This document shows positions 1-36,221 of a DNA stretch of 36,221 bases, one piece after another. A program made the position numbers and the translations under genes. The notes beneath the pieces were generated by a model. The model worked only from the letters and a program-made list of their open reading frames with translations. It had not been told where the DNA came from and made no database searches. The stretch comes from a virus: IMG/VR virus record IMGVR_UViG_3300034407_002785, positions 1-36,221 of that record, one strand, 5' to 3'. Numbering within the stretch: the stretch's first letter is position 1; each line of letters opens with the position of its first letter.

Positions 1-148
1 TGAAGGTGTTAAAGTAGCAGAGGTTAAGTTTGAACTTACTAAACTAGTGATCATGCTTGATACTGATAAGGACGGCGAAAAGCTTTTAGAGCTTACTGTT
101 GATCTTGCTGAAGCATTCTCAGAAGTATCTACTAAAATAATCAAATAA
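1..148 (+). CDS. C-terminal part of small DxDxDG-repeat protein (continues from 36115)
   Basis: This is an open frame with no start inside the window edge. It is read from base 2, with base 1 completing a codon split by the edge, and it stops at 146-148. Joined to 36115-36221 it gives an 84-residue protein made of two similar halves. Each half carries an EF-hand-loop-like motif (DSDNDGE at residues 18-24, DTDKDGE at 56-62) followed eight residues later by LSEA or LAEA. Short acidic proteins of this kind occur at the end of late operons in other phages, but I do not know their function. Calcium binding is only suggested by the DxDxDG pattern. The stop overlaps the next start by one base (TAATG), so translation is probably coupled. 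Confidence 0.8.
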   Translation, partial: EGVKVAEVKFELTKLVIMLDTDKDGEKLLELTVDLAEAFSEVSTKIIK

Positions 149-498
149 TGATTAAACATGAAGAGTATACAGGCGCGCTTAAATCGATACTGATCGAGCG
201 CGTTTCCTCTTCTGCTTTCGTTAAGATAGTAGCGAAGGTGCCCTTTCTAGCGTACGGTCCCTGGGGATATCTCTTCAGCCTTATGTTAGAAAAATTTATC
301 ACATTTCTATTTAACTATACTGAGCTAGGGATCATCCTAGTGTACACGGATGTACGAGTTGGGAAACAAGGGAAAGCCTTCTCCAAGGCGATCGAGAAAT
401 ACATTAACTCACAAAAAGGCGGGTCACATGAGGAGAAAGAGAGAACGCAAAAGGAAGTCATTAAATCCTTCAATACTCTTATTAGTTTTACTTCTTAA
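148..498 (+). CDS. Small hydrophobic membrane protein, holin-like candidate
   Basis: This 116-aa protein has a long hydrophobic stretch at about residues 23-55 (FLAYGPWGYLFSLMLEKF in its centre) and a second at 60-66. A charged, probably cytoplasmic C-terminal tail rich in K and E follows. The start overlaps the stop of the preceding gene by one base and has no clear Shine-Dalgarno of its own, so it probably relies on coupled translation. It lies at the distal end of the late operon next to a lipoprotein gene, a common position for lysis functions. Holin is therefore a reasonable guess, but no family signature proves it. The 8542-8811 protein is a competing holin candidate. Confidence 0.7.
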   Translation: MIKHEEYTGALKSILIERVSSSAFVKIVAKVPFLAYGPWGYLFSLMLEKFITFLFNYTELGIILVYTDVRVGKQGKAFSKAIEKYINSQKGGSHEEKERTQKEVIKSFNTLISFTS

Positions 499-784
499 CT
501 CTTGCGCCACTAAGCCGCCTAATATCGTAGCGTGTTTCCCGTTAACCCCTTCAAAGGGAACGTGTAGTTACACCATGGAAAATAAAACCTTTATCATTAG
601 CGATGAATCTCCGTGGAAAGGGAAGACTTGGTTCGAGCATAAGATGAGAATGATCCACATTCCTGTAGAATCTTGGGTTGACCTTAAGACCTATATCTTA
701 AAAACGTGCATCCAAAATAAAGTATGTGATAAAAACTTGAAAGATTGGCGCAGTATTATTAGTAATATAGATAAAAAGCTCTAG
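428..784 (+). CDS. Small lipoprotein, possible outer-membrane spanin (Rz1-like) subunit
   Basis: I place the start at 428 because the reading then opens with a classic lipoprotein signal: a very basic N-terminus (MRRKRERKRK), a hydrophobic core (ILLLVLLL) and a lipobox-like LNSC with the modified Cys at residue 26. The frame is open back to 350, but that extension lies inside the preceding gene and would bury the signal peptide. The mature part is about 92 residues with four more cysteines, so disulphides in the periplasm are possible. It overlaps the membrane-protein gene by 71 bp in another frame, as Rz/Rz1 pairs do. It is longer than typical Rz1 and not proline-rich, so the spanin role is an inference. 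Its TAG stop shares CTAG with the convergent minus-strand gene. Confidence 0.72.
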   Translation: MRRKRERKRKSLNPSILLLVLLLNSCATKPPNIVACFPLTPSKGTCSYTMENKTFIISDESPWKGKTWFEHKMRMIHIPVESWVDLKTYILKTCIQNKVCDKNLKDWRSIISNIDKKL

Positions 785-1095
785 GAGTTCCATGTGACCT
801 TCTCAAAAGTTTGCTGCATACATTCACCCATTAAATCTACAAGATGCTCATTCATTGAAAGATCTTCAAACTTACAATGGTCTAACAAGTAATGGCTGAA
901 CTCATGCCAATAGATTTGCTCAACCTTGGAGACTGGCATTGGAACTTGACCTTCGTGAGTCTGGACTCTTATCAGGTTACGGTTATAATAACAAATGCCG
1001 ACGGCTCCAGGAATTTCTATATCCTTTAAGAGTTCGACCTTAACCGTATGCCCACCCATTTTAAAAGACTTTGGTATATTGTACTTAACCTTCAT
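781..1095 (-). CDS. Small HExxH zinc-metalloprotease-like protein
   Basis: This 104-aa protein carries HEFSH at residues 64-68, a zinc-protease HExxH motif. A downstream acidic helix (NEHLVDLMGE, about 81-90) could supply the third metal ligand, as in the SprT-like and ImmA/IrrE-like minimal domains often found in phages and mobile elements. The N-terminal 60 residues look like the small beta-sheet part of such domains. It is the last gene of the leftward operon and overlaps the metallophosphoesterase gene upstream by 11 bp. Its substrate is unknown. ImmA-like proteins cleave repressors, while others only keep the fold, so active protease is inference. The stop codon is the minus-strand reading of a CTAG shared with the facing lipoprotein gene. 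Confidence 0.8.
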   Translation of the reverse strand: MKVKYNIPKSFKMGGHTVKVELLKDIEIPGAVGICYYNRNLIRVQTHEGQVPMPVSKVEQIYWHEFSHYLLDHCKFEDLSMNEHLVDLMGECMQQTFEKVTWNS

Positions 1096-1843
1096 ATAGA
1101 TACCCGTCTACGCATACCTTGTGATCTCGTATGCTGTATTGATTGATGTGAAACTCTGTTCTATCTTTAACAGTTGCAATGATAAAACATTGCTGCCAAT
1201 TCTCATGTCCCTTGGTGTAGGAAAATACCTCAGCGTGTTCTGGAGTTAGATCCGTACTACCTAACCAGCCATTAAAGTAAGCAGCATATATCTTTCCTGA
1301 TGCACCTGTTGTACAAGCTTTCTCTTCTCTGTGAGTACATCCATAAATATAAGTTTGGTCTATCTTCTTTCCCAGACAAGCCTTAGCAGCGGTATAGCTT
1401 GGAGGAGAGTGCTGGAGGTAACACTCTGTATCCTCCAATCTATATTTATATTGATACGGGTGATACTCTATATCAAGTGATTCAAGATTGAAGTGGTTTT
1501 CTGGGGTGACAACATTCCAAAAGGGTTTGGAGTGTTTTAAGATAAATCTATCGAGCCTATTCATATGATTTCCTGCATTGAGAACTATCTCTATGTCAGG
1601 AAACCTTTCTCGAAGATCAATTAGGAAGTCCCTAGTATCGTCTAACTCATCTTGTAAAGTTGTACTGATGTTAGGGTGCTTAGGTCCGTGCATATTGACG
1701 TTATAAAAATCAACTAGATCTCCATTGATAATAAGTCTATCAAGCTTTAAATCTTCTAAGATGTTTAATACTAGGTCAAGAGAACGGGGGTCGTGAAACG
1801 GGCGATGTATATCATTGATAATCATTGTTCGTGTTATGGACAT
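1085..1843 (-). CDS. Calcineurin-like metallophosphoesterase
   Basis: This 252-aa protein shows the ordered metal-binding motifs of the family: DIH (D11, H13), GDLVD (41-45), then GNHM and, near the C-terminus, GCTHRE as the final GxH-type motif. Such enzymes hydrolyse phosphomonoesters or phosphodiesters with two divalent metals. Phage members include DNA-, RNA- or nucleotide-directed enzymes, and the substrate cannot be read from the motifs. A good ribosome site (AAAGAGG) sits just ahead of the ATG. The gene lies after the replication genes and amidase and overlaps the HExxH gene downstream, suggesting joint translation. Roles in nucleic-acid processing or in removing a host signalling nucleotide are both possible and unproven. 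Confidence 0.88.
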   Translation of the reverse strand: MSITRTMIINDIHRPFHDPRSLDLVLNILEDLKLDRLIINGDLVDFYNVNMHGPKHPNISTTLQDELDDTRDFLIDLRERFPDIEIVLNAGNHMNRLDRFILKHSKPFWNVVTPENHFNLESLDIEYHPYQYKYRLEDTECYLQHSPPSYTAAKACLGKKIDQTYIYGCTHREEKACTTGASGKIYAAYFNGWLGSTDLTPEHAEVFSYTKGHENWQQCFIIATVKDRTEFHINQYSIRDHKVCVDGYLYEG

Positions 1844-1914
1844 AAAACCTCTTTGACATAAAGGTTATATGTACACGGAATGATTGACACGACTCACTAA
1901 GTAAATCTTGATCC

Positions 1915-2463
1915 CTAGAGTACGGTATTTGTCCAGAAGTTTGCTTGATCCTCTACAGGCAACCAGTCACTCGGACTGTCACCAAAGAATAGCTCTGTTA
2001 AAAGAGCGGCTTGCATCCCGTGCTTCTTAGCAAGGTATAAGTTCTTATAACCCCTGTCGTGCTTCCAAACTTCCTTTACCCCGCGTATTCTTCTATCGGG
2101 AAACTTTCCTGCGAACTGATCTAGTATAAGTTCGGCTTGCATCTTAGAATAAGTATCTCCTTTCAATACAAGAATCATTGCGCCTTTGGCGAATCCATTA
2201 AAAGCATTAAAGTGAGGTTCTATACTGGCATTACGTCCAAGTCTTAAGAGCTCCTTGGCAGCGCCATCAATACCATTGATGCGGGTAGCTGAGTAAGCAT
2301 CCATCTGACGTAACATAATAGAAGCATATACAAACTCGCTGTATTTATCGTCCCAACTCATTGCCCCCTGAGCCTTAGGAGTGTGAGGAATAATAAACCC
2401 CCATTTAAGTTTAATGGCTTCCCCTTCTCCATAACCAGGAGCAGGTTTTCGGCAAAATATCAT
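1915..2463 (-). CDS. Zinc-dependent N-acetylmuramoyl-L-alanine amidase (endolysin candidate)
   Basis: The 182-aa sequence fits the Amidase_3 fold in compact form. IPHT gives H27 as a zinc ligand candidate, E43 is suitably placed for the second, and IEPHFNA (H84, N86) matches the SIHxNA motif holding the third. LLTELFF (E157) matches the C-terminal catalytic glutamate strand. These enzymes cut the bond between muramic acid and the stem peptide. There is no signal peptide and no obvious cell-wall-binding domain, so it would need a holin or spanin pathway to reach the wall. The start is supported by AAAGGAAG five bases ahead and overlaps the helicase stop by 4 bp (ATGA). Its position inside the replication operon is unusual for a lysis gene. 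Confidence 0.8.
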   Translation of the reverse strand: MIFCRKPAPGYGEGEAIKLKWGFIIPHTPKAQGAMSWDDKYSEFVYASIMLRQMDAYSATRINGIDGAAKELLRLGRNASIEPHFNAFNGFAKGAMILVLKGDTYSKMQAELILDQFAGKFPDRRIRGVKEVWKHDRGYKNLYLAKKHGMQAALLTELFFGDSPSDWLPVEDQANFWTNTVL

Positions 2464-3620
2464 AGTACTTCCTTTAGCGTGGATATCTTCTTAGATAATG
2501 TCTTCCCAATATGAGCGTCGATTTTACCATAGAAAACTCTATGAACAACGCACGGGCGGTCTTGACTTATGCGGTGTATTCGTTTCTCAGCCTGTAGTAA
2601 ATCTCCAGGGACAAAGGGAAGATCATTAAACACCAAATGCCTTGCGGCTGTCAGCGTGACCCCTACCGAAAGGGAGCCTGTAGTGGCGACAATAACGTCA
2701 AGCTTCTTGTCTTGAAACGATGTGACAATCTGATCTCTTATCGGCATGGAGGTCGCACCTGTAATAGATCCAACCTTATAGCTTTTTAAGATATCGCTAA
2801 TCTCCATTGTCGGTTCAATGTGGTCGGTGAAAATGACCACGGGACCCTCGCCCTGTTCAAGGATATCCTTAACATACTTCGCAGTATGGGAAGCCTTTAT
2901 AAGTGCCGAGTGTTTCTTCATTGATGCGAACGCAGGACTCTCTTCATTCCACGCTTGCAGTAAATCTTTATCTACGAAGTCAGGTTCAAGTTCCACGTCA
3001 ACCCTAGTGATTGGGGGTAAGTCTAAAACCTCGGAAGCTTTCCTTCTAAGGTAGCACTTTGAAAGAATCTTCTTTAGTTCAGGAACATTTCTATGTCCCG
3101 TGAACCGAGTAACATTCCTGTTTCCAATACGGAATTTCTCAAGGTTGCTGAATCGTTTACAAAAGTCCCAATAATCGATTTTAATCGCTCCGACCAAATA
3201 CAACAAACTCCAAAACTCACCGACCCTGTTCTTGATAGGGGTTCCAGACATCAGAACCAATCTCTTAGGAGGGAAATCTGTTACTAGGTGGAAGAAGTGA
3301 TTTGTTCTCTGGGCATCGGGGTTCTTTAAATAGTGACACTCATCTACTAAGGTGTTGTCATATCTTGTATTGAGGTTTTTTAATTTCGAGTAACTTATGA
3401 CGGTGAATAGAGAAGGGTCTTTGGCAAATTTCTCTATCTCCCTTGTCCAGTTTCCTTTAAGAAATGCTGGACATACTACTAGCGTGGAACCTGGGGATCG
3501 ATTAACTAACTCAATAGCTTGTACCGTTTTGCCTAAACCCATTGAGTCGCCAAGTATAGCCCACGGAGTCCTCAAAAGGAATTGAACTCCTGTTTCTTGA
3601 AAAGGATATAATTTAAGCAT
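2460..3620 (-). CDS. SNF2-family (SF2) DNA helicase/translocase
   Basis: This 386-aa protein carries the SF2/SNF2 motifs in order: GDSMGLGKT Walker A (24-32), DECH box (93-96), LMSGTPIKN motif III, and QAEKRIHRISQ motif VI in the C-terminal RecA-like domain. It is a compact ATP-driven DNA translocase without accessory domains, of the kind found in phage replication modules beside PolA and a RecB-like nuclease. I start it at 3620 (MLKLYPFQ), where ATG overlaps the nuclease stop by 8 bp. The frame is open to 3803, but that stretch lies inside the nuclease gene and has no homology-like content. It probably acts in fork restart or recombination-dependent replication. Confidence 0.92.
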   Translation of the reverse strand: MLKLYPFQETGVQFLLRTPWAILGDSMGLGKTVQAIELVNRSPGSTLVVCPAFLKGNWTREIEKFAKDPSLFTVISYSKLKNLNTRYDNTLVDECHYLKNPDAQRTNHFFHLVTDFPPKRLVLMSGTPIKNRVGEFWSLLYLVGAIKIDYWDFCKRFSNLEKFRIGNRNVTRFTGHRNVPELKKILSKCYLRRKASEVLDLPPITRVDVELEPDFVDKDLLQAWNEESPAFASMKKHSALIKASHTAKYVKDILEQGEGPVVIFTDHIEPTMEISDILKSYKVGSITGATSMPIRDQIVTSFQDKKLDVIVATTGSLSVGVTLTAARHLVFNDLPFVPGDLLQAEKRIHRISQDRPCVVHRVFYGKIDAHIGKTLSKKISTLKEVL

Positions 3621-4476
3621 TGTTGCTCTTAAACACTTCAAGCTTCCCACTTTCAGAGTAAGTCTTAGCATGGCACTGGCTCCAAAACTCGCAAGGTCTG
3701 AAGTATGAATCACAATAGGATCTATTCCTCTTAGGTATAGCTTTACCTGATCTAAATTCCATAGACAGTTTATGGAGCTCCATATGATCCGCATAGAATC
3801 CATCGGGGTCCATTTCCTCTAATGGAATTGCAATGTCGTAACTCTTGATCCCCTTAGCTAGTCGCTTAACGAAATCATAATATCCTTCTTTGAGTTTACG
3901 TTTAAGTTTATACTTAGTAGTCACTCTATAACGGGACCCCTTAAACTTCTTAACATCCAGTTCAAGTACCCCTGCTATCTGCTTATAGAAAGAAGTATAG
4001 AGGTTAAGCTGCGTGTCCATCGGCAATCTAGCAGTTGTTATTTCACTGTAACGGGCGGCTGTCTTTAGATCCCCTATCCACCAATTACCCTCTTCGTCCA
4101 CCAAGATAATATCTATGAATCCAATGAAGTGCTCATTAGATAAAGTGAACTCACAAGTATGAGCGGTTAAGCCTGACTTTTTATGTACTTGTAGATATCT
4201 TAAAAGCATAGCGTGAAGCATAGCCTTGTGATCCTCTACATCGTAATCGATGCAAGCTTGATCTAGAAGCCCTTCGAGGTCTTCCTCGGTATGGTTATTA
4301 AGTTCCATTACCTCGTGGAAAGCTTTACCTACATTAAAAGCTGTTTCGTTATTCTCGTAGTCGGGATCTTTCTCAACGGTAGTATCTACTTTATGATAGT
4401 AATATTTTTGTTGGCAATTTTTTAATAGTGTAGCACTTGAATAAGAGAGCTGCGTACTTGGCTTCTTGTCAGTCAT
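3613..4476 (-). CDS. PD-(D/E)XK nuclease, Cas4/RecB-like with Fe-S cysteines
   Basis: The 287-aa protein has the RecB-nuclease motif series: GKAFH (H54), GFIDIIL (D122), GDLKTA (D136, K138) and QLNLY (Q155), the last being the QxxxY helix of the family. One cysteine near the N-terminus (C21, after SYSSATLLKN) and three near the C-terminus (C254, C261, C267) match the split 4Fe-4S cluster of Cas4 and AddB nucleases. It resembles the DUF2800-like nucleases paired with PolA and an SSB-like protein in phage replication modules. The start has AAAGGA ahead of it. Likely role: end resection in recombination-linked replication. It is not evidence of CRISPR, since no array or other cas gene is present. 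Confidence 0.9.
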   Translation of the reverse strand: MTDKKPSTQLSYSSATLLKNCQQKYYYHKVDTTVEKDPDYENNETAFNVGKAFHEVMELNNHTEEDLEGLLDQACIDYDVEDHKAMLHAMLLRYLQVHKKSGLTAHTCEFTLSNEHFIGFIDIILVDEEGNWWIGDLKTAARYSEITTARLPMDTQLNLYTSFYKQIAGVLELDVKKFKGSRYRVTTKYKLKRKLKEGYYDFVKRLAKGIKSYDIAIPLEEMDPDGFYADHMELHKLSMEFRSGKAIPKRNRSYCDSYFRPCEFWSQCHAKTYSESGKLEVFKSNNA

Positions 4477-4505
4477 GGCGATTTCCTTTGAAGGTTAGTT
4501 ATAAA

Positions 4506-4523
4506 GCCTCCCTTTCAGGAGGC
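4506..4523 (-). terminator. Short GC-rich hairpin after the SSB-like gene
   Basis: GCCTCC, a 6-base loop and GGAGGC form a perfect hairpin in the 54-bp gap between the SSB-like and nuclease genes. On the minus strand it is followed by TTTATAA, a weak T-tract. It may act as a partial terminator or as an mRNA processing or stability element that keeps SSB-like transcript levels above those of the distal genes. The T-tract is too poor to call it a full terminator. Confidence 0.45.
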
Positions 4524-4530
4524 AGTTTAT

Positions 4531-4917
4531 TTAATCTAATCCTTCAACATCAACACCTTTAGCATTCTCAGTTGTTTCTTTTGGCGCAGGAGCTTCTAGT
4601 TCCTCAGCTTCAGCAACGGCAACGTCAAATTGATGTGACGGCTTACCTTTGAACTGACCTTTCTCTAAAGTCTCTACACCCATATACGTAACTTGTACAG
4701 TTGTTCCAACCTCTATGGCATCCATCTGAAAAGCTAAGTGACCTGCTCCCCAAAGCATAACAGTCTTACTGTCATCAAGTGGCGCGTAGTTATAATTGTT
4801 CCCACCGAACATAGTGTTCTCAGTAGGTCCAAGGTACTTACCTTGTACTAAAATTTGACCTTCTTCACACTCTTTGTAGTCATAAACTTTCTTGTTCGTC
4901 ATTGATCTAAATTTCAT
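4531..4917 (-). CDS. Single-stranded DNA-binding-like protein
   Basis: I assign this 128-aa protein by context and shape. A predicted mostly-beta core of about 95 residues (for example TTVQVTYMG and KPSHQFDVAV) is followed by a low-complexity acidic tail from about residue 104 to the end, closing DVEGLD. An OB-like core with an acidic C-terminal tip is the usual layout of phage single-strand binding proteins, where the tail recruits polymerase and helicase. It sits directly between the PolA gene and the Cas4-like nuclease, the place of DUF2815-type SSBs in related modules. The start at 4917 has AAAGGAAG ahead; an internal ATG six codons in is less well placed. A hairpin follows the stop. Confidence 0.65.
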   Translation of the reverse strand: MKFRSMTNKKVYDYKECEEGQILVQGKYLGPTENTMFGGNNYNYAPLDDSKTVMLWGAGHLAFQMDAIEVGTTVQVTYMGVETLEKGQFKGKPSHQFDVAVAEAEELEAPAPKETTENAKGVDVEGLD

Positions 4918-4950
4918 AATTCTTCCTTTCGTAATTCTTACGTTCTTAAT

Positions 4951-6993
4951 TCATACTTCGTTATTGAAATATTTTGAAAACTGTTTATATTCTTGCTCAC
5001 TCCTGCTGTCAATATATAAATCCTGCGCTTTATAAAAGACCTGATCAATGGTCCTAGAACCGTGCGCCTCCATACCTGGACCCCATATGTTGCCATCCAT
5101 ACGAATAAGCTCCAATGCCTGATCCTTTAAAGGACCCTTAAAGTAATGTCCAAAGGCTTCTCGCATACATCTAGAAAATGTCAACAGGTTACTATCTAAG
5201 GAGTCGTCTAAATCAAGCTCGATATAAGCTGCATCATGGAGAGGTAAGATGACCGTAAGCCCTCTATCTTGACATAATTGAATAGCCTTTCTAAGGATGA
5301 CTGAACCCATTCCCTGAATCGGCATATTAACTGCTGAACGTAGATTGTCGTTATCCCCGAACATCGTCCAACCGTCTGCAAGCTTTATATATCCCGTATC
5401 CTCATAGTCCTCTTCGCTATCCTTAATCCATTGAGCGTAGTCTGGATAGGCTTCCCTGAACATCTCGATAAGCCCATAAGCATCAGAGTAGGATATCTCC
5501 TCACCTACATCTAATGAAAGCTTACGTCCAAGCGCCGCAGGTCCCATTTGATAAGATATTCCAAGAGTCGTGCTTTTAAAAAGATCCCTCTCCTTTACAT
5601 ATTCTTTCTTAGTACCTTCCCAGGGGACGGCTCCAGCAAGCTTTGCAAAATAGAGATAAACATCTCCCGACCTGTAAGCTTCGATCATATTCTTATCACC
5701 ACTGATTAATCCTCCAAGTAAGAACTCCTCACTCCCGTAGTCAATAGAAGCGATCACTCTCCCCACCTTAGGCTCTACTAGCGAACGCATCCAAGCCGCC
5801 TTTAGATGGATGAAGCCTGTCGCCTTTGGCTGGTATCTAGCAGATTGTGCACCATATGCATTTAGATAAGGATGAGCTCTGTCATCTGATCCGTAATAAG
5901 AGAAAAAGGTGTCCTTGTTTTTTGCTTTTGGACCCTTTGGCTTGTAACCATTTAGTGATTGATTTAGTTTCAAATATCTTAAAAACTGAGCAGGAAAAAC
6001 ACCTCTAGGGAAGCTGTGGCGGTACGAGAAGTGCTTTTCGAAAGCATCTAATCCAATGGACACCTGCGCCGTGTCAGTGAGATTCCAATTTGACTTAAGT
6101 CCCGAGTGTTCGACCCAATTCTTGACGGCTTTAGTGTTAAGTGTGTAGCGGTTTAATGGCTTGCTCCACTTAAATATATCCATCTCAGGGAACTGAGAGT
6201 TGATATCTTCTTGACAGTTCTTAATCATTTTAGGGATGTTTTTTACAAAGTTGGTTATCTTCTTTCTATTGACGGGATATCCAATTGCGGAGATTAGTGC
6301 TGCACGTGCTACGGTCTCCCCCCTCCATAACATCTCTTCACGTAATAGTTCAGGATCAAACTTGGATCGATATAATCCCTTATAAGCGACGATCATCTTC
6401 TCTAGAATCTCCTCTAGATCGGCTACATCGGAAGCTCCATAGCTTAAGATCTCTTCAATGACTTTGGCGGTGAACCTGTCAGGGTTCTTTACGTCAAGGA
6501 TCACATCTCTCATCTTATTTTTAGTTTCGTAATCTTCTAGCGTGGCAGTTCCAAGCATCTTGTAAGTGCATCCTAGAAGGCTGCCTGGAGGTTTATCATG
6601 AGGGCGGTTATCGTCCCAATCTCTGTACTCCTGTCTATAAGTTGTTTTAATCTTTCCGTTAAAAAAGTGTTTACCGTATCGATATTTATCGCAGTGGTTA
6701 GTTAACATTCTCCACTCGGCTTGAATATCTATCCACTTAAACTTAATAGGATTAAGTCCAAGGGCTATAATCCCTTTAGCTTCAGCGTCCACATTAAAAG
6801 CTAAGAGGGTCACCTCGTCTCTTACAGAAAGAAAGAACTCCTTAAGAGTTTTTTGAGCTGCTTTATCCTTGTGAAGCCATACGCTAACGGGCTTGCTCCC
6901 TGATAAACAATAAGCGCCAGACACTAGATTCAAAATTGATTCATTGCTGCCATTAAACTCCCAGTCAAGGGAGAGATATTTCACTTGGTTCAT
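4951..6993 (-). CDS. DNA polymerase I-type (family A) with 3'-5' exonuclease
   Basis: This 680-aa protein has a proofreading domain with D10/E12 (LDWEF), N67...D69 and Y185...D189, then the polymerase domain. Motif A is SIDYGSEEF (D418). The O-helix contains R469, K473, L477 and Y481, matching R754, K758, F762 and Y766 of E. coli Pol I. NMPIQG precedes motif C LPLHDAA (H586, D587). Leucine therefore replaces the phenylalanine at the 762 position, and alanine (A588) replaces the glutamate of the usual HDE. There is no 5'-3' exonuclease domain, as is normal for phage enzymes. It is the replicative polymerase of the module, starting behind AAAGGAAT. Viral polA surveys have linked the 762 residue to replication style. 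Confidence 0.95.
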   Translation of the reverse strand: MNQVKYLSLDWEFNGSNESILNLVSGAYCLSGSKPVSVWLHKDKAAQKTLKEFFLSVRDEVTLLAFNVDAEAKGIIALGLNPIKFKWIDIQAEWRMLTNHCDKYRYGKHFFNGKIKTTYRQEYRDWDDNRPHDKPPGSLLGCTYKMLGTATLEDYETKNKMRDVILDVKNPDRFTAKVIEEILSYGASDVADLEEILEKMIVAYKGLYRSKFDPELLREEMLWRGETVARAALISAIGYPVNRKKITNFVKNIPKMIKNCQEDINSQFPEMDIFKWSKPLNRYTLNTKAVKNWVEHSGLKSNWNLTDTAQVSIGLDAFEKHFSYRHSFPRGVFPAQFLRYLKLNQSLNGYKPKGPKAKNKDTFFSYYGSDDRAHPYLNAYGAQSARYQPKATGFIHLKAAWMRSLVEPKVGRVIASIDYGSEEFLLGGLISGDKNMIEAYRSGDVYLYFAKLAGAVPWEGTKKEYVKERDLFKSTTLGISYQMGPAALGRKLSLDVGEEISYSDAYGLIEMFREAYPDYAQWIKDSEEDYEDTGYIKLADGWTMFGDNDNLRSAVNMPIQGMGSVILRKAIQLCQDRGLTVILPLHDAAYIELDLDDSLDSNLLTFSRCMREAFGHYFKGPLKDQALELIRMDGNIWGPGMEAHGSRTIDQVFYKAQDLYIDSRSEQEYKQFSKYFNNEV

Positions 6994-7003
6994 GTAGATT
7001 CCT

Positions 7004-7210
7004 TTAACTTACGTCAGCTAGTGACATTTTAATAGGTGGTCCGTTTTTGGATATTAGAAAAACGCATCCGTGATAGTCTATAAACTCCAAAAGCCCTTCT
7101 TGCTTAATCTTAAATAGATCCGTGAAGTTTATATACTTTGGAGGGGTCGCAGTGTGCGTACCCGTTACAGGTTCCACTTGCTCTGTGGTTTCTAGCTTAG
7201 TTTTTTTCAT
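7004..7210 (-). CDS. Small protein of unknown function upstream of DNA polymerase
   Basis: This gene encodes 68 aa. The frame is open further upstream to 7276, but I choose ATG 7210: it has AGGA at good distance and its ATGA overlaps the stop of a 30-codon membrane micro-gene. The N-terminal third is polar and threonine/proline-rich. The rest is a compact stretch (FTDLFKIKQEGLLEFIDYHG, then VFLISKNGPPIKMSL) that looks like a small alpha/beta fold. I do not recognise the family. It lies 10 bp ahead of the polymerase gene and is probably co-translated with it. Confidence 0.65.
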   Translation of the reverse strand: MKKTKLETTEQVEPVTGTHTATPPKYINFTDLFKIKQEGLLEFIDYHGCVFLISKNGPPIKMSLADVS

Positions 7211-7299
7211 ACGTATCCTAGGAAGTATAGAACAGATAGCCAAAAAAGAAGGCATAAGGTAGCGGCTGATAGCCATGTTAGTTTTGCGAACGTGTCCAT
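7207..7299 (-). CDS. 30-aa single-span membrane micro-protein
   Basis: A 30-codon frame reads MDTFAKLTWLSAATLC and then LLFWLSVLYFLGYV, that is, one hydrophobic helix over almost its full length behind a short polar start. AAAGGAC stands five bases ahead of the ATG, and the TGA stop overlaps the next start as ATGA. These two signals, rather than length, support it as a gene. Membrane micro-proteins are common in phage early operons, where they act on host membrane enzymes or regulate holins; which applies here is unknown. Confidence 0.6.
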   Translation of the reverse strand: MDTFAKLTWLSAATLCLLFWLSVLYFLGYV

Positions 7300-7330
7300 T
7301 ATTTGTCCTTTGTTCAGGCGATTAAAGACC

Positions 7331-7356
7331 CACCTTAGAAAATAAATCCTAAGGTG
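7331..7356 (-). terminator. Hairpin downstream of the HNH gene
   Basis: CACCTTAG and CTAAGGTG form an 8-bp perfect stem around a 10-base AT-rich loop in the 134-bp gap after the HNH stop. On the minus strand it is followed by GGTCTTTAA, which is not a proper U-tract. It could be a weak terminator or a boundary structure left by insertion of the endonuclease gene. The rest of the gap (7300-7330, 7357-7434) shows nothing I can call. Confidence 0.4.
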
Positions 7357-7434
7357 TAAATACGTGGTGAATTATTTACTTAACTACTTTCCAAATTCTT
7401 CCCATTTTTATATTTGTTATGGTTGAGATTAGCA

Positions 7435-7947
7435 TTACTTGTTGGTTATATGAGTCCATGACCTTCCGGCTCTAATAGACTTAACAAAGCTTACAGGAAC
7501 ACCCAGACCCTCCGCGATGTATTTTCTAGAATGGTTAGGCATGGTTAATATTGCTAAAACCTGTGACTCGGTGTATTTACTGGCACCGTTTACCTCGCCT
7601 CTTCTTGGCTTATGCAAGCCAGTCTTAAATGCGTGCTTAAGATTCAAAGACCTATTGCTCCATTCTAGATTTTCAACTCTATTGTCTTGCTTATCGCCGC
7701 TTATGTGATTTACTTCCGTGTAGTTGTTTGGATTTTCTATAAATGTTTTTGCCACAACTTGGTGCACTAAAAAGTTTCTTCTTTTACCTTTTTCGACAAA
7801 AAGACTAAGCCTTAAGTATCCCTCTTTTGTAACGTAAGGATTCATAAGACCTGTTTTATTTTTCGAGTTCTTGGCGCTTGTATAGATTTTACCGCATCTC
7901 GAAGCACTATATTTAGAGAGAGCGAAGGGTATTTTACTTGTTTGCAT
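7435..7947 (-). CDS. HNH homing endonuclease (free-standing)
   Basis: This 170-aa protein has the HNH_3 core: VHQVVAKTFIENP, then EVNHISGDKQDNRVENLEW, then SNRSLNLKHA. The catalytic His-Asn-His triad lies in HQ, NH and N-rich turns typical of phage homing enzymes. The N-terminal segment (YSASRCGKIYTS, then YVTKEGYLRLSL) resembles NUMOD4-type strands. The C-terminus (GASKYTESQVLAIL through FVKSIRAGRSW) looks like a helix-turn-helix DNA reader. I start at 7947, which overlaps the transglycosylase stop by 14 bp and has GAGG ahead; the longer frame to 8067 lies wholly inside the transglycosylase gene. It is probably a mobile gene inserted after the lysin. Confidence 0.9.
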   Translation of the reverse strand: MQTSKIPFALSKYSASRCGKIYTSAKNSKNKTGLMNPYVTKEGYLRLSLFVEKGKRRNFLVHQVVAKTFIENPNNYTEVNHISGDKQDNRVENLEWSNRSLNLKHAFKTGLHKPRRGEVNGASKYTESQVLAILTMPNHSRKYIAEGLGVPVSFVKSIRAGRSWTHITNK

Positions 7948-8539
7948 TTTTAATAGCCTCAAGTGCTTTGGCAGTATATTCTCTTGTGCCGCGCAGCACT
8001 GACCAGTACCTTGACGCTCCAAGCCAACCTTTAGACAGTGACTTACCTGCAATTGAATTATCCCCACGCTCTTTAATAAGTGCCGTGAATATCTTAACCG
8101 CGCACTTAATGTTTTTGATCGGGTCTTTTAATTCTGCTTCGTTCTTAAAGCCGCAATTACCTCGCTTACTATAGTTAGCCGATTGAATACTTATTTGGTA
8201 AAGCCCTGTGCTATTTACACCGAACGATTCTCTATAAACAGTGCTCGGACTATACTTACTTTCATAATATGCCATCTTAACTAATATCTTCGCGTAGAAA
8301 GCCGTTAGATTTATACCTGTCTTATATCCAAATTCTTTAGCGTCTTTGGTTACGATTGTATCTAGCTTTGATGCTTTAATTTGATCAACAAGAGCTCTAT
8401 CCCAAGCACTGTTACCCCACTCACCCTTAATACTTCCTGTCTCAACTGGTTTTACTACAGGAGAGGTTGGAACCTTTTGATCGTCAACGACAACAGATAC
8501 GCAACTAGACAACATTAACAAAACGATTAAATACTTCAT
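7934..8539 (-). CDS. Lipoprotein lytic transglycosylase (SLT-like) endolysin
   Basis: This 201-aa protein begins with a lipoprotein signal (MKYLIVLLMLSSC, lipid-modified C13 predicted) and a proline-rich linker. The catalytic domain from about residue 75 has YYESKYSPS (E93 as general acid), YRESFG and GLYQIS, the ES...GLxQIS signature of the SLT/goose-lysozyme superfamily that cuts the MurNAc-GlcNAc bond. Two cysteines in the domain could pair. Lipid anchoring is odd for an endolysin: it would be secreted by Sec and held to a membrane, so lysis timing may not need a large-hole holin. It sits 2 bp downstream of the XhlA-like gene, which supports a lysis role. AAAGGAT precedes the start. Confidence 0.85.
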   Translation of the reverse strand: MKYLIVLLMLSSCVSVVVDDQKVPTSPVVKPVETGSIKGEWGNSAWDRALVDQIKASKLDTIVTKDAKEFGYKTGINLTAFYAKILVKMAYYESKYSPSTVYRESFGVNSTGLYQISIQSANYSKRGNCGFKNEAELKDPIKNIKCAVKIFTALIKERGDNSIAGKSLSKGWLGASRYWSVLRGTREYTAKALEAIKNANK

Positions 8540-8541
8540 AA

Positions 8542-8811
8542 TTATCCTTTAAGAAATTCTAATATCTTACTACCGAAAGCACCACCGCCAACTCCAGAAG
8601 CTGCCATGTAAATTAACATCTTCCAAGTCTTAGTTTCTTGCTTTTCGATACTACCTTCATTCTTACTTACTCTGGTTCCGAGCCCATCTATTTTAGTAGA
8701 GACTTCTGAAACTTGTACACGTACATCGGAGATTTTATCAAGTGTCTTAGCACTTGACTCTGTTAGAGATTTAATCTGAGCCATTAACATGGCATTAGAA
8801 CCGTTATCCAT
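8542..8811 (-). CDS. XhlA-like coiled-coil protein with C-terminal membrane anchor, holin candidate
   Basis: The 89 residues divide into an amphipathic coiled coil (about 8-62, with hydrophobic spacing in ISDVRVQVSEVSTKIDGLGT) and one membrane helix with small residues (MLIYMAASGVGGGAFGSKIL, about 65-84). This is the layout of XhlA-type holin-associated proteins and of several phage lysis membrane proteins. It lies between the receiver-like gene and the transglycosylase, overlapping the former by 8 bp. The role could be holin, pinholin-like or anchor for the lysin. Confidence 0.75.
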   Translation of the reverse strand: MDNGSNAMLMAQIKSLTESSAKTLDKISDVRVQVSEVSTKIDGLGTRVSKNEGSIEKQETKTWKMLIYMAASGVGGGAFGSKILEFLKG

Positions 8812-9151
8812 ATATAGACCTTAGATATTCTTTGACATCTCCCTTTAACAGGAATTTTATATTGTCGAAAGATAGAGTATCACTTGAGGTAGCGATACAT
8901 TTTATACTGTCGTGACTGTAGTCTTTTGAGGGGCGGTCGTCTATTTCTGGAGTAACCCCTCGGCAATCCACTAAAGCAAAGTCGAATTTTTTTAGTAATT
9001 TAACAGGGTATATTTCAAGGGATGGGAGATTGGGAAGCCAGTGCATCTCTACATCTAACTTGCGGCAAATAGAGTGGATTAAACAAGCCTCTATAGGAGA
9101 ATCTTCTATGTAGATTATTCTTCGAGTTAGAGGGTTTAAGGGTTTATCCAT
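8804..9151 (-). CDS. Response-regulator receiver (REC)-like protein
   Basis: The 115-aa sequence follows the receiver fold pattern. Strand 1, RIIYIEDS, carries the acidic pair E16/D17. Strand 3, FDFALVDCRG, carries a candidate phospho-acceptor D62. Strand 4, IKCIATSSD, offers T88, and FLLKGD carries K103. These are the CheY D12/D13, D57, T87 and K109 positions in the right order and on strands of the right type, though alpha3-beta5 is shorter than usual. No output domain is present. It is the first gene of the lysis block, behind a promoter-like sequence and a perfect palindrome. It could be a phospho-switch reading a host kinase, or only a protein-interaction fold. The ribosome site AAGGA is 11 bases from the ATG, rather far. 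Confidence 0.62.
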   Translation of the reverse strand: MDKPLNPLTRRIIYIEDSPIEACLIHSICRKLDVEMHWLPNLPSLEIYPVKLLKKFDFALVDCRGVTPEIDDRPSKDYSHDSIKCIATSSDTLSFDNIKFLLKGDVKEYLRSIYG

Positions 9152-9187
9152 TTAGTGCGTCATCCTTGAGCAGTTAACTAAAGGGTT

Positions 9188-9216
9188 ATTATCTATTATG
9201 TTAATAGATAACGCAA
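9188..9216 (-). promoter_or_regulatory. Promoter-like sequence with overlapping palindromic operator
   Basis: Read on the minus strand, TTGCGT (9216-9211) and GATAAT (9193-9188) lie exactly 17 bp apart, a plausible sigma70 promoter about 30 bp before the receiver-like gene. Between and over them lies a perfect inverted repeat, TTATCTATTA (9189-9198) and TAATAGATAA (9202-9211), with a 3-bp centre. Such a dyad over the spacer and -10 is the expected shape of a repressor operator. It could also fold as an RNA or DNA hairpin. This 77-bp gap is one of the few real gaps in the leftward block. Confidence 0.5.
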
Positions 9217-9228
9217 ATATTTGACCAA

Positions 9229-9456
9229 TTACCCCTTATATTTCATCGCTTCAACCCATTTACGCAAGTCGTTATCCGTAACCTTGTCCACGTAAACCGG
9301 TCCTAATAGTCTTCCTTGGAGACAATCGGGACAAGTCACGGTCTTCCAGGAACTTATCGCCTGTGTATTGGGGCATAATATACCGCAATAGGTAGTACGT
9401 TCTCCCCGTGGGGAGGGGTCTTTGAGATTAGATCCGTGGAGGGTTTTATGTTTCAT
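9229..9456 (-). CDS. Small zinc-ribbon-like protein
   Basis: This 75-aa protein has two cysteine pairs, YCGILC and TCPDC, separated by 15 residues, which could bind one zinc ion. Tail residues are basic and aromatic (LRKWVEAMKYKG). Its first five residues MKHKT, and the 16 bp around its start, are identical to those of the gene starting at 10246, so part of its 5' end was copied or exchanged. Function is unknown; phage proteins of this type often bind nucleic acid or a host factor. Confidence 0.65.
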   Translation of the reverse strand: MKHKTLHGSNLKDPSPRGERTTYCGILCPNTQAISSWKTVTCPDCLQGRLLGPVYVDKVTDNDLRKWVEAMKYKG

Positions 9457-9470
9457 TCTTCCCTACTTGT

Positions 9471-9815
9471 TTAAGTATCTGCTGTCGTGGTGATGGGGCG
9501 TAATAGCCCACTAATAACGCCCTTGTATCTTGCGTAGTCCCTCTCTATATTTTCTATCTTCTTATTCTTCTCGGTTATCTTATTTTTTAGCCTATCTATT
9601 TCCTCACCTGTCCCGTAATACATAGTCTCTTCTAAGACTTCCGAATAGCAATCGTTACAAAAATGAATATCTATTTTTCCCTCTCTAAGTTTAAATCCGG
9701 ACGAGAACAGTACATAATTTGTCAGATCAACACTGATGCGACTATATATCCCCTTTCCCTCTTCGTTCCATCTACCGCAACCATTACATATTTGCTTATA
9801 TAATACACTCATCAT
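9471..9815 (-). CDS. Zinc-ribbon plus coiled-coil protein with frame-shifted tail
   Basis: This 114-aa protein has CNGC near the N-terminus and CNDC at about residue 53-56, a four-cysteine zinc site, followed by a coiled coil from about 70 to 98 (EEIDRLKNKITEKNKKIENI). The last residues, TTTADT, are read in another frame from DNA that is identical over 17 bp to the 3' end of the next gene upstream, where it encodes RQQIL. The end is therefore probably a rearranged remnant. ATGATG gives two possible starts behind AGGAG. It overlaps the upstream gene by 4 bp (ATGA). Function unknown. Confidence 0.6.
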   Translation of the reverse strand: MMSVLYKQICNGCGRWNEEGKGIYSRISVDLTNYVLFSSGFKLREGKIDIHFCNDCYSEVLEETMYYGTGEEIDRLKNKITEKNKKIENIERDYARYKGVISGLLRPITTTADT

Positions 9816-9849
9816 ATTTCTCCTAGTTGTTCAAGTATCTGCTGTCGTG
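9473..9849. repeat. 17-bp direct repeat at the 3' ends of two neighbouring genes
   Basis: AAGTATCTGCTGTCGTG occurs at 9473-9489 and again at 9833-9849, 360 bp apart, with a few more matching bases on each side. In the upstream gene it codes for RQQIL in frame; in the downstream gene it is read one frame off and ends the protein early. It marks a duplication or recombination between accessory genes. Confidence 0.75.
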
Positions 9850-10246
9850 TTGTTCGGGCGCGCTTGCCGCCAACTTCATAACTTTCGCCATCCTCTTTAT
9901 CTATCCATGACGAAACATCCGATAGAACTATCGCACCATCAGTATCTCTGTACTCCCAAGCACCACCATCACCATAAAACTCAATCGTTCCCATCGCCAA
10001 ATCAAGCAGGGCGCGAAGCTTTTGGTTTTCCTTCATCATCTCAAGACTAATCTTTGCTTTACTCTCGCAATGACACTCGTTAATTTTTGCTTTCTTGCGA
10101 GACTCTCTAAGGGCTTCATTACTCTCTTTCAGCTTTTGGTTTTCTCGTTCTAAATAATCCCATGCTCCTTGACCTAAATCAGTGCCTAAATAATCGACGC
10201 CTTCGACCCTCTCGCTGAACCATGATTTATATGTTTTATGTTTCAT
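9812..10246 (-). CDS. Coiled-coil accessory protein, unknown function
   Basis: The 144-aa protein starts MKHKTYKSWFSERV, similar to MKRKTFEEWFKKTG in the next gene upstream, so the two N-termini are probably paralogous. Residues 30-85 form a heptad-patterned, charged helix (ENQKLKESNEALRESRKK, then MMKENQKLRALLDLA), broken by CHC. The C-terminus has an acidic region (DKEDGESYEVGG) and ends in a basic helix, RQQILEQLGEI. It overlaps both neighbours by 4 bp as ATGA. I do not recognise a family; sequences of this kind are common early-operon accessory proteins. Confidence 0.65.
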   Translation of the reverse strand: MKHKTYKSWFSERVEGVDYLGTDLGQGAWDYLERENQKLKESNEALRESRKKAKINECHCESKAKISLEMMKENQKLRALLDLAMGTIEFYGDGGAWEYRDTDGAIVLSDVSSWIDKEDGESYEVGGKRARTTRQQILEQLGEI

Positions 10247-10491
10247 TCCTTCATCCCCTTTATTTTATCAAACGCTTCATCGACAATGCTAGAGCAATGT
10301 AAATCGTACCTATTATTTATTTGCTCAATAGCTTCCAAAAGAACCTCGTTTTGCTTTTCTAGGTGGGTTATATATTCAGAGTGGGCATCGAACGCATTCA
10401 TCATGGGAACTATTAACGGCTTTATTGATGATTCGTGTGCTGATGAATAACCTGTTTTCTTAAACCACTCTTCAAATGTTTTACGTTTCAT
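10243..10491 (-). CDS. Small coiled-coil accessory protein
   Basis: This gene encodes 82 aa. I choose ATG 10491 because it is where MKRKTFEEWF begins, paralogous to the neighbour's MKHKTYKSWF, and because it overlaps the stop of a 52-codon upstream gene as ATGA; the frame is open to 10542. A helix from about 30 to 60 (EYITHLEKQNEVLLEAIEQI) should form a coiled coil. Function unknown; it may pair with the coiled coil of the following gene. Confidence 0.62.
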   Translation of the reverse strand: MKRKTFEEWFKKTGYSSAHESSIKPLIVPMMNAFDAHSEYITHLEKQNEVLLEAIEQINNRYDLHCSSIVDEAFDKIKGMKE

Positions 10492-10646
10492 AATAAACAC
10501 CAGTGAATTGTTGCGGTCGGTATAGCAAAAAATGACACACATAGAAAGCTAGTAACAAGACCCTTCAAAAAATCGGCCCCGAGTGCGCGAGAGACTACAA
10601 GAAACCACCCACAATAATGCAGTAATATTATTTTGTACCAGATCAT
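10488..10646 (-). CDS. 52-aa membrane micro-protein (two predicted spans)
   Basis: The frame fills exactly the apparent gap between two accepted genes. Its ATG overlaps the stop of the upstream gene (GAATGA) and its TGA overlaps the start of the downstream gene (TTATGA). The protein reads MIWYKIILLHYCGWFLVVSR, a short linker, then GLVTSFLCVSFFAIPTATIH, two hydrophobic segments of about 17 and 20 residues. There is GAGG a few bases ahead of the ATG. The double ATGA junction is hard to obtain by chance and supports real coupled translation. Role unknown. Confidence 0.65.
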   Translation of the reverse strand: MIWYKIILLHYCGWFLVVSRALGADFLKGLVTSFLCVSFFAIPTATIHWCLL

Positions 10647-11014
10647 TCCTCACCCCAATTTTCATCAACTTCTAAAAGAAATGATCGTCCTGTCCATGTA
10701 AGGAATACGTCTTGTGCATATCTTGAATACGACTCCCCCTTAACATCTATAAAATCTTTGGTTAATAAATTACTTCTCAAGTGTCCACACTTGCCTATCC
10801 ACTCAAAGAACTCAACGGTTCGAGGTTTCTTTGGTTCGGGATATTTGCAGTGCTCTATAATATTATTAATGTTTTCAGCTTGTTCCCCAATGGATTCATT
10901 AGATCTTTTCCAACTGAAAAATACATGACTATATCCTACATACTCGATAGTAATTAAATCCCTATCCTCATCTAGAAACTGTGCGCCTTTTTTAATATCT
11001 TCTCTTTTAATCAT
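10643..11014 (-). CDS. Hypothetical early protein
   Basis: This 123-aa protein is not recognised. It opens MIKREDIKKGAQFLD, the phrase of small beta-barrel proteins that begin with a short helix and a GxxF/W strand, followed by alternating strands (LITIEYVGYSHVFFSW). The C-terminal half contains WIGKCGHL and a strand pair ending FLLEVDENWGEE. It overlaps the upstream gene by 8 bp and the downstream membrane micro-gene by 4 bp, so it belongs to one translational chain. A beta-barrel accessory or inhibitor role is only a guess. Confidence 0.6.
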   Translation of the reverse strand: MIKREDIKKGAQFLDEDRDLITIEYVGYSHVFFSWKRSNESIGEQAENINNIIEHCKYPEPKKPRTVEFFEWIGKCGHLRSNLLTKDFIDVKGESYSRYAQDVFLTWTGRSFLLEVDENWGEE

Positions 11015-11306
11015 TAAAAACCTCTCTATCTAAATCTGGTCTGCGTTGCCAGCCAGTATAGAGTGACTCCATTTTTGTAAACCATTTAACCTCACCATCA
11101 TTCATATCCTCACTAGCATAAAGCTTAACTGGCGGTTTTTGCTTGATATGGGGTTTGAATATCTGTGAGAGGAGGTCAATGCGTACACTGCCATAACTTA
11201 AATCGGTTCTCTCGTAGCATATTCTCTGTTCGTTGATCGCCACAACTTTTACAGGTGGATCGCCCTCGCAAACCCACTCACTACCTATTATATTATCATT
11301 CCCCAT
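11007..11306 (-). CDS. Hypothetical early protein, beta-barrel-like
   Basis: The 99-aa sequence starts GSEWVCEGDPPVKVVAIN with strands (RICYERTDL, SVRIDLLS) that resemble a KOW- or SH3-like small barrel. The C-terminal third carries DGEVKWFTKMESLYTGW. A loosely similar strand order is seen in the following gene, so the two may share ancestry. The start overlaps the stop of a 45-codon acidic gene by 11 bp. I do not recognise the family. Confidence 0.58.
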   Translation of the reverse strand: MGNDNIIGSEWVCEGDPPVKVVAINEQRICYERTDLSYGSVRIDLLSQIFKPHIKQKPPVKLYASEDMNDGEVKWFTKMESLYTGWQRRPDLDREVFND

Positions 11307-11433
11307 CTTCTATCTCCGATGTATCCTCGTCTAACCCATATGTGAATTGCTCTTCTGTTTCTTCTTTATCCTCATAAGGGTCAAAGTGTTTATAAAACTC
11401 ACTCTCTAACCTTTCCCAATTAAATGGACTCAT
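11296..11433 (-). CDS. 45-aa acidic micro-protein
   Basis: The ATG at 11433 follows a strong TTGGAGGATATAT ribosome site, and the frame runs 45 codons, overlapping the next gene by 11 bp. The product begins MSPFNWERLESEF and has a very acidic second half (about 18 Asp/Glu in the whole, few Lys/Arg). Short acidic phage proteins can act as DNA mimics or host-enzyme inhibitors, but nothing here proves that. Good signal and operon fit are the reasons for calling it. Confidence 0.6.
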   Translation of the reverse strand: MSPFNWERLESEFYKHFDPYEDKEETEEQFTYGLDEDTSEIEDGE

Positions 11434-11457
11434 ATATATCCTCCAAGAAATATAGAC

Positions 11458-11497
11458 CCCCTTAGAAAGTGACATCGCCTGAAAACTCTCTAAGGGG
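11458..11497. repeat. 9-bp inverted repeat in an intergenic gap
   Basis: CCCCTTAGA (11458-11466) and TCTAAGGGG (11489-11497) are perfect complements around 22 bases. A few more pairs (AG with CT) follow after a one-base bulge. No T-tract follows on either strand, so it is more likely an RNA structure or protein site than a terminator. Confidence 0.55.
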
Positions 11498-11541
11498 ATA
11501 ACAGCCTAAGCTGATAATTATATAATTTATGATTGCGACAT

Positions 11542-11573
11542 CCCGTGCAACTTAACAGTTTATGTTCCACGGG
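11542..11573. repeat. Second intergenic hairpin
   Basis: CCCGTG (11542-11547) pairs with CACGGG (11568-11573), and AAC (11549-11551) with GTT (11564-11566) across one mismatch. It lies just after the stop of the membrane protein ending at 11585. The 151-bp gap 11434-11584 holds this, the previous inverted repeat, and no gene I can support. Confidence 0.45.
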
Positions 11574-11584
11574 TCAAGGGGTTC

Positions 11585-11875
11585 TTACTTATTAGATAAA
11601 AGTTCTATAGCGTAAGGAATCATGATAAAAACTGCCAGACAATCCATTACTAAAGCCGTAGCTATTTTAGTGAACACCTCTGAAGAATCCATATCATGGA
11701 TATCGTCCCTCTTAGCAAAGGGGCTGGCTCTAAGGAAAGAAAGAGTCAATCCTAAAAAGATAGTAGCCCATAGAGATACTTCCATCTCGAAGAAGAAATT
11801 GATTAGATCTTGGTAGCCTAGAGCGGTTATATAGGTGCATATCCCACCTAATACGAGAAAAATTACATATTTCAT
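11585..11875 (-). CDS. Small integral membrane protein
   Basis: This 96-aa protein has three hydrophobic segments: about 3-20 (VIFLVLGGICTYITALGY), 33-50 (VSLWATIFLGLTLSFL) and 72-90 (ATALVMDCLAVFIMIPYAI). A charged loop (FAKRDDIHDMDSS) lies between the second and third. GGGAGA precedes the ATG, and the start overlaps the upstream stop by 4 bp. It has the size and topology of class I holins, but it lies far from the lysins among early accessory genes, so a role at the host membrane such as superinfection exclusion is equally possible. Unproven. Confidence 0.68.
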   Translation of the reverse strand: MKYVIFLVLGGICTYITALGYQDLINFFFEMEVSLWATIFLGLTLSFLRASPFAKRDDIHDMDSSEVFTKIATALVMDCLAVFIMIPYAIELLSNK

Positions 11876-12099
11876 ATTGTCTCCCTCTTAGCTAATAGTT
11901 CTACACGTGATTCAATTGCTTTCCTTAACCAGCTACGGTCTATAGGTTTCGCCAAACCTCTAGATCGCAACTCTTTATGCACTATTATTAAACAGTCTAA
12001 AAGAGGAGGTAAAGTATCTTCATAACTATCTTCAATTTCTTTCAATAATTGTATAAACAATCTCATGAGCTCTATATCCTCTATATCTATTGTCTTCAC
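11872..12099 (-). CDS. Small helical protein with GTG start
   Basis: This gene encodes 75 aa from GTG 12099. I prefer GTG to the ATG six codons upstream because AGGAGG lies five bases ahead of the GTG, inside the longer reading, and the GTG forms a GTGA overlap with the upstream stop. The protein is all-helical with an acidic first half (IEDIELMRLFIQLLKEIEDS) and a basic second half (KELRSRGLAKPIDRSWLRK). Not recognised. Confidence 0.58.
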   Translation of the reverse strand: MKTIDIEDIELMRLFIQLLKEIEDSYEDTLPPLLDCLIIVHKELRSRGLAKPIDRSWLRKAIESRVELLAKRETI

Positions 12100-12296
12100 A
12101 TATCCTCCTGTAGGCATCGGATAAGGTCTTCGTGATTATGGATTTTCTCTTGGAGAAATTCAATTATAGCAGACTGTTCTTCAATCTTATCTCTTTGAGC
12201 TCTTTGACAACGGGTACACAAATACAGGTGTCCCTTATGATATTCCCCACAATAAGGGTTAACTTCTACAGGTGTTACTAAGTTATGACATTCCAT
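12096..12296 (-). CDS. Small zinc-finger plus helix protein
   Basis: This 66-aa protein contains C3, C16 and the pair C27xxC30, with several histidines that could complete a zinc site, and a following amphipathic helix (KIEEQSAIIEFLQEKI). The order zinc site then coiled helix is the same as in the gene at 9471-9815, so they may do similar adaptor work. TAAGGAGAT gives a strong ribosome site. Function unknown. Confidence 0.6.
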   Translation of the reverse strand: MECHNLVTPVEVNPYCGEYHKGHLYLCTRCQRAQRDKIEEQSAIIEFLQEKIHNHEDLIRCLQEDM

Positions 12297-12306
12297 AATT
12301 ATCTCC

Positions 12307-13821
12307 TTACAGACGGGTTACAGTTACATTTAAGGATGTTTCAAGTTCATCCTTGGTTACACTACATAAAGGTTCCCCCTTCCATCTAAATTTGGTGAAG
12401 AAAGCCTCGAAGTCACTAGCTTGCATAAACTGTTGACCTCTTAGAGGGGTGCCTCCATGTAATTTCTTAAGGTTCTTTTTATGTTGATTCTTTGCTGCAT
12501 AATAAGTGAAGCTGTCGTCCTCACTATCTTGAGCGACTTCTTTAAGATCAGACTTCTCCACTAAAGCCGTTGCTAAATCTCTAACAACTTCAAAGGGACA
12601 TGAATCAATAACGGCTCGCTCGTAAGTATGTCCATGATAGTAATCGATGGCACTGTATCTAAAGTCCTTAAAATTATTTAATACCCAATACCCTAGATTA
12701 GCCATAAATTCTGGATTGTTCAACGCTTCTAGATATTCTCTAACAAAATCGGGACCGTGCTCGTGCAATATATGAAATCCGGAGTCATCGAGGATAGAAA
12801 CCCGTCTATCTCCGGGGGTTACATTGACATCTCTAGTATTATTAGATGTGAAAAACATACTCCATGTATTACTCACAGGTATTTCAGTTTTATTTTTACG
12901 GTTGATGGACATAACTGGATCTAATAGTTTCTTAAACTGGTTTTGATAACTAGGGTACAGCACAAATTCATCCATACATAAGGCTCTACATCGGTACAAT
13001 GGGTCCTTAAAAGGAGATCCCGTAAAAAACTCCTTACTAACTGGGGCATATGCATTATTTACACCAACAAGCGCCGAAGGCAATTTAGCCATCACCGTAG
13101 TCTTTCCCGTGCCGTGCGTTGGGTGAATCACCCCAGTAGCGACGCAATTACGACTATTGATCATGTGATATAAGGCGCAGTAGTACCTCTCTAGGCTCTC
13201 CTGATTGTCAAATCGGGGCTCTATAACCTTTCTATGCCTCTCATCCAAAGGAGCTCTTAGATCGTCTTCAAACTGCCAAGGAGGACGTATATAAGAGTTA
13301 ACTGCGGGCATATATGTCTTCCCGCTTTCAAGGTAAACAGGTAATTTATCCGGTAACCTCGAAGGAGAATACCCTACTACTACAGCAGGTAGAGTAGGGC
13401 TGACTTCATTCTTCCAAATAGAGGCAGTATAAGTGTCTTTATAATTATCAAAAGCGACTGGGGAGATATGTCCTACTTCTTTATCTATTAGGATGTACTC
13501 ACCTGTCTCCACGTTCCTAGCAGGGTAGTGTTTCTCCCTGATAAGTGCGCTAGTCTCATCTAACTCAATGGATTTCCCGTCACTACGGGCGGGAGAACTT
13601 TCTAAAAGGTCCGTAAAGAGTTTCCTCTTATCAAACTCTGATAAGGGATTATCAATAAGCTCGATCCGCAGCTTACCTACATCTGGGATCATCTCTTGAT
13701 ATTGCTTAACGATCTCGTTCAGATTCTTAGCAAACTGGGAAGGGGTATATTTTATCCCCTCAATATATAGGGACTCTCCCTTGTGTGAGAGGTTTAAATT
13801 CTTAAATGTCTCATGATTCAT
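12307..13821 (-). CDS. SF3-type helicase/primase-like replication ATPase
   Basis: This 504-aa protein has Walker A GTGKTT (237-242, K240), Walker B LCMDEF (D284, E285), the SF3 motif C sensor FFTSNN (N327) and an arginine pair after it (GDRR, 337-340). SYIRPPW at 177-182 resembles the conserved lead-in of D5/DUF5906-type phage helicases. The 180-residue N-terminal part shows no DxD primase signature I can trust, so helicase is firm and primase is not. It is the first gene of the leftward operon, as expected for an initiator helicase loaded near the origin. AGGAGA precedes the start. A leader terminator-like hairpin lies upstream. Confidence 0.85.
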   Translation of the reverse strand: MNHETFKNLNLSHKGESLYIEGIKYTPSQFAKNLNEIVKQYQEMIPDVGKLRIELIDNPLSEFDKRKLFTDLLESSPARSDGKSIELDETSALIREKHYPARNVETGEYILIDKEVGHISPVAFDNYKDTYTASIWKNEVSPTLPAVVVGYSPSRLPDKLPVYLESGKTYMPAVNSYIRPPWQFEDDLRAPLDERHRKVIEPRFDNQESLERYYCALYHMINSRNCVATGVIHPTHGTGKTTVMAKLPSALVGVNNAYAPVSKEFFTGSPFKDPLYRCRALCMDEFVLYPSYQNQFKKLLDPVMSINRKNKTEIPVSNTWSMFFTSNNTRDVNVTPGDRRVSILDDSGFHILHEHGPDFVREYLEALNNPEFMANLGYWVLNNFKDFRYSAIDYYHGHTYERAVIDSCPFEVVRDLATALVEKSDLKEVAQDSEDDSFTYYAAKNQHKKNLKKLHGGTPLRGQQFMQASDFEAFFTKFRWKGEPLCSVTKDELETSLNVTVTRL

Positions 13822-13880
13822 TGATTCTCCTATAGTTATTTGGTTCGGATACCTTAGAAAATGTGACGGGATATTGTCAA

Positions 13881-13914
13881 ATAAAAAAGCCGTGGGATTT
13901 TAACTCCACGGCTT
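13881..13914 (-). terminator. Intrinsic terminator in the leader of the leftward operon
   Basis: On the minus strand AAGCCGTGG, a 10-base loop and CCACGGCTT make a perfect 9-bp hairpin followed by TTTTTTAT, a textbook rho-independent terminator. It lies about 60-95 bp ahead of the first gene and downstream of the best promoter, so most transcripts would stop unless read through. This suggests attenuation or antitermination of the early operon. A TTGACA directly after it (13880-13875) could be the -35 of a second promoter, though its -10 is poor. Confidence 0.75.
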
Positions 13915-13964
13915 ACCAAATAAATATAGGCAAAGTAGAAGACCTACCCTGATTCCACGAGATA

Positions 13965-13993
13965 GTTATAAATTAAAAAAGGTATAATTGCAA
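13965..13993 (-). promoter_or_regulatory. Early leftward promoter (sigma70-like)
   Basis: On the minus strand TTGCAA (13993-13988) and TATAAC (13970-13965) are spaced 17 bp apart. The start of transcription would be near 13958, giving a short leader RNA of about 75 bases ending at the hairpin at 13881-13914. Confidence 0.55.
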
Positions 13994-14101
13994 TTAGTAT
14001 ATACATAACGCATCTACGAAATGACGCGGTGCTATTAACTAGTGACTTGTTATATATCAATTTTATTTTTTTATTTTTTCAAGAAATTTTTTTAAAAAGT
14101 T

Positions 14102-14179
14102 AAAAAACGAAAAACAACAGTGTCTAGCATCGAGTCATGATTTGAATGATTTTGGACACTTATGTTGTTTACGTTTTTT
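14102..14179. repeat. Long imperfect inverted repeat
   Basis: The left arm at 14102-14124 (six A, CG, AAAAACAAC, then GTGTC) is complementary to the right arm at 14155-14179 (GACAC, TTAT, GTTGTTT, A, CGTTTTTT) apart from a 2-base bulge and one or two mismatches. The loop is 30 bases. The arms are too long and imperfect to be chance noise in AT-rich DNA alone, especially the CG and GTGTC matches. It could be an initiator-protein site, a terminator for anything entering from the left, or an operator. Confidence 0.55.
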
Positions 14180-14204
14180 GATGATATTGAATTTGGATAT
14201 AGTT

Positions 14205-14233
14205 TTGCCATCAAAGGTATATTGCTTTATTCT
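14205..14233 (+). promoter_or_regulatory. Candidate rightward promoter
   Basis: TTGCCA (14205-14210) and TATTCT (14228-14233) are separated by 17 bp, ending about 28 bp before the rusA start and its AAGGA. The -10 is only a 4/6 match. Other weak candidates exist in this AT-rich stretch, so this is a tentative call. Confidence 0.35.
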
Positions 14234-14261
14234 CCCTAAAACGTCAACAAGGAAAGTGACG

Positions 14262-14642
14262 ATGATTCAATTAGATTTCTTGATAGATCCCGTGGCAAAA
14301 GGAAGACCTCGTTTCGCACGTGGTCGAGCATATACTCCAAAGAAAACTCATGACTTTGAGCGTCAAGTGAAAAGTATGGCGAGGGAACAATATAGAAATG
14401 GACCGATGGCTGGACCCTTAAAAGTGGTAGTTGAAATTTATATCAAACGACCGAAAAGCGTCAGTGAAAAGAAGAGACCTTATCCAGTTGTCAAGCCAGA
14501 TGTAGATAATCTTGTTAAGTCGGTACTTGATCCCTTAAACGGGGTTATATATGTTGACGATAGTCAAATTATAGAGCTCAGTGTGGTTAAGTTATACAGT
14601 CAGATCGGTAGCATCGGTGTGAAGATTATGTCATACCCTTAA
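14262..14642 (+). CDS. rusA: RusA-like Holliday-junction resolvase
   Basis: This 126-aa protein has the RusA hallmark KPDVDNLVKSVLDPLNGV followed by YVDDSQI: the paired aspartates after KP and the later DD form the metal site of this dimeric nuclease, which cuts four-way junctions. The N-terminal GRPRFARGRAYTPKKT strand-turn also fits. I start at ATG 14262, behind AAGGA. The frame is open to 14142, but that extension lies in the intergenic control region and is cysteine- and leucine-rich nonsense. As first gene of the rightward operon, it probably trims branched concatemers before packaging by the terminase genes that follow. Confidence 0.92.
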   Translation: MIQLDFLIDPVAKGRPRFARGRAYTPKKTHDFERQVKSMAREQYRNGPMAGPLKVVVEIYIKRPKSVSEKKRPYPVVKPDVDNLVKSVLDPLNGVIYVDDSQIIELSVVKLYSQIGSIGVKIMSYP

Positions 14643-14723
14643 CATTGACATTAAAAGTGGAGCAGTTGATAATGAATAAAAGTGTCTAGTAGATGCAATG
14701 TTCATTCCAGTGGAAGGATAGTC

Positions 14724-15116
14724 ATGAGTGAAGAAGTCAAGAAGCCAAATCCTGTTGGTCGTCCAACTAAATATCATCCAGATATGTGTAAAACGATGGA
14801 AGATAAGCTCTCCAAGGGGCATTCAATTCAAGCAAGCTGCAGCTCAATTGACGTGGTGCATTCTACCGTATATGAGTGGATGGCAAAACATAAAGAGTTT
14901 TCGGATGCTATTAAGCGAGGAGTCAATAAAGGTCTCGTTTATCTTGAAGAATTGATCATTTCCCATGCAGAAGGGGAGCAGCCTAAGAATGCAAATGTCA
15001 GTGCTGTAATCTTCATATTAAAGACACGTTTCCATAAGATATATTCAGAGAAACAACATATAGAACAAAGTCAAACCATTAAAATTGAGATTGACGAAAA
15101 TGAGTCAAAAATTTAG
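14724..15116 (+). CDS. terS: Terminase small subunit
   Basis: This 130-aa protein begins with a basic DNA-binding segment, VGRPTKYHPDMCKTMEDKL, then a helix-turn-helix (GHSIQASCSSIDVVHSTVYE and WMAKHKEF) and a longer oligomerisation helix (LEELIISHAEG onward). That is the layout of phage small terminases, which recognise the packaging start and form rings. The start at 14724 has AAGGAT ahead of it; the frame is open to 14682 without a ribosome site. It overlaps the large terminase gene by 17 bp. An 81-bp gap from rusA shows nothing notable. Confidence 0.85.
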   Translation: MSEEVKKPNPVGRPTKYHPDMCKTMEDKLSKGHSIQASCSSIDVVHSTVYEWMAKHKEFSDAIKRGVNKGLVYLEELIISHAEGEQPKNANVSAVIFILKTRFHKIYSEKQHIEQSQTIKIEIDENESKI

Positions 15117-16374
15117 TAAAACCGAAACGCAAAATGCAGCGGTTGAAGCCATTGTCAATTCAAAGGCTAAAGACATCTGCTTGTACGGATCTTCGAGATC
15201 TGGTAAATCGTTTCTTATAATGAGGCTCATGCTGATTAGAGCGGGTAAACAAGACCGTTCGGATCACATCATTGCACGTGAAACCTTCTCATCTGCTAAG
15301 GCTTCTATCTGGCAAAAGACACTACCTGATGTATTGCGTATATGCTTTCCGAATTTAGTAGTTAAGTTTAACAATACCGATTACATCTGTACGCTGCCTA
15401 ATATGTCTACTATCAAGATCGCTGGGCTAGATGATGATAAGAAGATAGAACGTCTACTGGGTACTGAATACAGTACACTGTGGATAAACGAATCTAATCA
15501 AGTTAGCTATGGAGCGGTAAACAAGTTAAAGACAAGGCTTGCACAGAAGAATGCTCTTAGAAAGCTAACCTTCTACGATCTCAACCCCACTAAGACGAGC
15601 TCATGGGTTCATCAACTATTTGAACAGAAAGTGAACCCTCAAGACGGGGAATATCTACATAATCCCGATAACTATATGTCGATCCAGATGAATATTCAGG
15701 GGAACTTGGAGAACGTGGATGAAGACTACCTCGCCTTACTTGAATCGATGCCTGAGAAGGAAAGACAACGATTTCTCTATGGTACTTATGACGATAGCAA
15801 TAATGATGCAGCGGTGTATGCGTTCAGCGATGCCGATCACATTAGCACTTCAGCGGTCAAGTTAACGGGGAGTGTTTGGGTTGGTTCCGATTTCAATATA
15901 GATTACAACTCCGATGTCTTATGTTCGCAACATGGAGCAGGTCTCTATGTATGGGGTGAGTCACAGATACCTGGGGATACTTACAAGAAGTGTGACTCTC
16001 TCAACAGGAAAGGTGCAGCGGGTGCCTCAATAGTATGCGATTCAACTGGTAAGGCTAGAAGAACAAGTGGGACAAGTGATCATCAGATATTAAGAGATGC
16101 GGGCTTCAACGTGGTACATTTCCAGAACCCCAGTGTGATTGATAAGATAAACAACCTCAACAGGTGCTTCACCTTGGGGCTTGTCAAGGTACATCCTGAT
16201 TGTAAGAAGCTCATTAGGGATTTGAAGCAACTTGTGTGGGATAAGCATGGTCAATTAGACCAGAAGAAAGACCCGTCACTCTCTCACTTAGTAGATTCAC
16301 TAGCCTATCTGTGCTGGAAGCTCTACCCTATTAACTCAATGAACAATTATAAGATCATAGCGCAAGGAAGATAG
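15100..16374 (+). CDS. terL: Terminase large subunit (packaging ATPase-nuclease)
   Basis: This 424-aa protein has Walker A YGSSRSGKS (29-37), Walker B STLWINES, and a C-terminal RNase H-like nuclease with acidic motifs GSDFNID, VCDSTGK and SHLVDSLAY. It drives DNA into the prohead and cuts concatemers. The start is ATG 15100; the longer reading begins at TTG 15085, deep in terS, with no ribosome site. The circular map of the genome suggests headful packaging, but the protein sequence alone cannot decide pac against cos. Confidence 0.95.
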   Translation: MSQKFSKTETQNAAVEAIVNSKAKDICLYGSSRSGKSFLIMRLMLIRAGKQDRSDHIIARETFSSAKASIWQKTLPDVLRICFPNLVVKFNNTDYICTLPNMSTIKIAGLDDDKKIERLLGTEYSTLWINESNQVSYGAVNKLKTRLAQKNALRKLTFYDLNPTKTSSWVHQLFEQKVNPQDGEYLHNPDNYMSIQMNIQGNLENVDEDYLALLESMPEKERQRFLYGTYDDSNNDAAVYAFSDADHISTSAVKLTGSVWVGSDFNIDYNSDVLCSQHGAGLYVWGESQIPGDTYKKCDSLNRKGAAGASIVCDSTGKARRTSGTSDHQILRDAGFNVVHFQNPSVIDKINNLNRCFTLGLVKVHPDCKKLIRDLKQLVWDKHGQLDQKKDPSLSHLVDSLAYLCWKLYPINSMNNYKIIAQGR

Positions 16375-16375
16375 C

Positions 16376-17968
16376 ATGGATTTAACAAAGAAGAGTGAAC
16401 GTAAAAAGCTGATAGATAGGTTAGAAGGTAACGCTAACAAGGGTCGTAAGACAGTAAGCTATCAAGCAAGCGAGATCTATAGCGATAACATTAAAGACTA
16501 CGTCATCGCCCATTTACGTGAACAGTTTGACGAGGAGTCAATCAAAGAGATCCCTTTAGTATCCTCTATCAACTTATGTAAACGTGTCGTGGATCAAAGA
16601 TCGTGCGTATATAAAGAAGCACCTCAAAGGGACTTTACTGAAGTAAGCGAGGAGCAGGTAGATATTCTTAATAGAGTATATGATGACATGGGGGCTAACA
16701 CGAAGCTTGGACTATCAAACCGTCTATTTTCTAACCATAATCAATGTCTATTACAAGTGCTCCCTAAGAAGGGTAAGTTAGTAATGAGAGTATTGAAGCC
16801 TCACCAATGGGACGCGGTAGTTGACCCAAGTGATCCTGAAGAGGCGATGGCAATCATCATTAGCTCATATGACAACTATGATGAGAAGAGTGAAGCTGCT
16901 GATGAACCTAACAGCGCAACGGGGAGCCAGACTAACTATAAGTCTAACAATGAAGTATATAAGCAAGACGAAGCCTCAAAGCAACTACTGAAGGAGGACG
17001 ATAAAACCTACCTCGTGTGGACTAAAGAAGAGAACTACTTCATGAACCGTGAGGGAACCATTCTCGGGGAGCCGTTACCTAATCCACTTAAGGCATTTGA
17101 TATGCTTCCATTCATCGAGATAAGTGGAAACAAAGAGTTCGAGTACTGGGTTAGATCATCTAACGCATACAGCTCATTCACTGTAGAGTTCAACGCGACA
17201 ATGAGTCACATCCAACAAATCGTTAAGATGCAGGGATATGCTCAAGCCGTACTATCAGGACCTCAAGAACTCCTCATGGAGAACATAAAGGTAGGACCTA
17301 ATTACGTGTTAAAGCTTCCAGTAGATAAGAACGCAGGGATCGAGACTAAGTTCGAGTTCGCCAGTCCTGGATCCGATATCCGTGGATCGCTAGACTTTCT
17401 AGAGGTTCTATTGACAGCATTTCTTACATCAAATGGACTGGATGCTAAGACCGTTTCTCTATCTGGAGAAGGGACAACTTACAATTCAGGATTAGAGAGA
17501 TTGCTCGCTATGCTTGAAAAGGTGTCAGCGTCACGGGAAGATTATGATCTATATGAAAAGGTAGAAGGGAAGCTGTTTAAGTTAATCACTGCATGGCTAG
17601 AGGTTCTAAATACATCGGAAACTCTTGATAGAAAGTACTACCTAGGAGCTATTCCTGAAGATGCTCAGGTTAAAGTGGAGTTTGCTAAACCTGAGATGGT
17701 GACAAGTGAAGTAGAGACCTTAGACCAGTTCCAACGTGAAATAGATATGGGGATCGCATCACCTATTAGTATACTTATGGAACGCGACAACCTTACAAGG
17801 GAACAGGCTGAGGAGAGATACCTCGAGTATCAAGACGATCAATTACTTACAAGAGAACCGGAAAGAGTAGAAATTGTACCACCTATTAAGGTGCCAACGA
17901 ACACGAAGTTAATGAACCTACCACAGGACGAAGATGACAATATCGAACCGAAGCCTTTCGGAGAGTAG
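16376..17968 (+). CDS. Portal protein
   Basis: This 530-aa protein lies immediately after the large terminase. It shows the SPP1-like portal plan: an N-terminal mixed region (DYVIAHLREQF, then SSINLCKRVVDQRSCVYKEA), a wing/clip rich in strands, a long stem-crown helix region (EVLLTAFLTSNG, then ERLLAMLEKVSASREDYDLY) and a polar C-terminus. Dodecameric portals are the DNA gate and head-tail connector. An acidic insertion around residues 165-200 is probably a disordered wing loop. The next gene starts inside its last codons. Confidence 0.9.
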   Translation: MDLTKKSERKKLIDRLEGNANKGRKTVSYQASEIYSDNIKDYVIAHLREQFDEESIKEIPLVSSINLCKRVVDQRSCVYKEAPQRDFTEVSEEQVDILNRVYDDMGANTKLGLSNRLFSNHNQCLLQVLPKKGKLVMRVLKPHQWDAVVDPSDPEEAMAIIISSYDNYDEKSEAADEPNSATGSQTNYKSNNEVYKQDEASKQLLKEDDKTYLVWTKEENYFMNREGTILGEPLPNPLKAFDMLPFIEISGNKEFEYWVRSSNAYSSFTVEFNATMSHIQQIVKMQGYAQAVLSGPQELLMENIKVGPNYVLKLPVDKNAGIETKFEFASPGSDIRGSLDFLEVLLTAFLTSNGLDAKTVSLSGEGTTYNSGLERLLAMLEKVSASREDYDLYEKVEGKLFKLITAWLEVLNTSETLDRKYYLGAIPEDAQVKVEFAKPEMVTSEVETLDQFQREIDMGIASPISILMERDNLTREQAEERYLEYQDDQLLTREPERVEIVPPIKVPTNTKLMNLPQDEDDNIEPKPFGE

Positions 17969-18515
17969 GCTCACTCAAGACATTGACCTTGGAGAGTTAC
18001 TTGGACGAGCTCCTACATCCTCTGAGATGCGGGAGTTTGAAGTGGAGCTCTTAGAGGTAATCATTGGACGAACACAAGACGGTATAGATGTGGACGGTGA
18101 CAAGTTCACCAAATACAATCCAGCATATGCCGAGAAGAAAGGGGTAGGGGTATCTGACGTAGATCTAACTTTGATGGGGGATATGCTCCTAGCAATGGAA
18201 ACCCAGAGAAGAGGTAACTCGGTACGGATTCAGATAGATGGCGACGAGGCTGCAAAAGCATACGGTCATGTATCAGGATTCAAGGGACATCCTTATATAA
18301 AAGATGGACCTAAAAGGGACTTCTTTGGCATTACAGATGAAGAAGCTAGAACCTTAGCAAATAAAGTAGATCAGGGAGGAGAGGAATCTCTCGACCTTGG
18401 CTCTTTATTCGCTACAGTTGCCGCTGCCAATATAGCAAGACAGGAACAAGATGTTCTACAAAGAGTATTAAACAACATCGGTCTAAATGCCGATAGCGGA
18501 GGGCTCTTTGGCTAA
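17934..18515 (+). CDS. Virion morphogenesis / head-tail protein (gpG-like)
   Basis: This 193-aa protein shares with Mu-like virion-morphogenesis proteins and related tail-completion factors the phrase DGDKFTKYNPAYAEKKG, followed by VDLTLMGDMLLAME. The C-terminal 40 residues are helical. It overlaps the portal gene by 35 bp in another frame, with AGGAC ahead of its ATG. Position between portal and scaffold suggests a head-maturation or neck role; the exact role is uncertain. Confidence 0.72.
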   Translation: MTISNRSLSESRLTQDIDLGELLGRAPTSSEMREFEVELLEVIIGRTQDGIDVDGDKFTKYNPAYAEKKGVGVSDVDLTLMGDMLLAMETQRRGNSVRIQIDGDEAAKAYGHVSGFKGHPYIKDGPKRDFFGITDEEARTLANKVDQGGEESLDLGSLFATVAAANIARQEQDVLQRVLNNIGLNADSGGLFG

Positions 18516-19005
18516 GGTACGTATTACGGGATTAGATAAAGAACTAAAGAGAACGAAGCTAAGAATAGGTAACGCTTTAGCCCGTGCCAAGTTCAATGAA
18601 ACTATTCAAAAGGAAACTATCCAGGAAGCTAGGAAGGGTGGGCTTAAGCCAAAGCTTATGAGATCCACGGTACAAGCTAGAAAGAGATTACAGAAATACA
18701 ACTCCACGCACCCTGATTACTCAGCAGGAAGGTCGAATCTTACATTCAGTGGGGAGCTATTAGACGCTATACGTGTCAAGTTCATAACATCAAAACTAAC
18801 ATTCGTTTATGACGCATTGAAGACAAAACATAAGAAGTATAAGGGGAAGAAAGGTAGGTCCAAAGCATCGGGCTCCATTTCCAATAGAGACCTCCTCGAG
18901 ATACAAAATGAGGTAAGACCTATACTTCAGGTATTCGATAGGGAATACTTTATAAGATCAATAGAGAATAAACTAAAGGACGCAATCAAGCGGTTCTTTA
19001 AATAA
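18508..19005 (+). CDS. Second small head-tail morphogenesis protein (TTG start)
   Basis: The 165-aa, very basic protein has NLTFSGELLDAI after YSAGRS, matching the LTLMGDMLLAM phrase of its upstream neighbour, so the two may be distant paralogues. I start at TTG 18508, since GGAGG lies five bases ahead; ATG 18487 has no ribosome site and would overlap the previous gene by 29 bp. A Lys/Gly-rich loop (TKHKKYKGKKGRSKASG) lies at about 110-128. It is probably a DNA- or portal-contacting minor head protein, inferred from position. Confidence 0.65.
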   Translation: MAKVRITGLDKELKRTKLRIGNALARAKFNETIQKETIQEARKGGLKPKLMRSTVQARKRLQKYNSTHPDYSAGRSNLTFSGELLDAIRVKFITSKLTFVYDALKTKHKKYKGKKGRSKASGSISNRDLLEIQNEVRPILQVFDREYFIRSIENKLKDAIKRFFK

Positions 19006-19036
19006 CATTTGACACGATAGTCAAGGAGAATCTAAA

Positions 19037-19624
19037 ATGGATAATGTCACAACGAATCAAGTTGATTCAACCGCACCAGCTAGTAGCTCTGAGGTAAAGC
19101 AGAATGACACTGTTTCTTATGAATCGTTTAGGAAATCCGTGGAAGCGGAGAAGAACGCAAAGGAACGTGCTCGCGTACTCGAAGCAGAACTAGAAGCTAA
19201 GAAGAACGCAGAACTTGAAGCCGCAGGGAAGCATGAAGAGATCATTGCTAACTTACGAGCTAAAACGCACGAACTAGAATCTTCACTTAAATCAGAAAGA
19301 GAAACACGTATCTGGGACAACGTTACAGGCGCTATTAAAACTACCGCCATTAAGCAAGGTTGTACTGATCCAGATAAACTCATTAGGCTATTTGACAAAG
19401 AAGACTTCTCGACACTCCAAGCGGAGAACGGAAAGATAAGAGAGGATTCACTTGGCGCTCTAATGGAGAAAGCTAAGAAGGAGAATCACTTCCTTTTCAG
19501 TAGAGGAGAAGTAAGGATCAATGACGCGACTCCTTCCACTAACGCTCCAGACAGCGGGAAGAAATTAGATGTTAACTCAATGACCCCAAAAGAATTAGAA
19601 GAATATATTAAAGCAAAGTTTTAA
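19037..19624 (+). CDS. Capsid scaffolding protein
   Basis: This 195-aa protein is nearly all helix. It has a polar, disordered first 30 residues, a strong coiled coil from about 35 to 95 (KERARVLEAELEAKKNAELE), then a helical C-terminal domain ending MTPKELEEYIKAKF. It precedes the major capsid gene, the classical place for the internal scaffold that assembles and then leaves the prohead. AAGGAG precedes the ATG. No protease motif is seen, so scaffold removal by exit rather than by a fused protease is likely. Confidence 0.85.
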   Translation: MDNVTTNQVDSTAPASSSEVKQNDTVSYESFRKSVEAEKNAKERARVLEAELEAKKNAELEAAGKHEEIIANLRAKTHELESSLKSERETRIWDNVTGAIKTTAIKQGCTDPDKLIRLFDKEDFSTLQAENGKIREDSLGALMEKAKKENHFLFSRGEVRINDATPSTNAPDSGKKLDVNSMTPKELEEYIKAKF

Positions 19625-19648
19625 TAATAACCATAAAAGGAGATCATC

Positions 19649-20506
19649 ATGGCTGATGCAATCACAGGAAACACGGAAGTAGGAAACACTAAGCAAGAGC
19701 TTATCGCTTCACTAGTTCAAAGAGAATTAAAATTTCAAGCAAAATTACCTCAGTTTTTTACTGATGTTTCAATGTTCGCAGTAGAAGGATCTAAGTCAAT
19801 TAGCTTCCCAAAACTAACTTCATTCACAGTAGTAAACAGAGCAGAAGGTGCAGCAGGGGACGCAACAGCGTTAACTTCTTCACTTGATCAACTAGACCTT
19901 AACATCAATGCTTATGTTGCATGGGTTGTTGATGCAATGACTAAGAAACAAGCAAACATTAACGTTGAGTTAGAGTTCGCTAAAAGAGCTGCTTCAGCTC
20001 ATGCTAGATATGTTGATGAGCAAATCATCGCTACTCTACGTGCAGGTGCAGCTTCATTTGAAAATGTTGGTGCTGACGCTGACGTTACTTATGACGATAT
20101 TCTTGCAATGTTCGAAGCATATATGACTGCTGACGGGAAACAAGAAGAAGGTTGTTGGAAGATGTCTGTTGCTCAACATACAGCGGCAATGAACCTTGCA
20201 GAACTTAAGTCACTAGATACATTTGGTGAGCCAGTTATTCGTAACGGTGTTATTCAGCAACTAATGGGAATGCCAGTAGTTATCCATAACGGTCTACTTG
20301 CTCCAGAACTATTCCTAAGTGGTAAAGAGTCAATCGGTTACGGTTTTCAATCTAACCCAGCAATGGATGAGCAAAAAGCTAACGAGTATGGTGTTGGTGC
20401 AATGAGAGTTGCAGTTGACCAGTTATTCGGAGTAAAAGCTCTACAAACTGAAGAGAAGGGAGCGGCTGCTGGTAAGTCACCTCTAATCTTAGGCTTAAAC
20501 GACTAA
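19649..20506 (+). CDS. Major capsid protein (HK97-fold)
   Basis: This 285-aa protein has an N-arm, an E-loop region rich in SFPKLTSFTVVNRAEG, the long spine helix (VELEFAKRAASAHARYVDEQ) and the P/A-domain strands GMPVVIHNGLL and MRVAVDQLFGVKAL, typical of compact HK97-fold capsids. It is the only gene here with strongly regular, GCA/GCT-rich alanine codon use, consistent with high expression. AAAAGGAG gives an optimal ribosome site, and a strong terminator follows 20 bp after the stop. Confidence 0.9.
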   Translation: MADAITGNTEVGNTKQELIASLVQRELKFQAKLPQFFTDVSMFAVEGSKSISFPKLTSFTVVNRAEGAAGDATALTSSLDQLDLNINAYVAWVVDAMTKKQANINVELEFAKRAASAHARYVDEQIIATLRAGAASFENVGADADVTYDDILAMFEAYMTADGKQEEGCWKMSVAQHTAAMNLAELKSLDTFGEPVIRNGVIQQLMGMPVVIHNGLLAPELFLSGKESIGYGFQSNPAMDEQKANEYGVGAMRVAVDQLFGVKALQTEEKGAAAGKSPLILGLND

Positions 20507-20528
20507 TAATCCTTAAGGATTAAATACG

Positions 20529-20564
20529 AACCGCGTACCTTCACGGAAGTAGGTACGCGGTTTT
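20529..20564 (+). terminator. Strong intrinsic terminator after the capsid gene
   Basis: AACCGCGTACC and GGTACGCGGTT form an 11-bp perfect stem around a 12-base loop, followed by TTTTC. It should stop much of the capsid transcript, so downstream tail genes are made in smaller amounts or from another promoter. Confidence 0.85.
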
Positions 20565-20577
20565 CTTGCGAGATACT

Positions 20578-20790
20578 ATGGCATTAAGCAGCGACTATTC
20601 CCCTAAAGCGATTAAGAGCAAAACTACTAAAGGGTTAGAGCGCGCAATGATGATGAACAACTTCAAATACGGAGCGTTCTTCCAGTATCAAATCTCGTGG
20701 GACGGGAAAGAGTGGGTCGCATGGTATTACATGGAAGCACCCAAAGAGATGATGGCAATGACTGAAGGAGTTCTACGTGGCGATTCCTAA
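20578..20790 (+). CDS. Small structural-region protein
   Basis: This gene encodes 70 aa from ATG 20578; an alternative in-frame TTG four codons earlier lies inside the terminator T-tract. The sequence has YSPKAIKSKTTKGLERAMM then strands QYQISWDGKEWVAWYYME. It has no clear ribosome site. Not recognised; by position it may be a small capsid- or neck-associated protein. Confidence 0.6.
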   Translation: MALSSDYSPKAIKSKTTKGLERAMMMNNFKYGAFFQYQISWDGKEWVAWYYMEAPKEMMAMTEGVLRGDS

Positions 20791-21268
20791 AAGTGTAAAA
20801 GATAGAGAATATCTTAAGTTCATCGAATCCCCTACTAGACCTGAAGAGACAGCGATAGAAGTACTTGTTGGTAACGCTGATCCTATAGAAGTGTCTGTTA
20901 CTAACGGTGCATCAAAAGAAGGTAAAACATCAGCCGCTGGCGAGGTGTTGAGTGCAGTTAAGGCGATTTACTCGAACGGCACAAACATCTTTCTAGGTGA
21001 CGCTAGCGAAGACTTCCAACACGCAAGCATAGTGGGAATAAGTATAACGGCGGGTGGCATTGGCGAAGAGGTTAGATACCTTTTGTCTGGTTGTCTATTC
21101 GATTCGTCTTTCTCATTCACTGACGGCGAGCCAGTTTATTTAGCAGAAAATGGAAACATAACGCAAAACGATCCAGTGGGCTCGGGGTATATCTATAGAG
21201 TATTAATAGGGTATGCAACTGGGACAAATGGTCTTAACATTAATATACAAGAACCAATAATAATATAA
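20777..21268 (+). CDS. Capsid decoration / head-fibre-like protein (GTG start)
   Basis: This 163-aa protein starts at GTG 20777 behind AAGGAG at 6 bases and overlaps the preceding gene by 14 bp. It is almost all beta, with repeated Gly/Asn turns. The C-terminal module (FTDGEPVYLAENGNITQNDP, then YRVLIGYATG) resembles the end of the next gene's product, so both may display the same beta domain on the capsid surface. Decoration protein is an inference from position and fold. Confidence 0.68.
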   Translation: MAIPKSVKDREYLKFIESPTRPEETAIEVLVGNADPIEVSVTNGASKEGKTSAAGEVLSAVKAIYSNGTNIFLGDASEDFQHASIVGISITAGGIGEEVRYLLSGCLFDSSFSFTDGEPVYLAENGNITQNDPVGSGYIYRVLIGYATGTNGLNINIQEPIII

Positions 21269-21286
21269 CTAACAAGGGAAACAAAA

Positions 21287-21796
21287 ATGGCTAACGATGG
21301 CACATTCATTAACTTAGAAGCAGGTAAGCAAAAACGTAACGAAGCATTGGAAGTAAGTGCTGGTGCGGGTGATGCGGGTAAAATGATCAAGACAGACAGT
21401 ACAGGTAGAATTGATAACTCGTTACTACCAGTCGGTATTGGTGCAGACACTCAAGACGTAGTTTCTTTTGAAGATCTTGTTGCGGGTGACTTCGTTAATA
21501 TCTTTGACGATGGTGGCACACCTTCAGTTAGGAAAGCGGATGCAACCAACGGTAGAGATGCTAACGGATTTGTTTTATCAGGTGTAACAGCTCCAGCATT
21601 AGCGACTGTCTATTTTGAAGGAACAAATACTCAGCTTTCAGGTATGACTCCAGGTGCGAGACAGTATTTAAATACATCGGGCGGGATTACAGAGACTCCA
21701 AAAACTGCATCGGGTGAGCTTCATCAATATCTAGGTAAATCTTCAAGTGCTACAACGCTAAATGTTGAGCTAGATGATTGCATTGTTCTGGGATAA
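21287..21796 (+). CDS. Capsid decoration / head-fibre-like protein
   Basis: The 169-aa protein has EVSAGAGDAGKMIKTDSTGR and IDNSLLPVGIG, phrases frequent in phage head fibres and short tail fibres where they form a triple-stranded neck. A C-terminal beta module (YLNTSGGITETPKT, then LHQYLGKSSSATTL) follows and is similar in layout to that of the upstream protein. AAGGG precedes the ATG. It probably trimerises on the capsid surface. Confidence 0.7.
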   Translation: MANDGTFINLEAGKQKRNEALEVSAGAGDAGKMIKTDSTGRIDNSLLPVGIGADTQDVVSFEDLVAGDFVNIFDDGGTPSVRKADATNGRDANGFVLSGVTAPALATVYFEGTNTQLSGMTPGARQYLNTSGGITETPKTASGELHQYLGKSSSATTLNVELDDCIVLG

Positions 21797-21799
21797 TAG

Positions 21800-21964
21800 A
21801 TGGCAAATGTATCAGTAATCCTTCTTAAGGACGGCAAAAGAGTAACTATTCAAGTAGATGAAGACGTGCTCAACGGGCTTATAGCAAACCTTGAGGGGGG
21901 TGCTTCTGATACTATTTATTTATCAACTCAATGTATAGATGGTGGAGGTTCAAGTGGCAGTTAA
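21800..21964 (+). CDS. 54-aa structural-region micro-protein
   Basis: ATG 21800 follows the previous stop by three bases, and the frame runs 54 codons (MANVSVILLKDGKRVTIQVD, then EDVLNGLIANLEGG), overlapping the fibre gene by 11 bp. Its 3' end GGTGGAGGTTCAAG supplies the fibre's ribosome site. The short beta hairpin and helix are not recognised. Tight packing between two genes supports it. Confidence 0.6.
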   Translation: MANVSVILLKDGKRVTIQVDEDVLNGLIANLEGGASDTIYLSTQCIDGGGSSGS

Positions 21965-23888
21965 AATCCAATTCAGAAGAGACTTAGCGACCAATTGGAC
22001 TTCCGATAATCCTATCCTAGCTGATGGCGAGCCAGGTTGGGAAACAGATACCGACCAAATAAAGATAGGCGACGGAGTTACAGACTGGAACTCGCTAGGT
22101 TATGAATTTGGCGGGATAACATCTCACTCTCTACTATCCGGGCTTAGTGATGATGATCATGTTCAGTATTTAAATGAGACAAGACATGATTCATTACCAT
22201 CAGATAATCCCCACAATGTAAACAAGGGTCAAGTCGGGCTAGGCTCAGTAGATAACACTTCTGATGATGACAAGCCAGTATCATTGGCAACGCAAGCGGC
22301 TTTAGATTTAAAGTATGCTGCTTCTAATCCAAATGGATATGAAACTCCTGTACAATTAAATGCCAGAGATACAGTTAATAGGGATAGAGCCAACCATACA
22401 GGTACTCAACTTGCAGCAACTATTTCTGATCTAAGTTCAGCGATAGCAGCAAGCGAAACAGTCACCACTCTAGGGTTAGCTGGAAATATCTTAACTTACG
22501 TTGATGAAGACGGGACTACATTTAATTTCGATCTCTCAATTTATTTAGATGATACAAACCTAGCCAGATTAGTTTCTGGAACGCTCGATAGTGGAACAGG
22601 GATTGTAACCTTCACTAGAGATGACTCAACAACTTTCACTATTAATATGAGTTCTCTGCTTGATAATCAAGTGGCGAGTGAAGTACCTCTAACACCTTCA
22701 GGAAACTTGACAAGTACTGATGTGCAAGCAGGACTTGAAGAACACCAAATTGATATTGATAACATTAACACTGCTCAAGGTATTCAAGACACGAGTATAA
22801 GTAATAACGCCAGTGCGATCACCACTATTCAAGGCGAACAAACTACACAAGATATAAATATAAGCGATAACGCGTCAGCTATAATCACACTACAAGGTGA
22901 ACAAACAACACAGAATACAAACATATCTAACAACGCTAGTGCTATCACCACTATACAGGGTGAACAGACTACTCAAAATAACAATATAATTACGCTTCAA
23001 AATCAACAGACAACTCAAGATAATGCTATAGCTTTAAACACATCCAAAGTTAGTGCTGATGGTTCTATTGGAACTCATTCTGATGTTGATATTTCAGGTG
23101 TTGCATTAGGTTCTCAACTCGAATGGAATGGTTCCCAATTTATTCCTGCTTCTATTGATAATGGATTTACGATCTTTCCAATATGGGCGGAAGAAAGTGG
23201 CGGGCTATCAAACAACAACCGTCAATGGTCTTTTGGTAACGGTGCCACGGGAGCAATAAACATTACTATGGCATTCGATTGTGAAGTATTCGCGATGACT
23301 TTTGATGCTGAAAATAGTGGAACTTCTGTATCTATAAATCTTATGAGAGAAAATGGTTCCGTAACTACTCAGCTTTTTACAGGGGCTTCAGGTGTTGCAA
23401 ACTTTACAGCAATACCCTTTACGGCAGGGCAAAGACTGGGATTCCAAACGAATACCGAGACTGGCGCATATTCTGATGCCAGGGTTTGTGCTTGGGTAAG
23501 AGTCAAGTCTACAGCGGTTTTCCCTACACCAGATAGAATGGTTGTTTCAAACTCTGCCGTAGCATTCACATCAACAACATTTACTACGATACCAAGTTTG
23601 TCTACCACGGTTACTATAAGCGACACAGGTGTTATTGATGGTACTCTTATATACTCGGCGGCTAGAAGTGGCGCTGCTAACGCTGAAACAGAGTTCAGAG
23701 TAGTTATTGGTGGAGTTAATGGACTATCATTTAGTGACACCTTATCAACATTTAATGATACTGGTGGGGCTTCATTTTTCAGAACGGGGCTTCCTGCAGG
23801 AACATACACTGTATTAGCAGAAGCGCTAACCTCGGAACCTATACTAATAGCATCCTGCCAACTAACTGCTGTGGGGGTTGAGTCATGA
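21954..23888 (+). CDS. Fibre / receptor-binding protein with trimeric coiled-coil repeats
   Basis: This gene encodes 644 aa, started at GTG 21954 because GGAGG lies five bases ahead; an ATG five codons upstream has a worse site. The N-terminal AVKIQFRRDLATNWTSDNP and IKIGDGVTDWNSLGY are the particle-attachment domain seen in many phage fibres (like the N-terminus of the major tropism determinant family). A DSDDHVQYLNETRHDSL-type linker follows, then three 21-residue coiled-coil repeats (about 282-344). The C-terminal 230 residues are beta-rich tip domains with a jelly-roll look (from about FTIFPIWAEESGG). It is likely a host-recognition fibre, on head or tail. Confidence 0.82.
   Translation: MAVKIQFRRDLATNWTSDNPILADGEPGWETDTDQIKIGDGVTDWNSLGYEFGGITSHSLLSGLSDDDHVQYLNETRHDSLPSDNPHNVNKGQVGLGSVDNTSDDDKPVSLATQAALDLKYAASNPNGYETPVQLNARDTVNRDRANHTGTQLAATISDLSSAIAASETVTTLGLAGNILTYVDEDGTTFNFDLSIYLDDTNLARLVSGTLDSGTGIVTFTRDDSTTFTINMSSLLDNQVASEVPLTPSGNLTSTDVQAGLEEHQIDIDNINTAQGIQDTSISNNASAITTIQGEQTTQDINISDNASAIITLQGEQTTQNTNISNNASAITTIQGEQTTQNNNIITLQNQQTTQDNAIALNTSKVSADGSIGTHSDVDISGVALGSQLEWNGSQFIPASIDNGFTIFPIWAEESGGLSNNNRQWSFGNGATGAINITMAFDCEVFAMTFDAENSGTSVSINLMRENGSVTTQLFTGASGVANFTAIPFTAGQRLGFQTNTETGAYSDARVCAWVRVKSTAVFPTPDRMVVSNSAVAFTSTTFTTIPSLSTTVTISDTGVIDGTLIYSAARSGAANAETEFRVVIGGVNGLSFSDTLSTFNDTGGASFFRTGLPAGTYTVLAEALTSEPILIASCQLTAVGVES
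22797..22985 (+). repeat. Three 63-bp (21-residue) coiled-coil repeats in the fibre gene
   Basis: Units at 22797-22859, 22860-22922 and 22923-22985 encode versions of ISNNASAITTIQGEQTTQ plus three residues. A partial fourth follows (ITLQNQQTTQ). Twenty-one residues equal three heptads, so each unit extends a trimeric coil. Codons differ widely between units although the residues match. Confidence 0.85.
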
Positions 23889-24712
23889 ATGAACTTGTGT
23901 TTTATAAAGAAGAGTTTAACCTTAATCTTTTTATTGAAGAATTAAAAAGCGCCGATGCCGCATTAAAGGCAAAAGTGGCAGGTGTTAAGGAATTGCTACC
24001 TAGACTAGTAGTTTATCTATCAGCGCCATTAACGACTAATGAAAATACCTTACTGACTCAAGTAATAGCTAACCATACGGCGAGTGAATACACATACCCC
24101 GCTGTTTTAGACTTAGCGGATAAGGAATTTCTATCTAGACCTCTTGGCAAAATAGATTTTACCAAACATCTAAAAGAGGGCATTGTTCTAACAAAGAGTT
24201 TAGTCAAAGCCCCCAATGGTAGACCTCTATACGCAGAGTATACATACCTAGACCAAAAGATAGCCAAAATAGACTGGACATTCATAGACGCTCCTGGCGG
24301 CTTATATGCAAAAAAAGAGCTGTACTTATCTTATTACTCCACAGACGGTACTGAAGGGCACAGATATTTAATAAAAAGTGTATCTATAGATTTTACTATC
24401 CCTAATCAACTTGCAGAATCGATAGACGAGAGAATAACGGCTCGAAAGTCTATTGTAAGTGAAGTCAAGGCTGTCTGTTCTGGGGCTATACAATACAACC
24501 TACAGCTATCCCTAGAGGACGTGGTTAGAAAAATACAACCTTTCTGGAATGCGACTAGAGAAGATAGAGCTAATTTTATTGAACTGGCTGCACATGATTG
24601 GATGTCGGTAATACTGTCTATGACAGATGAAGACTATGACTGGCTAGGAATCACACTTCCTGGTCAAACTATTACTTGTCAGCAATATATGCTGTACAGA
24701 CTGGGGTATTGA
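23885..24712 (+). CDS. Structural-region protein of unknown function
   Basis: This 275-aa protein overlaps the fibre stop by 4 bp (ATGA). It has a helical N-terminal 60 residues, a mixed middle (KIDWTFIDAPGGLYAKKELY) and a helical C-terminal domain (LSLEDVVRKIQPFWNATRED, then WLGITLPGQTI). Placed directly after a fibre gene, it could be a fibre chaperone or a second adhesion part. I do not recognise the family. Confidence 0.65.
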   Translation: MNELVFYKEEFNLNLFIEELKSADAALKAKVAGVKELLPRLVVYLSAPLTTNENTLLTQVIANHTASEYTYPAVLDLADKEFLSRPLGKIDFTKHLKEGIVLTKSLVKAPNGRPLYAEYTYLDQKIAKIDWTFIDAPGGLYAKKELYLSYYSTDGTEGHRYLIKSVSIDFTIPNQLAESIDERITARKSIVSEVKAVCSGAIQYNLQLSLEDVVRKIQPFWNATREDRANFIELAAHDWMSVILSMTDEDYDWLGITLPGQTITCQQYMLYRLGY

Positions 24713-24954
24713 TGGACGCTACACTTATATTTATAATATCAGCAACACTTATTATAATCGCTTATGACGTTTGGGTTATCGCAACTAAAGGAAAGTACGA
24801 ATCAATCAGCGCTTACGTTATCAGAGGTTCAAAGAAAATGCCTCTTGTGGTTCTCGCCTTTGGCATTCTACTAGGGCACTTGTTCTGGTCAATGGATACG
24901 TTTGACTACCTATCAAGAGACTTACTAATTGAAAGATGCAAGGAATACAGATGA
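24712..24954 (+). CDS. Two-span membrane protein in the structural operon
   Basis: This gene encodes 80 aa from ATG 24712, overlapping the previous stop by one base (TGATG). It has two spans, about 5-22 (LIFIISATLIIIAYDVWVIA) and 43-60 (PLVVLAFGILLGHLFW), with a basic loop (KGKYESISAYVIRGSKK) between. Proteins with the same ISAxxxRxSKKxP...GxLxGHLFW plan occur in many phage structural operons without assigned function. They may be holin-like or aid virion release. The role is uncertain. Confidence 0.7.
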   Translation: MDATLIFIISATLIIIAYDVWVIATKGKYESISAYVIRGSKKMPLVVLAFGILLGHLFWSMDTFDYLSRDLLIERCKEYR

Positions 24955-25634
24955 TATTTATACCCATAACAAATGAAGAGAAAGTACAAGTCGATGACAA
25001 AACGAGAATCGACGCTACTTCAACATACACAACTCCTGATGAAGCGGACATCACGCTTGTTGAGATTGAGCCTGAGGCAGGCGCTGGCTTTATTGACGTT
25101 ACGTCAAGCAGCAAGCTCGACTGGTCATACGTTACAGAAGGCGAGAAAACTATCAGCGTAAGGGTGACAACTGACGGGCTTCCGACAGTTAAAACTTCCA
25201 CTATATTAGTGATAAGTGTAACGGAAGATAAACTGTTCTCAAATGACAAGCAGATCATATCTCTTGAGGTTGACCTTTACAGGTTCCTAAGACCTGGGAG
25301 AGCTACCTTCTTAGACTTCCATAGACTTGCCCAGAAGAAGATAATGGATGACTTAGATCAAAGAGGATTAGTTAATCGAGTCGGTGCGAAGTTAACAAAA
25401 GAAGATATTTATGATGTAGAAGAGATAAGTGATTGGTCCAAGTACCTGGCACTTAGTCTCATCTTTAAAAGCGTTCAATCGGAAGTAGATGATGTCTATG
25501 CGGAGAAGTCTAGAGAAGCTAGACAAGAAGCGGACCGCCAATCTACTCGCGCCTCTATTAGGCTAGACCTTAACCGTGATCAGGTTGCAGACTCAAGACC
25601 TGATCTGAATAGTGGAAGGTTGGTTCGTAGATGA
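24951..25634 (+). CDS. Head-tail adaptor with N-terminal Ig-like domain
   Basis: The 227-aa protein starts at ATG 24951 (AGGA six bases ahead, ATGA overlap). Residues about 12-90 are a beta domain of Ig/PKD type (DKTRIDATSTYTTPDEADIT to ISVRVTTDG). Residues about 105-190 are helical (VDLYRFLRPGRATFLDFHRL, then YLALSLIFKSVQSEVDD), the look of gp6/gp15-type head-tail adaptors that sit below the portal. The C-terminal 30 residues are charged and disordered. The Ig-like addition is unusual for an adaptor. Confidence 0.65.
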   Translation: MIFIPITNEEKVQVDDKTRIDATSTYTTPDEADITLVEIEPEAGAGFIDVTSSSKLDWSYVTEGEKTISVRVTTDGLPTVKTSTILVISVTEDKLFSNDKQIISLEVDLYRFLRPGRATFLDFHRLAQKKIMDDLDQRGLVNRVGAKLTKEDIYDVEEISDWSKYLALSLIFKSVQSEVDDVYAEKSREARQEADRQSTRASIRLDLNRDQVADSRPDLNSGRLVRR

Positions 25635-26059
25635 TAAGTGAAATAAGATCATATATTAAAACTCAGATCAAGGTCTGCAATCCAGACTACAAAGAGATCA
25701 GGGACCCTTTTGCAAGTGACGACATAGTCCTGTCGCAAATAGATAACCACTATAAGCTCGTCATAGGAGGAGATTCTCCTTTCCTGGATGGGAACTATTA
25801 CGGAGACGTTATAGATTGCACCTTGGAGCTATATGCCAAAGCAGCATATGATGAGATAGAAACGCATGACGCGCTGTATGACTTGGCTCTTAACGTTAAA
25901 AATGAGATCATAAATCCAGTGATAGTAAAGAACTCAGATCATTTTTCAGACATAGAGTTTATAACTTTACAGCCTGAGGCATTGATAAGTAACGATAAAG
26001 TATTTAAACTAGTATTAACATTTCAAGTTCGAAGGGATTTCGACTATAGGAGCCAATGA
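25631..26059 (+). CDS. Tail terminator (tail completion) protein
   Basis: This 142-aa alpha/beta protein opens with a helix (EIRSYIKTQIK), has DNHYKLVIGG and DCTLELYAKA strands and ends with LVLTFQVRRDFDY, matching the general plan of siphovirus tail-terminator proteins (gpU-like) that cap the tube. It stands between the head-tail adaptor and the tail tube gene, its usual place, and overlaps both neighbours by 4 bp. Confidence 0.7.
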   Translation: MISEIRSYIKTQIKVCNPDYKEIRDPFASDDIVLSQIDNHYKLVIGGDSPFLDGNYYGDVIDCTLELYAKAAYDEIETHDALYDLALNVKNEIINPVIVKNSDHFSDIEFITLQPEALISNDKVFKLVLTFQVRRDFDYRSQ

Positions 26060-26967
26060 TGGGATCATCAACAAAGCGTATTGACGCACAATTAGAAGCA
26101 GCGACAGCTAGATGGGGTCGCGCAGGATGTAGGACAATAGAAACAGTAGCCGACTCATCAGGTAGTTTGGACAACACTTATTTCGACCTTAACGTTATCG
26201 GTGCTGATTTTGAAGAGATTCAATACTACGTATATAACGGAACAGATCCATCAATTGCAGGTAAGACAGGTATAGTGTGGATAAACAGCACAGATGATAC
26301 TGCTGTTGAAGTTGCAGGAAAGATCAAGACTGCAATCGAAAACGCTGACATCCTTATAGAGGTTTCTCTTGTTGGAAGCGTTTTAACTCTAGAAAACAGA
26401 GCTCAAGGAGCTATAACAGTAGAAGCCGACAGCGGTTCTACAGGGTTTACGTTTGAAACACTAATAGAGGGGTTAAGCGTAGAATTAGGTGCAACTTCGG
26501 GCGCATTAGAGCTAACAAGCTCAACGGAAGTGGTTGATATCACGTCAAATCAGACTGGTAGCATCATCGGATCGCAAATTTACGTAGGAAGTACAGTTGA
26601 GATCTCAATGAGCCTTATCGAAGTTAATAAAGCTAGATATGACGTTCTCGTTGGAGAAGTAACAGGTGACTCGGTAACTCCAGTAGGTGGGACTAAGGTT
26701 ACAGGTTACGGTGAATCAAGATTGTTTCAATCGCTTGACGATTTAGGGGGTCAACTTATCCTTCACCCGATCAGGTTAGACGTTTCAGACAAATCAAGTG
26801 ACGTAGTCTTTTGGAAGTCTGCTCCTAAGCCAGAAAGCCTTAACTTTGACGGTACAGCGCCTCAAGAATTGGCAGTTACCTTTACAGCGTATTTAGATGG
26901 TGCTTATAATAAGGCAATCAATCTTTATACTCGTGGCGACTGGTCACAGAAAGGACTTAGAGCTTAA
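26056..26967 (+). CDS. Major tail tube protein with inserted beta domain
   Basis: This 303-aa protein lies just before the chaperones. Its two ends (KRIDAQLEAATARWGRAG, and from VEISMSLIEVNKARYDVLVG to ELAVTFTAYLDG) resemble a tube-protein fold, with the typical C-terminal FTAY strand and DWSQKGL end. Between about residues 30 and 140 lies an extra domain (GTYFDLN-like start, YYVYNGTDPSIAGKTGI, DTAVEVAGKIKTAIE) of a type seen in many phage virion proteins. The insertion probably projects from the tail surface. AGGAG precedes ATGATG, so the start may be one codon later. Confidence 0.78.
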   Translation: MMGSSTKRIDAQLEAATARWGRAGCRTIETVADSSGSLDNTYFDLNVIGADFEEIQYYVYNGTDPSIAGKTGIVWINSTDDTAVEVAGKIKTAIENADILIEVSLVGSVLTLENRAQGAITVEADSGSTGFTFETLIEGLSVELGATSGALELTSSTEVVDITSNQTGSIIGSQIYVGSTVEISMSLIEVNKARYDVLVGEVTGDSVTPVGGTKVTGYGESRLFQSLDDLGGQLILHPIRLDVSDKSSDVVFWKSAPKPESLNFDGTAPQELAVTFTAYLDGAYNKAINLYTRGDWSQKGLRA

Positions 26968-27197
26968 TGGAACTAACTACCAGAAAGTTTAACTTAAAAT
27001 TAGATGGTGTAGCTTACGAGTTAAGCTACCCAACTATCTCACGTATTAAATCACTAGACCCTAAAGATATCGGCATTACTGAGGTTTGCGATCTTGTCGA
27101 GTCTTGTGGTTTACCTCGTGAGATTATAGAAAACCTACAAGCCGATCATCTCAACATGATAGTTGAGGGGCTTATGGGAAAGAACAAAAAGAGTTAG
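26967..27197 (+). CDS. Tail assembly chaperone, zero-frame product (lambda gpG-like)
   Basis: The 76-aa protein (MELTTRKFNLKLDGVAYELS) is in the canonical place between tail tube and tape measure and overlaps the tube stop by one base (TAATG). Near its end the mRNA holds GGGAAAG (27176-27182), a -1 slippery heptamer, so a fraction of ribosomes make a longer fusion. It should coat the tape measure during tail assembly and not appear in the virion. Confidence 0.85.
   Translation: MELTTRKFNLKLDGVAYELSYPTISRIKSLDPKDIGITEVCDLVESCGLPREIIENLQADHLNMIVEGLMGKNKKS
27176..27182 (+). promoter_or_regulatory. -1 ribosomal frameshift site GGGAAAG
   Basis: In the zero frame the heptamer reads G GGA AAG. After a one-base slip both tRNAs re-pair as GGG AAA. 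It is the same heptamer as in lambda G/T, five codons before the zero-frame stop, and the -1 frame is open from there for 97 codons to the tape-measure start. Confidence 0.85.
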
Positions 27198-27475
27198 GTA
27201 ACTTTGATCTAAGTATCTATAAGGTAGTTAGATTCTTTGGCTTAACTCTAGATGATACTCTAGGGCTAACTTGTGACACCTTCAAGGATATGCAGTTAGC
27301 CATAGAAGTACTAGAGTCTAGGGAAACGCTCATGAAGTTGAAGGTAATGGATTACCCGAATATGAAGTCTGAAGATAGAGCGAGCCTCCATAGAGATCTC
27401 TATAAAAAAGCATTTCCAGGTAAGGAGAAGGTTCATTCCTTTGACGACTTAGAAAGTGTACTGGGGCTTAAATGA
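27182..27475 (+). CDS. Frameshift extension of tail assembly chaperone (gpT-like domain)
   Basis: This is the -1 frame portion of a 169-aa fusion, join(26967..27182,27182..27475). It adds 97 residues beginning EQKELGNFDLSIYKVVRFF and ending SFDDLESVLGLK. It has no good independent start; the first ATG, at 27290, lacks a ribosome site and would discard a conserved-looking helical segment. Its stop overlaps the tape-measure start (ATGA). The extension is expected to link tape measure and tail tube subunits during assembly. Confidence 0.82.
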   Translation, partial: EQKELGNFDLSIYKVVRFFGLTLDDTLGLTCDTFKDMQLAIEVLESRETLMKLKVMDYPNMKSEDRASLHRDLYKKAFPGKEKVHSFDDLESVLGLK

Positions 27476-29208
27476 CAGCTAAGATAGAAGTCGATTTAGA
27501 ACTAGAAACCAAGGACGCGGCGAAAGACGCGAAAAAAGATCTAGGTAAAGCGGGTAAAGAATCCGGTGAAGCTTTCTCGGAAGGCTTCTCATCTAGATTG
27601 GGGAAGGTCGCCGCTGCTATCGCTGGTGTACTTGCAGTATCTAAAGGTATAGAGCTTTTCAAAAACTCGGTAAGTGCTTCGGCTATACAGGAAAGCGCGG
27701 TAAATGCCCTTAACACTCAACTCGCAATAACAGGTCAATTCACACAAGCTGTAAGTAACGATCTTCAAAACTTCGCAAGTGAATTACAAAAGACATCTCA
27801 ATTTGGAGATGAAGCAGTTATCTCTCAGCTCGCCTTTGCCCAGGCAATGGGTGCGAGTGCAGAACAATCAAAAGAAGTAGTAAGCGCCGCCGCCGACTTA
27901 GCAGCGTCACTTAATATAGATCTAAACGCAGCAACAAGAAACGTTGCTAAAACCTTAGGCGGTTATGCTGGAGAGCTAGGTGAAGTTATCCCTGCTCTAA
28001 AAAACTTAACGACCGAACAGCTCCAAGCTGGGGAGGGTGTTAAGTTATTAGCAAAACAATTCGAAGGCGCAGCAAGTGGTAGAATAGTAACTTATTCAGG
28101 TGCTATAGAACAACTTAAGAATGCCTACGGGGATTACGATGAAGTGACAGGGAACATAATAACCCGAAGCCCTTCATTGATCGCCGCTATAAGTACAACG
28201 ACAAAAGTATTAGCGCAGATTACCGATAAACTTAAGATAAGTACAGGTGGAGCAGACCCTTTCAAACCTATTCTCCTTGGCGCTATAACAGTCGCAAGAT
28301 TCATAAACAGATCTCTTATTCCTCAATTTAGAATACTGTCGGGGGTTATCCAAACAGTATTCGGGGCGGGGAAGGTTGCCGTCAAAGCATTTTTTCAGAT
28401 AATAACTGAGGGCTTTGGCTTTATTGGCGATATACTTAACAAGCTTGGGATCGCTGAAAAGTTCGCAGCAACGTTAAAGTTAGACAGGAAAGAAGGTAGA
28501 GAATCTTTAAAACAGGACATTGATGCTATCTTTTCAGACCTCATATCACCGGAAGATACTGAAAAGTTCACTTCTAGCGTTGACGGGATATTAGATCAAT
28601 ATGAGAAGGCTATTAACAAGGCTAAAGAGTTTCAGGTAGCAAATAAGAAAGCGTTTGGAGATACGGGTAAAAGTGTCGATAAGTCAGCGCAAGCAATAGG
28701 TAAAAGCTTAAACCAAACTCTAGGTAACGGGGTGGCTAATGGTATTCAAACTATAACAACCGCACTAGCAAATGGAGACAATGCCTTTAAAGCATTTGGA
28801 GCAGCAGTAGTCACTCTCGTAGGAGACTTAGCTATTCAAATGGGGAAGATCTTTGTTGCAACAGGTATTGCTCAATTATCCCTTTTCAGTTCTCCAGGTG
28901 CAAGTATCTTAGCAGGTGCCGCGCTGATCGCAGCAGGTACATTAGCTAAATCTATCTTTGGTGGAGGCGGTGGAGGCGCAAGTAGTGCGGCGGGGATACC
29001 TGGAGGCATTGAGAACAATGTCGCAGGTGACGCAGGTGGAGATCAAATCTTCCAGCCGACTGAAGAAAGAGAAGAAGCTTCGACAAGGGTATCAGTAAAC
29101 ATCCAAGGAGATGTTCTTGACTCAGATGAGACAGGTTTACGTATTGCAAAGATATTAGAGAACGCTTCACTTAATGAGAACGTTAGAATCGTTGGAGCCT
29201 TCGCATGA
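27472..29208 (+). CDS. Tail tape measure protein
   Basis: This 578-aa, alanine-rich, largely helical protein has a hydrophobic segment near 44-62 (VAAAIAGVLAVSKGIELF), another at about 265-300, and a long one in the C-terminal third (AAVVTLVGDLAIQMGKIFVA, then ASILAGAALIAAGTLAKSIF) before a glycine run. It is the shortest class of siphovirus tape measures; at about 0.15 nm per residue the tail would be near 87 nm. No peptidoglycan-hydrolase motif is evident in it, so wall penetration may depend on other tail parts. Confidence 0.92.
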   Translation: MTAKIEVDLELETKDAAKDAKKDLGKAGKESGEAFSEGFSSRLGKVAAAIAGVLAVSKGIELFKNSVSASAIQESAVNALNTQLAITGQFTQAVSNDLQNFASELQKTSQFGDEAVISQLAFAQAMGASAEQSKEVVSAAADLAASLNIDLNAATRNVAKTLGGYAGELGEVIPALKNLTTEQLQAGEGVKLLAKQFEGAASGRIVTYSGAIEQLKNAYGDYDEVTGNIITRSPSLIAAISTTTKVLAQITDKLKISTGGADPFKPILLGAITVARFINRSLIPQFRILSGVIQTVFGAGKVAVKAFFQIITEGFGFIGDILNKLGIAEKFAATLKLDRKEGRESLKQDIDAIFSDLISPEDTEKFTSSVDGILDQYEKAINKAKEFQVANKKAFGDTGKSVDKSAQAIGKSLNQTLGNGVANGIQTITTALANGDNAFKAFGAAVVTLVGDLAIQMGKIFVATGIAQLSLFSSPGASILAGAALIAAGTLAKSIFGGGGGGASSAAGIPGGIENNVAGDAGGDQIFQPTEEREEASTRVSVNIQGDVLDSDETGLRIAKILENASLNENVRIVGAFA

Positions 29209-29975
29209 GTATATTGACTAGACCTATATTCTATTACGGGTTCCAAGTAACAGTGAACGACATATATATTAACTTCGATGAAGGTAGCGGCGAACTAGCA
29301 GCGACCGTGACAGCAGGGGTTTACTCCTTTACAGGTTTAGCAAGCGCCGTGGCAACTGCATTAAATAATGTAGGTAGTCAGGTTTACACTGTATCCGCGA
29401 ACCGTTTAGATAGAACTTATACTATAAGCTCAGTTGCCAATTTCGATCTATTGTTTGCAACAGGTGCAAATACAGGGCTAAGTATTGCATCCGTAATAGG
29501 TTTCGATGTCGCAGATGTAACGGGTAGTAACTCGTACACGGGAACTAATAGCGCGGGCTCAGAGTTCATCCCCCAATTCCCATTACAAAACTACGTGGAT
29601 CTAGAGGACTTTGTAGAAGTAGCTCAGGCAAACATAAACGAATCGGCGAGCGGATTAGTAGAAGTCTATTCAATCGGAAGCCGTAGATTTACCGAGTTCA
29701 ACGTGGCATATACAACGGATAACGATATCAAAGGGCAATTCCTGAAACAGGAGAATGCCATCGCTAATCTTAGATCTTTCATGTTATTCTTAATAACGAA
29801 AGGTCAAATAGAGATGATGAAAGATAGAGAAGATAGAGATACCTTCACTACTCTCATCTTAGAGAAGACACCTTCTTCCTCAACAGGAACAGGGTTTAAG
29901 TTGAAAGAATTATATAACAGAAAGCTATTAGGCTTCTATGAAACGGGTCAACTAGTATTCAGAGAAGTAAATTAG
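29205..29975 (+). CDS. Distal tail protein-like
   Basis: This 256-aa protein follows the tape measure (ATGA overlap). The first half contains the phage-typical pattern YINFDEGSGELAATVTAG, FTGLASAVATALN, YTVSANRLDRTYTIS and IGFDVADVTGS, a small alpha/beta domain found in several tail and baseplate proteins. The second half (FPLQNYVDLEDFVEVAQANI onward) is mixed and probably the ring-forming part. Position suggests distal tail or tail-tip ring protein. Confidence 0.7.
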   Translation: MSILTRPIFYYGFQVTVNDIYINFDEGSGELAATVTAGVYSFTGLASAVATALNNVGSQVYTVSANRLDRTYTISSVANFDLLFATGANTGLSIASVIGFDVADVTGSNSYTGTNSAGSEFIPQFPLQNYVDLEDFVEVAQANINESASGLVEVYSIGSRRFTEFNVAYTTDNDIKGQFLKQENAIANLRSFMLFLITKGQIEMMKDREDRDTFTTLILEKTPSSSTGTGFKLKELYNRKLLGFYETGQLVFREVN

Positions 29976-29984
29976 GAGAGTCAA

Positions 29985-30056
29985 TTGAGCACGAGTAATG
30001 TAGACGCAATAGAGTCCACCTTAATTTCTAATATATGTATATTACAGGAGGTGTGA
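29985..30056 (+). CDS. Possible 23-codon leader ORF (TTG start) before the fibre gene
   Basis: TTG 29985 lies four bases after AGGAGAG and opens a 23-codon frame (MSTSNVDAIESTLISNICIL plus QEV) ending TGA at 30054-30056, just over the next gene's AGGAGG. Its first five residues, MSTSN, repeat those proposed for the next gene, which suggests a partial duplication of a gene start or a leader peptide coupling translation. Weakly supported as a protein; noted because the pattern is striking. Confidence 0.35.
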   Translation: MSTSNVDAIESTLISNICILQEV

Positions 30057-30057
30057 T

Positions 30058-30774
30058 ATCTCAACATCAAACGGACAACCCTTAGAAGCTTCAGTATTAA
30101 ATGCTGCATATGTCTCTAAGACTACAGACAACGAGCTTGTCTCTAAAATAAAGTTAAATGCCACCGATAGTGGTGCGCAAGTGGACAATGTCCAGCAAGG
30201 GATCAATGATAACATTACTGCGATAGCGGACAATGGTGTCTTGATCACGGGAAATACTGACGCGATTGTCGCGTTAACTGCATTGGTTCCAACTAATAAC
30301 TTCGCAGCAACGGTTGACCCCGTCATCAGTAACGATGGCACCGAAGGATATATAGTCGGGACTCAGTGGATAAATACAACGAATAATAGAATATTCCAAG
30401 CGGTAGACGTTTCAACAGGTGCTGCGATATGGAAAAGGATAGATAAGGTTATGTTAAAAATAGTTGGATCAATTGTTTTAGATATGTCTGTTAGTAACCT
30501 AACGGACGCGGCTTATGTAGAACTTAGTGCTGACCTTGGAAGCGAGACTATAAGAAGAGTAGAATCATTCTACCCGTCAGGAAGTTTAGCTCACATCGCA
30601 ACAGGCGCGGCAGCAGCAGAGGTTGATAACTTTGTTTTGATTGCTGGCGGTAACGGCGAAGTCGGGGTTGATGTGGAACTTGCAGCGAACTCAAGACTTA
30701 GTATTAAGTTGGTATCAGGGCAACCTTCTGTGACTGGCGGTACGTTAGTTCTTAATTTGTTCGCGGAGGTTTAG
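30058..30774 (+). CDS. Tail-tip / short fibre-like protein, apparent ATC start
   Basis: The frame is open from 30025 with no ATG, GTG or TTG until GTG 30181, yet sequence upstream of 30181 is clearly protein-like (STSNGQPLEASVLNAAYVSK, then DNELVSKIKLN), matching the start of many phage tail-fibre-region proteins. The codon at 30058 is ATC, exactly six bases after AGGAGG. I therefore call ATC as start, giving 238 aa. The N-terminal 60 residues look like a helical stalk (NVQQGINDNITAIADNG); the rest is beta-rich with a WINTTNNRIFQAV motif common in fibre proteins. Confidence 0.7.
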   Translation: MSTSNGQPLEASVLNAAYVSKTTDNELVSKIKLNATDSGAQVDNVQQGINDNITAIADNGVLITGNTDAIVALTALVPTNNFAATVDPVISNDGTEGYIVGTQWINTTNNRIFQAVDVSTGAAIWKRIDKVMLKIVGSIVLDMSVSNLTDAAYVELSADLGSETIRRVESFYPSGSLAHIATGAAAAEVDNFVLIAGGNGEVGVDVELAANSRLSIKLVSGQPSVTGGTLVLNLFAEV

Positions 30775-30775
30775 T

Positions 30776-32746
30776 ATGGGTTCAATATGGGCTAGTGGTT
30801 CTAACTTAGAAACTTTCCAACAAGGGCTTAAGTTCGGGAACGGAAACGAGATAACAACAGTTAACGGTGTGCCTGAATTTAACGGTGCTAATATGCTTGA
30901 TGGTTCTTATGATATTTACTATCAAGAAAACTTTAGTGTTACTAGATCTGCCGATCTTGCAAGCGGTAACAGCGCTACCCCTTTTGGTGGTGGTGCATTA
31001 GCTGGAGCATTAACTGATAATTTAGTTACACCAATAAGCGGTGTTAGCACTTTAGTTTATACGCAAGCAGCCGGATCATTAAATGACTATTTCTTTTTAC
31101 CTAACAAAACAATTGAATTAAAACAAGCAGGTAACTGGTCGGGTTTAGTTTCTTATATTACATACAGCGGCGATGTAAGCGATTTAAAAGCTATCGTTTG
31201 GGACGTTACTAACGGGGCTCAGCTAACAACTGACCTTGATCTTATTCCAGTTGCGGGAAATCCTACAAGATTTATTCTTGGTAATGGGTTTTATATACCT
31301 TCAGGCGTTACAGAAATTGCAGTAGGTTTTCAAGTTGTCGTCGAAAACATTGGCGCAGTGTTCGAAGTTGATGATATTGAGCTTAGCACTGACCCTTTTA
31401 GGAATGGGAGTACTATCTACAGTAATGGTGTAAGTCTTTCTGGTAATAGTGGCGAAGCTGTCCTCGCAGGAAATCCAATAGTGTTTAATGGAACAGGATC
31501 AGGGTGGAACGAATCGACTTATAAGTATACAGTACAAAGAGATAACTCTGCTCTTAACATCTCAACTGGCGTCGATGCCACATCTGCAAACTTCGAGCTA
31601 AACGTTTATATTAACGATACGGAAGCTTATGTGATAACAAGAAACACCGCCGCCACTTCTACAGCGCAAGGCTCTATTGCAATACCAAAAGGGAAAGTTT
31701 CGGCAGGGGATACGATATCTATTAGAAGTAAAGACGATTCTCTCACTATAGAGAACAATCCCGAACAGCATTACTTAAACATAAACGAAACAGCACAAGA
31801 CAGCGCAGTAATAACTCCTGCTACTTCTAACTTAACAGGGTGGAACGAGTATACGCCTACGTTTACAGGTTTCACTACTGCCGTAACTAATCAAAGCATA
31901 AGATGGAAGCAAGTGGGTGAAGATATATACATAAGAGGTTATGGTGTCGCAGGTACTTTGGGAGGAGCAATTTTTTCTGTATCTCTCCCAAGCGGTTTAG
32001 AAATTGACACAGATAAAGTAAGTCCCATAGCAAACACTCAAAATGCTGGAGAGTTTATAAGATTTAATAATGGTTCTACTGGTGCAAATATGCAATATAT
32101 TGCTTTTGTCGATCCAGCTACAGCAAACAACCTGTTCTATGTAACCAATGTTTTGAATAGTGACACTGTTTACAAGAAAGAGGTTCCATCTTCAATAATC
32201 CAAACTGGCGATGCATTCTTTTTAGACTTCACAGTACCGATTAAAGGTTGGAGCGCAGAAGCTCAATTTCTAGCAGCAATCCCATCTTCAAAAATAGCAT
32301 ACATAAAAGACGTTAAGGCGAGTGGCGTGGCAGGGGGTAGTTTTAGCAGTGGCGCCTATAGAACTAGAGACCTAACAGAAATTAGTGGACCTAATCCCGA
32401 AATCGTTTCATTATCTTCTAACCAGTTCACACTCAAAAAAGGCTCTTACACGTTAAGTGGTGGGTCGGTAGCGAACGCTGTAGACCAAAATAGGGTAAAG
32501 ATCGTTAATGTCACAGACTCCGAAGACGTTATACTGAGCTCGTCAAGACGAGCCTCTTCAGGAAATCTAGGTAATACGGAAACTACTTTTAGCGGTCATG
32601 TACAACTAGCCAAAGATACGACCTTTGAAGTTCAGCACAGATGCCAAACAACAAACTCAAGTGGTTTTGGATTAGCGGCAGGTTTCGGTGAAGATGAGAT
32701 ATACACCACAGTAAAAATAGAAGGCGCAATAACTAACAAGCATTAG
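30776..32746 (+). CDS. Large tail fibre / receptor-binding protein
   Basis: The 656-aa protein is almost wholly beta. It has an N-terminal attachment segment (GSIWASGSNLETFQQGLKF), two or more carbohydrate-binding-like domains, a repeated WNEYTPTFTGF motif before a small barrel (IRWKQVGEDIYIRG), and a C-terminal tip (GGSFSSGAYRTRDLTEISG, then SLSSNQFTLKKGSYTLSG) of the C1q/TNF-like trimer type often found in phage fibres. GGAGG six bases ahead fixes the start. It probably contacts the host surface. Confidence 0.78.
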   Translation: MGSIWASGSNLETFQQGLKFGNGNEITTVNGVPEFNGANMLDGSYDIYYQENFSVTRSADLASGNSATPFGGGALAGALTDNLVTPISGVSTLVYTQAAGSLNDYFFLPNKTIELKQAGNWSGLVSYITYSGDVSDLKAIVWDVTNGAQLTTDLDLIPVAGNPTRFILGNGFYIPSGVTEIAVGFQVVVENIGAVFEVDDIELSTDPFRNGSTIYSNGVSLSGNSGEAVLAGNPIVFNGTGSGWNESTYKYTVQRDNSALNISTGVDATSANFELNVYINDTEAYVITRNTAATSTAQGSIAIPKGKVSAGDTISIRSKDDSLTIENNPEQHYLNINETAQDSAVITPATSNLTGWNEYTPTFTGFTTAVTNQSIRWKQVGEDIYIRGYGVAGTLGGAIFSVSLPSGLEIDTDKVSPIANTQNAGEFIRFNNGSTGANMQYIAFVDPATANNLFYVTNVLNSDTVYKKEVPSSIIQTGDAFFLDFTVPIKGWSAEAQFLAAIPSSKIAYIKDVKASGVAGGSFSSGAYRTRDLTEISGPNPEIVSLSSNQFTLKKGSYTLSGGSVANAVDQNRVKIVNVTDSEDVILSSSRRASSGNLGNTETTFSGHVQLAKDTTFEVQHRCQTTNSSGFGLAAGFGEDEIYTTVKIEGAITNKH

Positions 32747-32753
32747 GAACTAA

Positions 32754-35180
32754 ATGGCATTAGAACTTAGCCTAGAGGCACAAGCATTTTTAGATCAGAC
32801 AAATGTCAAGGCTAACATAATACTTGAAGTGAGCGGGTTTCCTAATCTATACGGAGCCGTTCAAGTCACAAGGCTCGCTAAGATCGGAGATCCAATCTTC
32901 ATTGGAGATGGAACACTTATCGGCGGCGCATCTGCTGACCCTCTATCCCTGCCATACGTTTCAATAGAAGGGACAACTAATACAATCAATCAAAAACTAG
33001 ATCAAGATAAGGGAGGAGGTACTTCAATCACCTCCTTCAAGGTTAGACTAATTGACAATAATGGGGAAGTAACAAGAGCTTTCTCTCCAGGTGTCACGGT
33101 CCCCGATATACTGGGACGTGAAGCGGTTATCTATTGGCAACCACTAGGATCAAAACATCCTCAAGATAGTGCGCGATTATTCGTTGGGATAATTACAAGC
33201 GGTTCATTCGGAGCAGGTTTTGTAGACATAAGAGTCGATCACCCTGAGCAGCTTAAAAGACAAAAGTTATTACCAGTTACAACTACGAAGCTTGCAGTAG
33301 ATATGACCGATGTATCAACGACAGCTTTCCTAGATTCTATAGAGGGTTTTGTAAATCCTCAAGAGAACCTAACTTCATATATTAAAATAGATGACGAGGT
33401 CATCGGTGTTCAAGCGTTCGCCACGGGGGCCGCTAACGTTCTTACTAGAGGAGAGTTTGGAACCATTCCAGTTATCCACGAGATAGGAACAGAAGTAGAA
33501 AGCTTCTACCGTATCCAAGGCGAGGCAACGGAGCTTGCACTTCGTTTAATGCTTAGTGATCCAGATAGTCAAGAGTTTGCAACGGGCACAGCGACGAGAT
33601 TCGTTACTATATCTGGGAGTGAATCTATACCTGGAGCGGTCTTCTTTGACTCTCCAAATATCCAAGATGAACTAGGTTTAGTTGTAGGAGATGAGATATC
33701 CGTTACAACAGGAGCCAATGTAAGTAATCTATTTGGTTACTCTGAGATAGCGGGCTTTGGAACAAACGCTGCGGGATCGTACATCATAGTATCCAACACC
33801 TTAGTACCTGAAACAGATGTCACAGCAACGGTTCTTTTCAAGTCGAAATATAACAAACTAAACTTCGGATGCGCCCTTAAACCGTATCAGGTAGATGTCG
33901 CTCAGTTTGAATCACTCAAGGAAACCTTTGGAGCTCAATTCTTCGATTACGATTTCCCAATAAAAGATGAGATCGAAGCAAAGACATTTATCGATGAACA
34001 AATATTATATCCTTCAGGACTGTTCTCCCTTCCTAGAAAAGGGAGAATCTCAGCGGGGATCTCCGCACCGCCTATCATTGGACCAGATGTTAAGACCATC
34101 AGCGCGGATACTGTAACAAATCCAACTCAGTTAATGATGTCTAGATCTATCAATCAAGCATTTTATAATGGGGTTGTTTATAAGATTGCGGAAGACTTCG
34201 TGGATGACAAGTTCCGTGGAGCGGTAATCACTTCCAGCGCGAACTCTACTAATAGAATATCTATTGGTAACAGGGTTCTAACTATCGAATCCAGTGGGAT
34301 ACAAGACACCGTCCTTAACAGAAATAAGATAGAGGCTATCTCTACAAGATACCTCGATAGATATCAGTTCGGAGCGGAGCGTTTAGAGGTCGGAGTAAAC
34401 TTCAAGACAGCCTTTACTATAGAACCTGGAGACACCGTCATTTTAGAAGGTGACACGTTAGGTCTATCAGATATTACAAATGGGACAAGAGATTTCAATA
34501 CAAGAGTTATGGAAGTCACCAATAAACAAATCAACCTTAAGACAGGTAAAGCTTCCCTTGAGTTACAAGATACCAACCTTAGCACGTTTAGAAGATATGG
34601 TACGTGGGCTCCAGCTAGTCTAGTTGCTGCGGGATCTGGCACCAACACCTTATTAATTAAAAGGTCATTTGGTGTTGAAGAACCTGCTTTAGAGAAGACT
34701 AAATGGGAAGACTATCTCCTACAGGATATCGTAGTAAGATCTCCGGAACACGATGTTATATATGAGACTAAGTTAGTCGGGTTCTCTACTTCAAACTCTA
34801 ATCAACTTATTATCAATCCTCCACTAGCGGGAATTCCATTAGAGAACTATATCGTGGAACCTCCTATATACGACGAGAGCAGTAAACAAGTTATGAAGTT
34901 CTACAAGGCGCTCCATTGCTTCTTCAATCCTCAAGTAAATGCAACAGGTGGAACAACTACTTCCTTCGATGTGGGCGCAGGAGATATTGACAAGTTCAAT
35001 ATAGAGTTCCCCGTGACAATCCACCTAGAAGACTACTCTGAAACAGCAGAAGCTAACGTCTTGGAAATCAGTGGTACAACGGTTACAATAGATAAAACTT
35101 TAGATTTCAGTGTGACAAGTTCGCACTTAATTGATCTAATAGGCTTTGGAGATGAGGGATCATCTTACGCGTTTTATTAA
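32754..35180 (+). CDS. Tail hub / tail-tip protein
   Basis: This 808-aa protein is the largest in the window and lies in the central tail-tip position. N-terminal 180 residues are beta strands with FKVRLIDNNGEVTRAF, like the gp27-type hub domains. TSYIKIDDEVIGVQAFATG is a fibre-like insertion motif. The centre contains YDFPIKDEIEAKTFIDEQIL and PSGLFSLPRKGRISAG, and a late EPGDTVILEGD domain is typical of hub proteins that anchor fibres. AGGA six bases ahead supports the ATG. No lysozyme or peptidase motif is visible. The function is inferred from position and architecture. Confidence 0.75.
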   Translation: MALELSLEAQAFLDQTNVKANIILEVSGFPNLYGAVQVTRLAKIGDPIFIGDGTLIGGASADPLSLPYVSIEGTTNTINQKLDQDKGGGTSITSFKVRLIDNNGEVTRAFSPGVTVPDILGREAVIYWQPLGSKHPQDSARLFVGIITSGSFGAGFVDIRVDHPEQLKRQKLLPVTTTKLAVDMTDVSTTAFLDSIEGFVNPQENLTSYIKIDDEVIGVQAFATGAANVLTRGEFGTIPVIHEIGTEVESFYRIQGEATELALRLMLSDPDSQEFATGTATRFVTISGSESIPGAVFFDSPNIQDELGLVVGDEISVTTGANVSNLFGYSEIAGFGTNAAGSYIIVSNTLVPETDVTATVLFKSKYNKLNFGCALKPYQVDVAQFESLKETFGAQFFDYDFPIKDEIEAKTFIDEQILYPSGLFSLPRKGRISAGISAPPIIGPDVKTISADTVTNPTQLMMSRSINQAFYNGVVYKIAEDFVDDKFRGAVITSSANSTNRISIGNRVLTIESSGIQDTVLNRNKIEAISTRYLDRYQFGAERLEVGVNFKTAFTIEPGDTVILEGDTLGLSDITNGTRDFNTRVMEVTNKQINLKTGKASLELQDTNLSTFRRYGTWAPASLVAAGSGTNTLLIKRSFGVEEPALEKTKWEDYLLQDIVVRSPEHDVIYETKLVGFSTSNSNQLIINPPLAGIPLENYIVEPPIYDESSKQVMKFYKALHCFFNPQVNATGGTTTSFDVGAGDIDKFNIEFPVTIHLEDYSETAEANVLEISGTTVTIDKTLDFSVTSSHLIDLIGFGDEGSSYAFY

Positions 35181-35189
35181 AGGATTAAT

Positions 35190-35729
35190 ATGACAGCAAT
35201 CACGGACGCACGTGCATTTATTCAAGATGAAGACGTTAAGTTTAGAGCCTCGGTTTCAGAAGCCGTTGGCAACAAGCTTGGCGGTTCGATCAACTTTATA
35301 AACAATAGACAAAACGATACTCACTCATGGAACCTAAATGGTCCCTATAAACGAGGAGAGGGTTCACAGGGAACGGATGGCTACTTCCATTGTATCTTCG
35401 ATATGGAGATAACTGGATTTGCATACACCTCTACTAAGTCGGGGACTTCAGGGACAACCTCTATAGACATCCATCTACTAGACGGTGCAGGGGGCGACTT
35501 CGGTACAATCTTTAGTACCCTTCCTAGTGTGGATAGCACGAGTGCAGATTTCTCTTCAACTATTTATGACGTTATTAACAGCACGACTATATCCAACCCG
35601 ACAGGGCATACTTTAGCAGTCCTTATGCAAACGCAATTTAGTGCAGGAGATATACTGAGACTTGACCTTGACTCGGGAATGTTTGACGCTAATAACTTTC
35701 AATTTGTAATTTACTTTAGACCAGTTTAG
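35190..35729 (+). CDS. Minor tail / fibre-associated protein
   Basis: This 179-aa beta-rich protein has an N-terminal helix (DEDVKFRASVSEAVGNKLGG) and a jelly-roll-like rest (GYFHCIFDMEITGFAYTSTK, then LRLDLDSGMFDANNFQFVIY). AGGA precedes the ATG. It follows the tail hub directly, so it is likely part of the tip or an adhesin. I do not recognise the family. Confidence 0.65.
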   Translation: MTAITDARAFIQDEDVKFRASVSEAVGNKLGGSINFINNRQNDTHSWNLNGPYKRGEGSQGTDGYFHCIFDMEITGFAYTSTKSGTSGTTSIDIHLLDGAGGDFGTIFSTLPSVDSTSADFSSTIYDVINSTTISNPTGHTLAVLMQTQFSAGDILRLDLDSGMFDANNFQFVIYFRPV

Positions 35730-35737
35730 GAGTTTAT

Positions 35738-36106
35738 ATGAGTACATTTAGCGGCGGCGAAACAATCGTCAATGTAGTAAAAATTAGTTTTTATCAATCT
35801 ACAATTGGGAACGCTGGTTCATCCGCAAATCCATTTTATACAGTGCCCGCGGGTCGGTATAGTGAAGCCTATATTGTTCGAAAAAGTAACTTAACAAGTT
35901 TTGGCGAGCTTAGGTTCATTACAGGTGGAACCGACTCAAACAATGCCTACGTTATCATAAACGAAAGTGTTGACATAGACCCTGACGGTGCCAGTGACGC
36001 AACTAGGCTTATTCACATGAATGAGGGAGACACTATCACTAGAGAACTTAGCGGGAACTTCGGATCTAAACTATATATTTTTATCAAAGAGTTTACCAAG
36101 CCATAG
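35738..36106 (+). CDS. Small beta-sandwich tail-region protein
   Basis: This 122-aa protein with alternating strands (NVVKISFYQSTIGN, YTVPAGRYSEAYIVRKSN) and an acidic NESVDIDPDG loop ends SKLYIFIKEFTKP. The NPFYTVPAGRY phrase is common in phage fibre accessory and tail-surface proteins. AGGAG lies ahead of the ATG. The role is uncertain. Confidence 0.65.
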   Translation: MSTFSGGETIVNVVKISFYQSTIGNAGSSANPFYTVPAGRYSEAYIVRKSNLTSFGELRFITGGTDSNNAYVIINESVDIDPDGASDATRLIHMNEGDTITRELSGNFGSKLYIFIKEFTKP

Positions 36107-36114
36107 GAGGCAAT

Positions 36115-36221
36115 ATGAAAGATTTTAGCTATGAGATTAAAGAAGGCGCTTTAGAGTTTGGAGTCGATTCAGATAATGACGGTGAAATGTCAATTAAGGG
36201 CAAGCTTAATTTAAGTGAAGC
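36115..36221 (+). CDS. N-terminal part of small DxDxDG-repeat protein (continues at 1)
   Basis: It starts ATG 36115 behind TAGGAGGCAAT, an optimal ribosome site, and runs 35 full codons to the edge, ending two bases into codon 36. It opens MKDFSYEIKEGALEFG and carries DSDNDGE. Base 1 of the window completes the codon and the frame continues to the stop at 146-148, for 84 residues in total. The two halves of that protein are internal copies of each other, so the window edges are neighbours. Confidence 0.8.
   Translation, partial: MKDFSYEIKEGALEFGVDSDNDGEMSIKGKLNLSE

Follow-up and report, generated by a model that had tools for sequence, protein, structure and literature searches.

Stand-alone receiver domains encoded by phages are already known, e.g. 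CDS-30 of Alteromonas phage V22 (PMC7289586). The cRec domains of jumbo phages are divergent receivers, for which a role in the processing of cyclic nucleotides has been proposed (PMC7824862). Rhodobacter has a single-domain response regulator, Osp, that binds the kinase CckA directly and thereby inhibits it (PMC9430884), and VqmA of phage VP882 provides a case of lysis control via a host signal (PMC10426928). Stand-alone receivers were also found here on viral contigs, i.e. L096 and L242 (154 aa) and L180 (130 aa). L096:2998–3462 and L180:2971–3363 encode clear CheY-like receivers with KPF motifs. The L180 receiver gene is located between a gene for a coiled-coil membrane-type protein and HNH/terminase genes, upstream of the terminase gene. 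No recognised lysis genes are present beside the L096 or L180 receivers in the stretch read.

The open reading frame described here encodes a predicted 115 amino acid protein in a viral DNA sequence of 36,221 nucleotides (IMG/VR record IMGVR_UViG_3300034407_002785), termed the window. An initial annotation had presented its product, from motifs, as a CheY-like receiver candidate that lacks an output domain, and the gene as overlapping a holin-like gene. The open reading frame is present and displays the residues named there, i.e. E16-D17, FDFALVD with D62, T88 and K103. No output domain was found in it, and it does share 8 bases with the start of the 89-aa gene at position 8811; the ATG of that gene lies inside the last bases of the 115-aa open reading frame, ATATATGGATAA. 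The sequence AAGGA, situated 5′ of the ATG of the 115-aa open reading frame, is a plausible ribosome-binding site. Codon usage is neutral (0.011) and thus argues neither for nor against coding. No membrane segment or signal was detected in the 115-aa protein. The positions of this and the other features are listed in Table 1.

Table 1. Open reading frames of the window that are compared in the text.
Feature	Position	Strand	Properties
115-aa open reading frame	8804–9151	(-)	orphan soluble protein; residues 12–62 resemble receiver beta1-alpha1-beta2-alpha2-beta3 (E16, D17, D57, D62)
89-aa holin-like protein	8542–8811	(-)	coiled-coil-like N-terminus and one C-terminal hydrophobic segment (hydropathy); XhlA-like architecture
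201-aa lipoprotein	7934–8539	(-)	LMLSSC lipobox; transglycosylase SLT domain (PF01464, E 2.4e-8, 34.0 bits vs cut-off 21.3)
HNH endonuclease	7435–8067	(-)	homing-type matches (phrog_59, E 2e-39)
182-aa endolysin-family protein	1915–2463	(-)	phrog_435 endolysin, E 2.1e-8; phrog_2742, E 2.5e-5

The 115-aa gene is part of a minus-strand run that extends from 13.8 kb down to 0.8 kb and is made up of early and replication genes together with small open reading frames. No promoter specific to the gene stands out, and the region contains fewer promoter-like sites than shuffled sequences do. The neighbouring minus-strand open reading frames at 9229–11306 are small, with no family match over the cut-off for any that was scanned. 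Three small open reading frames near the gene (9229–9456, 9812–10246 and 10243–10542, all on the minus strand) have similar N-termini, MKHKTLHGS, MKHKTYKSW and MKRKTFEEW, the last from an internal start. These possibly represent a duplicated leader.

The 115-aa protein is an orphan. Searches of viral contigs, phages, plasmids and species genomes by tblastn and peptide patterns gave no homologue, nor was a sequence match obtained in Pfam, PHROG, NCBIfam, PADLOC or PDB sequences. The best phage and plasmid matches (E 0.7–9, inspected at H1 and H26) are not receivers. The phage itself does have relatives: its polymerase shares 31% identity with the one from a Silvanigrella phage, and its terminase is 63–80% identical to those of contigs L008–L015. 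In the stretches read, the 115-aa gene is absent from the polymerase and terminase relatives (L002–L004 and L008–L015), most of which are partial contigs, and other genes occupy their upstream regions. No phage with the same cassette was found when the SLT lipoprotein, a primase-like protein (12307–13821) and the holin-like protein were used as queries.

With respect to the receiver signature, the first half of the protein bears some resemblance to known receivers. The sequence IIYIED ends in the acidic pair E16-D17 at the end of beta1 and aligns with the DD or ED of receivers, and FDFALVD places D62 at the phospho-acceptor position at the end of beta3. The spacing from D17 to D62 is 45, where the range in 105 receivers is 42–48, and D57 and D62 (DxxxxD) are in receiver order and spacing. 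The candidate Thr/Ser at the end of beta4 is T88 or S89, at 26–27 residues from D62 (mostly 27–30 in receivers); the automatic alignment is off by one at this point. The spacing from T88 to K103 is 15, whereas the Thr/Ser-Lys spacing is 22 in 104 of the 105 receivers and 24 in the other one, and Leu110-Arg111 is found at the usual place of the lysine. Thus the five active-site residues are not all present at the distances seen in receivers. The CheY-like positions claimed in the initial annotation are therefore borne out for the acidic pair and the D62 strand but not for the lysine.

The half-signature (hydrophobic-[DE]D, 42–47 residues, hydrophobic-D) occurs in 186 of 300,000 shuffled sequences and in 2 of 943 natural proteins, in none of them N-terminally. 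A stricter version with D-x4-D occurs in 54 of 1,000,000 shuffles, and the full signature, including T/S and K, in none of 300,000; neither was found among the 943 natural proteins. These patterns were defined post hoc, when the protein was already known, and the protein had been picked from about 60 genes, which leaves a moderate strength after correction. At that moderate strength, an N-terminal half-signature in register is rarer than chance.

The Pfam model PF00072 Response_reg (cut-off 30.2 bits) does not match the 115-aa protein at E<=1 or at E<=10, and a receiver HMM built from 36 domains scores it at -0.8 bits, a value equalled by 190 of 2000 shuffles. A weakly positive result comes from hhalign: against a profile made from 105 receivers of bacterial and viral origin, residues 12–62 align with beta1–beta3 in register, with a score of 20.0. 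That score was reached by 2 of 400 shuffles and by 7 of 943 natural N-termini, none of them in that register. With profiles of equal depth, the number of shuffles scoring as high was 7 of 250 for receivers, 16 of 250 for anticodon-binding domains and 164 of 250 for B12-binding domains. Multiple alignment depends on the sequences included: MAFFT with the phage receiver of L096 alone pairs D17, D62 and K103, and with 26–43 receivers beta3 of the 115-aa protein is out of register. Two automatic alignments conflict over FLLKG, which is beta5 in one and alpha4 in the other. The assignment to the receiver family thus finds backing in the in-register profile score of the first half, but the HMMs are silent and the lysine spacing is wrong. 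The sequence hints at a receiver-like origin for the first half but does not establish it; the C-terminal half is not recognisably that of a receiver.

A single-sequence AlphaFold model is uninformative (pLDDT 33.6). A receiver-guided model used six viral receivers picked for in-register alignment and is therefore a best case, biased to the receiver fold; its mean pLDDT is 66, with confident regions only at residues 11–40 and 51–60 and values <50 at 68–76 and 100–104. Alpha3 and alpha4 are missing in this model. Its best PDB matches, to be read with its low confidence in mind, are class-II tRNA-synthetase anticodon-binding domains (best Z 9.4), which are above or level with receivers (Z 7.4–7.8). 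No Foldseek match was obtained at E <0.001, and the viral Foldseek library gave nothing below E 0.02.

The explanation favored here is that this phage, whose DNA polymerase is related to that of a Silvanigrella phage, encodes a cytosolic alpha/beta protein that stands alone and most likely had a single-domain response regulator as its ancestor. The second half would have been shortened, with loss of alpha3, alpha4 and the standard position of the beta5 lysine. Lone receivers work by docking on partners. If it has this origin, the protein most likely works through contact with other proteins: during infection it would serve as a decoy for, or an inhibitor of, a histidine kinase or phosphorelay protein of the host, and a phospho-switch for the timing of lysis is the less likely mode. 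If the protein is a degraded receiver, the decoy or inhibitor role would be the likeliest one because the residues of the phospho-switch are incomplete. We infer the receiver descent, the partner and the effect of the protein from these features. Descent from a receiver, considered by itself, is about evenly balanced; the complete proposal, i.e. a shortened receiver serving as decoy or inhibitor, is tentative and rather doubtful as a whole.

It is nearly an even prospect that the protein is instead an unrelated small alpha/beta protein whose strand-end Asp residues are receiver-like by chance, and that it belongs with the many short orphan genes of the early region and has another host-interaction role. 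The protein is an orphan in all searches and its C-terminal half fits a receiver poorly, the choice from among about 60 genes makes the motif statistics less telling, and the open reading frames at 9229–11306 are themselves short and, where scanned, lack family matches over the cut-off. Against this, half-signatures with this order, spacing and N-terminal location are uncommon, and the receiver profile aligns with the protein in register.

The initial annotation placed the 115-aa gene first in a lysis block, and the next two genes are indeed the holin-like gene and the SLT lipoprotein gene; however, replication genes share the long minus-strand run in which the gene is embedded, and a further endolysin gene is located elsewhere. 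As a label, "lysis block" reasonably describes two genes but does not stand for a proven unit. The PHROG matches of the 89-aa protein are weak, the best being phrog_5211 (E 7e-4, unknown function), with phrog_937 hemolysin at E 0.087, and its identification as a holin is putative and unproven. Past the SLT lipoprotein gene are the HNH endonuclease gene and then a family-A DNA polymerase gene. In DNA sequence this gene is 73–76% identical to HNH genes from phages of Lactococcus and Bacteroides. As a homing-type gene directly follows the SLT gene, this location may be a site of gene insertion.

The endolysin-family gene is outside the supposed lysis block, 5.5 kb from it. It adjoins a helicase gene, apart from the SLT/holin-like pair. 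Its product may be the endolysin proper, and this phage may have two cell-wall hydrolases. At the left end of the window, two open reading frames on the plus strand (148–498 and 350–784) overlap, one with a hydrophobic segment and the other with a lipobox, LLNSC. No family match was found for either, and they could be holin- or spanin-like late genes. Contig L012 has a comparable pair, a small membrane protein and a lipoprotein.

A soluble antiholin or lysis regulator that functions without phospho-chemistry would suit a gene positioned directly before, and overlapping, the holin-like gene. This is improbable in that the protein matches no PHROG family, antiholins included, has no membrane segment or signal, and would act on a holin that is itself unproven.

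The initial annotation went further and proposed that phosphorylation of D62, through a host kinase or through acetyl phosphate, alters binding to the 8542–8811 product and so tunes the timing of lysis. The gene adjoins the holin-like and SLT lipoprotein genes, with probable translational coupling, but it is found in one genome only, and related phages do not have it in the stretches read. In addition, there is no lysine at the usual spacing, the endolysin proper may be encoded at 1915–2463, and no described precedent was found in the literature searched. Phosphorylation-controlled lysis is thus a guess drawn from adjacency in one genome and is very improbable. In its fullest form, i.e. a minimal phage receiver that obtains its phosphate from host kinases or acetyl phosphate, is translationally coupled to a holin and times lysis according to host state, the idea is hardly to be expected.

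The fold could also be like that of an anticodon-binding domain, and the protein might then partner the family-A DNA polymerase, whose gene lies 2 kb downstream, in the manner of the mitochondrial polymerase gamma accessory subunit. In favor of this, HisRS, ProRS and PolG2 (the latter at Z 7.5–7.8) are the top matches of the receiver-guided model. The idea is extremely doubtful, the model being weak, PF03129 not being matched at E<=1 and its hhalign match covering 12 columns out of register.

At present the 115-aa protein amounts to a single orphan sequence that carries half of a signature. Should it be a receiver, the few receivers known to be encoded by phages would gain a strongly reduced member, and phage interference with host two-component signalling would be indicated; were lysis control also true, it would provide a new route for coupling phage lysis to host physiology.

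Compared with CheY-like receivers (PF00072), the protein shares a length of about 115 aa, the beta1-[E/D]D motif, DxxxxD at the end of beta3, the 45-residue spacing and the lack of an output domain. It differs from them in giving no HMM match, in the T-to-K distance of 15 rather than 22, in having no usable alpha3 or alpha4 and in an alpha5 that is short or absent. With V22 CDS-30 and the genes of L096/L242 and L180 it would have in common that a phage gene encodes a lone receiver, but L096 and L180 are clear receivers and the 115-aa protein is far more divergent. By description it can be likened to cRec, which is also a divergent phage receiver with conserved Asp residues; however, linkage to NAD/ADP-ribose enzymes is what defines cRec, and no such enzyme was recognised beside the 115-aa gene. 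VqmA shares a concept with the lysis-timing idea of the initial annotation, in that a phage protein senses a signal of the host and makes the lysis decision, but it is a quorum-sensing receptor and transcription factor and not a receiver domain. The likeness to Osp is in the proposed binding to a kinase by a protein without an output domain, and is a functional analogy only.
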